NCBI GenBank assembly: GCA_030836535.1
Contig: JAURPT010000156.1
Span: 1 to 54,680, forward strand
Direction of reading: 5' to 3'
DNA: 54,680 nucleotides
From: Alphaproteobacteria bacterium
GTDB lineage: Bacteria; Pseudomonadota; Alphaproteobacteria; SMXS01
Shown here: positions 1 to 54,680 of the stretch, piece by piece
How positions within the stretch are numbered: position 1 is the first letter of the stretch
Layout of the letters: every line of letters starts with the position of its first letter
The notes under the pieces: model-generated
What the model was told of the DNA's origin: nothing
Seen by the model: the letters and a program-made list of their open reading frames with translations, nothing else
The model's database searches: none
Made by a program: the position numbers and the translations under genes

Positions 1-288
1 ATGGCCGACATGATGATGGAATATGAACAGGCCAAGTCCTTGGCTCTGGTCGCTGCGCTCAAGGTTCACTCCGATGACCCGGTTGAAGCCCGCAAGGCCG
101 TTTCCGGTGCCAAGGTTCAGATCGGCAAGAGTGGCAAGTTCGTCGGTCAGCAGGCCGTGCAGCTGCATGGCGGCATGGGCATGACGGACGAGTTGTCTGT
201 TGGTCATTACTTCAAGCGCCTGACCATGATTGATGTTATGCTGGGGAATATGGACCACCATCTCAAGCGCTTTTCCAAGGCTGCTTAA
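1..288 (+). CDS. Acyl-CoA dehydrogenase, C-terminal fragment (cut by window edge)
   Basis: This is the last 95 codons of an acyl-CoA dehydrogenase, a flavoenzyme that introduces the alpha-beta double bond in acyl-CoA beta-oxidation. The C-terminal signature LHGGMGMTDELSVGHYFKRL is clearly visible at about residues 55-74. The preceding helix (EYEQAKSLALVAALK) matches the C-terminal helical domain of the family. The ATG at base 1 is almost certainly an internal methionine, because the family is normally about 380-400 residues and the FAD-binding half is missing. A second acyl-CoA dehydrogenase starts 20 bases downstream, so the two are probably co-transcribed and could form a mixed tetramer (inference). 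Confidence 0.9.
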   Translation: MADMMMEYEQAKSLALVAALKVHSDDPVEARKAVSGAKVQIGKSGKFVGQQAVQLHGGMGMTDELSVGHYFKRLTMIDVMLGNMDHHLKRFSKAA

Positions 289-307
289 CTGTTCATAGAA
301 ACGGGGA

Positions 308-1510
308 ATGAGTATGAATCTGGAATTCGACGGTGAAGAACTAGCCTTTCAACAGGAAGTGCGTGAATGGGTGGCAGAAGCCCTGCCCAAGGATATCAGC
401 GAAGCTGTGATGAACGGCACGGGTGTCGTCAAGGAACAGACCATTCGTTGGCAGAAAATCCTGCGTGAAAAAGGCTGGCTTGTCCCGAACTGGCCGGTTG
501 AATATGGCGGCACGGGCTGGACTGCAGCGCAGAAATACATCTTCGCGAACGAACTGGCCGAAGCCGGGGCCCCTGCCCTTAACCCGTTTGGCTTGGCCAT
601 GTGTGGCCCTGTTATCTACACCTATGGCAGTGAAGAGCAAAAAGCCCAGCACCTGCCAGGCATCCTGAACAGTGACATCTGGTGGTGCCAGGGTTATTCC
701 GAGCCTGGGTCTGGTTCCGACCTTGCGTCCTTGAAGACCCAGGCTGTCAGCGATGGTGATGACTATATCGTCAATGGCTCCAAAATCTGGACCTCTGGCG
801 CGCATCTTGCCGACTGGATCTTCTGCCTGGTTCGCACCAGCAATGAAGGCAAGCCACAGGAAGGCATCTCCTTCCTGCTGATCCCAATGGATACACCAGG
901 GATCGTTGTTGACCCGATCATCATGATCGACGGCGGCCATCACGTGAACCAGGTGTTCTTCACCGACGTGCGCGTACCCAAAGCCAACCGTATTGGTGAA
1001 GAAAACAAGGGTTGGACATACGCCAAATTCCTGCTGGTGAATGAACGGAACAGCATTGCGCAGATCGGCGCCAAGAAGCGACAGATCAAACGCCTGCAAA
1101 ACCTTGCCAATGCTGTTGGCATGGATGGCGCAACATTGGCAGACAGCACGACCTATCAGGAAAAGATGGCATCGGCTGAAATTGCCCTCAATGCGCTGGA
1201 ATATTCAGAGCTTCGTTTCCTGGCCGGTCAGCAGTCTGATTTCGCACCGGGTTCTGAAGCCAATATGCTCAAGGTAAAAGCCACCGAGCTGCAGCAGAGC
1301 ATGTCTGAGCTATTCCTCGAAATGGCTGCTTATTACAGCCTGCCCTTCGATGGCTTCCGCGACATGGAAGGTGTCAATGAACCGCCTGTCGGCCTGCCCG
1401 AATTTACCGGCGGCAATGAGGACTTCCTCTATGGTCGTGCAGCAACCATCTATGGTGGTTCGAACGAGATTCAAAAAGATGTGATGATGAAAATCCTGAT
1501 GTCCATGTAG
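308..1510 (+). CDS. Acyl-CoA dehydrogenase
   Basis: Full-length (400 residues) acyl-CoA dehydrogenase catalysing FAD-dependent alpha,beta-desaturation of an acyl-CoA. The central motif GYSEPGSGSDLAS at about residues 128-140 and the following NGSKIWTSGAH belong to the beta domain that holds the flavin. The C-terminal YGGSNEIQKDVMMK is the usual closing motif. The ATG at 308 follows a GGGG-containing ribosome site, 20 bases after the stop of the preceding dehydrogenase gene. The gene ends with TAG and is followed at once by a strong hairpin terminator. Adjacent dehydrogenase pairs of this kind occur in steroid side-chain degradation, where they form alpha2beta2 enzymes; that role here is inference. 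Confidence 0.93.
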   Translation: MSMNLEFDGEELAFQQEVREWVAEALPKDISEAVMNGTGVVKEQTIRWQKILREKGWLVPNWPVEYGGTGWTAAQKYIFANELAEAGAPALNPFGLAMCGPVIYTYGSEEQKAQHLPGILNSDIWWCQGYSEPGSGSDLASLKTQAVSDGDDYIVNGSKIWTSGAHLADWIFCLVRTSNEGKPQEGISFLLIPMDTPGIVVDPIIMIDGGHHVNQVFFTDVRVPKANRIGEENKGWTYAKFLLVNERNSIAQIGAKKRQIKRLQNLANAVGMDGATLADSTTYQEKMASAEIALNALEYSELRFLAGQQSDFAPGSEANMLKVKATELQQSMSELFLEMAAYYSLPFDGFRDMEGVNEPPVGLPEFTGGNEDFLYGRAATIYGGSNEIQKDVMMKILMSM

Positions 1511-1535
1511 GACACAGCGTCACATCAAAGCAATC

Positions 1536-1560
1536 AAGGGTGGCTTTAGCCGCCCTTTTT
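1536..1560 (+). terminator. Rho-independent terminator after acyl-CoA dehydrogenase pair
   Basis: The stem AAGGGTGGC pairs with GCCGCCCTT around a TTTA loop (one G-T wobble) and runs into a T tract. It lies 26 bases after the dehydrogenase TAG and separates that unit from the TPR/TonB gene. Confidence 0.85.
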
Positions 1561-1622
1561 ATTGGTCATGACAAAGCTCAGTCTCGTGGTTATTCTTCAT
1601 GCCTTAGTTTGGAGACATAGCC

Positions 1623-2135
1623 ATGAAGCCACTTTTCACAGCAATCTTTATTTTCTGCTTCACTTTGCTTTGGAAGCCTTCACTGGCAAATCAAAGTTAC
1701 ACTGTTGAGGACTTCAATACTGCCTATGGAGCCTATTCCGATGCGGCCGACAAGGCGCACTCGTTTGCCGAACATAAGGCTATTATTCCTTTAGCACAGA
1801 AGGTTCTGGACATAGGCGTTGGACTTTCCATCCAACCCCGCGATTTGGCCGTTCTTTATACCAACCTGGCTTGGGAACAATACAATGGCGGCAAACGCTC
1901 GGATGCAAACCTAACGATCGATAGTGCGACTGAGCTAATTGAAACAACGCTGGGTAAACAAAATAGCGCCCTGATCGATATTCTTCTCCTAAAAGGAAAA
2001 ATAGTATCGAGCCTTGGCGATGGTCGTACCTGGGCCGCTTCACGCTACTTTAAGCGAGCGCTGAAAATATCCGAAACCACCTACGGAAAAACTAACAACC
2101 GACATGCTCAGACACTTTTATCGATAGCCGACTAA
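1623..2135 (+). CDS. TPR/TonB-domain protein, N-terminal part (interrupted by tandem stops)
   Basis: This 170-residue stretch starts with a clear signal peptide (hydrophobic FTAIFIFCFTLLW core, likely cleavage after SLA at about residue 22). It continues into tetratricopeptide-like helices, for example YFKRALKISETTYGKTNNRHAQTLL near the end. The frame then meets TAA (2133-2135) and TAG (2136-2138) and continues without a shift into the next ORF. Aligning the residues around the stops to a TPR repeat, the two stop codons fall exactly where two helix-A residues belong. This is therefore most likely the first half of one exported TPR-TonB protein disrupted by nonsense codons. The ATG at 1623 follows a GGAGA site. 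Confidence 0.7.
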   Translation: MKPLFTAIFIFCFTLLWKPSLANQSYTVEDFNTAYGAYSDAADKAHSFAEHKAIIPLAQKVLDIGVGLSIQPRDLAVLYTNLAWEQYNGGKRSDANLTIDSATELIETTLGKQNSALIDILLLKGKIVSSLGDGRTWAASRYFKRALKISETTYGKTNNRHAQTLLSIAD

Positions 2136-2138
2136 TAG

Positions 2139-2747
2139 ATGCTACGGGGCAATCGTGGAAAAATTCATTCACACTTAATCAAGGCCATTCGGATCCTTGA
2201 AGATGCCGGTGATACACACAGCGTACTATATGGTTCGGCCCTATTCAGACTTGGGAAAGTGGAACTGGCAAAAGGCCGTGAAAAGAAAAGCATTGAGTAT
2301 CTGAATAAGGCAATCGGCAGTCTTGAAGAAGAACTGGATCCGACCCACCCTGTTGCCTTATCGGCACATCAGTTTCTGCTACAGGCCTACGAGAAGGTCG
2401 GCATGAAGGAAGAAGCAGATAAACATTGTCGCCACATTGCAAGTGTAGATCCAGAAACTGGCGAAGGCGAATCTGTCGCCATTTATCGGACTATGATGCA
2501 GTACCCTGCCTCCGCAATGTTTGCAGGGCAAGAAGGCTGGGTTGTTGTAAACTTCACAATTGATGATCATGGCAACGTAAAAGATGCCGAAGTCATCGAT
2601 GGAAAGCGCCAAAAAACGTCTACAAAATCCGCGCTAGAGGCATTGGAACAATGGCGTTTTCGCCCTGGCTACGTGACGGAAAATTTGTTGAGCGAACAGA
2701 CCAAAGAATTCGCATGGTATACGAACTGGCAGATTAATGCCCCTTGA
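2139..2747 (+). CDS. TPR/TonB-domain protein, C-terminal part (interrupted)
   Basis: This in-frame continuation (202 residues) starts with TPR helices (HLIKAIRILED, LGKVELAKGREKKSIEYLNKAI) and ends in a TonB C-terminal domain. The TonB domain shows GWVVVNFTIDDHGNVKDAEVID, then SALEALEQWRFRPGY. TonB C-terminal domains act in the periplasm, where they contact outer-membrane proteins. This fragment has no export signal of its own, so translation restarting at the ATG that directly follows the stop pair would leave the domain in the cytosol. No Shine-Dalgarno sequence is visible before 2139. The end overlaps the convergent aldolase gene by 14 bases. It may be a pseudogene half or a readthrough product. 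Confidence 0.7.
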   Translation: MLRGNRGKIHSHLIKAIRILEDAGDTHSVLYGSALFRLGKVELAKGREKKSIEYLNKAIGSLEEELDPTHPVALSAHQFLLQAYEKVGMKEEADKHCRHIASVDPETGEGESVAIYRTMMQYPASAMFAGQEGWVVVNFTIDDHGNVKDAEVIDGKRQKTSTKSALEALEQWRFRPGYVTENLLSEQTKEFAWYTNWQINAP

Positions 2748-3498
2748 GCTCTTTTAGCAGCTCGGCGCCGTTGCGGATCATCCCCGTGTCCGAGGCAGCA
2801 GTAACCAGATCAAAGCCCTTCTCCGCCATTTCACGCGCGTAGGTGACGTCGGAATTGAAGATGGCGGTCTTCTTGCCCGTCTCTTTTGCGGTTTTGAGGA
2901 TATGTTCAATAGCCTCGACAACCTCTGGGTCCGTTTGGTTGCTTTTGGCTTCACGTCCCATGGACAGGCCGAGGTCTGACGGGCCGATCAGCACACCATC
3001 CAAACCCGGCGTTTCACAAATCGATTCCAGATGCGCCAGACCTTCAACCGTCTCAATCATCGCAAATATCACGATTGTCCTGTTGGCTTTGTCCAAATAG
3101 CTGCTGCCGCCATAGAGCAAGGCACGGTTTGGGCCAACACTGCGATACCCTTCCGGCGCGTAACGGCAAGCACCCACAAAGGCTTCGCATTCCTGCCGGT
3201 TATTGATCATGGGGGCGATAATACCATAGGCCCCGGCATCCAGTGCCCGCATGATCTGGGCCGGGTCATTCCAGGGCACACGCACTAATGGCACGCAATC
3301 CGTCGTCGAAATAGCGGTGACCATGGCATAGGCATCTTCCATGCCGATCATGCCATGCTGCAGGTCGACGGTAACGCTGTCCCAGCCCTGATGGGCTATC
3401 AGTTCGGCGACATAAGCACTGGGCGTGTTGAGCCAGCAATTGCTGGCCGCCTGGCCATTAGCCCAGATTTCCCAAAGGCTATTGGGCCTCATACTCAT
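2734..3498 (-). CDS. HpcH/HpaI-family aldolase/citrate lyase
   Basis: A 254-residue class II aldolase of the HpcH/HpaI family. These enzymes cleave 2-keto-3-deoxy or 4-hydroxy-2-oxo acids to pyruvate plus an aldehyde, using a divalent metal. Visible motifs are WDSVTVDLQHG near residue 40, the metal-site segment FAMIETVEGL (Glu ligand) and LDGVLIGPSDLGLSMG (Asp ligand) at about 175-190. The ATG at 3498 follows GGGAGC at good spacing. It runs in the same direction as the zinc alcohol dehydrogenase just upstream (42 bases apart), so the two may share a transcript. The aldolase end overlaps the TPR/TonB gene tail to tail. The substrate is unknown. Confidence 0.87.
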   Translation of the reverse strand: MSMRPNSLWEIWANGQAASNCWLNTPSAYVAELIAHQGWDSVTVDLQHGMIGMEDAYAMVTAISTTDCVPLVRVPWNDPAQIMRALDAGAYGIIAPMINNRQECEAFVGACRYAPEGYRSVGPNRALLYGGSSYLDKANRTIVIFAMIETVEGLAHLESICETPGLDGVLIGPSDLGLSMGREAKSNQTDPEVVEAIEHILKTAKETGKKTAIFNSDVTYAREMAEKGFDLVTAASDTGMIRNGAELLKELKGH

Positions 3499-3540
3499 GC
3501 TAAAGCTCCCCTACGCATACCCGAGCCAGTCTGTAAGTGA

Positions 3541-4563
3541 TCAGGCAAATGGGTCCAGCAGGACCTTTACCTGATGCTCTGGCTTACGCAGCGCCTCAAA
3601 CGCGTCGGAGAATTGGTCAAAAGACACAACGTCTGTGATCAATCCTTCAACGTCGATACGGTCAGAGGCAATCATGTCGACAACGAATTGGAAGTCTCGC
3701 TTATCCCAAGCCACAACAAATTGCATGGTGATTTCATTGGCCATGGCAAGCGCCGGCACAAATGTGTCTGGCTGGGTACAGAAACCAACAACAACCAGCG
3801 TGCTGCGGTGCGGTGCTAGCATCAGGCAATTCATGATCATGCCCGGCAGACCAACACATTCGTAGACGACATCGGGCGGGCCGCCACAGATTTCCGCAAA
3901 CTGGCCGCCTACATCACCCTTGGCATCAATAATGTCTGTCGCGCCATATTTCAGCGACATCTCCGCCCGGCCTTTTTCCAGCTCGGAAACCACGACCTTG
4001 CGCGCACCAAAAAAGCGCACCCAAAGGGCAACCGCCACACCAACCGGGCCACCGCCGACAATCAGGATGTTCTTGCCTTCCATATTACCCGCCCGGCGCA
4101 CAGCGTGCAGACCGATCGCTAAAGGCTCGACAAGGGCGCCTTCTTTCCAGCTGACGCTTTCCGGCAGCTTGACCGACTGGTTCAGGTCAACCTTGGTGTA
4201 TTGGGAAAAGCCTCCAGGAATATCAACGCCAGAGATCTTCTTTTGCTTACAGGTCCAGGGTTCACCCGTAAGACAGGGCACGCATTTTCCGCAACCCAGC
4301 ATAGGTAGTGTTGTCAGCCGATCACCCACTTTCCAGCCTTCGGGCGCATCCTTGCCCATCGCAACTATTTCACCGGCAAATTCATGCCCCATGATCGTGC
4401 CGGTGAGTGAGGCTGGTGAATGTTCTTCGGTTGCATGAAGGTCGGTGCCGCAAATGCCGCAATGCTTAACCTCGATGATGACTTCATCTGCCTCTGGCGC
4501 TGGGTCATCAACATTTTCGATCTTCAAAGGCTGCCCGCCCTCATAATATACGGCTGCTTTCAT
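3541..4563 (-). CDS. Zinc-dependent alcohol dehydrogenase (MDR superfamily)
   Basis: A 340-residue medium-chain dehydrogenase. CGICGTD near residue 38 and GHEFAGE supply catalytic zinc ligands, and GCGKCVPCLTGEPWTC is the four-cysteine structural zinc lobe. The Rossmann motif VGGGPVGVAVAL is present at about residue 168. The layout resembles threonine, sorbitol or butanediol dehydrogenases, which oxidise secondary alcohols with NAD. Start at ATG 4563, with a weak purine-rich GGGAAG upstream. It is transcribed toward the aldolase and divergently from the NTF2-like gene at 4703. The exact substrate cannot be read from the sequence. Confidence 0.88.
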   Translation of the reverse strand: MKAAVYYEGGQPLKIENVDDPAPEADEVIIEVKHCGICGTDLHATEEHSPASLTGTIMGHEFAGEIVAMGKDAPEGWKVGDRLTTLPMLGCGKCVPCLTGEPWTCKQKKISGVDIPGGFSQYTKVDLNQSVKLPESVSWKEGALVEPLAIGLHAVRRAGNMEGKNILIVGGGPVGVAVALWVRFFGARKVVVSELEKGRAEMSLKYGATDIIDAKGDVGGQFAEICGGPPDVVYECVGLPGMIMNCLMLAPHRSTLVVVGFCTQPDTFVPALAMANEITMQFVVAWDKRDFQFVVDMIASDRIDVEGLITDVVSFDQFSDAFEALRKPEHQVKVLLDPFA

Positions 4564-4702
4564 ACGCTTGGCTTCCCGTTTTGAATGATTAGATTGCCGA
4601 ATAGCTTAACGCAGGCGCTGTTATTGGCAACGACTTTCCCAAGCCAAAAAAGGCCAAATATGCTAAGCAGGTCAATGAATTCATTATCAAGGGAGAGAGG
4701 CA

Positions 4703-5077
4703 ATGACGCCGCAAGAAACCATTAAAAAATTCCTGGCCCATTGGAATGCTAAAGAAATTGACGCTGCCTGCGACATGCTGTCGGAGGATGTTGATTACCA
4801 CAATATCCCCATGGAACCGATCAAGGGGCGCGAAGCATCACGCGGCTTCCTGGCCGCCATGGGCGACTGCGAAAGCATCGACTGGCAGCTGCATGCCATT
4901 GCCGCCAATGGAGACACAGTTCTGACGGAACGGACGGACTGCTTCAATTATGCGGACGGCCGTAAACTGGCCATTCCCCTGATGGGTATTTTCAAAGTGG
5001 TAGATGGTGAAATTACCGAATGGCGCGACTATTTCGACCTGGGTGAATTCCAGCGTCAAATGGCTGGGGGCTCCTAG
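4703..5077 (+). CDS. Limonene-1,2-epoxide hydrolase-like / NTF2-fold protein
   Basis: A 124-residue NTF2-fold protein. The segment TVLTERTDCF, with Arg and Asp, and the later TEWRDYFDL resemble the Asp-Arg-Asp catalytic triad of limonene-1,2-epoxide hydrolases, which open epoxides by direct attack of water. Family members are usually 120-150 residues, so the gene is full length. The ATG is preceded by a strong GGGAGAGAGG. It stands alone on the plus strand and converges on the CoA-binding protein gene, sharing the palindrome CTAG so that both stop codons overlap. Epoxide hydrolysis is a family-level prediction; a non-enzymatic SnoaL-like role is possible. Confidence 0.75.
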   Translation: MTPQETIKKFLAHWNAKEIDAACDMLSEDVDYHNIPMEPIKGREASRGFLAAMGDCESIDWQLHAIAANGDTVLTERTDCFNYADGRKLAIPLMGIFKVVDGEITEWRDYFDLGEFQRQMAGGS

Positions 5078-6462
5078 TCCTTAATGGCCCAGCCTGCCAG
5101 GGCTTCTATCGCTTCTGGTAGGTCGGCAAAAACGGGAATGCCTTCGTCTTCCAACGACTTGGCAAGTGCTGATGAGGCACCAACCCAGATAACGGCTGCA
5201 GGTTTGCCACGCGCCTGCAGCCCTTTTTTTATGCCGTCGATCATGGCACCCGACACACTGTAGAGCAGCCCGGTTGCAACAAGGTAAAAGTCATGTTCAT
5301 CCCTGTCCCCAAGCAGGTCGCACAGGCTGGCAAAAGTTGCCGGGTTACCCACGACACCAGCGGTAACATCGAGCGGGTTTCTCGGGCCAACAAAAGCCGG
5401 CAGAAGGTCTATCAGCGCAGGCTGAACGCCTTCGGAAAAGCGGGACAGGTCAAACCCGGCCCGCGTCGCCTGGTCCGCAACCAGAACCCCTGCCCCGCCT
5501 GAGGTGGTGATAATACCGAGCCGCTTAAAAGCCTGCAGGTCTGGATAGGCGAGCGCAATCTTGGCCATGCTCAGGGCTGCGGACATGGACTCTGCTCGGA
5601 TTATACCCAGCTCAGCAAACCAGCGATTAATCTCACCTTCATCCATAAAGGAATCCGCACCGGTATGGGCTTTGGCAGCCCCTGCCCCGGCAGCCATTTG
5701 CCCGGCCTTGATGGCGATCAGTGTCTTGCCATTTTCCTGCGCCAGCCTGGCCGCCGCAGCGAATTTATCCTTGTCGCGAATGTCCTCCGTATAGACGCCA
5801 ATAACTTTGGTCTGGTAGTCCTGCGCCTGGGCCGCGATGCCTTCGGCAACATCAATACCTGCTTCATTGCCTGTGGTGATCCAGCTGGAGATACCAATGC
5901 CTTCATTGACGGCCAGGGCCAACCACCAGGAGGCCAGAGCACCGCTTTGGCTTACAATGCCGAATGGACCTTCCCACTGAGCACCCTCACCCCATTCTGA
6001 GCGCTCCAGCGCTGAGGTAAACGTTGCTGTCATGCCATTGGGTGTGTTGACCACTCCAAGGCAATTGGGGCCAACTATAATGGCGCCACTATCTTCGGCA
6101 ATCGCGGTTAATTCGGCCTGCAGCGCGGCACCATCAGCATTCATCTCTGCAAAGCCAGAGGTAAAGATCACAAAGGCCTTTACGCCTGCCGAGACACCGT
6201 TCTGCACGATACCCACCACGTCGGCTGCAGGCGCTGCAATAATGGCGAGATCAATCTGCCCTTCATAGGCCGACAGGCTCGGCACAGCGGGCAGGCCTTG
6301 CACCTCTTCGCGGTAGGCATTGACTGGCACAATAGCGCCTTTGAAGCCCGCATCACGCAGTGCGACAAGCGGCCTGCCACCAACCTTCAACGGGTTGCTG
6401 GAAGCGCCTACAACCGCGATAGATTGTGGTTCAAGTAGCGGAGATAAGTCTTTGAATGGCAA
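5074..6462 (-). CDS. CoA-binding protein, acetyl-CoA synthetase (ADP-forming) alpha-like
   Basis: A 462-residue protein with the succinyl-CoA-synthetase-type CoA-binding fold at the N terminus (IAVVGASSNPLKVGGRP). It also has GPNCLGVVNT, GPFGIVSQSGALA and a KAHTGADS segment carrying the candidate phosphohistidine. These features match the alpha part of ADP-forming acyl-CoA synthetases, which exchange acyl-CoA and acyl-phosphate with ATP formation. The ATP-grasp beta domain is absent and no beta gene lies next to it. The start is TTG at 6462, just after the stop of the upstream ThuA-like gene, which suggests translational coupling. It is the distal gene of the minus-strand catabolic block. Confidence 0.82.
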   Translation of the reverse strand: MPFKDLSPLLEPQSIAVVGASSNPLKVGGRPLVALRDAGFKGAIVPVNAYREEVQGLPAVPSLSAYEGQIDLAIIAAPAADVVGIVQNGVSAGVKAFVIFTSGFAEMNADGAALQAELTAIAEDSGAIIVGPNCLGVVNTPNGMTATFTSALERSEWGEGAQWEGPFGIVSQSGALASWWLALAVNEGIGISSWITTGNEAGIDVAEGIAAQAQDYQTKVIGVYTEDIRDKDKFAAAARLAQENGKTLIAIKAGQMAAGAGAAKAHTGADSFMDEGEINRWFAELGIIRAESMSAALSMAKIALAYPDLQAFKRLGIITTSGGAGVLVADQATRAGFDLSRFSEGVQPALIDLLPAFVGPRNPLDVTAGVVGNPATFASLCDLLGDRDEHDFYLVATGLLYSVSGAMIDGIKKGLQARGKPAAVIWVGASSALAKSLEDEGIPVFADLPEAIEALAGWAIKD

Positions 6463-6465
6463 GGA

Positions 6466-7227
6466 TTACTGAAGCTCACCAATGCAATAGCGAATACCCC
6501 GGCGCAGCAGGTCATAATAGACGGGCTGCGCCCAAGCACCTTCTTCGATGGTCGGGTATTCTTCGATCATCGGCTGCATGTCGTATTTGCCGCGGCAATG
6601 CCCCAAGGTGAGATACAGCACCTCACCCCCATGATAGTCATGAGTATACATCACCAGATGCTTACCCTTGGCTTCGTCCGTCCAGTCTTCATCGGTAAAG
6701 CCGTCACAGGTGCCATTCCACTCGGTCTGGATATAGGCCGTGTTTTCGCCGATATAGTTGCAGCAGTAGAGTTCGTCATCCACTTCAAACGGCTCTACGC
6801 CTTTGACCAACGGGTGTTCTTCCTGCCCTTCGGTCACATGCACCGTATAGGGCATGATCGGGGGATGGGCAGCGAACTGACTACCCAGCATTTCCATGAA
6901 CTTCGGCGCTTCATCCGGCGTATCGACCCGGCCATCTTCCAGGAATCGCAGAATGGAATTGGTGCCATGAAGGGCGAACCATTTACCACCATTGCTCAAG
7001 AAGTCGTGCAGGCCAGCCTGCTCTTCCTCAGTCGGAATAACATCGCAAGTGTAGGTGATGAGTACATCGGCGGCCTGGATCGCTTCTATGTTAGAATAAT
7101 CATCCCCAACCTGCACGCGGAAGCGCTCGTCTTCAGACAACAGCTTGAGGATCTCCAACCGCGCAAAATCGATATTGTGATACTTGCCGGCTGCTACCAG
7201 ATAAAAGCGATATGGAGCCTTGCCCAT
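6466..7227 (-). CDS. ThuA-like domain protein
   Basis: A 253-residue protein with the ThuA-like (class I glutamine-amidotransferase-like) fold. Indicators are an alternating strand/helix N terminus (FYLVAAGKYHN), the segment NGGKWFALHGTNS near residue 85, and GGEVLYLTLGHCRGKYD near the C terminus. ThuA homologues act on sugars such as 3-keto-trehalose, but many members are uncharacterised. I chose the ATG at 7227 because AGAGGGGATC lies directly before it; longer extensions run into the neighbouring coding region. It sits between the Rieske ferredoxin gene and the CoA-binding protein gene. A second, diverged ThuA-like gene lies at 17038-17934. Confidence 0.78.
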   Translation of the reverse strand: MGKAPYRFYLVAAGKYHNIDFARLEILKLLSEDERFRVQVGDDYSNIEAIQAADVLITYTCDVIPTEEEQAGLHDFLSNGGKWFALHGTNSILRFLEDGRVDTPDEAPKFMEMLGSQFAAHPPIMPYTVHVTEGQEEHPLVKGVEPFEVDDELYCCNYIGENTAYIQTEWNGTCDGFTDEDWTDEAKGKHLVMYTHDYHGGEVLYLTLGHCRGKYDMQPMIEEYPTIEEGAWAQPVYYDLLRRGIRYCIGELQ

Positions 7228-7268
7228 GATGATCCCCTCTTTATTCGCACCAGCCTGTAGGCCGGCAA

Positions 7269-7658
7269 CTACCCTATTTTTTTGACACCCGGAATGGCCC
7301 ACGGATTAGCTGGTGGCTTCTTCGTTTCCACCAACTGCACATAGACGTTGCCCTCTTCCACCTTAACGGGGAAGACAGTCAACGGTAGCACAGCAGGCGC
7401 GCCCATGGATTTGCCATCTTGGTCCAGATCGAAATTGGACCCATGATGCGGACAGACGATACGGCTGCCACCCCGCAGGCGACCGCCTTCCATTGGTTTC
7501 TTTTCATGAGAACAAAAATTCTCTATCGCTTTGATGCCACTGGGGAAACTGCAAAGCAGCACGCCTCGCCCTTCAACCTCAAAACAACGATTTTTGCCCG
7601 CGGGGACTTCGTCCTCGCGGGCAACGTATACAAACTCAAGTTCGGTTTGTTCGCTCAT
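7269..7658 (-). CDS. Rieske [2Fe-2S] ferredoxin
   Basis: A 129-residue soluble Rieske protein. The cluster ligands are visible as Cys49-x-His51 (FCSHEKKPMEGG) and Cys69-x-x-His72 (CPHHGSNFD), with the usual spacing. Small Rieske proteins pass electrons from a reductase to an oxygenase. Here the gene starts only 14 bases after the Rieske oxygenase alpha gene, making it the obvious electron donor for that enzyme and possibly for the P450 at 12811-14043. The ATG at 7658 is chosen because the upstream extension overlaps the oxygenase gene. No flavin reductase is visible in the window. Confidence 0.88.
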   Translation of the reverse strand: MSEQTELEFVYVAREDEVPAGKNRCFEVEGRGVLLCSFPSGIKAIENFCSHEKKPMEGGRLRGGSRIVCPHHGSNFDLDQDGKSMGAPAVLPLTVFPVKVEEGNVYVQLVETKKPPANPWAIPGVKKIG

Positions 7659-7672
7659 TGATGGACCGACAC

Positions 7673-8977
7673 CTATGCGTCGTTGGCATATTTGCCGTTG
7701 ATGTAATCCATCAGCGTCACATGCATGTGGCGGATGCGGCGTTCCTGGCGAGAAATCCAATAGCCTTCATAGGCATCGGAGTTCAGGCCGATCTGAACGT
7801 GCGGCAGGTTTACAGAATCCTGATCCAGAACCAGGCCAAGTGACCGTTCGCCGTGCTTGAACTGCTCGTGATCAACCGGTGCAGGGCGTTCTGCGCCATC
7901 CGGCAGCTGCACGAACATCTGCATATCAAACAGCATCTTGTTCGGGTCCGTTGCGTGCGGACGTTGGATGAACAGCATCATGCTGTCAGCGTGGATGTTC
8001 ATCGTCAGGTTCGGGAAGATATTGTAGTGGTAATCATCCGTCAGCTGATCGTCATTGAACATGGAATAGTCACGACCCAGATTACCTTCATTCTCGCGCT
8101 TGAACTTCTGCATGTCGACGCGAACATCAGCCACCTTGCCGTTATAGGATTCAGGATCCATGCCGATAGCCTGCATCGGCATCGCAATAGCTTCAGGCAC
8201 TTCGTCCAGCTCGTAACCCAGGCGAGGACTATATGTCTGGAACGGCACCAGATAGCGGTTATGACGCTCATACAGGTCGATCTGCACGTCTACGTCATCG
8301 ATGCTGAAGGCCAGTTCAGGGTGAATAGCCTGCACGTGGTACACTTCGTTGAAGGCATCCACAGAAGTCTTCCAGTTACAGTCCCATTCAACCGTCTGGT
8401 TCATGACCATGGCCATGTCTTCAAAACGATATGGGTCAAGATGTTCGGGGACCATGCCCAGGAATTCGGTCAGGGAAATGCCGTTCGGGTCCATACAGAA
8501 CCAAACAAAACCGCCCCATGTGTCAGCCTGAACCTTTTTCAGGGACAGACGATCTGACGGACAACCCTGCACGAAGTCTTCTTCGTCGGGAACGTTGATC
8601 AGCGTGCCATCAAGGGCATATTCCCACATGTGATAGGCGCAACGCAGTGTCTTGGCGCTACCCATCTTGTCGAATTTCACCTGGTTACCGCGGTGGTTAC
8701 ACACATTGTACATGGCGTTGACCTGACCATCTTCACCACGGGTGATCAGCAGGGATTCCTTGCCGATTTCTGTGGTGATGTAGTCACCGGGTTCCGGAAT
8801 CTGGTCTTCACGACAACCGATCAGCCAGACCTTGGTCCACATGCGTTCCCATTCAAGGTCCATAAAGTCCTTGGAGATATAACGCTCACGCGGGATGACC
8901 TCATCACCCATATCGGGTTCAGGTGCCTTTTCAGCGGGCGTCTGTACACTCTCTGTTACGCGGGTAATAGCGACCAT
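7673..8977 (-). CDS. Rieske-type ring-hydroxylating oxygenase, alpha subunit
   Basis: A 434-residue terminal oxygenase. The N-terminal Rieske centre has Cys93-x-His95 (CNHRG) and Cys113-x-x-His116 (CAYHMWEY). The mononuclear iron site appears in DAFNEVYHVQAIHPE, with the bridging acid and two histidines. Family members insert one or both atoms of O2 into aromatic, steroid or N-methyl substrates. The start at ATG 8977 follows AAGGGGAAG. It is co-directional with the ferredoxin (downstream) and the enoyl-CoA hydratase (upstream). No beta subunit is adjacent, so it may be an alpha3-type oxygenase. The substrate is unknown. Confidence 0.9.
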   Translation of the reverse strand: MVAITRVTESVQTPAEKAPEPDMGDEVIPRERYISKDFMDLEWERMWTKVWLIGCREDQIPEPGDYITTEIGKESLLITRGEDGQVNAMYNVCNHRGNQVKFDKMGSAKTLRCAYHMWEYALDGTLINVPDEEDFVQGCPSDRLSLKKVQADTWGGFVWFCMDPNGISLTEFLGMVPEHLDPYRFEDMAMVMNQTVEWDCNWKTSVDAFNEVYHVQAIHPELAFSIDDVDVQIDLYERHNRYLVPFQTYSPRLGYELDEVPEAIAMPMQAIGMDPESYNGKVADVRVDMQKFKRENEGNLGRDYSMFNDDQLTDDYHYNIFPNLTMNIHADSMMLFIQRPHATDPNKMLFDMQMFVQLPDGAERPAPVDHEQFKHGERSLGLVLDQDSVNLPHVQIGLNSDAYEGYWISRQERRIRHMHVTLMDYINGKYANDA

Positions 8978-9037
8978 TTTACTTCCCCTTTGTTTCTCGT
9001 TTTGTAGCGACCCAATCCTGCGGGCCGAATGACGTTG

Positions 9038-9913
9038 TTACTCTGCCGCTTCTTTCGGGTTGCGGAATTTCTCCGGCATACCCTCTTTCTTCACGGCGTA
9101 CATTTCGGTTTCAGCATTATGTGCATGGCACATATGGTGCAGTGCCAGAGACGTTTCCTGCGTTGCCTTATGACCCATATTGTCCTGCGCCACATTGACA
9201 GCCTTCTTGGCCATTTTCAGGGCGAAGATCGGGCGTTCAGCAATCTTATTGGCCATTTCCAGGCTAAATTCTTCCAGATTGTCGCGCTCTACAACATGGT
9301 TCACCATGCCCAGGCGGTGCGCTTCTTCAGCATCCCACCAGTCACCGGTAAACAGATGTTCCTTGGCTTTGCGGATACCCAGCTCATACGGGTGATTGAA
9401 ATATTCAACACCCAAAACGCCCATAGCGACCACGGGATCAACGAACGTAGCATCATCGGTAGCAACGATAATATCGCACATCCAGGCCAGCATCAGACCA
9501 CCGGCAATGCACTTGCCCTGTACCATGGCAATGGTGGGCTTGGGAAAATCGCGCCAGCGCTGGCACATACCCATGAACACTTCCTGCTCAAAGGAATAGC
9601 GGGAATGCACGCCGCCTTCGCGGGTCATACCCCAAGTATTTACCAGCTTGAAGTCGCGCTGCGGAAAGGGCGGGCCAAAGCCGCGCAGGCCATGACCTGC
9701 TGAGAAATGCGGGCCTTCACCACCAAACAGAACAACTTTAACATCTTCATCCTGGGCAGCCAGGTCAAAGCAGTCATTCAGGTCATAGGTCAGCTGCGCA
9801 TTCTGGGCATTACGTGCCTCAGGGCGAGCCTGCATGATCTTGGCCACACCGGGTGCAACAATTTCATACGTTGCGTGTTCGAACGTATGCACTGTCGATT
9901 TTTCTTCAGACAT
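9038..9913 (-). CDS. Enoyl-CoA hydratase/isomerase family protein
   Basis: A 291-residue crotonase-fold protein. The oxyanion-hole segments are GEGPHFSAGHGL near residue 65 and VQGKCIAGGLMLAWMCD near 125; the VDPVVAMGV strand follows. Crotonases hydrate enoyl-CoA or rearrange and cleave acyl-CoA intermediates. The ATG at 9913 is chosen because GGAGGAG precedes it; the reading frame stays open a little further upstream without a better site. Its position between the Rieske oxygenase and the acyl-CoA ligase supports a role in degrading a CoA-activated ring or side chain. Confidence 0.87.
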   Translation of the reverse strand: MSEEKSTVHTFEHATYEIVAPGVAKIMQARPEARNAQNAQLTYDLNDCFDLAAQDEDVKVVLFGGEGPHFSAGHGLRGFGPPFPQRDFKLVNTWGMTREGGVHSRYSFEQEVFMGMCQRWRDFPKPTIAMVQGKCIAGGLMLAWMCDIIVATDDATFVDPVVAMGVLGVEYFNHPYELGIRKAKEHLFTGDWWDAEEAHRLGMVNHVVERDNLEEFSLEMANKIAERPIFALKMAKKAVNVAQDNMGHKATQETSLALHHMCHAHNAETEMYAVKKEGMPEKFRNPKEAAE

Positions 9914-10117
9914 CCTTACTCCTCCTGCCGCATCGCTACCGTTTGGCAACCTGGCATTTGCATGTCTGTCGGGAATTCGGGCACCAAAAACGGCACCTTG
10001 CTCCCCGAGTCACTGTACAAAGTTGGCACACTCTAGCGCAGGGAATACCGCAAATACCAACACTATCGGCAGTTTCAATGCATTTTTTCTGCACAGGCGC
10101 TGATATTTTGAATTTCT

Positions 10118-11692
10118 CTAGACAACCTGGCTGTCATGCCCTTCCCAGAACGGTGCCCGAAGTTCGCGTTTCAGAATTTTACCAGATGGGTTTCGCGGCA
10201 GTTCTTCAACAAAATCGATAGTCTTAGGCACTTTAAAACCGGCAATATGCTCTCGAGAGAAGGCAATTAATTCTTCGGGTGTAGGATCCGTACCCGGTGC
10301 CTTGACGATCAGAGCCTTAACCTCTTCGCCCCATTTTTCACTGGGCACACCAATAACAGCAACGTCCGCCACCGCCTCATGCAGCGACAACGCGCTTTCC
10401 ACCTCTGCCGGGTAGATATTCTCAGCACCAGAGACGATCATATCCTTCACCCGATCATGAATGTAGAGATAACCGCCTTCATCCAGATAGCCCGCATCGC
10501 CGGAATAGTACCAATCACCCTTAACGGCCTTGGCCGTTGCCTCCGGCAATTTCCAATAGCCCTTCATCAGAGATTTGGAAGCAACGACAATCTCGCCAAC
10601 TTCTCGTGCGGGTAATTCATTGTCATCGCCATCGACGATTTTGATGTCACATCCCTCAAATGGCTTGCCGCAACTCTTGAGCCGCTCACTGCCCACCACA
10701 TGTTCTTCCGGTGGCAGATAGGTAACGGAGCCATTAGCCTCCGTCATGCCGTAAAGCTGCACAAAGCCCGCGCCCGGGAACATCTTCATGGACCGCACCA
10801 ACACATCTTCCGGGATCGGCGAGGCGCCATAGAAAATCACTTCAATGGATGAAACATCCACCTTCCCTACCCGCTCATCCGCCAACATGAACTGCAAGAC
10901 GGCTGGCACCACGAACATCTTGGTGACGCGGTATTTATCGATGAACTCCAGGGTCGTTCCCGGGTCTGGCAATACCATCACTACACCGGTGGCCCCATTA
11001 TAGAGGCTTTGGAAGGCCCAGCCTGTGCCGCCAATATGAAATACCGGCATGGGGATCAGCGCGACTTCATTATCGCCCCAATGGTTCCAGTCGCCCGCAC
11101 TCGGATAATCCTCCATCAGCGCCAAAAAGCCCCGATGGGTCATCTGCACGCCTTTGGGATTGCCTGTGGTGCCGGAGGTATACATCTGCACGGCGACGTC
11201 TTCGGCTTCAATCGGCAACATGGGATCGTCTGTGCTCTGGCTGTCGCGCCAAGTGGCATAGTCGTCCCAACCATCACGACTGCCGGAAAGCGTGATGATC
11301 TTGCGGACGGTCTTCAGTTGTCCGCCAATCTTGTCGAGGATCGGGAAGAATTCTTCGTCAACGAAGAACACCGTCGCCTCGGCATCATTGGCGATATATT
11401 CCACCTCGGGGGCCGCCAACCGCCAGTTCACACCCACAATGGCGCAATTGGCCTTGGTGCAGCCCAGGAACAGCTCAAAATACGCCACGGAATTCTTGCC
11501 CAAATAAGCAATACGAGATTGGGCCGGAATGCCCTCTGCAATCAGCCCATTGGCGACCTGGCTGGCGCGGTCATCCAGTTCGGCATAGCTGGTGCCAACA
11601 TCCTCAAACATAATGGCCGCGCGGTCCGGCACATGCTGCCGATGAAAGCGCGTAATCTCCGCCAATGTGGTGATTTCGGGATGATAAGGCAT
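10118..11692 (-). CDS. AMP-forming acyl-CoA synthetase (FadD-like)
   Basis: A 524-residue member of the adenylate-forming ligase family, which activates a carboxylic acid to acyl-AMP and then to acyl-CoA. The P-loop-like motif YTSGTTGNPKG is present at about residue 170. YGMTEANGSVTYLP, SGDAGYLDEGG with DRVKDMIVSGAENIYPAEVE, and the catalytic lysine region PSGKILKREL at the C terminus follow in the normal order. The ATG at 11692 has an AGGAGA site. It is the activating enzyme of the minus-strand catabolic block. Chain length or ring preference cannot be predicted. About 200 bases without a gene separate it from the hydratase. Confidence 0.92.
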   Translation of the reverse strand: MPYHPEITTLAEITRFHRQHVPDRAAIMFEDVGTSYAELDDRASQVANGLIAEGIPAQSRIAYLGKNSVAYFELFLGCTKANCAIVGVNWRLAAPEVEYIANDAEATVFFVDEEFFPILDKIGGQLKTVRKIITLSGSRDGWDDYATWRDSQSTDDPMLPIEAEDVAVQMYTSGTTGNPKGVQMTHRGFLALMEDYPSAGDWNHWGDNEVALIPMPVFHIGGTGWAFQSLYNGATGVVMVLPDPGTTLEFIDKYRVTKMFVVPAVLQFMLADERVGKVDVSSIEVIFYGASPIPEDVLVRSMKMFPGAGFVQLYGMTEANGSVTYLPPEEHVVGSERLKSCGKPFEGCDIKIVDGDDNELPAREVGEIVVASKSLMKGYWKLPEATAKAVKGDWYYSGDAGYLDEGGYLYIHDRVKDMIVSGAENIYPAEVESALSLHEAVADVAVIGVPSEKWGEEVKALIVKAPGTDPTPEELIAFSREHIAGFKVPKTIDFVEELPRNPSGKILKRELRAPFWEGHDSQVV

Positions 11693-11796
11693 GGATACTT
11701 TCTCCTGATCAGCAGTCTGCCGTCGTTCTCTTTATGAAAATCTATTGCCTGTGGCGCGACTTCGCCAGTGGCTTTGTGCACCTTGAGCGGTTTTGT

Positions 11797-12675
11797 TTAG
11801 TCCACAATCGGCTTAAACCCGAAGCGATCACCCGCCGTTACGATATGCCCCCTACCCGGGTCCACAAAATGGGCGGGGATCATCTGCGTGTCTGTATCGG
11901 CAAGCCGCTCCAGCACCGCCCGGCGGGTGGCCCGTGCCTGTTCCGGATCTTCGCAGAAGCCACTGTTCCATTCCGGGAAGATGATCTGGCTCGGGTGATG
12001 CAGGCAGTCACCGGTAAAAAGCGCGGTTTCACCATTGCTTTCGGCATTTATGCCGCGATGCCCCGGCGTGTGGCCCGGCAGTGCTTCGATCACCAACCCT
12101 GTGTCAATTTCATGGTCGCGGGCAACCAGGTCTACCCTGCCCGCCTCGACAACAGGCAGTACACTGTCCTGATAGACCTGAAGTTCGTCCCCATCATGGT
12201 CTTTGGCATGGGCGTCCCAATGGTCCAGCTCTTCCTTGTGGAACAGGTAGCGCGCGTTGGGGAAGGTTGGCACCCAACGCCCATCTTCCAGCTTGGTGTT
12301 CCACCCGGTGTGGTCCACATGCAGATGCGTGCACATCACAAAGTCGATATCTTCCACACCGACCCCTGCCGCATTGAGATTATCGAGCCACGGCGTTTCT
12401 TTCTGGTGAAAAGGCGGTGAATGCGGGCGTTCCTTGTGGTTCCCGCCGCATGTGTCGACCAGAATGGTGTAGCGCCCGGTGCGAATGAGATACGAGTTCA
12501 CGCTCATAAACATCCAGAAACTTTCCGGGTCCAGATAATTGGGTGTCAGCCAGTCATAATAGGGCTTCAGGTCCTCCGGGTTCGCATCCGGCACCAAGCC
12601 GCTGAGCAGACCGAACGGCCCATCTCGTTCGACAATACGATCAACCCGAATATCACCAATACCAAAAGGCTTCAT
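11797..12675 (-). CDS. MBL-fold metallo-hydrolase
   Basis: A 292-residue metallo-beta-lactamase-fold hydrolase. The metal-binding motif CTHLHVDHTGWN (HxHxDH) is clear near residue 117. The later LPGHTPGH and FTGDCLHHP supply the remaining His and Asp ligands of a dinuclear metal site. Related proteins open lactones or hydrolyse thioesters. I chose the ATG at 12675 because AGGAGG lies about seven bases upstream; the GTG two codons earlier is too close to that site. It lies in the catabolic block between the P450 and the acyl-CoA ligase, so lactone or thioester hydrolysis in that pathway is plausible. Confidence 0.87.
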   Translation of the reverse strand: MKPFGIGDIRVDRIVERDGPFGLLSGLVPDANPEDLKPYYDWLTPNYLDPESFWMFMSVNSYLIRTGRYTILVDTCGGNHKERPHSPPFHQKETPWLDNLNAAGVGVEDIDFVMCTHLHVDHTGWNTKLEDGRWVPTFPNARYLFHKEELDHWDAHAKDHDGDELQVYQDSVLPVVEAGRVDLVARDHEIDTGLVIEALPGHTPGHRGINAESNGETALFTGDCLHHPSQIIFPEWNSGFCEDPEQARATRRAVLERLADTDTQMIPAHFVDPGRGHIVTAGDRFGFKPIVD

Positions 12676-12756
12676 GCCCACCCCTCCTACGTTATGCTGC
12701 CATTGTTAAAAGCGCCGGAGATGGATGCAAGAGGTAAACCGCTCATGCCACCAAAG

Positions 12757-12788
12757 AAAAAGCCCGCCTCTAATGAGACGGGCTTTTG
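12757..12788 (-). terminator. Rho-independent terminator downstream of P450
   Basis: Read on the minus strand, AAAAGCCCGTCTC pairs with GAGGCGGGCTTTT (one mismatch) around a four-base loop, with a T tract. It lies between the P450 stop and the metallo-hydrolase start, so the block at 5074-15130 is probably at least two transcripts or is partly attenuated here. Confidence 0.75.
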
Positions 12789-12810
12789 TTTGTTCGTTTA
12801 AGGCAGGTTG

Positions 12811-14043
12811 TTAGGCCTTTTCTATCTCCAGGTGCAGCTCACCCAGGCCGCGCAGGAGGACGCTGGGGACATAGACCAGCTCTTGGTGGTCTGCGGCCAA
12901 TTTCCAGCTGGCGATCTTCTTGATGATCTGCTCGAAGGCCACATTGAGTTCCTGGCGGGACAGATGCACACCCAGGCAGGCGTGGATGCCGTAACCAAAG
13001 GCCATGTGCTTGTCCATATTGGTACGGTCGAGATCGATCTCGGCACCATTGTCGAAGATGGTTTCGTCGCGGTTACCCGAGGCCCAGCGGATCATCGCCT
13101 GGGCACCCTTGGCCATTTTCACGCCGCCAATTTCTGTGTCTTCGAGCACAAAACGCCACATACCAGCCGACGGTGTTTCCAAACGCAGGATTTCTTCAAC
13201 AAAGGCCGGGATCAGTGCCGGTTCAGCGCGCAGGCGCTCCAGTACATCCGGTCGCTGGATCAGGTGCACCATGCCACCAGCCAGTGTGGCCGTGGTGGTT
13301 TCATTCCCCGCTACCAGAATCTGCTGGATGATGGACAGCATTTCCGGCACGTCGAGCGGTTCTTCATCCACTTCGGAGTTCACCAGGATAGAGACCACAT
13401 CATCGCTGGGGTTATCGCGGCGATGTTCAATCATTTCCGCAAAGTAATGCTGGAATTCCACGACTGCCTTGGCGTCGCGGATGCTTTCTTCCTTAGTGGC
13501 CATGCCGGAAATCTGAGACACAGAACAATCTGACCAATATTTGAACTTGTCGAGGTCGGAACGCGGCACGCCCAGGGCGTCTGCAATAACCCAGACCGGC
13601 AGGTGCACGCAGAATTCATGGAAGAAATCGACATAGCCACTGTCAGGCAGTTTGGCGATCAGCTCGTCTACAATGCCATCCATCTTCTCGCGCATTTTCA
13701 CGACACGCGATTCAGCAAAAGCCGGGTTGACGATGGCGCGGTAACGATTATGCGCCGGGGCATCGCGGGTCAACATGGTGGCAACCGGCGGATAGCCCTC
13801 TGCCATGATCTCGACAATTTCGGGGTCCGGCGTGATGCCACGCATCAGACCGTCCATTTCACTGGAGAAGATTTTGTGCTTGCGGGCGACTTCCTTGACG
13901 TCCTTGTAACTGGTGATCAGATACATTTCCGTTCCGGGGATCTGGTAGACCGGGGCTTCTGCCCGCAGCTTGTCGTAAAACTCGAAGGGGTGCTTCACCA
14001 CTTCAGGGTCGAAGAAGTTGAAGTCTTCAAGTTGCTTGTTCAT
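12811..14043 (-). CDS. Cytochrome P450
   Basis: A 410-residue soluble bacterial P450. The I-helix oxygen-activation motif AGNETTT, the K-helix EEILRLETP (ExxR) and the heme-binding loop FGYGIHACLG with the axial Cys at about residue 356 are all intact. The length is typical of class I P450s that take electrons from a small ferredoxin. No dedicated [2Fe-2S] or [3Fe-4S] ferredoxin is adjacent; the Rieske ferredoxin at 7269-7658 is the only candidate nearby. It is probably transcribed with the MDR reductase upstream (70 bases) and followed by a terminator hairpin. A steroid or terpenoid substrate would fit the surroundings but is inference. Confidence 0.94.
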   Translation of the reverse strand: MNKQLEDFNFFDPEVVKHPFEFYDKLRAEAPVYQIPGTEMYLITSYKDVKEVARKHKIFSSEMDGLMRGITPDPEIVEIMAEGYPPVATMLTRDAPAHNRYRAIVNPAFAESRVVKMREKMDGIVDELIAKLPDSGYVDFFHEFCVHLPVWVIADALGVPRSDLDKFKYWSDCSVSQISGMATKEESIRDAKAVVEFQHYFAEMIEHRRDNPSDDVVSILVNSEVDEEPLDVPEMLSIIQQILVAGNETTTATLAGGMVHLIQRPDVLERLRAEPALIPAFVEEILRLETPSAGMWRFVLEDTEIGGVKMAKGAQAMIRWASGNRDETIFDNGAEIDLDRTNMDKHMAFGYGIHACLGVHLSRQELNVAFEQIIKKIASWKLAADHQELVYVPSVLLRGLGELHLEIEKA

Positions 14044-14113
14044 GCCTTACTCCACATGTTGTTCTGCTGCGGGCTTCTAGCCCATGTCGACGGAGTTTAA
14101 TACGCAAACCTGT

Positions 14114-15130
14114 CTATTCCGGTTCACCCACATGGATCAGCTGCTTGCCTTTGTTTTCGCCGGTAAACAGGCGGATCAGTCCATTGGGCAAGTTCTCAAA
14201 ACCTTCGATGACATCGACCTGATATTTCAGGCGGCCATCTTCAATCCAGGGCGTCATGGCGCCAGCGAATTCATCGGCCCGGTGTAGGTTATCGATGATG
14301 ATGAAGCCTTCCATCCGCGCCCGCTTGTAAACGAGGTTGAAGTAGTTTTCCGGCCCCGGCACCTTGTGGTCCTTGTTGTAGCGGGAAATACCGCCACAAA
14401 TCACAACGCGCGCGTTCAGCGCCAGATTATTCAGGGCAATATCCAGCACATCACCACCAACATTGTCGAAGAAGACATTCATGCCGTCGGGGAAAGCCTC
14501 CTGCACCTGTTTGGCGACATCTGCGTCTTTGTAGTTAATGGCCGCATCAAAGCCGATTTCATTGACCAGCCAGTCGCACTTTTCAGCACTGCCAGCCAGG
14601 CCGACAACTTTGGACGCGCCTTTGATCTTGGCCACCTGCCCGGCAATATTGCCCACAGCGCCTGCGGCGCCGGAGACAAGCACCGTGTCGCCTTCTTTTA
14701 CTTCGCCCACTTCAACCATGCCGTAATAGGCTGTGTAGCCCGTGCCACCAAAGACACTGAGCACCGCTTCGGGAGAAACACCAGCAGGCACTTTGACTGC
14801 ACCCGCACCATTAGAAACAGAATAGTCCTGGAAACCACAGGAATGCTGGACCAGATCACCAACGGCATAGTCGGGATGGTTGGACTTAAGCACCTGTGAC
14901 ACACCGGTTGCCCGGATTACGTCTCCAATATTCATGGTCTGCGCATAGGCCGAGGTTTCCAGCATATGGCCGCGCATGGCTGGCTCAACACCGACAAAGA
15001 GCGTTTTGCCAAGGAATTCACCTTCGCCCGGTTCGGGGATCGGTGATGAGGATTCCTTGAAATTCCCCTCGTTCAACATGCCTTCCGGGCGGGCGGCCAG
15101 CAGCCATTGGCGATTGATAGTCTCTGCCAT
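14114..15130 (-). CDS. NADP-dependent MDR oxidoreductase (prostaglandin reductase/CurA-like)
   Basis: A 338-residue zinc-free medium-chain reductase. The N-terminal segment NRQWLLAARPEG and SGAAGAVGNIAGQVAKIKG, the nucleotide-binding helix, are typical of the leukotriene B4 dehydrogenase/CurA group. That group reduces the double bond of alpha,beta-unsaturated ketones or aldehydes with NADPH. FFDNVGGDVLD and the C-terminal GENKGKQLIHVG complete the family pattern. The ATG at 15130 has an AGGAGGAAG site. It is the first gene of the minus-strand catabolic block and is divergent from the sterol-desaturase-family gene across a 218-base gap. Confidence 0.9.
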   Translation of the reverse strand: MAETINRQWLLAARPEGMLNEGNFKESSSPIPEPGEGEFLGKTLFVGVEPAMRGHMLETSAYAQTMNIGDVIRATGVSQVLKSNHPDYAVGDLVQHSCGFQDYSVSNGAGAVKVPAGVSPEAVLSVFGGTGYTAYYGMVEVGEVKEGDTVLVSGAAGAVGNIAGQVAKIKGASKVVGLAGSAEKCDWLVNEIGFDAAINYKDADVAKQVQEAFPDGMNVFFDNVGGDVLDIALNNLALNARVVICGGISRYNKDHKVPGPENYFNLVYKRARMEGFIIIDNLHRADEFAGAMTPWIEDGRLKYQVDVIEGFENLPNGLIRLFTGENKGKQLIHVGEPE

Positions 15131-15311
15131 GTCTTCCTCCTGTTAAATCTGTGCGACGGGCAACCTATGCCCATTGCCCTGTTTCGGCAATGGATAAGTC
15201 ATCTATGTCCTATCTGATCAGGGGGGTTACTCCAGCAGCAAGCTTACCCGAGACTGCATGGCATCCGGGCCCGGTCCTCGAAAGTAACGGAGACATCACG
15301 GGCATCATTCT

Positions 15312-15340
15312 TTGACTTTTACGAGTATTGTACGTATCGG
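15312..15340 (+). promoter_or_regulatory. Possible sigma-70 promoter for the sterol desaturase-like gene
   Basis: TTGACT (15312-15317) and TATCGG (15335-15340) are 17 bases apart. The -10 match is poor and the predicted start would be nearly at the ATG, giving a very short or absent leader. The rest of the divergent gap 15131-15348 shows nothing else I can support. Confidence 0.25.
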
Positions 15341-15348
15341 ATTGATTG

Positions 15349-16143
15349 ATGACATTTGACGTTCAACAGACATTCGAGGTCTTTGCGCTCACATTCTCTG
15401 TCGAGACTGTGCGCTACCTCATTGCTGTCGGCATTGTGCTGGCTTTTATCCCATTTATCTTGCGAAGGGGTAAACAACGCGACCTGCACAGCAAGCCGCC
15501 GGAACCAGGGCAGATACGCCGAGAGTTTTTCTATTCGCTGTTGACCGGCGTCGTCTTTGCAGCGAATGGCCTTTACATTCATTTTGGGATGGAAGGTGGC
15601 TGGGCACATGTCTACGAAGAAACGGCTCTGGATGACCTCCCCTATATGGCACTGACCTTGATCGGGATGTTGGTCGCTCATGATGCCTGGTTTTACTGGA
15701 CGCATCGCGCGCTGCACCACCGTATGGTTTTCAACTGGGCACACAATACGCACCACAAATCACGCCAACCAACGGCCTGGGCCGCCTATGCTTTTGCGCC
15801 GCCAGAAGCCTTCATCAATGGCTGTTTTGTGCCGATTTGGGTCACCTTCGTACCCACCAATGGCTGGGTCATCTTTCTGTTTCTGGCGCATATGATCTTG
15901 AAGAATGTCGCGGGGCACAGCGGTATAGAACTTTACCCAACCCGACTGCCGGGTAACCGATTCTTTGGCTTCATCACCAATGTGTTCCACCACGACCTGC
16001 ATCACCGAGATATTTCTCGTGGGAATTACGGCCTCTATTTTACCTGGTGGGACAGGTGGATGGGCACCGAACACAAAGACTATGCTGAATTGGTCGCTAC
16101 GCAACGTGCCGCTAAAACAGAAACAGCGGCTGCTGCAGAATAA
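15349..16143 (+). CDS. Sterol desaturase/fatty acid hydroxylase family membrane protein
   Basis: A 264-residue integral membrane di-iron enzyme. Three histidine clusters are present: HRALHH with the preceding HDAWFYWTH, then HNTHH, and finally HHDLHH. These bind two irons in the sterol desaturase and carotenoid hydroxylase superfamily. Hydrophobic segments near residues 20-38, 63-78 and 95-115 fit membrane helices. The ATG at 15349 is preferred over an overlapping TTG three bases earlier; no strong Shine-Dalgarno is visible. Members hydroxylate or desaturate sterols, fatty acids or carotenoids using O2. It is divergent from the catabolic block and may share its regulation. Confidence 0.88.
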   Translation: MTFDVQQTFEVFALTFSVETVRYLIAVGIVLAFIPFILRRGKQRDLHSKPPEPGQIRREFFYSLLTGVVFAANGLYIHFGMEGGWAHVYEETALDDLPYMALTLIGMLVAHDAWFYWTHRALHHRMVFNWAHNTHHKSRQPTAWAAYAFAPPEAFINGCFVPIWVTFVPTNGWVIFLFLAHMILKNVAGHSGIELYPTRLPGNRFFGFITNVFHHDLHHRDISRGNYGLYFTWWDRWMGTEHKDYAELVATQRAAKTETAAAAE

Positions 16144-16209
16144 CGGTGCCTCTTGGCACCGGCCTCTCCCCCCTCTAGACTCACATAAAACACAAAGGGG
16201 GGGGTGAAT

Positions 16210-16968
16210 ATGGGACGCGTAGAAGGCAAAGTCGTACTGGTAACGGGTGCGGCATCAAACCCGGGGCTGGGGCATGCTTCTGCCATTACACTAGCCAATG
16301 AAGGCGCCAAACTCGTTATTACCGACATTGATGACGATGGAGGTGAAGCCTGCCTGGCCGAAATCAAGGCCACCGGCGGCGAAGGCATCTACCTGCATCA
16401 TGACGTAACGTCGGAAGCCGAATAGAAAACGGTTATTGCTGCTACCGTAAAGACTTATGGCCAGTTGGATGTGCTGGTGAACAATGCGGGGATCGCTGTT
16501 CTCAAGGACCTCGATGAAATGACGCTCAAGGATTTTGAGCTGTAGAACCGCGTTAATTTGACCGGGCCGTTCCTAGGTATCAAACATGCCGTGCCGGAAA
16601 TGCGCAAGGCAGGTGGTGGCTCCATCATCAACATGTCGTCTGTGGCCGGGCTGGTTGGCATGCCCCGCACCATTGCCTATGGGGCCTCCAAAGGTGGTTT
16701 GCGCATTATGAGCAAAAGCGTGGCCATGGCGGTTGCTGATGACAATATCCGCTGTAACTCGATCCACCCTGGGGTGATCTGGTCCAATATCTACGCCTGG
16801 ACAACGCGGGAAGAGCTGGAAAACTCGCCTTTGACGGACAGTATTCCCATGGGCAAGATCGGCGACGCCCAGGACATTGCCAATGCGGTGCTCTATCTAG
16901 CATCTGACGAAAGCAAATATGTTTCCGGCACGGAGATTGTGGTCGATGCGGGTATGACGGCACGTTAG
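16210..16968 (+). pseudogene. Short-chain dehydrogenase with two in-frame TAG codons
   Basis: The frame encodes a complete SDR of about 252 residues. It has the dinucleotide motif TGAASNPGLG at residues 12-21, NNAG, the catalytic serine in NMSSVAGL, the YGASK active-site pair and a C-terminal DAGMTAR. TAG interrupts it at codon 72 (16423-16425) and codon 112 (16543-16545). There is no frameshift, and sequence between and after the stops is fully SDR-like. The first stop occupies a position that is often Trp in this family (one G-to-A change). The start at ATG 16210 follows a G-rich ribosome site. Either this is a recently inactivated gene, or it needs amber readthrough, or the sequence has errors. 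Confidence 0.8.
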
Positions 16969-16987
16969 GTCCGCCCAATATAGCAAA

Positions 16988-17014
16988 AAAAGGCCCCCGA
17001 AATCGGGGGCCTTT
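16988..17014. terminator. Bidirectional hairpin terminator
   Basis: GGCCCCCG pairs perfectly with CGGGGGCC around AAAT, flanked by an A run on the left and TTT on the right. It lies between the convergent SDR pseudogene and the ThuA-like gene and can serve both. A second small hairpin (TTTCTGC/GCAGAAA) follows at 17018-17034. Confidence 0.85.
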
Positions 17015-17037
17015 CCATTTCTGCAAAGCAGAAAGCG

Positions 17038-17934
17038 CTATTCAGCAGCAGCCAGCTTGGCGTTGTGCTCCTGCGCCCAATCCTTGGCTTCCTGGCTGGA
17101 GGCCCATTTGATGGCCTGTGCCAGAATGCGGCGGAAGATCGGGTTTTCGTAAGTCGCCGGGCCGTCACCAAACTGCAGGTAAACAACCGGGCTGTTCTTG
17201 TAGGTCTTGATCCAGCCAACAATGTTGGAACCTGGCTCATGTTCCCAGCCTTCATTGGAGTTCAGCTCACCCCGCAGGACCGCGTTGGCGGCAGAATAGA
17301 AGTTTTCCTGCGTGAATTCCCAGCTACTGGTAAACAGCGGCACGATTGAATCTTCAAATATTTCTGAGAGGTAGACTTCATCCACCAGCTCAAACGGTTC
17401 AATACCTGCCGTAATCGGGTGGTCCATCGCCGGTGATACGGTGTAGGGCACGTCGATGATGTAGCCGGAGTCGGGTTTGTCGACCCCACGAGACTTGCCC
17501 GGCGTATAGAGAAACTGGCCACCAACAAGCTCGGCCCATTCCGGCCATGTCGGCCAGGCAGCAGCACAGTGATGCATGATCACAAACGGGCAACCTGCCT
17601 CACCCATGGCGCGTACGCCTTCTTTGTAGAATTCGGGCGGATCGTAATACATGCCATCTTCATTACCAAACTGGATGCCCGGCATGTCGTACTGCACGTA
17701 ACAGTCGAAATTCTTCGCCATATCCGGGTTGAACATGAACTGCGCTGCGGGATGTTCAACAGTCGAATACTGAATTTCTTCGATTGAATCGAAAATGTCG
17801 TAGAACGGATCTCGCGAGAACGGATGCCCTCGCGTTGCTACTAGTACATTCGGCCTGCCATCCTGCGGCAGTCGTGTGGTGGCCGGGGACGATGCCCGGT
17901 GATAATCAGGAACGTCTTCGTCATGGTCAGCCAT
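17038..17934 (-). CDS. ThuA-like domain protein (second copy, diverged)
   Basis: A 298-residue protein of the ThuA-like class. The core strand NVLVATRGHPFSRD near residue 30, CPFVIMHHCAAAWPTW near 115-130 and SPVVYLQFGDGPATYENP near the C terminus correspond to the active-site regions of the 6466-7227 paralogue, but overall similarity is low. A start at ATG 17934 is supported by AAGGGGGAG. It is followed by a bidirectional terminator and preceded by the acyl-CoA dehydrogenase gene in divergent order of function but the same direction. The biochemical role is not known; sugar or cyclic-substrate oxidation is only a guess from distant relatives. Confidence 0.72.
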   Translation of the reverse strand: MADHDEDVPDYHRASSPATTRLPQDGRPNVLVATRGHPFSRDPFYDIFDSIEEIQYSTVEHPAAQFMFNPDMAKNFDCYVQYDMPGIQFGNEDGMYYDPPEFYKEGVRAMGEAGCPFVIMHHCAAAWPTWPEWAELVGGQFLYTPGKSRGVDKPDSGYIIDVPYTVSPAMDHPITAGIEPFELVDEVYLSEIFEDSIVPLFTSSWEFTQENFYSAANAVLRGELNSNEGWEHEPGSNIVGWIKTYKNSPVVYLQFGDGPATYENPIFRRILAQAIKWASSQEAKDWAQEHNAKLAAAE

Positions 17935-18018
17935 GATCTCCCCCTTCTTGAAATTGGCAATTGGGTGAATGCTAGTCCAGCCATGGGCGGCATGGCAACT
18001 AACTAATAGAACAGGGTG

Positions 18019-19185
18019 TCAGTAGGACTTCGGCAGCCCCAGCACACGTTCGGCAATAAAGTTCTGGATCAATTGCGCGCTGATCGGTGCAATACGGCCA
18101 ATCAGGCTTTCCCGCAGATAACGCTCCACGTGGAATTCCTTGGCATAGCCAAAGCCGCCATGGGTCATCACGGCATTCTGGCAGGCCTTATAGGCGGCTT
18201 CTGCGGCCATATATTTCGCGGCATTGGCCTCAGCCGCGCAGGATTGACCAGTGTCGTATAGCCAGGCGGCCTTCATGACCAATAAAAAGGCTGATTCCAA
18301 CGCCATCCAGTCCTGCGCCAGCGGGTGCTGGATCGCTTGGTTCTGACCAATGGGCCGATCAAAGACAACACGTTCACCCGCATAATTTGCCGCTTTGGAA
18401 AGCGCCAATTGTCCCAGACCAATACATTCCGCAGCAATGAGTATCCGTTCCGGGTTAAAGCCATCAAAGATATATTTGAAGCCCTTGCCTTCTTCGCCAA
18501 TAAGGTCCTCATAAGGCACCTCGAGATTGTCGATGAACATCTCATTTGAATCGACAGCCTTGCGCCCCATCTTCTCGATCTCACGTACGTCAACACGGTC
18601 GCGGTCGAGCTTCGTATAGAAGAGGCTCATGCCATCCGCGGGCCGTTCGCATTCTTCACGTGGTGTTGTGCGCACCAGAATGAGCATTTTGTCAGCAATC
18701 TGGGCGGTCGAGGTCCAGACCTTCTTGCCATTGATGACATAGCCATCATTGGTACGGTCAGCCCGCGTCTGCAGTGCTGTGGTATTGAGGCCGGCATCGG
18801 GCTCTGTGACGGCAAAACACGCTCGCTCTTCCCCCTTCAGCACAGGTACCAACATGCGCTGCTGCTGTTCTTCGGTGCCATGCACCATAATTGGCTTAAG
18901 GCCAAAAATATTCATGTGCACCGCGGAAGCAGCTGAGAAACCGCCGCCCGACTTGGCAATCGTATGCATCATCAGGGCGGCCTCGGTGATCCCAAGCCCG
19001 GCACCCCCAACACTTTCGGGCATGGCGATCCCAAGCCAACCACCATCAGCAACAGCCTGAACAAAGGCTTCGGGGAAGCCCCCTTCCCTGTCACGCTCCA
19101 GCCAATAGGCGTCATCAAATGGCGCGCAGACAGATTCTATCGCACGGACAATGTCCTGTTGCTGGTCGTTCAGCGCGAAGTCCAT
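18019..19185 (-). CDS. Acyl-CoA dehydrogenase
   Basis: A 388-residue acyl-CoA dehydrogenase with all three domains: an N-terminal helical part, the beta domain with FAVTEPDAGLNTTALQT and NGKKVWTSTAQ, and the C-terminal domain. The C terminus has THGGFGYAKEFHVERYLRES and closes with the FAD-contacting helix. It oxidises an acyl-CoA to the enoyl-CoA and passes electrons to ETF. The gene lies 8 bases after the enoyl-CoA hydratase start region in transcription order (hydratase upstream), giving two consecutive beta-oxidation steps in one transcript with the LLM oxidoreductase. Start at ATG 19185; the ribosome site is weak, overlapping the end of the hydratase. Confidence 0.92.
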   Translation of the reverse strand: MDFALNDQQQDIVRAIESVCAPFDDAYWLERDREGGFPEAFVQAVADGGWLGIAMPESVGGAGLGITEAALMMHTIAKSGGGFSAASAVHMNIFGLKPIMVHGTEEQQQRMLVPVLKGEERACFAVTEPDAGLNTTALQTRADRTNDGYVINGKKVWTSTAQIADKMLILVRTTPREECERPADGMSLFYTKLDRDRVDVREIEKMGRKAVDSNEMFIDNLEVPYEDLIGEEGKGFKYIFDGFNPERILIAAECIGLGQLALSKAANYAGERVVFDRPIGQNQAIQHPLAQDWMALESAFLLVMKAAWLYDTGQSCAAEANAAKYMAAEAAYKACQNAVMTHGGFGYAKEFHVERYLRESLIGRIAPISAQLIQNFIAERVLGLPKSY

Positions 19186-19193
19186 CGTTGCCT

Positions 19194-20006
19194 CTAGTTC
19201 AGGTAATTGGGGACACGCTTTTCAAGGAAGGAAGCCACGCCCTCAGCCACATCGCCATTGGCCGATGTGAGGATTTGGTTGCGGTCTTCCAGTGCAATCG
19301 CCGTTTCAAGATTCTGCGCATCCACATTGGCCCAGAAGGCTTCTTTCGTTAGGCGCAAACCCAGCGGGGCCGTTACCATCATGTCATCGACCAATGCCTG
19401 ACCCGTGGCTTCCAGCTGATCCATCGGAACGACGTCAGAGACAAGCCCCGTCCGCAGGGCGCGGTCAGCATCAATAAAGCGCCCCGTCATCAGCAGTTCT
19501 GCAGCGTTCGATGTACCGATGAGGCGCGGCAGATGGTAGCTGGCCCCCATTTCACAGCCCGACAGGCCAATCTTGATAAAGGCACAGTTCATCTTGGTGC
19601 CTTCAGCGGCAATGCGCACATCACAACCCAGTGCGATGGAGAACCCACCACCGGCGGCGAAACCATGGATCAGGCCAATGATCGGCTGCGGGCAGCGGCG
19701 CATACGCATGACAATGCCACTAAAGCGACGCTGGCTGATCATCCCCTTATTGGTGACGCCATTGTTGAATTCAGTTTCCTGGTCGGCGGTACGGTTTGGG
19801 TCTTTCATATCCAGCCCGGCACAAAAGGCTCGCCCTGCCCCTTTCAACACCACGACACGCGTGTCGTAATCTTCCAGCAGGCTGTCAAAATAGTGGTTCA
19901 GTTCGGCCACGAAATCGCGGCTCAGTGCATTGAGGTTATCCGGGCGGTTAAAGGTTACCCAATCCACACGTCCACGCTTCTCAACAATCAGGTTCTTATA
20001 TTCCAT
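19194..20006 (-). CDS. Enoyl-CoA hydratase/isomerase
   Basis: A 270-residue crotonase. GAGRAFCAGLDMKDPN forms the first oxyanion-hole element and GFAAGGGFSIALGCDVRIAA the second; IKIGLSGCEMGASYHLPRLIG follows. Family members hydrate or isomerise enoyl-CoA thioesters. The ATG at 20006 is preceded by AAGGAAAG. It lies between an LLM-family oxidoreductase (25 bases upstream) and an acyl-CoA dehydrogenase (8 bases downstream), so the three are very probably one operon. It differs clearly from the hydratase at 9038-9913 and is not a recent duplicate. Confidence 0.9.
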   Translation of the reverse strand: MEYKNLIVEKRGRVDWVTFNRPDNLNALSRDFVAELNHYFDSLLEDYDTRVVVLKGAGRAFCAGLDMKDPNRTADQETEFNNGVTNKGMISQRRFSGIVMRMRRCPQPIIGLIHGFAAGGGFSIALGCDVRIAAEGTKMNCAFIKIGLSGCEMGASYHLPRLIGTSNAAELLMTGRFIDADRALRTGLVSDVVPMDQLEATGQALVDDMMVTAPLGLRLTKEAFWANVDAQNLETAIALEDRNQILTSANGDVAEGVASFLEKRVPNYLN

Positions 20007-20031
20007 CGTTCTTTCTTTCCTTCGTTAGGCC

Positions 20032-20916
20032 TTACAGCGCCAGCATCCGCTCGCGGAATTCGGCAGCTAATTTCAAATGTTGGTCGACACTGGTATAGCC
20101 CAAGCCCAGCGCACCAAAGGTAAAGTGCGTACCGCCATTGGCGGCCCAAAGTTTGGCCCCTTCCATGCACTGGTCCATGGTGATGACATCATCGCCGATA
20201 GGCGACTTCAGCCCATGAATTGTTTCAATACCAATGTCGGCGGGGTTACGACCGGCCTTCTCAGCAGCGGCGTGCATGATATCGATCTGCGGCGCGAGGG
20301 ATTCCGGCGTACCAACAGGAATCCAGCCATCGCCCATACGGCCTGTGCGTTCAGCCACGGCATCAGACATGCCCCCGAACCAAATGGGAATGGGCTTTTG
20401 TACGGAGTTCGGGTTCAGGCCACTGCGCGGCACCGTGTGGAAGTCGCCTTCAAACTCAAACAGCTCATTGCTCCACAAGCCCCGCATCACCTCAATCTGT
20501 TCTTCGCAGAGTTTGCCGCGTCCTTTCCAGGGCATGCCCAGGGCATCAAATTCAATTTCCTGCCAACCAACACCAATGCCGAGGCGCAAGCGGCCGCCCG
20601 ACAGGAAGTCTACCTGGGCGGCCTGTTTAGCCACCAGCACCGCCTGGCGCTGTGGCATAATAAGAATGCCCGTCGACATCTCGATCTTGCTGGTAACGGC
20701 AGCAATGTAACCATAGGAAACAAAAGGCTCCTGAAACGCATCAGCAATTGAATAGGGCGTGAAGGCATCCGGGTAGTCTGACCGGTCAACCTGCAGCACG
20801 TGATCAGTCAGCAGTAGATGGTCAAAACCCAGCTCTTCTGCACCTTGTGCGAAATCTTTGAGTGCAATCGGGTCATCCCCGATTTCCTGCGCCGGTATCA
20901 TGGTACCGATTTTCAT
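20032..20916 (-). CDS. LLM-class (luciferase-like) flavin/F420 oxidoreductase
   Basis: A 294-residue luciferase-like TIM-barrel oxidoreductase. The N-terminal MKIGTMIPAQEIG, DHLLLTDHVLQVD, the segment LDFLSGGRLRLGIGVGWQEIEF-like pattern near residues 103-122 and PIWFGGMSDAVAERTGRMGDGWIP are family hallmarks. The group resembles the F420-type TIGR03619 subfamily, but whether this organism makes F420 is unknown, and FMN use is possible. The ATG at 20916 has a GGGAGGGAAG site. It leads the operon with enoyl-CoA hydratase and acyl-CoA dehydrogenase and may oxidise or reduce a ketone or alcohol intermediate (inference). Confidence 0.87.
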   Translation of the reverse strand: MKIGTMIPAQEIGDDPIALKDFAQGAEELGFDHLLLTDHVLQVDRSDYPDAFTPYSIADAFQEPFVSYGYIAAVTSKIEMSTGILIMPQRQAVLVAKQAAQVDFLSGGRLRLGIGVGWQEIEFDALGMPWKGRGKLCEEQIEVMRGLWSNELFEFEGDFHTVPRSGLNPNSVQKPIPIWFGGMSDAVAERTGRMGDGWIPVGTPESLAPQIDIMHAAAEKAGRNPADIGIETIHGLKSPIGDDVITMDQCMEGAKLWAANGGTHFTFGALGLGYTSVDQHLKLAAEFRERMLAL

Positions 20917-20999
20917 GCTTCCCTCCCAAAATCATGTGCAACGACTATAGCGGCGCGTATGATCAATGCATCAGGAAAGTAGGCGTTGGGGAGAACGTT

Positions 21000-21590
21000 A
21001 TGCAGTCACCACCAAAACTAATCAAAGCAACCGCCCAAGACAGGGAAACTGTCATGGATATCGTGGTCGCCGCCTTTATTGCCGACCCTATGGTACGCTG
21101 GATGATCCCGGACCCCAGCAATTACCTGCAACACGCCAAAACCATGATGGATGCCTTTGGCGGTAATTGCACCGATTACAACAACAGCTTCTACATTGAA
21201 GGTGACAAAGGCGTGGTGCTCTGGCGCCCACCTGGTGCGCCCGCCGATGAAGAAGCCATGGAGGCGGCCATGGGCGCAGGTGCAGATCCATCGATGATGG
21301 AAGATGCGGCCATCGTGATGGGCGAGGTGCAGTCCTACCATCCAGAGGAACCACACTGGTATTTGCCCATCATTGGCGTAGACCCTGCCTGGCAGGGCAT
21401 GGGGCTGGGCGCGGCCCTGCTGAGAGAATCGTTGAAGGCGGTAGACGCAGATGGCCTGCCCGCCTTCCTGGAGTCGTCAAACCCGGCGAATGTCTCGCTT
21501 TACATGCGCCACGGGTTCGAGCCGCTCGCACAGTGCCAGCGGGGCAATAGCCCGATCATGACGCCTATGTTGCGACCGGTACAGAAATAG
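21000..21590 (+). CDS. GNAT-family N-acetyltransferase
   Basis: A 196-residue acetyltransferase of the GNAT fold. Motif A is visible as GVDPAWQGMGLGAALLRES, which binds the pyrophosphate of acetyl-CoA. Motif B follows as FLESSNPANVSLYMRHGFEP. The ATG at 21000 is supported by GGGGAG upstream; an extension to 20862 would overlap the divergent LLM gene. The substrate, a small amine or protein N terminus, cannot be assigned. Its stop adjoins the stop of the convergent lipoprotein gene within the palindrome TAGCTA. Confidence 0.87.
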   Translation: MQSPPKLIKATAQDRETVMDIVVAAFIADPMVRWMIPDPSNYLQHAKTMMDAFGGNCTDYNNSFYIEGDKGVVLWRPPGAPADEEAMEAAMGAGADPSMMEDAAIVMGEVQSYHPEEPHWYLPIIGVDPAWQGMGLGAALLRESLKAVDADGLPAFLESSNPANVSLYMRHGFEPLAQCQRGNSPIMTPMLRPVQK

Positions 21591-21860
21591 CTATGAACAA
21601 GCCCCAATTGCCGACATCATCGACATACCTGCCGACATGGTTTTGGCACCGCCGGCCGCTACCAATTCATCGACCCATGCTTGGCCATGTTTTTCGACCA
21701 GTTCACCATATACACATCGAGCAAGAGATTCGCTAACCGGGTTCTTATCTTCTGTCATGATTTTGACAAAGGCGTCTTCTTGCGGGTCCGACCCACAAGA
21801 CGCCAGAAGCATGGTTGAAAGCAGGAGTGCTGACGCACGAAGTCTGAAAGATTTCATCAT
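21591..21860 (-). CDS. Small putative lipoprotein, unknown function
   Basis: An 89-residue protein with a lipoprotein signal peptide: a charged start (MMKSFRLR), a hydrophobic core (ALLLSTMLLA) and the lipobox LLASC with the acylated Cys at residue 22. The mature part is short (about 67 residues), acidic and contains two further cysteines (ARCVYGEL and the C-terminal GACS) that could form a disulfide in the periplasm. The start has an AAAGGA site. I do not recognise the family. It may be an independent gene since both neighbours point toward or away from it. Confidence 0.7.
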   Translation of the reverse strand: MMKSFRLRASALLLSTMLLASCGSDPQEDAFVKIMTEDKNPVSESLARCVYGELVEKHGQAWVDELVAAGGAKTMSAGMSMMSAIGACS

Positions 21861-22008
21861 CTATTCCTTTCAATATCAAAGATGAACAATGTAAATAGGC
21901 TATTACTCATAGTTGTGTTTATCAAGGCATAATTCACCAAATTAAATTGTACTTTCGATCGCCTTACAATGCCCCTATCATCCTCACCACAACAGGGAGG
22001 AACCACTG

Positions 22009-22743
22009 ATGAATGAATTTCACGTCAACGTCGAAACGCCAGATGGCTTGATGGAATGCTTTGCCGCACACCCCGATGGTGACGGCCCCTTCCCGCCCGT
22101 CATCCTCTATATGGACGCGCCTGGTATTCGCGAAGAATTGCGCGACTTTACGCGTCGCATCGCCGAAAAAGGTTACTTCGCCCTGTTGCCAGATATGTAT
22201 TGGCGCGAAGGCAAAATGCGCTTCGACCTATCCAAGGGACAGGAAGAGTTGGACCGTATGTTCGCCTCTATGGATGCTATCAATCTGGGCATGATCATGC
22301 GCGACACTGAAGGCATGCTCGCCTATTTCAACCAAAACCCGGTTGTCGATGGCCCGGTTGGCTGTATTGGTTACTGCATGTCTGGCCAATATGTCGTGGC
22401 CGCTGCTGGTAATTTCCCGGACCGTTTTGCCGCTGTTGCCTCACTTTATGGCGTTGCCATCGTGACCGACCATGAGCGCTCACCGCACCTGTTGGCACCG
22501 CAGATCAAGGCAGAGCTTTACCTGGGCTTTGCAGAAGAAGACCACTGGGTAGGCCCGGAAGTCATCCCGACGCTGACCAGGGCGCTGGACGATAACAATG
22601 TGGACTACGTGCTGGAAACAGTCCCCGGCACCGAACACGGCTATTGTTTCCCCGGTCGCCCCGCCTATGCCCATGAGGCAGCGGAACGGACGTGGGATAT
22701 CTTTTTCGAGTTATGCGACCGCAAGCTGAAACAGCGCTTGTGA
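22009..22743 (+). CDS. Dienelactone hydrolase family protein
   Basis: A 244-residue alpha/beta hydrolase of the dienelactone hydrolase family. The nucleophile is a cysteine in GYCMSGQ (Cys123), as in true dienelactone hydrolases rather than serine esterases. EEDHWVGPE near 178 supplies the acid and GTEHGYCFPGR the histidine (His211), completing the triad. The family cleaves lactone rings in chloroaromatic and other ring-degradation routes. The ATG at 22009 is preceded by GGGAGGAA. It is convergent with the carotenoid oxygenase gene, with one base between the stop codons. Confidence 0.9.
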   Translation: MNEFHVNVETPDGLMECFAAHPDGDGPFPPVILYMDAPGIREELRDFTRRIAEKGYFALLPDMYWREGKMRFDLSKGQEELDRMFASMDAINLGMIMRDTEGMLAYFNQNPVVDGPVGCIGYCMSGQYVVAAAGNFPDRFAAVASLYGVAIVTDHERSPHLLAPQIKAELYLGFAEEDHWVGPEVIPTLTRALDDNNVDYVLETVPGTEHGYCFPGRPAYAHEAAERTWDIFFELCDRKLKQRL

Positions 22744-22744
22744 T

Positions 22745-24166
22745 CTAGGCGGGGACCCATGCCGCGTGGAACCCGAAGGGCACGCGGCTGGGGATCTTCA
22801 GCCGGGCGACTGGCTCACCCCCAAAATTCTGCGCGTCGATGACCCGGCATTCACTTTCGCCGGTGTTTTCGTTGTAGCCAAAGCAGATGACATAGCCGTC
22901 ATCTTCGGCCTGACTGTTCTTGCGCGGCGCAAAGATAGGCTCGCTGCCGAAGGTACCATCGCCCAATTCGTGCGGGATAATCTCGCCGGTGGCATCATCA
23001 TATTTGATGAGTTTTTCAAACATGTTGGTGCGCCCAACGCAGTAAACAGCGCCATAGGCATATTGTGTTTTGTAGCCGACCAGATTGTCGTTCACACGGG
23101 TGAAGTCGCAGTAATATTGACCGTCCGGGTCCAAGCTACGCTCGGTCACAGCGCCGGTTTCCATATTCAGGCGCCACTCGTAGAGCGAACCCAACAGGTC
23201 GGTATCACCCACGCCATCCCAGTCTTTTGAGCCGATACCCATCACATCTGTGCTGACGGAGCGGCAGGCCTGCAGGACAACTTCATCACCTTCTTCCCAG
23301 GCGTTGACCACGTGGTAGACCATGCCGGGGTCGATATCGAACCACTTGGCTTCTGCATCACCGCCGTGGCGCGGCACCACGCCAATACGCGCACCCTTTT
23401 CAGGCTCCCAGGCCATGATATCGTCACCCGTCATCAGGCGAGAGATATCGAACACCAATGGCAGGTCCAGAAACAGCGTGTAGTGCTCGGTAATGGCGCA
23501 GTCATGCATCAGCACGGCTTTGGGCAGATCAACGGTCGTCTGGTGCGTGAACTTACCGTTCTTGTCGATGACGCTATAGCTCAGATAGGGCGGGACTGGT
23601 TGATAGCCAAAGGTCATTAGCTCGCCGGTTTTTGCGTCTACCTTGGGGTGGGCTGTGAAATTGTGGGTCAACTGGCCATCGAAATTGGTTTCGCCCTTTG
23701 TCTCCAACCCCGGCAGATCAATAATATGCGGAATGGCCCCTTCCACTAACGCGTACAGCGTCTTGTTATGATAAACCATGGCCGTATTGGCGGAGTTTTT
23801 GGACGGCCCTTCTTCGGGAATTTCACCACTCATCATGACATCGGCCATGGACCGATAGCCCTTCCAGATCCAGGTGCCTTTTTCGCGCTCCGCCCGTAGG
23901 CCTGCCGTATCAACAAAGCGGTTCCGATAGGTCGCCTTACCACCTACGAACTGCACCTGGTGGATCATGCCGTCGCCATCAAACATGTGATACAGGTCTT
24001 CATCGGGGATGTAATAGGGGTTCGGGCCGATACGAAGGAAACTGCCGTCGATATCGTTCGGAATTTCACCAATGACCTCCAGATCAGGCCAGGTGTGTTC
24101 TTCCCGCTGCGGCGCAAAATTGCCGGTCAGAAAGTAATTCGTTTCTTCTTTTTGCTGTGTGGACAT
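22745..24166 (-). CDS. Carotenoid oxygenase (CCD/RPE65 family)
   Basis: A 473-residue seven-bladed beta-propeller dioxygenase that cleaves a polyene or stilbene double bond with O2. All four iron-binding histidines are visible: His173 (FTAHPK), His221 (LMHDCAIT), His285 (VYHVVNAWEE) and His467 (FGFHAAW). The N-terminal GSFLRIGPNPYY is also typical. A start at ATG 24166 follows GGGGAG. The closest known activities in bacteria are apocarotenoid, lignostilbene and isoeugenol cleavage; which applies here is open. A plausible promoter lies just upstream at 24197-24224. Confidence 0.92.
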   Translation of the reverse strand: MSTQQKEETNYFLTGNFAPQREEHTWPDLEVIGEIPNDIDGSFLRIGPNPYYIPDEDLYHMFDGDGMIHQVQFVGGKATYRNRFVDTAGLRAEREKGTWIWKGYRSMADVMMSGEIPEEGPSKNSANTAMVYHNKTLYALVEGAIPHIIDLPGLETKGETNFDGQLTHNFTAHPKVDAKTGELMTFGYQPVPPYLSYSVIDKNGKFTHQTTVDLPKAVLMHDCAITEHYTLFLDLPLVFDISRLMTGDDIMAWEPEKGARIGVVPRHGGDAEAKWFDIDPGMVYHVVNAWEEGDEVVLQACRSVSTDVMGIGSKDWDGVGDTDLLGSLYEWRLNMETGAVTERSLDPDGQYYCDFTRVNDNLVGYKTQYAYGAVYCVGRTNMFEKLIKYDDATGEIIPHELGDGTFGSEPIFAPRKNSQAEDDGYVICFGYNENTGESECRVIDAQNFGGEPVARLKIPSRVPFGFHAAWVPA

Positions 24167-24196
24167 CCCAAACTCCCCGATGAATTTACATCGTAT

Positions 24197-24224
24197 GTTA
24201 TGGGGTAAGTCCGCCCTTTGACAA
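24197..24224 (-). promoter_or_regulatory. Possible sigma-70 promoter for carotenoid oxygenase
   Basis: On the minus strand, TTGTCA (24219-24224) and CATAAC (24197-24202) are separated by 16 bases, and the gene starts about 30 bases downstream. The -35 box matches five of six consensus bases. Confidence 0.4.
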
Positions 24225-24226
24225 GC

Positions 24227-25096
24227 CTAGTTCAACAATTCCCGCAAATATTGGCTATAGGCGTTGTCGCCAAGTTTTTTCAGATGCTCTTGCAGCGTAA
24301 CTGTATTGATCCATCCCGCATTGAATGCAATTTCTTCCGGGCAGCCCATCTGCACGCCCTGGCGGTTTTCCAGTGTCCGCACAAAATTCCCTGCGTCCAA
24401 CAGGCTGCTATGTGTGCCCGTGTCCAACCAGGCGTAGCCCCTGCCCAACTGCTCAACGACCAGCGAGCCATCATCCGCGTAATGTTGAAGAAGATCGGTG
24501 ATTTCTAACTCGCCCCTTGCAGAGGGTGTTACGCGCTTCGCCCTCGTAGGCGCTGTGCCATCGAGGAAATAGAGCCCCGTAATGGCGAGGTTTGAACGCG
24601 GATTGGCAGGCTTTTCTTCAATCGAAAGAACACGCTTGTTGTTATCGATTTCGACCACGCCATATTGGCCAGGGTCTTGCACCTGATAACCAAAAACAAC
24701 GCCGCCTACCGCGTCCGCATTTGCTGCTTTGAGCTTCTCCGTCAGGGAATGACCGAAAAACATATTGTCGCCCAAAATCATGGCCGACGGCGCTCCCGCC
24801 AAGAACGCTTCTGCAATCATATAAGCCTGCGCCAAACCATCCGGTGATGGCTGCACGAGATAGGTGAAATCGCACCCCCACTGGCTGCCGTCGCCCAACA
24901 CTGACTGAAACTGCGCCTGATCCTGCGGCGTCGTGATAATGGCAATGTCGCGTATCCCAGCCAGCATCAGGGTCGTCAGCGGGTAGTAGATCATGGGCTT
25001 GTCGTAGATCGGCAGAAGCTGCTTCGAGATGCCGATGGTTGCAGGGTATAGGCGGCTACCCGTGCCACCTGCCAGAATGATGCCTTTACGTGTCAT
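24227..25096 (-). CDS. rmlA: Glucose-1-phosphate thymidylyltransferase
   Basis: A 289-residue nucleotidyltransferase making dTDP-glucose from glucose-1-phosphate and dTTP, the first step of dTDP-L-rhamnose synthesis. The nucleotide-binding motif GIILAGGTGSRLYP at the N terminus, SKQLLPIYDKPMIYYPL, ILGDNMFFG and the C-terminal CPEEIAFNAGWI are characteristic. It overlaps rmlD by 11 bases and is the last gene of the operon, with only a 60-base gap before the carotenoid oxygenase start. Confidence 0.97.
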   Translation of the reverse strand: MTRKGIILAGGTGSRLYPATIGISKQLLPIYDKPMIYYPLTTLMLAGIRDIAIITTPQDQAQFQSVLGDGSQWGCDFTYLVQPSPDGLAQAYMIAEAFLAGAPSAMILGDNMFFGHSLTEKLKAANADAVGGVVFGYQVQDPGQYGVVEIDNNKRVLSIEEKPANPRSNLAITGLYFLDGTAPTRAKRVTPSARGELEITDLLQHYADDGSLVVEQLGRGYAWLDTGTHSSLLDAGNFVRTLENRQGVQMGCPEEIAFNAGWINTVTLQEHLKKLGDNAYSQYLRELLN

Positions 25097-25931
25097 TCAA
25101 CCAATCCCTATTGATTACCCGCCGCCAGTCTGGCCGCTTAATCCCAAGGTCTGCGGCGATCTTGTCACAGTTCAGGCGTGAATTCAGCGGTCTTTGTGCG
25201 GGCGTCGGGAAGGCCGACAGGGGCACATCACGAACAATTGTCTTCAACCCTGCCCGGTTGATGGCCTCCCGCACCCAATCAGCCCGGCTAACCTCTGGTG
25301 CACCCGCAAAGTGATAGAGACCGCCTGCTATCGACGGCGCATTAATGACCTTCCCTGCCATCATATGTAACGCCGCTGCGATATCCCCCGCAAAGGTGGG
25401 GCCGCCGACCTGTTCGGAGACGACATCAAGGCTTTTCCGTTCACCGGCCAGACGCAGCATGGTCCTGACAAAATTATCTCCAGCCCGGGAAAACACCCAG
25501 GATGTACGCAGCACGAATGACTGGCCACCCGCTGCGAGGACGGCTTCTTCCCCCAGGCATTTGCTGCGACCATAGGCATTGATGGGAGAAACAGGATCCT
25601 CTTCACGCCAACCCTCGTCACCGGTACCGTCAAACACGTAGTCGGTCGAGATATGAAAGAGCGGCAAGCTTTTCTCTGCACAGGCTTGGGCCAACGCACC
25701 CGGCGTTGTCGCGTTGACGGTCACGGCTGCCTCATAATCCTTTTCCGCTGCATCAACAGCGGTATAGGCGGCCGCATTGATCACGACATCTGCAGACGTC
25801 CGCCGCACAATGTCTGCGCACCGCTCAGGCTTCAGAAAGTTAGCTTGGGCTCGTGGCGGCAATTCAGCCTCGAAATGTTGCAATAGTGCAGTACCCACCT
25901 GCCCTGTCGAGCCGAAGATCAGCGCCTTCAC
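25086..25931 (-). CDS. rmlD: dTDP-4-dehydrorhamnose reductase
   Basis: A 281-residue extended SDR catalysing the final NADPH-dependent reduction to dTDP-L-rhamnose. The dinucleotide motif IFGSTGQVG sits at the N terminus. [26 protein letters not shown] and the active-site tyrosine/lysine in [12 protein letters not shown] are typical of RmlD. The gene overlaps rmlB by 4 bases and rmlA by 11, indicating translational coupling. Confidence 0.95.
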
Positions 25932-26968
25932 GATCCCAGCCCCAAGCGTTCGCCGGTTTGCTTACGGCCCAGAAGTCCTTGCCACCATTCTTTGTTTTCA
26001 AGATACCAATTAATGGTTTTCCTCAACCCTTCCTGCAGGCTCACAGAAGGCTGCCAATCCAGTTCCTCGACAATGCGGGTCGCATCAATGGCATAGCGGT
26101 AGTCGTGCCCAGGGCGATCTTTCACAAAGGCAATGAGATCCGCATAAGGTTTTTCTGTTGGCGCCAGATCATCAAGCGTTGCACAAAGCATTTTCACAAG
26201 GTCTATATTCCGGGCTTCTGCATTGCCACCAATATTATAGGACCGGCCAATCTGGCCTTCTGCCAGCACCTGCAAAAGCGCGTTCGCGTGATCTTCGACA
26301 TAGAGCCAGTCACGCACCTGCAGGCCCTGCTCATAGACTGGAATTGGCTCACCGGCCAATGCCTTGGAAAGCACCGTTGGAATGAGTTTTTCCGGGAACT
26401 GACATGGACCATAATTGTTGGAGCAATTCGTCATCAGCACGGGCAGGCCATAAGTCTTTCCCCAGGCGCGCACCAGATGATCAGCAGACGCCTTGCTGGC
26501 CGCATAAGGTGAGTTGGGCGCATAGGCGGCATCTTCTGTAAAGGCACCATCGTCACCCAGGCTGCCATAGACCTCGTCGGTTGAGACATGCAGAAAGCGG
26601 AAAGACGAAGGCATATCTTTGCTGCTCCAATAGCTCAGGGCTGCTTCCAGCAAATGATACGTACCCACAATATTGGTCGACACAAAATCTGCCGGGCCAT
26701 CGATTGACCTGTCTACGTGGGATTCTGCCGCCAAATGGATGATGGCATCTGGCTGGTGCGCTGCAAACACCTGCTGCAACGCATCTTCGTCTCGAATATC
26801 GGCCTGTACGAAACAATAATTTTCGTGTGCTGCAACAGAAGCCACGTTATCGAGGCTTGCTGCATAGCTCAGATTATCGAGGTTGATGACACCGTGCCCG
26901 GTGGTAATCGCCTGACGCACCACGGCTGAACCAATGAAGCCTGCACCCCCTGTCACCAAAATCTTCAC
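25928..26968 (-). CDS. rmlB: dTDP-glucose 4,6-dehydratase
   Basis: A 346-residue extended SDR that converts dTDP-glucose to dTDP-4-keto-6-deoxyglucose with bound NAD. Motifs in order are [27 protein letters not shown], the catalytic HVSTDEVYG and [14 protein letters not shown], then [14 protein letters not shown]. It overlaps rmlC by 4 bases (ATGA) and rmlD by 4 bases. It is second in the pathway but third from the end of the operon. Confidence 0.97.
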
Positions 26969-27546
26969 GAGCCTGCACCCGACGCTCGCTCAACGCTGAA
27001 AGGCGATACAAATTCTTCAAACGCGGGAGCATCCCTGTCTTTCTCTGACAAATTGGGCGTGCCATCCACTGCCGGCCAGGCGATGCCGAGCTGCCTGTCA
27101 TCATATTTGACAGCAAGCTCGCATTCCGGCGCATAGGGCGCTGAACATTTATAGAGAACTTCAGTATTGGCCTCCAAGGTCATGAAGCCATGAAGAAACC
27201 CCTCAGCTATGTATAGCTGATGGCCATTATCGGCAGACAGTTCAACGCCCACCCACTGGCCATAGGTTGAAGAGCCGTTGCGAATATCGACTGCGACATC
27301 ATATATCCGCCCACGGCCTACACGCAGAAGTTTGACTTGGGCATGGGGTGGCGCCTGACAATGTAATCCCCTCACCGTTCCGGCCTGTCGGGAAAAGGAC
27401 TGATTGTCCTGTACAAACTCTGTATCAATGCCAGCTTGCTTGAACGCGGCTGCATTCCATGTTTCCACAAAAAAGCCACGACGGTCTTCATGCCGTGCGG
27501 GTTCGACAACCAAAACACCTGGAATGTCTGTTCCCTCAATCTTCAT
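26965..27546 (-). CDS. rmlC: dTDP-4-dehydrorhamnose 3,5-epimerase
   Basis: A 193-residue cupin-type epimerase acting on dTDP-4-keto-6-deoxyglucose. The signature [18 protein letters not shown] includes the catalytic histidine. [21 protein letters not shown]-like segments and [11 protein letters not shown] are also recognisable. The ATG at 27546 is chosen because the frame upstream belongs to the overlapping glycosyltransferase gene (4-base overlap). It completes a full RmlABCD set. Confidence 0.95.
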
Positions 27547-28541
27547 GACAGTCCGCGTCTGATCCTGCTTCGCAAAAACATATTCACCACTGTGTAATAC
27601 CCCTGTAGCAACCAAACTTGCCACAGCGGATAACCACTATATTTTCGGAGAAACAACTTTCTGCTCTCGTGAAACCTGACCGTACCAATATTTGGGCCAT
27701 CTTTCTCGTCAACGATGTGATTGTGAAACACCGACGTCGAGGGATCGTAGACAATGCGTCCACCATGCCGCTGCACCAAGACCGTCATTGTCGCCTCTTC
27801 GCAATAAAGGAAAAATTCTTCATCAAAGAAGCCCGCTTGCTCAAAAAAGCGCATGGAGACCAACTGACAGCACCCATGAATTTCTTCAACCACACTTGGG
27901 CAATCCAAAGGCGCATCGATCAAATAGACCGGAGACTGTTTTACAAAGAACCGCATGGGCCCGCGTGGCATGAGTATTTCGTCTCTGAATGTATGCGTGC
28001 GCAGTGGGCTCTGATCGTTCCCATCCGGGCCCAACACACGCGGGGCAACGACCAAATTCTTATTATCGTCGAATAACCGCCGGGCAAGAACGGATACACC
28101 GTCTACCTGCGAGATCAGGACATCTGGATTAACGATAAGGGCCGCATCAGCACCCAGATCAGCAGCCAGACGCAGACCTAGATTGTTACCGCTTCCGTAG
28201 CCGTCATTCCGGTCATTCTTGATGAAGGCCAGAAGGCCATGGGATGTTGCGCAGTCTTTCATTTGAAACGCAACATCATCAACTGAACCGATGATGCAAT
28301 CTGGTCTGAAGCTGCACAGCCAGTCTTTAATTTCGGTGACGCATGCTGATGCAGAGGCGTTGTCGACGATAATGATCGACAGTGAGGGATAGTCTTGCTG
28401 GACCAGTTTTTCGATACAGTTTCTGACATGCCCTGGCGTGTTGTAGTTCAACACAATAGCTGAGATGTGAGGCACCGCATCACTAACGCCAAGGTTATCT
28501 ATTTTTTCCAGCCTATTCACGTTCCTGAAGTCTTTTGGCAA
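27543..28541 (-). CDS. Glycosyltransferase family 2
   Basis: A 332-residue GT-A glycosyltransferase. The N-terminal ISAIVLNYNTPGHVRNCIEKL and SIIIVDNASA open the nucleotide-sugar fold, and ALIVNPDVLIS carries the DxD-like metal-binding aspartate. NDGYGSGNNLGLR is typical of the rhamnosyltransferase-like branch. No membrane helix dominates, although the C terminus (WQVWLLQGYYTVVNMFLRS) is hydrophobic and may touch the membrane. It overlaps rmlC by 4 bases and the second glycosyltransferase by 29. It probably transfers rhamnose or another 6-deoxysugar made by the adjacent genes (inference). Confidence 0.88.
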   Translation of the reverse strand: MPKDFRNVNRLEKIDNLGVSDAVPHISAIVLNYNTPGHVRNCIEKLVQQDYPSLSIIIVDNASASACVTEIKDWLCSFRPDCIIGSVDDVAFQMKDCATSHGLLAFIKNDRNDGYGSGNNLGLRLAADLGADAALIVNPDVLISQVDGVSVLARRLFDDNKNLVVAPRVLGPDGNDQSPLRTHTFRDEILMPRGPMRFFVKQSPVYLIDAPLDCPSVVEEIHGCCQLVSMRFFEQAGFFDEEFFLYCEEATMTVLVQRHGGRIVYDPSTSVFHNHIVDEKDGPNIGTVRFHESRKLFLRKYSGYPLWQVWLLQGYYTVVNMFLRSRIRRGLS

Positions 28542-29481
28542 GCGTACGGTTCACGAAGGAGTAGTATCCCTGCAGAATCCAGTTCTGCCAGAATGGGTAG
28601 GCGCTGTACTTCTTGAGCAACAACTTTCGGCTGACATTAAGCCGGTAGCTCTTGAGAAGCACATCACCCTGGAGGTTGAGCAAGTGATCGTGAAAGATTG
28701 TCACTGCTGGCTCAAATATCAGATGACCATGATGCTTCTGGATCATCCGGTTCATCACTTCTTCTTCATAATAGAGGAAGAAGTCTTCATCGAAATATCC
28801 ATACGCCTTGAAGAAGGACATTCTGACCAGAAAACAACATCCCACGACTTCCTCTACGATTGATGGTCTGTCCATGGGGACACTAATCAACCTGTCCGGC
28901 ATCTTCTTGGTGAACAGGCGCATGGGGCCACGTGGGATCAATAGCTCCTCCATAAACCGCCATGGCCGCAGCGGGTATTGATCATTTCCCTCCGGGTCCA
29001 ACGCCCGTGGGGCAACAACAAGATTATCATTGTCGTCAAAAAGACGTGCAACCAACTTGGAAATATCATCGCTGTTTTGTAGCTGCACATCCGGATTCAC
29101 AATGAGGCTTGCCGCAGCATCAAACCTTTCGGCAATACGCAATCCGATATTGTTGCCTTTGCCATAACCGTCATTTTCATGGTTCTTGATGAAACAGATA
29201 AAACCGTGGGGCTGCGCTTCATCTCCACGCCCTACATAGTCGGAAACCTCAGATGTCGTCCCAACCAGCACGTCAAAGTCCTGCTTTTCCAGCCAGTCCT
29301 CAATTTCGGTAATACAATCAGGCGCGGAAGCGTTGTCGACAATGATAATGGATAGAGACGGATAATCCTGCTGTCGCAATCGCTCAATGCATATCTTCAA
29401 GTGTGCGGCTGAGTTGTAATTCAGCACGACAGCAGACACATGTCTGGGCTGCTCTGTCTCAGGCTCAATATTCATAATCAT
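28513..29481 (-). CDS. Glycosyltransferase family 2, paralogue of the neighbour
   Basis: A 322-residue GT-A glycosyltransferase closely related to the next gene in the operon. Both share VVLNYNS/T near the N terminus, SIIIVDNASA, an NDGYG-GNN-GLR segment, NPDV, and PRGPMR followed by VEE and a GCC/QLV block. The C-terminal FWQNWILQGYYSFVNR repeats in both. They look like an old tandem duplication followed by divergence, suggesting two successive sugar transfers. The start overlaps nothing; 26 bases separate it from the sulfotransferase stop. Confidence 0.88.
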   Translation of the reverse strand: MIMNIEPETEQPRHVSAVVLNYNSAAHLKICIERLRQQDYPSLSIIIVDNASAPDCITEIEDWLEKQDFDVLVGTTSEVSDYVGRGDEAQPHGFICFIKNHENDGYGKGNNIGLRIAERFDAAASLIVNPDVQLQNSDDISKLVARLFDDNDNLVVAPRALDPEGNDQYPLRPWRFMEELLIPRGPMRLFTKKMPDRLISVPMDRPSIVEEVVGCCFLVRMSFFKAYGYFDEDFFLYYEEEVMNRMIQKHHGHLIFEPAVTIFHDHLLNLQGDVLLKSYRLNVSRKLLLKKYSAYPFWQNWILQGYYSFVNRTLAKRLQERE

Positions 29482-29507
29482 CCATCACATATACAATCAT
29501 CCGCAGC

Positions 29508-30431
29508 CTAATCGACCGCTCCACCATTCTGCAACCAATGGGCATAGTCCTTCGGCAGTTTGGCCATGGCAGCGTCGTATAGCGCAAAGTCTTCTTCGTC
29601 TAGCACATCGACCCAGCGGCCATTCGTCCCTTTGTGGATGAACGTATCCGCCCCACCCTTAAAGGCGTTTGCCGTATTAGAGCCCACGACTTTGCCAGGG
29701 TCCTTCTTGACAGACGAAAAGGTGCAACGATCAACGACAGCATCCCATTGCCTGGCTGGCACGTCGATATCCAGATAGTTGGCTATGCGCCGCATTTCGC
29801 CATCCAAATCCGCCAACAGATCATTGAAATGGACCATCAGAATGTTAGGCAGATGACGATGGTCCCAGAATGTCTTGGCATGGCGCAGATGCGACCAATA
29901 GGGGTAGCCGTCACTCTCCCAATCAAACCAGCCCTTACTAATCCAGTTTCGCCAGTTGAGTTTGATATCATCCACATAGCGCGGGAAAGGGTCCCCTACC
30001 CGCCTTGGCATAGTGTTCATGGCCTCAAAGAAGCCTTCCGGGTGGCTGCTGTGATGGTTCAACAGCGACATAAACACATCCCGCGGGTCCCGCGACACAG
30101 CGATATATTTCACCTCTTTGAAATAAGGCAGGCCGTCCAGCGGCAGATGCGACTTCATCGACCGCCGATGGGGCTGCGCCTCCAACATGGCCATCATGTC
30201 ATCCAGGGGGTTCATCCGGAAATCCACCCAGGGGCAGAAGTCCATCACTGGGGCAGGCAGATTGCCATCAGGAAACAAAAGATTGGCCACGATCGTCTGC
30301 GTGAAGGTGGTGCCCGACTTGTACGAGGTCGCCACGACAATATCATCTGGCCGCGGTTTGAAGTCGTACCAGCGTGTTGTGTCCAAATGGTGATTCTGGT
30401 ACACATGCGTCACCACTGGCAAGTCGCCCAT
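29508..30431 (-). CDS. PAPS-dependent sulfotransferase
   Basis: A 307-residue cytosolic-type sulfotransferase. The 5'-phosphosulfate loop is ATSYKSGTTFTQTIV near residue 33, and the 3'-phosphate motif is AVSRDPRDVFMSLLNHH near residue 110. The C-terminal GKVVGSNTANAFKGGADTFI resembles the RKG region that grips PAPS. The enzyme transfers sulfate to a hydroxyl or amine. It is the first gene of the operon with two glycosyltransferases and rmlCBDA, so a sulfated glycan or glycolipid is the likely product. The ATG at 30431 follows GGGAGGGAAG. Confidence 0.9.
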   Translation of the reverse strand: MGDLPVVTHVYQNHHLDTTRWYDFKPRPDDIVVATSYKSGTTFTQTIVANLLFPDGNLPAPVMDFCPWVDFRMNPLDDMMAMLEAQPHRRSMKSHLPLDGLPYFKEVKYIAVSRDPRDVFMSLLNHHSSHPEGFFEAMNTMPRRVGDPFPRYVDDIKLNWRNWISKGWFDWESDGYPYWSHLRHAKTFWDHRHLPNILMVHFNDLLADLDGEMRRIANYLDIDVPARQWDAVVDRCTFSSVKKDPGKVVGSNTANAFKGGADTFIHKGTNGRWVDVLDEEDFALYDAAMAKLPKDYAHWLQNGGAVD

Positions 30432-30576
30432 ACTTCCCTCCCGACCCTAAATTCAGCTTAGTTAAGGTCTGCTTTCCGACATTACCTGTCAAGCTGCACT
30501 CTGTTGTTGCGGGCGTCTTCATTAGCAGGCAGTCTCATTTCATATTTCAGAAGACACATCCTTGGGGGAGGACACA

Positions 30577-32196
30577 ATGGAATGGCAACATGGGGACCTG
30601 ATCGATGCGATTGCCCCGCTGATCCCGGCTGACGCACCAGCGACCATTCATGGTGACAAAATCATCTATTGGCCGGAATTTAACCGGCGCACCAATGCCA
30701 TGGCGCGTAATTTGATCGAGATGGGCATCGGACCGGGTGCCAAGGTTGGGTTTTATATGCGCAACATGCCAAACTATACGGAAACACTCGCGGCCTGTTT
30801 TCGTGCCCGGCTCGTGCATGTGAACGTCAATTACCGCTACCAGACAGACGAACTGCACTACATCTTCGATAATTCAGATTCCGAAGTCGTGGTCTATGAT
30901 CCTGAATTCGCTGACAAAATTGCAGAACTACAGCCCCGGCTGCCCAGTGTGAAAGCCTGGGTGGAGATCAACAATCACGCCCCATTGGCCAATGATTTTG
31001 CCATTGCCTATGAAAGCCTGACCGAAGGCGACGGCAGTAATCTCGACATCAAGCGGTCGCCGGATGACATGCTGTTCATCTATACCGGCGGCACCACCGG
31101 CATGCCCAAGGGGGTGATGTGGCGGGTACAGGACTTGCGCCAGGCGCAGCTGGACGCCGCCTCTGTCATGGGCCCTCAACCTATGACACTGGAAGAGCAT
31201 ATCGAGCGGGTGAAAGAATTTATCGAAATCGGCCTGCCCAGAGCCATTCCCGCCTGCCCGCTGATGCACGGCACGGGGTTGTTTTCTGCCATGGGGGCCA
31301 TTATTGGTGGTGGGGCCATTGCCACCCTGCCCACCATGAACCATTTTGACCCGGCAGAACTGCTGCAACAGGCGGAACAGCACAAGATCACGGCCATGGC
31401 CATTGTCGGCGATGCCTTTGCCAAACCCATGCTACAGACATTGGAAGAAAACCCCGGCAAGTATGATCTCTCCTCGCTAGAAACCATCACCTCGTCGGGC
31501 ACCATGTGGAGCCGCGAGGTCAAACAGGGCATCCTGAAGCACATTCCAGAAGTTACGCTGAGCGATTCTTTTGGCGCCTCTGAAGCCGTGGGCTTCGGCT
31601 ATTCCCTGACTACCGCAGAAGGCGAAACACAGACGGCCAAATTCCAGGTGACGGAATTCTGTAAAGTCTTCTCGGAAGATGACCGGGAAATTGAGCCAGG
31701 CAGCGGCGAAAAAGGCTTTATTGCACGGGCTGGCTGCATCCCGGTCGGCTATTACAAGGACGAGAAAAAAACGGCTGAGACCTTCAAGACCATCGATGGC
31801 GTGCGCTACTCCATTCCCGGCGACTGGTGCACCGTGGAAAAAGACGGCACGTTGACCCTGTTGGGCCGCGGCTCCGTCTGCATCAACACCGCTGGTGAAA
31901 AAGTCTTCCCCGAAGAAGTGGAAGAAACACTGAAGGAACACCCTGCAGTACAGGATGCCCTGGTCGTTGGCGTACCAGATGACAAATGGGGCAATGCCGT
32001 AACTGGTGTGGTGCAGCTGAATGCCGGGGTCAATGCTGGCGAAGATGAATTGCGCGCTCATGTGCGCGACAATCTGGCCGGTTACAAAGTACCCAAGCGC
32101 ATTCTGATGCGGGACGACCTGAAGCGGGCTCCCAACGGCAAAGCAGATTACAAAGGCACTACACAGTTCGCCCTGGAAAGTCTGGGTCTTGCCTGA
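30577..32196 (+). CDS. AMP-forming acyl-CoA synthetase
   Basis: A 539-residue adenylate-forming ligase producing acyl-CoA. YTGGTTGMPKGVMW is the phosphate-binding motif, SFGASEAVGFGYSL the adenine/substrate segment, GRGSVCINTAGEKVFPEEVEE the hinge region, and KRAPNGKADYKG the C-terminal catalytic lysine. The ATG at 30577 follows GGGGGAGG; a TTG five codons earlier lies inside that site and is unlikely. It is distinct from the ligase at 10118-11692, being the VIIa-type often seen near steroid or branched-acid genes. Its end overlaps mmcB by 8 bases. Confidence 0.92.
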   Translation: MEWQHGDLIDAIAPLIPADAPATIHGDKIIYWPEFNRRTNAMARNLIEMGIGPGAKVGFYMRNMPNYTETLAACFRARLVHVNVNYRYQTDELHYIFDNSDSEVVVYDPEFADKIAELQPRLPSVKAWVEINNHAPLANDFAIAYESLTEGDGSNLDIKRSPDDMLFIYTGGTTGMPKGVMWRVQDLRQAQLDAASVMGPQPMTLEEHIERVKEFIEIGLPRAIPACPLMHGTGLFSAMGAIIGGGAIATLPTMNHFDPAELLQQAEQHKITAMAIVGDAFAKPMLQTLEENPGKYDLSSLETITSSGTMWSREVKQGILKHIPEVTLSDSFGASEAVGFGYSLTTAEGETQTAKFQVTEFCKVFSEDDREIEPGSGEKGFIARAGCIPVGYYKDEKKTAETFKTIDGVRYSIPGDWCTVEKDGTLTLLGRGSVCINTAGEKVFPEEVEETLKEHPAVQDALVVGVPDDKWGNAVTGVVQLNAGVNAGEDELRAHVRDNLAGYKVPKRILMRDDLKRAPNGKADYKGTTQFALESLGLA

Positions 32197-32680
32197 GGCA
32201 GGTCCAGACGATTTCACGCTCCCCGTTGATGGCCGCCAATCTCCCGAAGCAACCGCCATTCTTCAGGGTACACGGCGCTTGCTGTATCATCATGGCATTC
32301 AGACGATTACCGAATGGAAGCTACCTACAGGCAGGCGTGTTGATATAGCCGGGTTAGACCGCAAGGGTCGGTTTACCATTGTCGAAGTGAAATCCAGCCC
32401 TACCGACTTCAAGGTGGACACCAAGTGGGAGGAATATCTCGACTGGGCCGATGATTACTATTTCGCCGTGAATACAGACTTCCCGACCGACCTGCTGCCC
32501 GCCGACCATGGCCTGATCATCGCTGATGCTTTCGGCGCAGAAATCATCCGCCCTTCCACGGCTTTATCGCTCGCCTCTGCCCGCCGCACGGCGATGACAC
32601 GAGACTTCGCACGAGTGGCGGCACAGCGCATTTTCCATGCTCAAGACCCATTGACCAAAGACAGCATCAACCATGCCTAA
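32189..32680 (+). CDS. mmcB: MmcB family DNA repair protein (DUF1052)
   Basis: A 163-residue protein of the DUF1052/MmcB family, known from Caulobacter as needed for survival of mitomycin C damage and reported mainly in Alphaproteobacteria. It contains a PD-(D/E)xK-like nuclease core: RRVDIAGLD followed by RFTIVEVKSSPTDF. The WEEYLDWADDYYFAVN segment is strongly conserved in the family. The apparent start is a TTG inside the end of the acyl-CoA synthetase gene, preceded by GGAAAG, implying coupling; no in-frame ATG exists nearby. The gene stands apart from any other repair gene. Confidence 0.85.
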   Translation: MPEAGPDDFTLPVDGRQSPEATAILQGTRRLLYHHGIQTITEWKLPTGRRVDIAGLDRKGRFTIVEVKSSPTDFKVDTKWEEYLDWADDYYFAVNTDFPTDLLPADHGLIIADAFGAEIIRPSTALSLASARRTAMTRDFARVAAQRIFHAQDPLTKDSINHA

Positions 32681-32752
32681 CTAAATTGTAAAACTTCCTA
32701 ACACTATGGTAGACCCTTAGTAATTATCAGTACTGGCACGAGTATCAAATTC

Positions 32753-33889
32753 ATGGACGACACAATTGCAGTGAATGGCACCACCCAAGATGCCTTCGCA
32801 GCAGTCAAAGACGCTTTCGCACAAAACTTCGCCGAAGGGCTTGAGGTTGGTGCCAGCCTTTCTGTGACCCTGAAGGGAGAGCCGGTCGTCGATATTTGGG
32901 CGGGCGATATTGACACAGAGAAATCTCGTCCCTGGCAACGCGATACGCTGGTCAATGTGTGGTCCACCACCAAGGGTGTGACAGCCATGGCCATCGCCAT
33001 TCTGGTTGACCGGGGCTTGTTGAACTATCGTGATCCCGTTTCCCAATATTGGCCGGATTTTGCCCAATTGGGTAAAAGCGACGTCACCGTCGGCCAGCTT
33101 CTATCCCACCAGGCAGGCCTGTGCGGCTTCCGCGAAAAGACCACTGTTGAAGACTATTACAATTGGTCCCGCATGTGCCGCCGCCTGGCGGCCATGAAGC
33201 CATTCTGGCCGCTGGGTGAAGGCAGTGGCTATCATGCCGTCACCTTTGGTTATCTCGCTGGTGAGCTGATCCGCCGTATCGACGGTCGTACGCCCGGGAC
33301 ATTCATTCGGGAAGAACTGGCGGAACCTTTAGGCACTGAATTCTGGGTCGGGCTGCCCGAAGACCTTGAAGAGCGCCTCTCCCTTGTCATCAAGCCACCC
33401 CAGCCTGCGCAATTGGTTAGCGACAACGCGCCGGACTATGTCATTGCCACCATGGCCAACCCGCCTATTGACCCGGAATTCCCCCATGATCGGGGCTGGC
33501 GTGCGGCAGAAATACCCGCCGCCAACGGGCATGGCACCGCAAATGGTCTGGCTCGGCTCTACAGCGCGTTTGCCAATGGCGGCTCCGTCGATGGCATCAA
33601 GATCGTTGGGCGCGACACCATCAAACGCGCCACAGCAGAACAATGCAATGGCGTTGACCGTAATCTCGGCCTGGAAGCAAGCTGGGCGGCCGGTTTCAGC
33701 CGCAACGGACGCGGCATGTACGGCCCCAATGCAGATAGTTTCGGCCATAGCGGATTTGGTGGCTCCATGGCTTTTGCCGACCCCTCAGCCAAGCTCAGCG
33801 TCGGTTACACCATGAACCAGATGCATTCTAACCTGCAGGGCGACCCACGCACCCTGCGACTGGTTGAAGCGATTTATAACTGCCTGTAA
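32753..33889 (+). CDS. Serine hydrolase, class C beta-lactamase family (EstB-like)
   Basis: A 378-residue protein of the beta-lactamase/esterase fold. The catalytic SxxK is STTK at residues 71-74 (NVWSTTKG), and the second motif Y-x-x is in GSGYHAVTFGYLAGELI. The C-terminal FGHSGFGGSMAFADP replaces the KTG box with HSG, which is usual for esterases such as EstB and LACTB. No signal peptide is visible, so it is probably cytosolic and acts on ester or lactone substrates. The ATG at 32753 lacks a good ribosome site; this start is moderately certain. Confidence 0.87.
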   Translation: MDDTIAVNGTTQDAFAAVKDAFAQNFAEGLEVGASLSVTLKGEPVVDIWAGDIDTEKSRPWQRDTLVNVWSTTKGVTAMAIAILVDRGLLNYRDPVSQYWPDFAQLGKSDVTVGQLLSHQAGLCGFREKTTVEDYYNWSRMCRRLAAMKPFWPLGEGSGYHAVTFGYLAGELIRRIDGRTPGTFIREELAEPLGTEFWVGLPEDLEERLSLVIKPPQPAQLVSDNAPDYVIATMANPPIDPEFPHDRGWRAAEIPAANGHGTANGLARLYSAFANGGSVDGIKIVGRDTIKRATAEQCNGVDRNLGLEASWAAGFSRNGRGMYGPNADSFGHSGFGGSMAFADPSAKLSVGYTMNQMHSNLQGDPRTLRLVEAIYNCL

Positions 33890-33892
33890 CGC

Positions 33893-34900
33893 CTAGAGTT
33901 CCAGTCGATAGGCTTTCTTCGCCGTGTCGTGGAACAGCCACGTCTTTTCCGCCTCTGAATAGCCTGCGGCCATCTTCTTGAAGGCATTCCACAGAACGGC
34001 ATAGGACACGGACACCTTGTCGACCGGGAAGTTGCTTTCGAACATGCACCGCTCCGACCCGAACACCTCAATGGAGTGGTCGTAATAGGCACGTGTTGCA
34101 TCCATCAGCTCGTCAGATGTTGCAGGCTTGGCATTCTTGTGAAAGCCAAAGCCATTCACAGCCATAGCTACCCCACCGATTTTGGCATAGACGTTTTCAC
34201 ACTTGGCCAGCTCAGCCACATCCTTGCGCCACTGCTCCAGTATTTCTGCGCGTTTGCCTTCATAAGGCCCGATGCCCAATGGCCCACCGAAGTGGTCAAA
34301 GATGATGGGTACGTCCGGATGCGCCCGCGCCAAATCGGTCAATTGCGGGATCTGGTGATGATAGCACCAGGCATCAAAACTAAGGTCATACTTGGCCAGC
34401 CGGGAAAAGCCTTCCCGAAAGGTGCTGTCCAGCATCATGTTTTCAAATGGGTTGGAATGAGAATTCTTCACCCCGGGATCCGCATCCCAGCCAGCAGCAT
34501 GACGAATACCCCGGAACCGCTCCGGCGCCGCCGCAATATGGGCCTCCAGCACCTCATCGACAGCGGCCCCTAGGTTGAGGTCCGCTGTTGAGACGATCCC
34601 CGCACAGGCGCGCATGGGGCCATATTCGCAAGAGGCACTCTGGGCCGCGATACCGTTGACGAATTCTGTCTCACCAACAACCGCCATATGCTCTGGTGCC
34701 CCTGCCCGATACATCGACGAACATTCCACAAACACCGTCGCCACGATGTTGTGGCCGCTATCTGTATCCAGGCGCAATTCCCGCAACAGATAAGTATCGC
34801 CATTGCGATCCCAAAGATGGTGATGCGGGTCGATAATCGGCAGGCCAGGCTCAAGGATTTCTTCGGTGACCTGGGCCAACCATTCATCATTATCCGGCAT
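33893..34900 (-). CDS. Amidohydrolase family protein (TIM-barrel, PF04909 type)
   Basis: A 335-residue metal-dependent hydrolase of the amidohydrolase-2 group. The first metal motif is IIDPHHHLWD at residue 22, followed by the barrel histidines in FDAWCYHHQIPQ and PIIFDHFGGPLG, and a late aspartate in ESNFPVDK. Relatives hydrolyse lactones such as 2-pyrone-4,6-dicarboxylate or decarboxylate aromatic acids. It is probably transcribed with the DUF2238 membrane protein and NTF2-like gene upstream (11-base gap, then a 4-base overlap). The precise substrate is unknown. Confidence 0.86.
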   Translation of the reverse strand: MPDNDEWLAQVTEEILEPGLPIIDPHHHLWDRNGDTYLLRELRLDTDSGHNIVATVFVECSSMYRAGAPEHMAVVGETEFVNGIAAQSASCEYGPMRACAGIVSTADLNLGAAVDEVLEAHIAAAPERFRGIRHAAGWDADPGVKNSHSNPFENMMLDSTFREGFSRLAKYDLSFDAWCYHHQIPQLTDLARAHPDVPIIFDHFGGPLGIGPYEGKRAEILEQWRKDVAELAKCENVYAKIGGVAMAVNGFGFHKNAKPATSDELMDATRAYYDHSIEVFGSERCMFESNFPVDKVSVSYAVLWNAFKKMAAGYSEAEKTWLFHDTAKKAYRLEL

Positions 34901-34911
34901 TTTACGTTCCC

Positions 34912-35550
34912 TTATGCGTGTACGGAATCATCAGAAAACGCCTGTGTGATCAACAGGCATACAAGTGCGCCAAAGCTGGCAAGTACCATATCTTTTTGCG
35001 CGTCAAATTCATCACCCTGGGTGCCCAGATAGGCCTCTCCCGCCTCCGGGCTGACAATCAGCACCGCCGCCCATTCAATCAGCTCATAAATACCGCTGGC
35101 GGCTACACTGAGCGCGAGGACCATGATGAACAACCAGCGGCCGCGAATGGGTGAATGGCGAATGACATATTCCCGCAGCGGATAGGTTAGCAGCAGGCCG
35201 AACGAGGCGTGCACCACCCGGTCATAATTGTTGCGATCCCAGCCAAACCAGTTCTGCATCCAGAAGCCCATGGGCGTTTCTGCATAGGTGTAATGCGCTC
35301 CCACTGAATACAACGCCATGAAGATGAAGATCAGCAGATAGGACAGCTCCGAGAAAGGCTGGCTGCGGTGGTTGCGCCAGACATAGATGGCAAACAACAC
35401 GACCAACACATTTTCAATCGCCCAGTCTGTCGGATAGACAGGGCGGATCGCCATAATGATCCACAACAGGACATAGAGCCCGAGCAGTATTTGCAGAAAA
35501 CGGTTCTGCCGAAACGGTGTCAGCGCAGGTGAGGAAGTTGTTGTGATCAT
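34912..35550 (-). CDS. DUF2238 (YjdF-like) integral membrane protein
   Basis: A 212-residue polytopic membrane protein with about five to six hydrophobic segments, roughly at residues 17-38, 45-57, 70-84, 113-125, 142-165 and 192-206. The block NYDRVVHASFGLLLTYPLREY and the GTQGDEFDAQKDMVLA segment are the DUF2238/YjdF family signatures. The family has no established function. It overlaps the upstream NTF2-like gene by 4 bases and precedes the amidohydrolase gene by 11 bases, so the three are likely one transcript. Confidence 0.85.
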   Translation of the reverse strand: MITTTSSPALTPFRQNRFLQILLGLYVLLWIIMAIRPVYPTDWAIENVLVVLFAIYVWRNHRSQPFSELSYLLIFIFMALYSVGAHYTYAETPMGFWMQNWFGWDRNNYDRVVHASFGLLLTYPLREYVIRHSPIRGRWLFIMVLALSVAASGIYELIEWAAVLIVSPEAGEAYLGTQGDEFDAQKDMVLASFGALVCLLITQAFSDDSVHA

Positions 35551-36101
35551 TTTTTGTCTTTTCCTATGCCGATATATTTCAACAATGAATAGGAATAATC
35601 CTGCCGGTCTCGGCGCGGCTCAATAATCATATTATCCGGCGCGCTGGGCGGGATGTCATCGCCCGTATCGACTGCGCCCACTTCAATGGTCTGCACCCAT
35701 TCACCGATACTCTCCCGGTGCCGAATGGCCCATCTGCCATCAATTCGTTCAAATGTATCGCAATACCGCCCGCCGCCGACAATATCGGTGAAGCCGTCAT
35801 CGGTTTTGGTGCGCAAATAGACAGTGTAGTAGGCCTCAGTCCCTGCCCGGTCCCCATCCAGTTCAATCAGGATATTGTTAATCGTGTGCTGGGTCAGTTC
35901 CATGGCTGCATGGATGGGCCACAGCCATGTCACAAATTCTTCTGCCGTCCCGTTGAACAGCGCACCATGATTGTCCGTCCCGCCTTCATGCCAACAGGAC
36001 AGGGTCATGTCCTTATCCATACGGTCCAGCCCGCGGGCATAAGTATAGATAACTTCAGTAATGGCCTGCTTGTCCGCAAGCTCTTGCACAAGATCGTTCA
36101 A
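35547..36101 (-). CDS. SnoaL/NTF2-like protein
   Basis: A 184-residue NTF2-fold protein of the SnoaL-4/hydroxylating-dioxygenase beta-like type: ADKQAITEVIYTYARGLDRMD opens the fold and YCDTFERIDGRWAIRHRESI closes the sheet. I choose a TTG start at 36101 because GAGGA lies correctly in front; the longer frame to 36137 would overlap the TauD-like gene. Members include dehydratases, isomerases and small oxygenase partners. It follows the dioxygenase gene by 13 bases in the same direction and may act on the same molecule. Confidence 0.72.
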   Translation of the reverse strand: MNDLVQELADKQAITEVIYTYARGLDRMDKDMTLSCWHEGGTDNHGALFNGTAEEFVTWLWPIHAAMELTQHTINNILIELDGDRAGTEAYYTVYLRTKTDDGFTDIVGGGRYCDTFERIDGRWAIRHRESIGEWVQTIEVGAVDTGDDIPPSAPDNMIIEPRRDRQDYSYSLLKYIGIGKDKK

Positions 36102-36114
36102 AACAGTCCTCGTT

Positions 36115-36945
36115 CTAAAATGGCCGGTCACCATCAACGGTCACCCGATGCATCACGCGCCTGTGCCCCTGATAGTCATTCAGCGCGTAGTGCTGGGTGG
36201 AACGATTATCCCACATGGCCACATCATTCACTGTCCATTGATGCCGATAAACGAATTCTGCAGTGGTTGAGTGATTGTAGAGATATTGCAGGATCGGGCG
36301 GCTTTCCGACTTCCGCATATTCTTGAAGCGCAGCGTAAATGAAGGGTTTACGAACAAGAGCTTGCGACCGCTGACCGGATGCGTGCGCACGACAGGATGC
36401 TCGCAGGTCGCCAGCGCGGCCTGTTCTTCCTTGTTCTTTGCCGGGTGTTTGTCATTGGCGTAGACGCCACCCTGCGCATAGATGCGCGAAGCCGAGTGAA
36501 TGGCCACCATGCACTCCAGCATCTCCTTCATGCCTTCAGACAGCGCGTCATAGGCTGCAATCATATTGGCGTAGAGCGTATCACCCCCCAGGGGTGGCAC
36601 TTCCCGCGCATAAAGAATAGAGCCTAAAGGCGGTTCTTCCAGGAAGGTTAAATCCGTATGCCAGCCGCCACCGAAATTGGCAGTTTCCTCCGGTTCCTTC
36701 TTGATGTTCAGGATTTCCGGGTGACCCTCCAGGGATTCCATATGGGGGTGCACATTGAGCGGCCCGAATTGAGCACCAAAGGCGATGTGTTCTTCCGGTG
36801 TGATGTGCTGATCAGGAAAGACAATGAAGCCATAATCGACCAAAGCCTGCTGTATCGCGTCTGTTGTGGCATTGTCGCGGGCAGCCGTCAGGTCTACGCC
36901 TTCAATACGGGCGCCCATCATCGAACAAAGTGGTGTAATTTCCAT
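36115..36945 (-). CDS. TauD/TfdA-family 2-oxoglutarate-dependent dioxygenase
   Basis: A 276-residue Fe(II)/2-oxoglutarate dioxygenase. The facial triad is His96 and Asp98 in WHTDLTF and the distal histidine, about His252, in WDNRSTQHYA. The arginine that holds 2-oxoglutarate follows in GHRRVMHR. The N-terminal GVDLTAARDN and PDQHITPEEHIAFGAQFG are standard. Known relatives hydroxylate taurine, 2,4-D, alkyl sulfates or carnitine precursors; this one cannot be assigned. The gene is followed by the SnoaL-like gene in the same direction. Confidence 0.92.
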   Translation of the reverse strand: MEITPLCSMMGARIEGVDLTAARDNATTDAIQQALVDYGFIVFPDQHITPEEHIAFGAQFGPLNVHPHMESLEGHPEILNIKKEPEETANFGGGWHTDLTFLEEPPLGSILYAREVPPLGGDTLYANMIAAYDALSEGMKEMLECMVAIHSASRIYAQGGVYANDKHPAKNKEEQAALATCEHPVVRTHPVSGRKLLFVNPSFTLRFKNMRKSESRPILQYLYNHSTTAEFVYRHQWTVNDVAMWDNRSTQHYALNDYQGHRRVMHRVTVDGDRPF

Positions 36946-36962
36946 TCAGCTAGTCCTCTATT

Positions 36963-37388
36963 CTAGGTGCCGCTGGGAGTACAGATCAGCAAGGGAATAT
37001 TGCGATCCGTTTTGGCCTGATAGTCATCAAATTCACTGTAAACGGCGACGGCATGCGGCCAGACTTCGGCTTTTTCAGTATCACTGGCCTGGCGCACCTT
37101 CATGGCTCTGCGAACGGAGCCTGCCTGAATTTCAACTTCAGGGTCTGCAACAAGATTGTGATACCAGACCGGGTGTTTTGGTGCACCGCCCTGTGAAGCA
37201 ATCAGCACAACATTTTCACCATGCGCGACATAGATCAGCGGAATGGTAATGCGCCTGCCGGTCTTGCGGCCCCTCATGGTCACAAGGCAAATGGGTGAGC
37301 CTTTCAACGACCCCATGAGTTTGCCATTGGCCAGCCGATATACGAAGACATTGATCTTCGAGATAATTTTCATCAGCGTTTTGTGCAC
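36963..37388 (-). CDS. Deazaflavin-type nitroreductase family protein (DUF385)
   Basis: A protein of about 141 residues resembling the F420-dependent Ddn family (split beta-barrel). VTMRGRKTGRRITIPLIY is the typical cofactor phosphate-binding segment. NVVLIASQGGAPKHPVWYHNL follows, then the VEIQAGSVRRAMKV strand pair. I favour a GTG at 37388 because GGGGAGG precedes it; an ATG at 37406 gives six more residues. Ddn relatives in actinobacteria reduce nitroimidazoles and quinones with F420; outside that group the cofactor is unclear. It lies 17 bases upstream of the TauD-like gene, same strand. Confidence 0.8.
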   Translation of the reverse strand: MHKTLMKIISKINVFVYRLANGKLMGSLKGSPICLVTMRGRKTGRRITIPLIYVAHGENVVLIASQGGAPKHPVWYHNLVADPEVEIQAGSVRRAMKVRQASDTEKAEVWPHAVAVYSEFDDYQAKTDRNIPLLICTPSGT

Positions 37389-37450
37389 AAGAGCCTCCCC
37401 AGCCATTGCAATCGGCCAAGGTTTTCACAAAGAACGCTGATCGGCAAGGC

Positions 37451-38143
37451 CTAGCCTTCTTCATCATCCTGGTTAATGGACACAATATTTTCGGGGTCAT
37501 CGTGGCGCACATTCCCCACGGCCCGGTTCACCGGATACACTGACAAATCGTCATAGCCATAAGGGCCCAATAAGGCCTGCACTGCTTCTTTCGATGCATC
37601 ATGATTCAGCCATACCTCGAACTGATCGGGATGCAATACAACTGGCATGCGATGGTGGATTGGCTTGAGCGTATCATTCGCCGCCCGTGTCAAAATGGTG
37701 CAGGACCGCACACCCAGTTCCTCATTTTCTTCCCACAGGCCAGCAAAGGTCATGGGTTCGCCGCCTGATGGGCGCACAACATAAGGCTGCTTGCCCTGGT
37801 CTGTTGTATGCCATTCAAAGAAGCCACTGGCGGGGATCAGGCAACGCCGTCGTTTGTAGGCGGCCCGATAGGCCGGTTTTTCTGCTACCGTCTCTGATCG
37901 AGCATTGATCATACGCGCGGCCAGGCTGGCATCCTTCGCCCAGGGAGGAATCAACCCCCAATGGGCCCAGCGAAATTCTCGCCGCGTACCGTCACCCTGG
38001 ACACGGGCATTACCAATGATCATCAGATCGTGGGTCGGCGCAATATTGAACTGCGGCTGCAGGTTGGGCGCTGTCTCGGCGAATAAATTGTACCACTCCC
38101 GCAATGTCGCCCAGGAAACATCACGGAAAAACCGACCACACAT
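37451..38143 (-). CDS. yedK: SOS response-associated peptidase (SRAP/HMCES family)
   Basis: A 230-residue SRAP protein that shields abasic sites by crosslinking through Cys2. The N-terminal MCGRF is intact, placing the reactive cysteine at the new N terminus after Met removal. NARSETVAEKPAYRAAYKRRRCLIPASGFFEWH carries the DNA-binding and catalytic segments (shown in part), and HHRMPVVL holds the catalytic histidine. The start has AGGAGGG. Length and motif order are normal. It precedes the nitroreductase-like gene; the proline-rich gene lies just upstream in transcription, 14 bases away. Confidence 0.93.
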   Translation of the reverse strand: MCGRFFRDVSWATLREWYNLFAETAPNLQPQFNIAPTHDLMIIGNARVQGDGTRREFRWAHWGLIPPWAKDASLAARMINARSETVAEKPAYRAAYKRRRCLIPASGFFEWHTTDQGKQPYVVRPSGGEPMTFAGLWEENEELGVRSCTILTRAANDTLKPIHHRMPVVLHPDQFEVWLNHDASKEAVQALLGPYGYDDLSVYPVNRAVGNVRHDDPENIVSINQDDEEG

Positions 38144-38157
38144 AAACCCTCCTGCCT

Positions 38158-39429
38158 TTAGAACGGCCCTATCATAGGCGGCGGACCGGGTGGCGGTCCA
38201 GCTGGTGCTGGCGGCGCAGGCGGTGGTGTAGGTGGCGGTGTTACGGGGACACCAGGCATAACAGGCTCGGGCCCGATAGGGGCAGGCATCACCGGTTCAG
38301 GGCCAATGGGTGGTGGTGTAACTGGCGGCGGTGTCACCGGTTCGGGTACCGACGGTGGCGGCGCACTGATCACGGGTGGCGGCGGGACCATCGGTGTCTG
38401 TGGTGGCGTTGAAGCTGTTGCTGGCGCCGCGCGTGCAGCTGGTCCTGCTTTATACACGATCTCCGGTGGTCGGATCGGCGGCGTGATCACCGGCTTCCAC
38501 TTGTCTGTATCAATATCCCGCACCAGCGGGCCATAGATTGTTGGTCCGTAATAGATTCTGGTCTCGGCATCGGCACCATAGCGGGATGCTCGTACGGCGG
38601 CCGCTTCAGCCCGTTCCAGTTCCTCTACTTCTTTGCGGTGTTTAGCCTTGCGGGCCGCACCAATGCGCCGGCCTTCATCGCGAATGGCGTCTCGAATACG
38701 ATTTTCTGCATCAATATAATCGCGCCCTTTGATCGACCCGTCGCACACGCCCTTCACGAAGTCTTCGATCATACGGGCAATACGGCCGCGGGCCTCTTCG
38801 CTGAAGTCTTCTTCATCTACAAAAGCCAGGAACCGCTCAATCAAATCCTTGTGGTAGGCACCTGACCCCGCAGCCTCGATCAACCAACGCAACGCCTTTA
38901 TGCAATGCCAAAAGTCATGCCAGCCACTGTCGATTACATTGTGCAAGGCAATAACAAGTTCACGAATGGCAAAGGATTGTGACATCGAAGCCATATCTGT
39001 GCTGTCTTTGGCTGCCTGTGTAGCAGCCAGCAGGTCCAGCAGACCTCGCAAACGACGCAGACCACGTTCATGAAAGGCGCCCAGATCAACCAGATAATTG
39101 CCAATGTCACCAGCGATCTGTTTGACGTCTGCACCCTCCCAGGCGGCATCCACCAATACAGTCAATGCGCCTTTCATTTCGCGGGCAGCCGTTTCATTAT
39201 CCTGGGGGTCTTTTGCCATGGCCTCTGCAGCGCGAGCGGCAAACCCGGCTGCGCTTTGAAACCGGCTGGCATAGCGTTCGTTGTCAGTTGATGCAGCCCG
39301 TTCGCGCATCACCCTTTCAACAGCCTTGGGCACAACCGTACCCTGGGCCTGTGTTGGTGTATCAGGCAATAACAACACACACGGTGCTGCAAACAGCAAT
39401 GACAGCATAATTGTTCTGAGGGTCGCCAT
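38158..39429 (-). CDS. Secreted protein with proline-rich C-terminal tail, unknown function
   Basis: A 423-residue protein with a signal peptide (IMLSLLFAAPCVLLL core, probable cleavage after TQA or QAQ near residue 29). It continues into a mostly helical middle domain to about residue 285, containing a basic/acidic helix (AARKAKHRKEVEELERAEAAA). From about residue 320 it turns into a proline-rich tail with imperfect repeats: PVTPPP occurs several times and the unit IGPEPVMP twice. Such tails often span the periplasm or cell wall. I do not recognise the helical domain. The start has a GGGAGG site. Confidence 0.75.
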   Translation of the reverse strand: MATLRTIMLSLLFAAPCVLLLPDTPTQAQGTVVPKAVERVMRERAASTDNERYASRFQSAAGFAARAAEAMAKDPQDNETAAREMKGALTVLVDAAWEGADVKQIAGDIGNYLVDLGAFHERGLRRLRGLLDLLAATQAAKDSTDMASMSQSFAIRELVIALHNVIDSGWHDFWHCIKALRWLIEAAGSGAYHKDLIERFLAFVDEEDFSEEARGRIARMIEDFVKGVCDGSIKGRDYIDAENRIRDAIRDEGRRIGAARKAKHRKEVEELERAEAAAVRASRYGADAETRIYYGPTIYGPLVRDIDTDKWKPVITPPIRPPEIVYKAGPAARAAPATASTPPQTPMVPPPPVISAPPPSVPEPVTPPPVTPPPIGPEPVMPAPIGPEPVMPGVPVTPPPTPPPAPPAPAGPPPGPPPMIGPF

Positions 39430-39518
39430 AACGGCACCTCCCTTCCATCACCGGGGTTCGCACCTGCCAATGATGAAGAGAGTATACCTCAAAATACCGA
39501 AATATTCACCCGGCAGGC

Positions 39519-40211
39519 CTACCAGGCGTGGATTTCGCCATTCCACTTATAGAAGCTGCCGCTATTGTCCATCGACATGCCGTCAATAACGGACCGAATG
39601 CCAGATGCACTTTCTTCCGGCGTAATTTCAGCCGCAGGGCCACCCATATCTGTCTGCACATAGCCAGGATGCACGAGTGCGACGGAAATACCGTCATCGG
39701 CCCAATCCATGGCCACGCCAATCATCACCCGGTTTACCGCCCCCTTGGAAGACGAATAGGAATGCATGCCGCCCATCGGCCACGTCGTCGCGCCCAGCTG
39801 GCTGGTTACGGTCATGATTTTGCCGTTGTCAGCAGCTTTCAAATTACTATGGAAGGCCTGTGCCACAAGGAACGGCCCAATTGTGTTGACGCGAAAGGCG
39901 TCGATCCAGTCATCGACAATCATGTCGCCCATCGCCTGGTGCATACCGCCGACCACACCGGCATTGTTGATGACAATATCAAGCGCGACGCCGCCAATTT
40001 CACTGGCACAGGCATTGATCGAATCTTCACTGCCAACATCCATATCGTGGACGCTGATCAGACCACCGCTTTCGGCGGCCATGCCATTCAGCACGTCAGC
40101 GCCACCTGGGTTACGACAGCAGGCGTACACCCTGTCTCCATTCGCGGCATATTGCCGCACCAGTTCCTGGCCGATGCCGCGTGCAGCGCCCGTAATCAGT
40201 ACATTTGCCAT
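39519..40211 (-). CDS. Short-chain dehydrogenase/reductase
   Basis: A 230-residue classical SDR resembling C-factor/carbonyl reductases. The cofactor motif is LITGAARGIGQEL, then NNAGVVGG and the catalytic triad pieces: a serine in VTSQLGA and YSSSKGAVN. The ATG at 40211 follows a GGGGGG-rich ribosome site; a far longer reading frame reaching 40574 lies over the opposite-strand NTF2-like gene and is not coding. Family members reduce ketones with NADPH. It is divergent from the NTF2-like gene, with a 141-base gap. Confidence 0.9.
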   Translation of the reverse strand: MANVLITGAARGIGQELVRQYAANGDRVYACCRNPGGADVLNGMAAESGGLISVHDMDVGSEDSINACASEIGGVALDIVINNAGVVGGMHQAMGDMIVDDWIDAFRVNTIGPFLVAQAFHSNLKAADNGKIMTVTSQLGATTWPMGGMHSYSSSKGAVNRVMIGVAMDWADDGISVALVHPGYVQTDMGGPAAEITPEESASGIRSVIDGMSMDNSGSFYKWNGEIHAW

Positions 40212-40352
40212 TTTAAATCCCCCCTCAATTGTTCGATTGACCCAGCCTAGGCGCACACCCTTCGGCTTACAAGTGTTGTGAACCTGTGGATTTCGACAGT
40301 TATACGCCTCAGGCGACATTGCTAGGCTCTGCTGCACATTTTCCTGGGGGAT

Positions 40353-40808
40353 ATGATGAAAATTGAAGAACTGCTCGAGATCGAAGAGATCAAGAATGTT
40401 CGCCATCTCTACTCGCACTATTACGACGGCAACCGGCTCGACGACCTGATCAGCCTGTTCACTGAAGATGCTATTTGCGAATTTGGTGAAGGCTTTGGTG
40501 GCGACTGGGTTGGCAAACAATCCATTCGCGATAATTACCACCGCTTTCTGTATGACAGTGGCCGGGCCATCCACTCACAAATGCATGCCGTCACAAACCC
40601 CTGGATCCGCCTAATCAATGAAGATGAAGCCTATGGCCGCTGGTACCAGCTGAATCTGAATGTGGATGAAGGGGCAGAGAACCCCCTCACCCTCTTTGGT
40701 ATTTATGACGACATCTACAAGAAAGAAGATGGCGACTGGAAAATCCATCGCACACGAATAGACTTCCTGTGGCCAAAGCGTGAATTTTACGGGATCCGGG
40801 ACATTTAA
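40353..40808 (+). CDS. SnoaL-like/NTF2-fold protein
   Basis: A 151-residue NTF2-fold protein. The N terminus LEIEEIKNVRHLYSHYYDG and FTEDAICEFGE are typical of SnoaL-type isomerases and dehydratases, followed by HAVTNPWIRLI and the closing WKIHRTRIDF. A conserved His and Tyr pair could line the cavity. The ATG pair at 40353 follows GGGGG. Function beyond the fold cannot be assigned. It is convergent with the small hypothetical gene at 40827. Confidence 0.82.
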   Translation: MMKIEELLEIEEIKNVRHLYSHYYDGNRLDDLISLFTEDAICEFGEGFGGDWVGKQSIRDNYHRFLYDSGRAIHSQMHAVTNPWIRLINEDEAYGRWYQLNLNVDEGAENPLTLFGIYDDIYKKEDGDWKIHRTRIDFLWPKREFYGIRDI

Positions 40809-40826
40809 TCCCGCAGCAATGTCAGG

Positions 40827-41135
40827 TCAGCTTGTGACCGGTGCAATATAAACAATATTGCCGCTATCATTGGCGGGTTTGCCATAAAGGTCGCCAAATT
40901 TACGCGCATAGGCCAGCGCGCTTTCATACAGCTCATAAACACGCGGCGGAATATCCTTGCGCAGACGAAGACGGGTGGCCAGCTCTGTATCAAACAGTGC
41001 GTGGTACAACTCGTTTCGCTGCTCGTCTGTCAGGTCTTCAAGAAAGGCAGCCATAAACATTTCTGCAGCTTCCGCTGCATCATGGCTTTCCCATTCCTCT
41101 GTCACGACACTGAATTTGTGTGTGATACCCGTCAT
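40827..41135 (-). CDS. Hypothetical small soluble protein
   Basis: A protein of about 102 residues, mostly helical and acidic, containing AAEAAEMFMAAFLEDLTDEQRNELYHALF and RVYELYESALAYARKFGDL (shown in parts). No signal peptide or membrane segment is present. I chose ATG 41135 with GGGAA upstream; a GTG at 41171 would add 12 residues. I do not recognise the family. The gene stands between convergent and same-strand neighbours with a spacer of roughly 100 bases, so it may be transcribed alone. Confidence 0.55.
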   Translation of the reverse strand: MTGITHKFSVVTEEWESHDAAEAAEMFMAAFLEDLTDEQRNELYHALFDTELATRLRLRKDIPPRVYELYESALAYARKFGDLYGKPANDSGNIVYIAPVTS

Positions 41136-41242
41136 CTTGTATTCCCAGCCATCCCCTACACCAGATGGCACTTCGTCATGTTGTTATGACCCTTTTATAA
41201 CACGCCTTGTTCAAATGACAAACTGTCGGAAAATAGAGGCAT

Positions 41243-41860
41243 CTAGCGCAGGCCCCTGGTGTTGTCGCCTTCGGCCTCGCCCGGCTGGCGTGACCAGTTG
41301 AAGGCCACCGTCCGCCACATGTCCCTGTAATCATAATCCGTCTGCAGGGCGGTGTTCAGCCGGTTATAGGATGAAAAGTCGCTGACCAGATGCACCAGCT
41401 GCACGATACCCTTGTCGCCCAAACCAACGGCGCGCAAACCGTCAACATCTTCATCTTCAATGCTATGCGGGCTCATATTCACCTTCAGGGCAAAGTCGAC
41501 GATCGTTTTTAGTCGCCCCTCTTCCAGAGCCTCCGTCCCTTCATCCAGAAATGTCTTCGTCTCGTCTTCATCGGCACCCAGGCCGTAGTTCAGGATGGTA
41601 CAGAAGGCCGCCGTACAATATTGGCACTCATTGGCCTTGGAGACGGCGATGCCGACATGCTGAATTTCCGGCATGTCCAGTTCGCCCATCTGCCACAGCA
41701 CCTGTGTGGCGCCCAGCTTGGCCTTGAAATGCTCCGGGAAGTTCATTTCCAGATAGAAATGATTGGGCACATCCCCTTCCATCTCAGTCACCCAGTCGAA
41801 CATTTCCTGCACAATGGGGCCAGCACCCTGCTCCGGCTTTACCAGTGGTACACGCGCCAT
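41243..41860 (-). CDS. Carboxymuconolactone decarboxylase family protein
   Basis: A 205-residue protein of the AhpD/CMD helical fold. The active-site segment SKANECQYCTAAFCTIL has a Cys-x-x-Cys-like arrangement and a nearby third cysteine, as in alkylhydroperoxidase D-type members. The N-terminal ARVPLVKPEQGAG is common in the family. Members act as peroxidases or decarboxylases of gamma-carboxymuconolactone. It lies 3 bases after the esterase gene in the same direction, so the two are co-transcribed. A related gene (42958-43614) is divergent from the pair. Confidence 0.86.
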   Translation of the reverse strand: MARVPLVKPEQGAGPIVQEMFDWVTEMEGDVPNHFYLEMNFPEHFKAKLGATQVLWQMGELDMPEIQHVGIAVSKANECQYCTAAFCTILNYGLGADEDETKTFLDEGTEALEEGRLKTIVDFALKVNMSPHSIEDEDVDGLRAVGLGDKGIVQLVHLVSDFSSYNRLNTALQTDYDYRDMWRTVAFNWSRQPGEAEGDNTRGLR

Positions 41861-41863
41861 GGT

Positions 41864-42820
41864 CTACTCTCCTGCCTTGATGCCCAGCACAGCACGCAGA
41901 CAATCCATCTGGTGCGATAGTGCTCGCTTTGTCAGTGCTGCATCAGGTGTAAACATATCGAAGCCGTGCGGCCCACCGGGGAACACAGCGAGGTCCACGG
42001 CAATGCCCGTGGCACTTAATTGACTGGCATAGGCAATATCTTCGTCCCGGAACAGGTCGAGGTCACCCACCATGATATAGGCTGGCGGCAGGCCACTCAG
42101 GTCGTCGGCCCGCGCAGCCGCTGCGTAGGGTGAAGCCCCGCCTTCTTCGGCATACATGTCCCAAGCCAGCATCGAGATACGGCGGTTCCAGACGATATCC
42201 GGCAGGTCCATATTGCCCGACGGCGTGTCGTGGGTGTCGTCAATCATCGGGTAGATCAGCAATTGATACAGCAGGTCCGGACCACCGCGGTCGCGGTTCA
42301 TCAACGCCGCACTGGCGGCAAGGCCACCGCCGGCACTGGCGCCACCAACAATGATGCGACTTGGGTCAATGCCCAGTTCCTCAGCGTTGGCAACGACCCA
42401 ATCGATCGTCGCACAGACATCTTCTGCCGCAGCGGGTGAGCGATATTCCGGCGCCATGCGATATTCCACCGAGATTACCGTCATCATCGGCGTATAACGC
42501 AATGATGCCATATCTTGCGCCTGGCCCAGCACATAACCGCCACCATGCAGCCATATCATGACGCTTTCCGGCTGAATGCAGTCGTCCTGCTGGTAGAGAT
42601 ATATGGCCACGTCTGGCGCACCATTCAGGCCGGGGATCATGATCTTTTCTTCGCGGCCAGGGAATGGTGGCATCTGCGATTTCAACATCTCGAACTGCAT
42701 GGCCCCGGCTTCCCGGATGGGCCCCATTGTTTCGGGCCCAATGGCATTGAACATATCGTCCATGCCCGGCGGGAATGCCGCCATAATTTCCTTATCGGCG
42801 CGTTTGTCAAAATCACTCAT
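41864..42820 (-). CDS. Alpha/beta hydrolase, hormone-sensitive-lipase family
   Basis: A 318-residue esterase of the HSL (family IV) group. The oxyanion motif HGGGYVLGQ and the nucleophile elbow GGASAGGGLAAS (GxSxG) are present. Aspartate in VGDLDLFRDED and histidine in PGGPHGFDMF complete the triad. The ATG at 42820 is chosen because GGAGGAG precedes it. These enzymes hydrolyse short to medium esters. It is followed after 3 bases by a CMD-family gene and is divergent from another CMD-family gene. Confidence 0.92.
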   Translation of the reverse strand: MSDFDKRADKEIMAAFPPGMDDMFNAIGPETMGPIREAGAMQFEMLKSQMPPFPGREEKIMIPGLNGAPDVAIYLYQQDDCIQPESVMIWLHGGGYVLGQAQDMASLRYTPMMTVISVEYRMAPEYRSPAAAEDVCATIDWVVANAEELGIDPSRIIVGGASAGGGLAASAALMNRDRGGPDLLYQLLIYPMIDDTHDTPSGNMDLPDIVWNRRISMLAWDMYAEEGGASPYAAAARADDLSGLPPAYIMVGDLDLFRDEDIAYASQLSATGIAVDLAVFPGGPHGFDMFTPDAALTKRALSHQMDCLRAVLGIKAGE

Positions 42821-42957
42821 ATTCTCAGTACTCCTCCCGATTTGTGGTCCGATCAAAACAGGTTTCCCGATCTTGATCCATTGGAAAATGTTGCAGCCTT
42901 GGTGAAAAGCTGTTCACTTTGCTACATACCTAGATACGTCATGTTTGGGAGGAACAG

Positions 42958-43614
42958 ATGCCAAGACTTCTTCAAGTGCCCCGCACGGAAATTGACCCCT
43001 TTGCAGAGCAAATATTCCAGAACTTGTTTGGGGATCGCGACCCGATCGATGAACCTGGCACGGCCACAGGCACGCCGGGTAATTGGTGGTCGGTTTTTGC
43101 CCAGTCACCCGACATCTTCAAACATGCTGTCGATGGCTTTGGCCTGTACCGCAACCCGGACCGCAAGCTGGACCCGCAATTGCGCGAACTGGGCCAGACC
43201 CGTGCCGGTTATGCCCGCGGGTCCCAATTCGTATTTTCCCAACACTGCAAATCCTGCCGCAGCGTGGGCATGAGCGAGGAAAAAATCCAGGCCATTCCCC
43301 ATTGGGGCGCCAGCGATGTTTTTAGCCCGGTAGAGAGAGCCGTACTGGCCTATACGGACGAATTGGTCCTTCAAAGCGGGCGCGTGTCAGACGGTGTCTT
43401 CAACGCGCTGCGAGAACACTTGTCGGACCTCGAAATCTTTGAGTTGACCTACATCACCGCCCTCTATGACATGCATGCGGCCATGTGCCGCGCCCTGCGA
43501 CTGGAATATGACGATGTCGATGAACGCGTTGTCGAAATTGCTGCACCCGCGGATGCCTCAGACGATGTCATGAGCATGGTCGACGATAAAAATAATCGGC
43601 CTACTCAGCGGTAG
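42958..43614 (+). CDS. Carboxymuconolactone decarboxylase family protein
   Basis: A 218-residue AhpD/CMD-like protein. QHCKSCRSVGMSEEKIQAIPHW carries the CxxC redox pair (shown in part, Cys at about residues 97 and 100) and a downstream histidine. PVERAVLAYTDELV and ELTYITALYDMHA are typical helices of the fold. The start at ATG 42958 has GGGAGGAA. It is similar in type but not close in sequence to the product of 41243-41860. Its end overlaps the convergent lipoprotein gene by 14 bases. Confidence 0.87.
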   Translation: MPRLLQVPRTEIDPFAEQIFQNLFGDRDPIDEPGTATGTPGNWWSVFAQSPDIFKHAVDGFGLYRNPDRKLDPQLRELGQTRAGYARGSQFVFSQHCKSCRSVGMSEEKIQAIPHWGASDVFSPVERAVLAYTDELVLQSGRVSDGVFNALREHLSDLEIFELTYITALYDMHAAMCRALRLEYDDVDERVVEIAAPADASDDVMSMVDDKNNRPTQR

Positions 43615-44257
43615 AAAGAGTCATCCGTCGGAACGGACCGATCGCGTCATCGCTGAAAATCGCATCAGGTGGGTTGTTGGCCAAGAAGGCTCGCAATGCC
43701 TCTGCGTTGTTGGACAGGCGTACCTCCGTGTCATATTGGCGGTCGAAGACTTGTCCCCTGAGCCTGCCTTTCTCCACAAACTGCTTAGCCTTGGCGGCGT
43801 CCATCACCCGGATTTCCAATGTATCGACTTCGCCGAGACGATAACGAAAAATCCAGCGTCCGATCGACCGCTCTGATTCTTCAGCATCTTCATCATCTGG
43901 CACCCAGTTCATCGCGGTGATATTGGCATAGGAATGATCCCCTACCCTGCTGGTATGAAAGGAAAAGTCCATGGGCGAAATGTCAGGGTCTGTGCCGGTC
44001 TCGGTCGACGAGTCCAGAATCATAAAACGGGATTCAAACAGGCCATTCTCAGGCTCACGGATCCAGAGAAGTGACGTTTGATCGTCTTCCGCGAGGTACC
44101 ATTGACCAGAGAGACCTTTATCGGCGCTGGTTGAGTTTGGCGCCGACAAAAAATGTTCCGTTGTCACCTCGCTGCAGGCGCCCAACACAGGCAACAGACA
44201 AACAATCAGGCCCAAGGCCCAACGCTTTGCTTGCAGAACAGGTGATGTGACGTCCAT
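43601..44257 (-). CDS. Putative lipoprotein, unknown function
   Basis: A 218-residue exported protein. The N terminus has a hydrophobic core (WALGLIVCLLPV) and a lipobox VLGAC, with the acylated Cys at about residue 28. The mature part contains SGQWYLAEDDQTSLLWI and RWIFRYRLGEVDTLEIRVMD, a beta-rich pattern that looks like a small soluble domain. The start at ATG 44257 follows GGGGAGAG; the long upstream extension overlaps the divergent metallopeptidase gene. I do not recognise a named family. Confidence 0.72.
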   Translation of the reverse strand: MDVTSPVLQAKRWALGLIVCLLPVLGACSEVTTEHFLSAPNSTSADKGLSGQWYLAEDDQTSLLWIREPENGLFESRFMILDSSTETGTDPDISPMDFSFHTSRVGDHSYANITAMNWVPDDEDAEESERSIGRWIFRYRLGEVDTLEIRVMDAAKAKQFVEKGRLRGQVFDRQYDTEVRLSNNAEALRAFLANNPPDAIFSDDAIGPFRRMTLSTAE

Positions 44258-44269
44258 GCTGCTCTCCCC

Positions 44270-44974
44270 ATGAACCAATGGATCCGGCCGCGCGTGCAAC
44301 CCAACCACCAGAATATAGAGATTATTCGCACCGACCGCAAAAAAACGGCCAGCCTGCGCCTGCGGGATGGTCAAATGCAGCTGGTAGTCCCGAAACGCGC
44401 CACGCAGGGTGATATAGACCGCATTCTCGCGGCCAAAGCCAATTGGATTCGCAAGACATTGGCCGAAGACGCCGCTCGGCCCACTTTCGAGCCCTGCGCC
44501 TATACAGACGGCAGCACCTTCACCTGGCTCGGGCGAAAAACAACTCTTGCTGTGTCCCAAGAGGCCAATGGCTGGCCAAGCTTGCAGGACGATCAGATCA
44601 ATTTAGGCACAGGGAGCCCGAATGAGACGCGCACCCGGTTGCTTGCCTGGGCGAAACAGGAAGCACACAACCATCTACGCGCAAGGGTTCAACAATATTC
44701 AGATCACATGAATGTTCGGCCCGGCCCGCTGACCGTTCGCGACTATAAGAGCCGTTGGGGCAGCTGTTCAGCAGATGGATCTATCCGCTTCAACTGGCGG
44801 ATCATGATCGCCCCGCCTGACATTGTGGATTATGTCGTTGTGCACGAGCTGGCACATCTGCGTGAGATGAACCACAGCCCCCGCTTCTGGGCCCATGTAA
44901 AAGCGGTGCTGCCCGACCTCGACCAGCACCGCCAATGGTTAAAACAGAATGGCTATCGCCTGCGGTTCGACTAG
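44270..44974 (+). CDS. YgjP-like/DUF45 zinc metallopeptidase
   Basis: A 234-residue protein with the zincin signature HELAH (residues 192-196) and a following histidine in MNHSPRFW (His202), a possible third ligand. YKSRWGSCSADGSIRFNWRI is the conserved DUF45/YgjP block. Some YgjP-type proteins are linked to protein or DNA-damage metabolism, but functions are poorly known. The ATG at 44270 has no clear ribosome site. It is divergent from the lipoprotein gene, and its stop shares a CTAG with the stop of the convergent MDR gene. Confidence 0.87.
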   Translation: MNQWIRPRVQPNHQNIEIIRTDRKKTASLRLRDGQMQLVVPKRATQGDIDRILAAKANWIRKTLAEDAARPTFEPCAYTDGSTFTWLGRKTTLAVSQEANGWPSLQDDQINLGTGSPNETRTRLLAWAKQEAHNHLRARVQQYSDHMNVRPGPLTVRDYKSRWGSCSADGSIRFNWRIMIAPPDIVDYVVVHELAHLREMNHSPRFWAHVKAVLPDLDQHRQWLKQNGYRLRFD

Positions 44975-45951
44975 CCGACCCGCACGACGACCTTGCCAAG
45001 CATGTCGCCCTTGTTCACCCGCTCAATGGCCTGCGGGGTCTCGTCAAAGTCAAACACCTTGTCGACTGGCACCCACAGCTTGCCTGCTTCAAACAGTTCC
45101 ATCATATGGGCGTGGTGTTCTGCAATTTCTTCGGGCGAACGCGCGCCTGCAAAGGCACCGATCAGCGTATAGCTGCGCAGCACCACATGCAAGGGGTCAA
45201 CCTCGGGCCAGGAGCCACTGCCATAGCCAACGAAAATGATACGGCCATGCTGGGCGATACATTTGGTGGCTTCCTTGTAAGCACTACCGCCAACGGGATC
45301 ATAAACAATCTGCGCGCCGACACCGTCCGTCAGACGGTTGACTTCATGGCGAATGGCTTCTTCACAGTAGTTGATGACATGGTCCGCCCCCAACTCGCGG
45401 CAGAAGTCAGCCTTTTCTTCAGAACTCGCCGTTGCAATCACCGTTGCGCCCAGCGCCTTGCCGAGCACGATGGCCGCAGAGCCAGAACTCCCGGCACCAC
45501 CCAGCACCAGCAGGGTTTCCTCTTCTTTCAGTTCACCACGCTGCACCAGACCAACATAGGCCGTGTGGTAAGGCACAATGAAACCGGCACCTTGTTCGTC
45601 CGACATGCCTTCAGGCATTGGGAACGTCATGGCGGTGCCGCCCAGGCAATAATCTGCAAAACCGCCCTGACCAAAGGCAAACAGGGTCGAGGCCATCACC
45701 TTCTGGCCGACTTCAAAATTGGCACCAGCGCCTACTTTGGTTACCGTGCCGACCACTTCCTGGCCGGGCGCGACCGGTGGCTTAACAACGGCCGGGTAGT
45801 TCCCCTGCAGCATCAGCACATCTGGCAGGCCCACGCCCGCGCAGCTGACCTTGAGTTCAATCTGCCCCTCTTGTGGTTCCGGCAGGGTTCTGTCTTCCAG
45901 CTCCAGAACATCAAGTGGTTCACCGAATGTTTTTGCTCCCCAGGCGCGCAT
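44971..45951 (-). CDS. NADPH:quinone oxidoreductase-like MDR protein
   Basis: A 326-residue zinc-free medium-chain reductase. The N-terminal MRAWGAKTFGEPL, GVGLPDVLMLQGNYP and the nucleotide motif VLGGAGSSGSAAIVLGKALG are typical of quinone oxidoreductases or enoyl reductases using NADPH. GADHVINY and VYDPVGGSAYKEA follow as usual. It shares a 4-base CTAG overlap of stop codons with the metallopeptidase gene and lies 33 bases after the carbonic-anhydrase-like gene in the same direction. Substrate not determinable. Confidence 0.9.
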   Translation of the reverse strand: MRAWGAKTFGEPLDVLELEDRTLPEPQEGQIELKVSCAGVGLPDVLMLQGNYPAVVKPPVAPGQEVVGTVTKVGAGANFEVGQKVMASTLFAFGQGGFADYCLGGTAMTFPMPEGMSDEQGAGFIVPYHTAYVGLVQRGELKEEETLLVLGGAGSSGSAAIVLGKALGATVIATASSEEKADFCRELGADHVINYCEEAIRHEVNRLTDGVGAQIVYDPVGGSAYKEATKCIAQHGRIIFVGYGSGSWPEVDPLHVVLRSYTLIGAFAGARSPEEIAEHHAHMMELFEAGKLWVPVDKVFDFDETPQAIERVNKGDMLGKVVVRVG

Positions 45952-45984
45952 CTTCTCTTCCTCTAGATTCTCGAATTGGTTGGT

Positions 45985-46569
45985 TCAGTCTTCCTGGTCA
46001 CCATAAAGGTCATCCCAGGCGGCCTGTATGGCCTGTGCATCTTCTTCATTGGGTGGGCCAGACCACACACGGTGGTTCCCTTCGGCATAACCCAGCGCAT
46101 TGCGGTAATAAGACAAGGCATTGCGGCGGTTTTCACGGAACATGTTCCGTGCCCGTACGACCTTGCCGGGCGTGCCCATCACAATGGAATTATCAGGAAT
46201 TATAGTTCGTTCCTTGAGGAACGACTCACCGGCAATGATGCAATTATCGCCTATCTCACAGCCATCCATGATCGTGGTGCTGATACCAATCAGGCAGTTA
46301 TTGCCGATGGTACAGCCATGGATGACGCAATTGTGTGTGATCGAACAATAGTCACCAATGATGGTCGGCGTTTCATAGCCGATATGGATCATCACATGAT
46401 CCTGAATATTGGTGTATCGACCGATCTTCACCTCCCGTGCTTCTGATCGCACGACGGAATACGGCCAAAAACTGCTGCCCTCGCCGACTGTTACCTTGCC
46501 AAACAGGCGTACAGTCGGGTCAATATAGGCCGGGTTATCCAGTGAAATGTCAGGTCCATAATCGCTCAT
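45985..46569 (-). CDS. Left-handed beta-helix protein, gamma-carbonic anhydrase/transferase-like
   Basis: A 194-residue hexapeptide-repeat protein. The repeat runs through TNIQDHVMIHIGYETPTIIG, SITHNCVIHGCTIGNNCLIG and MDGCEIGDNCIIAGESFL, with isoleucine/valine/leucine at the turns. Histidines in HVMIHIG and THNCVIHG could form the zinc site of gamma-class carbonic anhydrases. The related PaaY/CaiE group are thioesterases or transferases. The ATG at 46569 starts before the divergent GIY-YIG gene begins (30 bases apart). Confidence 0.85.
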   Translation of the reverse strand: MSDYGPDISLDNPAYIDPTVRLFGKVTVGEGSSFWPYSVVRSEAREVKIGRYTNIQDHVMIHIGYETPTIIGDYCSITHNCVIHGCTIGNNCLIGISTTIMDGCEIGDNCIIAGESFLKERTIIPDNSIVMGTPGKVVRARNMFRENRRNALSYYRNALGYAEGNHRVWSGPPNEEDAQAIQAAWDDLYGDQED

Positions 46570-46598
46570 GGGCCGCCAGCATAAAGAAGTCTGCCCAA

Positions 46599-46901
46599 AT
46601 GGAAACAGCCAAAGAACCAGCGCCGAAAAGAAAGGTAACACCCAGAACGCCCGAGCCATGCTTCACCTATGTGTTGGGTAGCCGCAAAGACGAGGATGTC
46701 CGCACCTATGTGGGTTGGACGAACGACCTGAAGAAACGCCTGGCCGCCCATAATGACGGTACGGGCGCCAAGTCTACCCGTGGCAGGCAGTGGGTGCTTC
46801 TCTACGCCGAGCGATATAACACCCGAGGCGAAGCCATGAGCCGCGAATGGCACCTAAAGCGGGATAAGAAGTTCCGGCGTGGGCTTTGTAAAGTCCTGTG
46901 A
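46599..46901 (+). CDS. GIY-YIG domain protein (YhbQ/UPF0213-like)
   Basis: A 100-residue GIY-YIG endonuclease-fold protein. FTYVLGSRKDEDVRTYVGWT corresponds to the GIY...YIG core, followed by NDLKKRLAAHNDG and the Arg/Glu-rich LLYAERYNTRGEAMSREWHL, where the glutamate is the candidate catalytic residue. The short stand-alone form resembles YhbQ/UPF0213, which are not homing endonucleases. I picked the ATG at 46599; upstream codons overlap the divergent gene. The gene ends inside the tail of the membrane-cassette gene (48-base convergent overlap). Confidence 0.85.
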   Translation: METAKEPAPKRKVTPRTPEPCFTYVLGSRKDEDVRTYVGWTNDLKKRLAAHNDGTGAKSTRGRQWVLLYAERYNTRGEAMSREWHLKRDKKFRRGLCKVL

Positions 46902-47297
46902 GGGCTCTGGTTCTCTTAAGAAGTCTTGCACCAACAGCCAGAAACTCATTGCCGCCAGCCAGACGGCAACTGCGGTCAAGAACAAGATCACTAGAGTTGC
47001 GACAGCTGTTATTAGGGCAAAGGACAAAGAAAATGTTTTGTATACTCTTTGATCCTCAGTCATTTTCTTATTGATAGATTTGATCCAAAGCCAAATCCTA
47101 TGAATCCAACCCCGAACACCAATTGTTAGCTGCTCTACTTGCCCCAGGCACCAGTCATATATTTGATCGACTGAAAGGCTCCTAATATCTGCTGGCATGA
47201 CACCAGCAAAAATCAGTCCCTGCTTACGCAATAACGCAACAGCGATGGCGCAATTCATATCTTTGATTGCCTCTTCGACCTCTGTTACCGAAGTCAT
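46854..47297 (-). CDS. Small transmembrane protein, last gene of the membrane cassette
   Basis: A 147-residue protein with an N-terminal soluble helical part and a long hydrophobic region at about residues 88-126 (one or two helices: SFALITAVATLVILFLTAVAVWLAAMSFW, in part). A short proline-rich tail follows. No family is recognised. It overlaps the MotB/ZorB-like gene by 4 bases, so it belongs to that operon. Its last 16 codons lie antisense to the GIY-YIG gene, which may mark the boundary of an inserted cassette. Confidence 0.6.
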   Translation of the reverse strand: MTSVTEVEEAIKDMNCAIAVALLRKQGLIFAGVMPADIRSLSVDQIYDWCLGQVEQLTIGVRGWIHRIWLWIKSINKKMTEDQRVYKTFSLSFALITAVATLVILFLTAVAVWLAAMSFWLLVQDFLREPEPSQDFTKPTPELLIPL

Positions 47298-48247
47298 CGC
47301 ATACGCAACTTATAGAAATTGGCCTCGACGGCTTCCAGCCCAGACTGCCACTGGCGTTTTGAGTACTTGCCAGTGCGGTCCCACACGCGAACATAGTGCC
47401 TGCACTGGGGGCTTTGAGACCGTCCATCCAGCAAAAACGCCTCGAAATGCTGCCAAAAGCCTGTATGCGAATAGGTCTCCAACTCTTCAGAAACCCGCCG
47501 CCCCATGATCCCAGCGACCTCCTGCGTTCTGCCTTTCTTTTTCCACGCAGGCCGTGCCGTAATCGCCGTGTCGAAAACATAGACATCCAACACATAGTCG
47601 ATGCTGTCTTCATGCATCCAACAAGGTGGGTGCGTCCCACCGCAACTGCGGGACAAGGCCCCCATTTGAGATGAACATGTATCCAGGCGGTCTTCACACA
47701 GTCCCAAGGAAACTCTTGTTTCCGAACAGGTAACGCCTTTTGTATCTGCTAGCACGGTCAGAAGGTCGTTTTCTTTCTCAAGTTCCTCATTCTTTTCTAG
47801 TAACTCCGCAATTTCGGACTTCAGCCTGGCAGCTTCAGCGGCTTCATTTGTCGCCGTCACCAGAGTCGACCAAATATCCGGCAAAGGTGATTTTGCGAGC
47901 ACATCCTGGACGGCTGGGTCTGAAAGGTCTTTTTTAAGCTGCTCTATGAGTGCTTCAGCCGCACTCAACGCTGCGTGTGCATCTGGTCCATTGTCGGCTT
48001 CCGCAGATTGCTCCGGATACAGCATGTCCATGATTTCCCGGCTATCCACACCCAACTCGTTGACACGCCCTACCGTTTCGGGCGTGAAGCCTTCCAACCC
48101 TTCGGCCATTTGCTGGGCTGCATAGAGATCACGAAAGGCAATGGCAATCACAACCAGCAAAGCGAATGTGACCAGGAGCATTAGTTCGGTCATCGACAAG
48201 CAGATAATTTCTGATGATCGGATTTTCACCCGCCGCCGCTGCACCAT
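47294..48247 (-). CDS. MotB/ZorB-like single-TM protein with coiled coil, unknown function
   Basis: A 317-residue protein with one N-terminal membrane helix at about residues 18-38 (MTELMLLVTFALLVVIAIAF). An acidic residue (Glu21) lies at the start of the helix, echoing the essential Asp of MotB, ExbD and ZorB. A coiled coil follows (about 91-170), then a cysteine-containing C-terminal domain with HPPCWMHEDS and QCRHYVRVWDRTGKYSKRQW. That domain is not a recognisable OmpA peptidoglycan-binding domain. It overlaps the MotA/ZorA-like gene by one base (TGATG) and the next gene by 4 bases. A stator-type role is inference. Confidence 0.62.
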   Translation of the reverse strand: MVQRRRVKIRSSEIICLSMTELMLLVTFALLVVIAIAFRDLYAAQQMAEGLEGFTPETVGRVNELGVDSREIMDMLYPEQSAEADNGPDAHAALSAAEALIEQLKKDLSDPAVQDVLAKSPLPDIWSTLVTATNEAAEAARLKSEIAELLEKNEELEKENDLLTVLADTKGVTCSETRVSLGLCEDRLDTCSSQMGALSRSCGGTHPPCWMHEDSIDYVLDVYVFDTAITARPAWKKKGRTQEVAGIMGRRVSEELETYSHTGFWQHFEAFLLDGRSQSPQCRHYVRVWDRTGKYSKRQWQSGLEAVEANFYKLRMR

Positions 48248-49539
48248 CAGGAAAGCTCCTTGCGGATCAACACGGCACTGTCGACCAATGCCTTGTTCAT
48301 AGCGGCCTGGGCATCCAGAGCTTTTTGGGCTTGCGCCTCCATATCTGCCTGTAGAGCACCGATAGTCTGTAGGTGTTGTTTTGCTCTTGCGGACAAATCA
48401 TCCGTCTGCCCAAGGTATTCATCACTATTTGTTACCAAGTCCTGCAGAAATTTCGCCAGTTTCTCCATTGCAGCATCCGGCGCCTGTAACGCCTTCCCAA
48501 AATTCCTGATATCCGCGCTCACGCCGGTCAAGGTATTGCTGACATCGGCCAATGGCTCTTGTAAATTGGGTAACGCATCAACCGACTGCCGAAGCTTATC
48601 AGCGACATCCAGCGTAGCGCTGATCACGGTCCCTGCTGCCTGAATTCCTTCCACAGATGCTCGCATTCCCTCACCGGCAGTTTTTGCCTGCAGAACAAAC
48701 TCCTCCGATGCAGACAGATCCAGATGTTCCAGACTAGTCGCGCCTTTCTGTAAACTCTCTGCCAACTGTTTAAGCGGCGCCACCGCTGCTGAAAGAGCAT
48801 CTGCAGACTGCCTAAACCGGGCAGCTTCCTGACCCAGGTTTTCGTCGAGCTGCTCCATGATGGCGTTCAGACGAGTTGCGCCTGCTGCAGCAACCTTATC
48901 GGTCATGCGAACGATGTGCTTTTCGCCTTCATCCACAAGCTGATCTTCAAGGGTGTCGAAGGTGGCAACCAAAGCCTTCTTCCCTTCATCTGCAATATTG
49001 GCAAAATCTTGGGCCAGTTTGCTGCCAATGCCGTCCAGATCTTTTTCCAGGTCAACCCGTGCCTTTTTGATTAGCCCAGCACTCGCCGTGAGTTCCTGGC
49101 TGTAGCTGGCAGAGGCAGCCAACAAGGTATCGCGCGCCAGTTGTTCCGGATCATCACTCCTTGCAGCAAAGTGACCAAAATAGGTTCTGCCTCCAAGACC
49201 CAGTGCGGTTGTTACAAGCGCTAGCCCAAATTGCCAAAGAACATCGTCACTGCTGAGCTGGTCCTGGTTTCCAAAAACCAGTAACGCCGAAACAAGCGAA
49301 ACGATGGTGAATAGAAAGCCTAGATAATAAAGGCTATCAGCAAACAGATCAGTTAGTTGCTCTGACTGATGTTCAACCCGAACGAAGACGACGCCATAAA
49401 CGATCATCAGCATCACGCAACAGAGTACACCGAGCCATGCGGCTCCAAAAACAAACTGGCAAATGATGATGAGGCCCGTGCCCGCCCCCATAACCGAAAC
49501 AAAATGTTGTTTCAGGCTATCCGTATTTAACGCCTTCAT
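48247..49539 (-). CDS. MotA/TolQ/ZorA-like membrane protein with long coiled coil
   Basis: A 430-residue protein with four predicted membrane helices at about residues 13-34, 36-53, 68-90 and 104-122. The last, FGLALVTTALGLGGRTY, resembles the ion-channel-lining helices of MotA/TolQ/ExbB proteins. The rest (130-430) is a nearly uninterrupted helical tail rich in Ala, Glu, Leu and Gln (for example GEKHIVRMTDKVAAAGATRL, AAAVAPLKQLAESLQKGA). This layout, a proton-channel-like module plus a long coiled-coil tail, recalls ZorA of Zorya defence systems. Four bases separate it from the vWA-like gene. Function is inferred from architecture only. Confidence 0.62.
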   Translation of the reverse strand: MKALNTDSLKQHFVSVMGAGTGLIIICQFVFGAAWLGVLCCVMLMIVYGVVFVRVEHQSEQLTDLFADSLYYLGFLFTIVSLVSALLVFGNQDQLSSDDVLWQFGLALVTTALGLGGRTYFGHFAARSDDPEQLARDTLLAASASYSQELTASAGLIKKARVDLEKDLDGIGSKLAQDFANIADEGKKALVATFDTLEDQLVDEGEKHIVRMTDKVAAAGATRLNAIMEQLDENLGQEAARFRQSADALSAAVAPLKQLAESLQKGATSLEHLDLSASEEFVLQAKTAGEGMRASVEGIQAAGTVISATLDVADKLRQSVDALPNLQEPLADVSNTLTGVSADIRNFGKALQAPDAAMEKLAKFLQDLVTNSDEYLGQTDDLSARAKQHLQTIGALQADMEAQAQKALDAQAAMNKALVDSAVLIRKELS

Positions 49540-49543
49540 GTTG

Positions 49544-50392
49544 CTAATCCCTGATCTTTTCTATCCGCAGGGAACCGGGGCCGGATGCCTCATCAAAATA
49601 CTGCGCCCAGAACGATATCAGTGCTTTGTCTTGCTGAGCGCCACGCGCGTCTTGCAAATGCAGCAGAGTTTGAATTTCAACGGTCACATTGCCCATTTTC
49701 GGCTGCAAATGTCGGCCGTAAGATGAAGTCAACCAAGCATCATGCGGCGGCACTGCCCTGTAGAAGGACAGATTTTCGTTGTGCTGCAACATGTCGGAAA
49801 AAATCAACAGGCGGCGGTTAAGCACCTCGGCATTGAAGTCATCCCGCGCAGCGATATCGAACAGTGTTTCCAAGATTGGCGACTCTTGAAGGCCTCCACC
49901 TTTGATAGTCGACAAAAATGCCTCAAACGGTTTGAGGAATCGTTGCTCAAAGCGCCGCTCAATCAGTCTGCCATTTTCGTATAATTCACTGGCTTTTGAT
50001 CCGTCTCGTGGCCGACAGATGGACAGAATAGGGTCCGAGAGCCCGCCAAATTCACCCGGCGATACTTCAAACACGGTCAGACGTTCGCCAGCACCTAGCG
50101 CACCTTCCCCCTGCACGACATCGCCATCGCTATTCACGCCGACCAGGCGACGCATGCGCGCAACAATGTATCGCTGCTGGTTGGATGTCAGTCGATCCGT
50201 ACGATCAAGAACCACGATGGTATGACCAGCCAAATGGTTGGAATCAGAACAATCCGCTGATTTTACCTCGTCGTCAGCACCCAGTATCCAGGTCAAGCTG
50301 GCACCGATCAGTACAATCACCGCCGCCAGCACGCCAAATATCAGGTTTCTATCCCTGACTTTCTTATCACCCGCCCGACTACCCAGAGGCAT
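49544..50392 (-). CDS. Membrane-anchored vWA-like protein, unknown function
   Basis: A 282-residue protein with one membrane helix at about residues 17-37 (LIFGVLAAVIVLIGASLTWIL), placing the rest in the periplasm or extracellular side by the positive-inside rule. The soluble part shows vWA-like topology: a first strand HTIVVLDRTDRLT ending in Asp/Thr/Asp that could form a metal site, LTVFEVSP, a Ser/Thr-containing ESPILETL and RRLLIFSDML with a late aspartate. Full MIDAS (DxSxS) is not present. I chose ATG 50392 for its AAGGGG site; it overlaps the preceding reading frame by 14 bases. Confidence 0.58.
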   Translation of the reverse strand: MPLGSRAGDKKVRDRNLIFGVLAAVIVLIGASLTWILGADDEVKSADCSDSNHLAGHTIVVLDRTDRLTSNQQRYIVARMRRLVGVNSDGDVVQGEGALGAGERLTVFEVSPGEFGGLSDPILSICRPRDGSKASELYENGRLIERRFEQRFLKPFEAFLSTIKGGGLQESPILETLFDIAARDDFNAEVLNRRLLIFSDMLQHNENLSFYRAVPPHDAWLTSSYGRHLQPKMGNVTVEIQTLLHLQDARGAQQDKALISFWAQYFDEASGPGSLRIEKIRD

Positions 50393-50732
50393 TGCTTGTA
50401 CCCCTTCGCGCACCGCATTCAACGAACCATTGTGGTAGCTGTTTGAATTCCTCGGACTTTATGGCCAAAAGCCTTTCCCGCATTTGAGGCACAAGTTCAC
50501 GGTGCACATCGGCAAGCTTCTGTTCTTGCTGCTCCAACCGCTGCTCTTCAGCGTCGAAGTTCTCAACAAGCAGCAAGTCAGAGAAATCCACCTCGAGTGG
50601 TTTGTCAAACCAGGCGGGTACATTATTCGGGTCGTCCCGTGCCTCCGCATTAAAACACCTGTAACGGACAGCCAATTGACGGGCCATTGTCACAGCAGCG
50701 TTTACATGTTTATCAAACTCGCTGACCATCAC
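50379..50732 (-). CDS. C-terminal coiled-coil part of the interrupted first cassette protein
   Basis: This frame is the direct continuation of the gene upstream after an in-frame TAG (50847-50849). It stays open from 50846 down to 50379 (155 residues) with helical, coiled-coil-like sequence: STKLDELDHQVRRCF, then DKHVNAAVTMARQLAVRYR, VPAWFDKPLEVDF and EEQRLEQQEQKLADVHREL. Only a GTG at 50732 or the adjacent ATG could start it as a separate gene, and that would discard 38 coding-like codons. I therefore think 50379-51809 was one protein of about 476 residues. It overlaps the vWA-like gene by 14 bases. Confidence 0.6.
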   Translation of the reverse strand: MMVSEFDKHVNAAVTMARQLAVRYRCFNAEARDDPNNVPAWFDKPLEVDFSDLLLVENFDAEEQRLEQQEQKLADVHRELVPQMRERLLAIKSEEFKQLPQWFVECGARRGTSNASG

Positions 50733-50846
50733 CTCGCACGCGCCCAGCAGCGATCTGTAGTCTTGAAAACAGCGCCGAACCTGGTGGTCTAATTCGTCTA
50801 ACTTGGTCGAGATCTGTGTGCTCGCGCCTTCGATCAGACCGACGAA

Positions 50847-51809
50847 CTATTCTTCTTTGTGTGATGTCTCATCTTCTGAGTCATGAAGAGTACGGGTCAA
50901 TTCGCCATAACCCGGATAAGGATCGTCATAGCGATACGCCTTCCAGAATGCGCTGGTAGCAATCACGAGGCCTGCGGTTAGCAAGAAAAAGCCTTGGATA
51001 GACTCCAGCTTGAATGGACTGCGATAAAGCATATCAATTGCGAGGCGGTCAGCTTCAAACAGTGTGCCGTCCGTCTCGACAAAGGCTTCCAACGCAACGC
51101 GGTATTGCGCCGCCCCGAGTGATATCACCAGGCAAATCAGCCCCAGAATGGTCACAACGAAGACGCCGGCGACCTTCGTTCTGGGCTCAACATGATTAAA
51201 TTTTGGCAGCCAGGTGGATCCCGCCCAATAGGCGACGACAACATTTAGGAAAGACAATAGAGCGGCGATCAGGAAACCTCCGATCAATCCCATTTCAGAT
51301 CCAATGGAGAAGAAGTAGCTATTCAGGATTGCCTCAGTAACCATCATTGATAAGACGATACTCCAATGAATCTGTGCACTTTTGCGCGTTTTGGCCGGGC
51401 GATCCTGTAGCTTGTTTTCACGCCGGAAGATTCGCAGGCCATTTGCCAATGAACGCTCGCGTTCATACTGTGTCTGTAGTTCTTTGGCGTGCTGTACCTT
51501 CAACTTGGCAAGCTCGGCCTCGAATTTTTCATCCAGATGTTCAATGTCAGCGATGCGAGCATAAAACTGATTGCATGACATACTGTCGCGAAATGAACTG
51601 ATTTGCGCTTTGGCGGCTGTCCTGTCGGCGCCGACAAGCCCACCAAGGTAGTCAATTATGGACTGCTCAGCCAATGTAATCGAACTACTTTGCGAACCCG
51701 GCTTGTGCTGCAAGCCGTCATCTTCTGCCTTCCGGTCAAGGTCCGTTTCACGAACAATTTTTTCCTCATCGAAACGAGTTAAAACGCCCTCAATTTCTTC
51801 CTCAATCAT
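50847..51809 (-). CDS. First cassette protein: four-TM membrane protein with coiled coil (N-terminal part)
   Basis: A 320-residue stretch from ATG 51809, favoured over 51833 because GGGGGAAAA precedes it. Residues 1-145 are acidic and helical (AELAKLKVQHAKELQTQYERE). Membrane segments follow at about 148-168, 174-195, 213-235 and 272-290. After the last helix the motif DDPYPGYG (about 295-302) leads into a soluble tail cut by TAG at 50847-50849. The continuing frame is coiled-coil-like, so a nonsense codon or readthrough site is likely. I do not recognise a named family. It is the first gene of the cassette and follows an AT-rich promoter region. Confidence 0.62.
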   Translation of the reverse strand: MIEEEIEGVLTRFDEEKIVRETDLDRKAEDDGLQHKPGSQSSSITLAEQSIIDYLGGLVGADRTAAKAQISSFRDSMSCNQFYARIADIEHLDEKFEAELAKLKVQHAKELQTQYERERSLANGLRIFRRENKLQDRPAKTRKSAQIHWSIVLSMMVTEAILNSYFFSIGSEMGLIGGFLIAALLSFLNVVVAYWAGSTWLPKFNHVEPRTKVAGVFVVTILGLICLVISLGAAQYRVALEAFVETDGTLFEADRLAIDMLYRSPFKLESIQGFFLLTAGLVIATSAFWKAYRYDDPYPGYGELTRTLHDSEDETSHKEE

Positions 51810-51846
51810 TTTTCCCCCGACCGGCTGGCCCATTATACACTCGCAT

Positions 51847-51874
51847 TAGATACATATCGAAATTATAATTTCAA
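51847..51874 (-). promoter_or_regulatory. Probable promoter of the membrane cassette
   Basis: On the minus strand TTGAAA (51869-51874) and TATCTA (51847-51852) are 16 bases apart and lie 37 bases upstream of the chosen ATG. The region is far richer in A and T than its surroundings. A TATAAT is also present inside the palindrome, so the exact -10 is uncertain. Confidence 0.45.
51859..51872. promoter_or_regulatory. 14-base perfect palindrome, possible operator
   Basis: GAAATTATAATTTC is fully self-complementary and lies between the candidate -35 and -10 boxes. A second dyad, CAATT/AATTG with a three-base spacer, adjoins it at 51872-51884. Two dyads in a promoter suggest repressor binding (inference). 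Confidence 0.45.
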
Positions 51875-52052
51875 TTTTTAATTGTATATACCAGACATGA
51901 TTAACCCATTGATTGTGTGATCTACCTCTGCACTGAATATGCACCGTGGAATTTTTCGATCAGTTCGATTACCTGCGGTGATGACTTTTCTACTGGGTGT
52001 GGCTAAGCTTTGCCGACTTAGGGCAAGAATCATCCAATAAGGGAGAAACGAC

Positions 52053-52403
52053 GTGATTCTGATTTCAGCCGTACTGGAATTTAAAAACCAGGAAGATCGC
52101 GACCGCTGCATCGAAATTTGTGCACCCATTCAGTGGGATACCCGCACACAGGAAGAAGGCTGCGAATCCTATTGTTTTGCCGCTGACCCCTGCGTGCCCA
52201 ACTGCATCCAGGTTTACGAACGCTGGGAAAGTGAAGAAGCTATGGAGGCACACTTCAAGCACCCGACCTATGCACGCATGGTTGAGGCACTCGGCTCCTG
52301 CAATATCGTGGAATCACGCAATCGCATGTATCTCGTGGCCAAAGATCAGCCGGTCTACCATGAAGACGGCACGCCCCGCGTGATGCCGATTTTCGAAGAC
52401 TAG
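52053..52403 (+). CDS. Antibiotic biosynthesis monooxygenase (ABM) domain protein
   Basis: A 116-residue ABM-fold (ferredoxin-like dimer) protein: ILISAVLEFKNQEDRDRCIEI starts the first strand-helix (shown in part), EEGCESYCFAADP and QVYERWESEEAMEAHFKHP are typical. Members are cofactor-free monooxygenases or heme-degrading enzymes such as YgiN/IsdG. The start is GTG at 52053, seven bases after GGGAGAA. It precedes the amidohydrolase gene by 49 bases and may be co-transcribed. The many cysteines (four in the first half) are unusual for the fold. Confidence 0.85.
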   Translation: MILISAVLEFKNQEDRDRCIEICAPIQWDTRTQEEGCESYCFAADPCVPNCIQVYERWESEEAMEAHFKHPTYARMVEALGSCNIVESRNRMYLVAKDQPVYHEDGTPRVMPIFED

Positions 52404-52452
52404 AGACTTACAATCGTCAGGGAAGCGTGGACGACCTGAACAGGAGACAAGA

Positions 52453-53766
52453 ATGGAAAAGGAACTGATCCTCAAAGGCGCCAAGCTGTTTATCGGCGTC
52501 GATGAAAGCGTCATCGAAGACGGTGCAGTTCACGTGAAGGGCGACAAAATAGTCTATGCTGGCCCTGCTGCCGGCCTCGGCGACGTTGACCCCGCCATTG
52601 AACAGGTAGATGTGAATGGCCAGTTCGTCATGCCCGGCATGAGCGAATGCCATGCCCATCTGTCCTTCACCGATGGTAGCCCGTTCGAATTGGGCAGCCC
52701 CACACCGGAAGAAGCCACCCTTTCAGGTGTGCGGTCTTCACGCATCATGCTGGGGTCTGGCTTTACGTCAGCCCTGAGCTTTGGTTCGGTCCACAAGGTC
52801 GACATCACCCTGCGGGAAGCCATCAATTCCGGCAAAATCCCCGGTCCACGTCTGGCAGCAGCCGGTAAAGACATTGGCGTGACGTCTTCCAACGTGGATT
52901 CCGGCGGTGTCGGCGGGCTAAGCCTGATTACCGATGGCCCGTGGAACCTGCGCCAGGCCGTACGCCAGCAACGATACCTGAATGTAGATGTGGTCAAGAT
53001 CTTCATCGATGGTGAAGGCATCTCCAATCACGCCCCGCGTGACGAGCTGGCCTTCCATGACGATGAAGTGGCCGCCATTGTGGATGAAGCCCACCGCCGC
53101 AATATGCGGGTGGCCACACACTCCCGCTCTGCAGAGGGTGTAAAACAGGCCGTTCGCGCTGGGTGTGACTATATCGGCCATGCCAACTTCCTCGACGAAG
53201 AAGCCGCCGACCTGCTGGCAGAAGCCCGCGACCGTGTATTCGTTGGCCCGGGCATTGCCTGGGAAATGGGTCTGGTGAACCACCATGCCAGCATCGGCCT
53301 GACCCGCCAGTGGGTGACAGACCGTGGCTATGACGACCAGATCGAGGCCACCATCAAATCTGTAGAAATGATGCTGGAACGCGACATTCGTATGATGACT
53401 GGTGGCGACTACGGCATTTCCATTGCCCCGCATGGCACCTATGCCAAGGATCTGGAAATGTTTGTCGATATCCTCGGCATGACACCGGGCAAGGCCCTGC
53501 TCTGCGCCACGCAATATGGTGGGGCGGCTGCGGACCCTGAGAATCGTGTAGGCACACTGGAACCCGGCAAATTCGCCGACATTGTCGTTGTTGATGGTGA
53601 CCCAATTGCCGACATCCGCGTCATGCAGGATCACAGCAAGCTGACCGTGATGAAGGGCGGTGTGATCTATCGTGATCTGGTCAATGATCTGAGCTACGAA
53701 ATCAAGGCGGAAGACATTCCCAAAACTGGCCAGGCAACAGCCCGTATACTCGAGCCAGCCCTGTAG
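52453..53766 (+). CDS. Amidohydrolase family protein (imidazolonepropionase/prolidase-like)
   Basis: A 437-residue TIM-barrel metal-dependent hydrolase. PGMSECHAHLSF carries the HxH motif near residue 66. VDVVKIFIDGEG holds the bridging lysine, and VATHSRSAEG and CDYIGHANF supply the later histidines. MMTGGDYG has the catalytic aspartate, and GTLEPGKFADIVVVDGDP is the composite beta-sandwich end. The subgroup resembles Xaa-Pro dipeptidases and carboxypeptidases of the amidohydrolase superfamily. The ATG has AGGAGA upstream, and a strong terminator follows. Confidence 0.9.
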   Translation: MEKELILKGAKLFIGVDESVIEDGAVHVKGDKIVYAGPAAGLGDVDPAIEQVDVNGQFVMPGMSECHAHLSFTDGSPFELGSPTPEEATLSGVRSSRIMLGSGFTSALSFGSVHKVDITLREAINSGKIPGPRLAAAGKDIGVTSSNVDSGGVGGLSLITDGPWNLRQAVRQQRYLNVDVVKIFIDGEGISNHAPRDELAFHDDEVAAIVDEAHRRNMRVATHSRSAEGVKQAVRAGCDYIGHANFLDEEAADLLAEARDRVFVGPGIAWEMGLVNHHASIGLTRQWVTDRGYDDQIEATIKSVEMMLERDIRMMTGGDYGISIAPHGTYAKDLEMFVDILGMTPGKALLCATQYGGAAADPENRVGTLEPGKFADIVVVDGDPIADIRVMQDHSKLTVMKGGVIYRDLVNDLSYEIKAEDIPKTGQATARILEPAL

Positions 53767-53787
53767 GGTAGCGAGACATACTCACGT

Positions 53788-53816
53788 TAAAGGCCCGGCG
53801 ACATGCTGGGCCTTTT
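53788..53816 (+). terminator. Rho-independent terminator after amidohydrolase
   Basis: AAAGGCCC pairs with GGGCCTTT, extended inward by a G-T, G-C and C-G pair around GACAT, and is followed by a T run. It ends the ABM/amidohydrolase unit and could also serve the convergent gene. Confidence 0.8.
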
Positions 53817-53866
53817 CGTTTCCGGATAGAACGAACCGAATAGATGAAAAGCTCCCCCTATTTGCG

Positions 53867-54680
53867 TCAGAATGACAGCATCAACCCAGCACCAGTACCG
53901 AACCTGTTGCCATGAGATGCGGTCAGACTAATGGCTTTGGAAAGCGCATAGGACAACCCCAGCTCATATTCGTTGTCAGAATTCCAGTGCCATTCCAGGC
54001 TGGCCCGGTCCGTCAATTGCAGTTCAGACCCCAACTCAAACAACACATGGCCATCTGTATGGACCTCCATCTCTGCCTCGATATTCATCGGCAAAACATA
54101 ACGCAGGCCAATTAGACCAGCCTGTTCTTGCTTCTCGTCATGATGACCCTCGGCCTTTAAACCGACGGACAGCTCGGCATATAGGACCAGGAAATGGCTG
54201 TATCGGGCTTCCACCTCATAGTCATCTTTCCAGTCATACTCCCCTTCAATTGAGGCCTCGCCATGGCCGTTCAACGACCACAGGCGCGTATGCAGCTTAT
54301 TCGACTGCACACCAATATCTGCAAATGAATACCAGTGCCTGTCCTTGCTGATGGCAACCAGTGTTTTGTCAGTTGCCTGGCTCGTCTGTTCATAGGAAAC
54401 GACAGCGGCCATACCCGTCGCCATGTGATAGAGCATATGGCAGTGAAAGAACCAGTCGCGGGTTTCATTGGCTTCAAACTCAATTGTAACGGTCGACATG
54501 GGTGGCACATTGACCGTGTGTTTCAATGGACTGCGCTCACCCGCCTCCAGGAGCTCCTTTGACCAACTATAATACAGGCTCTCTGCGATGCCTTCCCGAC
54601 GGCACAGAGAGGCGATACTCTCCTCGCCCCGAAGTCCTGCCAGCACAATGCGTATCTTCTCTTCTGCTGAATAGGTTTGC
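53867..54680 (-). pseudogene. IS3-type OrfA fragment fused in frame to multicopper oxidase C terminus with CopB-like tail
   Basis: The frame runs open from the window edge. Its first part (about 54536-54680) is an IS3-family transposase OrfA helix-turn-helix: AEEKIRIVLAGLRGEES and LCRREGIAESLYYSWSKE. Near residue 38 it switches to the end of a copper oxidase: HTVNVPPMSTVTIEFEANE, then the type 1/type 3 copper motif HCHMLYHMATGM. The last 180 residues are beta-strand-rich and look like a CopB-type outer-membrane domain (HDE-KQEQ, LIGLRYVLP, ending in LMLSF). An insertion or deletion has removed the N-terminal three cupredoxin domains. The true start lies outside the window. Confidence 0.8.

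What the first reader, a model, noticed from the sequence alone, without database searches (positions are those of the whole stretch)
50379..51809. First cassette gene split by an in-frame TAG with the coding frame preserved
The 320-residue N-terminal half ends at TAG 50847-50849. The same frame then runs open for another 155 helical codons with no plausible start for the first 38. The motif DDPYPGYG followed by a coiled-coil tail looks like one continuous protein. This could be a nonsense mutation, regulated readthrough or a sequencing error, and it would decide whether the cassette is active.
Basis: partly seen in the sequence, partly recalled or inferred. Interest (0 to 1): 0.6.

Follow-up and report, generated by a model that had tools for sequence, protein, structure and literature searches.

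The report
Broken first gene of Zorya-like cassette
The first gene of an undescribed phage-defence-like membrane-motor cassette is cut in two by a single in-frame stop codon that none of its 31 relatives found here has, so this genome most likely carries a recently broken, probably inactive copy.

Summary
In detail: TAG at 50847-50849 (- strand), then 155 open codons in the same frame, the first possible start coming after 38 codons. Homologues decide what it means. All 31 homologous loci found (one duplicated) encode this protein as one uninterrupted frame. A profile built without the window crosses the TAG with no gap (252 bits read through; 204 for the N part, 37 for the C part alone). The piece after the TAG carries the family's YR..N..AR..P..F motif and is no more diverged, relative to the N part, than in relatives, so the break looks recent. 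TAG is the genome's commonest stop, RF1 is present and no CUA-anticodon tRNA was found, so TAG is not recoded. Best reading: a genuine recent nonsense mutation removing the cytoplasmic tail; assembly error is the main rival. The cassette (A-B-C-D) resembles Zorya: C is ZorA-like and D's relatives are ZorB-like. It has two extra conserved genes, no known Zorya effector, and in many relatives a secreted SNase nuclease beside or fused to D. It is absent at the same site in the sister species. The stop itself is ordinary; the cassette family is the more interesting part.

The parts
50850..51809 (-). Gene A, N-terminal part: 320 aa (328 aa if ATG 51833 is used); N-terminal helical region, about four membrane helices, DDPYPGYG motif
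   Evidence: homologous to the first two thirds of uninterrupted 455-535 aa proteins
50847..50849 (-). In-frame TAG stop codon interrupting gene A
   Evidence: only interrupted member among all loci found
50379..50846 (-). Gene A, C-terminal part: 155 codons in the same frame plus stop; cytoplasmic coiled-coil tail
   Evidence: 36.7 bits against a profile of relatives only
50607..50663 (-). Conserved tail motif (YR..N..AR...P..F; window YRCFNAEARDDPNNVPAWF), lost from the truncated product
49544..50392 (-). Gene B: 282 aa, one membrane anchor plus a probably periplasmic domain with invariant D..D, C, SP, SD; no known family
   Evidence: conserved next to A in relatives
48247..49539 (-). Gene C: ZorA/MotA/ExbB-like ion-channel subunit with long coiled-coil tail
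   Evidence: relatives hit PADLOC ZorA models up to 9.6e-7; profile hits solved MotA/TolQ/ExbB-domain protein 8vvn 2e-7 and ZorA 8qyd 4.7e-5; the window copy itself has only a weak MotA_ExbB Pfam hit
47294..48247 (-). Gene D: ZorB/MotB-like, single N-terminal helix with invariant Glu; window copy lacks a recognisable OmpA domain
   Evidence: relatives hit PADLOC ZorB2 1.7e-33 and OmpA; window D is homologous to L022 D
46854..47297 (-). Gene E: 147 aa membrane protein overlapping the end of D; membership in the cassette uncertain
   Evidence: no relatives found in the loci

Best explanation
Gene A is one gene for a membrane protein of about 476 residues, and it has been interrupted by a recent nonsense mutation in this genome. 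Shown: the two parts are one protein in every relative, and TAG is an ordinary and common stop here. Inferred: the cell makes a 320-residue product that keeps the membrane helices but lacks the cytoplasmic coiled-coil tail with the family's conserved YR..N..AR..P..F motif; the tail is not made because no start with a ribosome-binding site precedes it; and ribosome release about 450 nt before gene B may also lower expression of B, C and D. The cassette would work like Zorya: C and D form an ion-driven inner-membrane motor that senses envelope damage at phage entry, and A and B are accessory parts of the same complex, with A's tail passing or anchoring the signal on the cytoplasmic side. With A truncated, the cassette is most likely inactive or weakened in this organism.
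For: All 31 other loci with A have it uninterrupted, and the window is the only split one. A relatives-only profile gives 252.0 bits across the TAG with no gap, 203.8 for the N part and 36.7 for the C part alone. The identity ratio C/N is 0.81, against 0.75-0.96 in relatives, so the tail has not visibly decayed and the break is recent. TAG ends 126 of 272 genes of at least 200 aa, RF1 is present, and 40 tRNAs were typed with none of anticodon CUA. The A-B overlap seen in relatives (17-38 nt in several) is kept at the end of the read-through frame, which overlaps B's ATG by 14 nt. C and D match ZorA and ZorB. The cassette is absent between the same neighbours in the sister species and has lower GC, 0.512 against 0.558, so it is an acquired element.
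Against: No reads, transcripts or peptides are available, and the sequence comes from a 183-contig assembly that looks like a metagenome bin. No second strain of this species was found. The tail looks as well kept as in relatives, which a functional readthrough or re-initiation would also predict. Inactivity of the cassette is inference only.
Confidence: 0.75

Rival explanations
1. The stop is not in the organism: it is a base error in the assembly, or a minority-strain base in a mixed-population consensus, and A is intact in the living cells.
For: Fragmented 183-contig assembly; tail undecayed; a single base would suffice; B, C and D are all uninterrupted.
Against: No other interrupted long gene stands out in the window (one search lists one other window position, a shadow-type stretch). 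The TAG is about 3.8 kb from the end of the window in sequence without repeats at the site.
Confidence: 0.13
2. The tail is still made as a separate protein by internal initiation (GTG 50732 / ATG 50729), so A works as two pieces.
For: 117 codons remain open from GTG 50732, and the tail is conserved.
Against: No ribosome-binding site at a usable distance; 38 homologous codons would be lost; no relative has a split A.
Confidence: 0.06
3. Programmed or regulated readthrough of the TAG makes a small amount of full-length A beside the short form.
For: Frame preserved, tail undecayed. The RNA at and after the TAG can fold at -31.4 kcal/mol.
Against: Fold z-score only -1.8, with 11 of 200 shuffles as stable. 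The next base is U, which is associated with less read-through in E. coli (PMC5289835). No suppressor tRNA found. No relative keeps a stop there.
Confidence: 0.04
4. TAG is recoded to an amino acid genome-wide (alternative code or pyrrolysine).
For: None beyond the open frame.
Against: TAG is the commonest terminator, 126 of 272; RF1 present; no CUA-anticodon tRNA among 40.
Confidence: 0.005

Closest known systems
Zorya anti-phage systems, ZorAB core (types I-III)
   Same: Gene C relatives match ZorA models and solved ZorA; gene D relatives match ZorB2 models (1.7e-33) and carry OmpA domains; C has a long coiled-coil tail and D a single N-terminal helix. One relative cassette lies beside PD-Lambda-1.
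   Different: Two further conserved genes, A and B, that match no family; none of ZorC, ZorD, ZorE recognised; D has an invariant Glu rather than the Asp described for ZorB (PMC11890865); the window D lacks OmpA; the window's own C and D do not reach PADLOC Zor models.
MotAB / ExbBD / TolQR ion-driven motors
   Same: Two-subunit channel architecture.
   Different: Gene neighbours, long coiled-coil tail, and better matches to ZorA/ZorB than to the flagellar or transport members.
Genes disrupted by a nonsense mutation in accessory (defence-like) islands
   Same: Single in-frame stop, otherwise intact operon, horizontally acquired cassette.
   Different: Nothing unusual, except that the tail shows no decay, so the event is recent or not real in vivo.

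Membership tests
Zorya | ZorA-like MotA/ExbB/TolQ channel subunit with long cytoplasmic tail | tested here: met
   For the cassette family: PADLOC ZorA up to 9.6e-7, solved 8vvn 2e-7 and ZorA 8qyd 4.7e-5. The window copy alone gives no ZorA hit.
Zorya | ZorB-like subunit with peptidoglycan-binding OmpA domain | tested here: inconclusive
   Met in L021, L088 and L090 but no OmpA or ZorB hit for the window D; window D aligns with OmpA-less D of L014 and L022.
Zorya | Conserved Asp in the ZorB membrane helix | tested here: not met
   All nine D proteins have Glu in the LTMAE/LSMTE segment; residue described as Asp in PMC11890865. That the two positions correspond was not shown by structure.
Zorya | Known effector genes (ZorC and ZorD, ZorE, or ZorF and ZorG) | tested here: not met
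   No PADLOC hit to these for A, B or the tested neighbours; not every neighbouring gene was tested.
Zorya | Anti-phage activity | not testable with these tools
   No experiment available.
Gene broken by nonsense mutation | Intact homologues in relatives, disruption only here | tested here: met
   31 loci uninterrupted, window alone interrupted.
Gene broken by nonsense mutation | The stop is present in the organism and no full-length product is made | not testable with these tools
   No reads, isolate or proteome available.
Stop-codon recoding | TAG decoded as sense elsewhere in the genome, with a cognate tRNA | tested here: not met

The most novel reading that the evidence does not exclude
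The cassette A-B-C-D is an undescribed Zorya-like system of Alphaproteobacteria whose effector acts in the periplasm. In at least 11 of 31 loci a staphylococcal-nuclease domain, apparently secreted or fused to the periplasmic end of D, sits with it, so the motor would drive or license a periplasmic nuclease that cuts phage DNA during entry. In this window the system has lost that nuclease (or uses another) and its first gene has been switched off by a nonsense mutation, possibly because an unpaired system is costly.
Probability: 0.3. Interest if true: 0.7.

Novelty: new variant of a known kind. Interest (0 to 1): 0.35.

Why it matters
The stop decides how this cassette should be read: not as a two-protein design and not as recoding, but as a probably silenced copy, so function should be studied in intact relatives. 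The comparison also exposes a recurring ZorAB-like cassette with two unnamed membrane partners and a frequent secreted nuclease; A and B match no PADLOC model. That makes it directly testable whether ZorAB-type motors can work with a periplasmic rather than a cytoplasmic effector.

Tried and rejected
Genetic recoding was rejected from stop usage, RF1 and tRNAs. A separate downstream gene was rejected because no relative has one. A readthrough signal was not supported: fold z -1.8, next base U. Phase variation by a repeat is not seen: the repeat finder shows no copy pair across the TAG, and no simple repeat is visible at the site, although runs of 1-3-base units are outside that tool. Statistics on open frames alone were set aside because shadow frames give 17 similar cases. 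No match in phages. Profile matches of B to solved structures were at chance level (E 0.28 or worse), so a von Willebrand-like reading of B remains a guess.

Full report
What is there. The window is contig C123 of a 2.68 Mb, 183-contig genome, 96% complete. On the - strand, gene A starts at ATG 51809 behind GGGGGAAAA, runs 320 codons to TAG 50849-50847 and then stays open for 155 codons to the stop at 50381-50379. An upstream in-frame ATG at 51833 is possible, but methionines of the relatives align with 51809. The first start codon after the TAG is GTG 50732, 38 codons in, with no ribosome-binding site at a usable distance. An open run of 155 codons is unlikely in one given frame (5e-4), but long open pairs without an early start occur 17 more times in 397 kb of this genome, mostly on shadow strands. 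The argument therefore rests on homology.

One gene. Neither half matches a named family above threshold. Searching whole genomes of the class with the N-terminal part found 11 other genomes with a homologue at 23-33% identity. In each the open frame is 464-535 codons, or 824 where an upstream stretch is also open, with no stop inside. A profile made only from these relatives scores 252.0 bits on the read-through window protein in a single alignment with no gap at the TAG, 203.8 on the N part and 36.7 on the C part alone. A profile search of 398 genomes of the phylum drew in the window as the only member with a stop inside ('1 TAG'); eleven others had none. With plasmid records the tally is 31 loci, one of them the same place twice, all uninterrupted; one (L085) matches only part of the profile. 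Annotated records give A as a single gene of 470-489 aa followed at once by B. The residues after the TAG include the near-invariant Y, R and P of a YR..N..AR..P..F motif.

Age of the break. Against profiles or alignments of the other members, the window's tail is as similar relative to its N part as in intact relatives: identity ratio 0.81, relatives 0.75-0.96; score ratio 0.19, relatives 0.06-0.38. The tail has not visibly decayed. This fits a recent mutation, an error, or continued use of the tail, and argues only against an old pseudogene.

How the TAG is read. In 397 kb of this genome TAG ends 126 of 272 genes of at least 200 aa, more than TGA (74) or TAA (72). RF1 is present. Forty tRNAs were found and typed; none has a CUA anticodon. 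The genome is 96% complete, so a missing suppressor tRNA is possible, but recoding would conflict with the stop usage. The RNA at and after the stop folds slightly better than shuffles (z -1.8). The next base is U, associated with reduced read-through in E. coli (PMC5289835). Recoding is excluded and programmed readthrough has no positive support.

The cassette. A is followed by B, and mostly by C and D, in the relatives. B has one membrane helix and a conserved, probably periplasmic domain of unknown family. C relatives match ZorA models (best 9.6e-7) and solved structures (8vvn 2e-7, ZorA 8qyd 4.7e-5). D relatives match ZorB2 (1.7e-33 and 5.7e-25) and OmpA. The window's own D lacks a recognisable OmpA domain and aligns with two other OmpA-less D proteins. 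All D proteins have Glu near the start of the membrane helix, where ZorB is described with Asp (PMC11890865). So the cassette works like a Zorya motor by inference, but several membership features are not met or only met in relatives; it is not filed here as Zorya. B, C and D are uninterrupted in the window.

Context. In the other genome of the same genus the same neighbours (hexapeptide protein, GIY-YIG protein, small monooxygenase-like protein, amidohydrolase) flank a gap of about 370 bp where the window has 5.1 kb with the cassette (the GIY-YIG and monooxygenase-like names are read from the sequences, not searched). The cassette's GC is 0.512 against 0.558 for the genome sample. It is an acquired element, and relatives lie on plasmids of Rhizobium, Sinorhizobium, Paracoccus, Microvirga and Tistrella. 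A staphylococcal-nuclease domain is fused to D in L015 and L021 and encoded next to the cassette in L022, L080, L081, L087, L089, L090, L116, L117 and L118; the five separate ones read here begin with a signal-like hydrophobic stretch. No such hit occurs in about 340 kb of the window's genome used as background, and the two SNase genes of this genome lie on other contigs. One relative also sits near a PD-Lambda-1 gene with DUF4041; a DUF4041 membrane-bound nuclease, SNIPE, cuts phage DNA on entry (PMC13190303).

Most likely mechanism. Shown: A is one gene, disrupted only here, by a codon that this genome uses as a stop. Inferred: the product is a 320-residue membrane protein without its cytoplasmic tail; the tail is not made separately; ribosomes leave the message about 450 nt before B, which may lower expression of B-D, although B has its own possible ribosome-binding site; and the cassette is therefore inactive or weak. 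The chief uncertainty is whether the TAG is in the organism or in the assembly, which only reads or an isolate can settle.

Noticed in passing
L015 10341-11807, L021 5295-6929 (fused to D); L022 11612-12112, L080 685-1452, L081 2950-3717, L087 7122-7874, L089 12793-13482, L090 13156-13812, L116 8838-9485, L117 8835-9578, L118 3709-4374 (adjacent): Staphylococcal-nuclease-like genes recur beside, or fused to the periplasmic end of, the ZorB-like gene; the separate ones appear secreted. This suggests a periplasmic nuclease effector for this cassette family.
   Followed up: partly
window 47294-48247; L014 9563-10573; L022 10507-11400: A subset of cassettes, including the window's, has a D protein without an OmpA domain but with another conserved C-terminal domain (CR..V motif).
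   Followed up: partly
L090 13914-15389: A Sinorhizobium cassette has PD-Lambda-1 (DUF4041, SNIPE-like) nearby (E 5.8e-170) and a CHAT-domain gene on the other side, a defence-island setting.
   Followed up: partly
L113 3890-4256 versus window 46901-52053: Cassette-free allele in the sister species between the same neighbours, with an 84-codon ORF in its place.
   Followed up: yes
window 53867-54679: The last frame of the window seems to join an IS3-type transposase N-terminus to a multicopper-oxidase/CopB-like sequence; possibly an insertion junction or an assembly edge (read from the translation, not searched).
   Followed up: no
window 46854-47297: A 147-aa membrane protein of unknown family overlaps the end of D by four bases; it may be a cassette-specific fifth component.
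   Followed up: no
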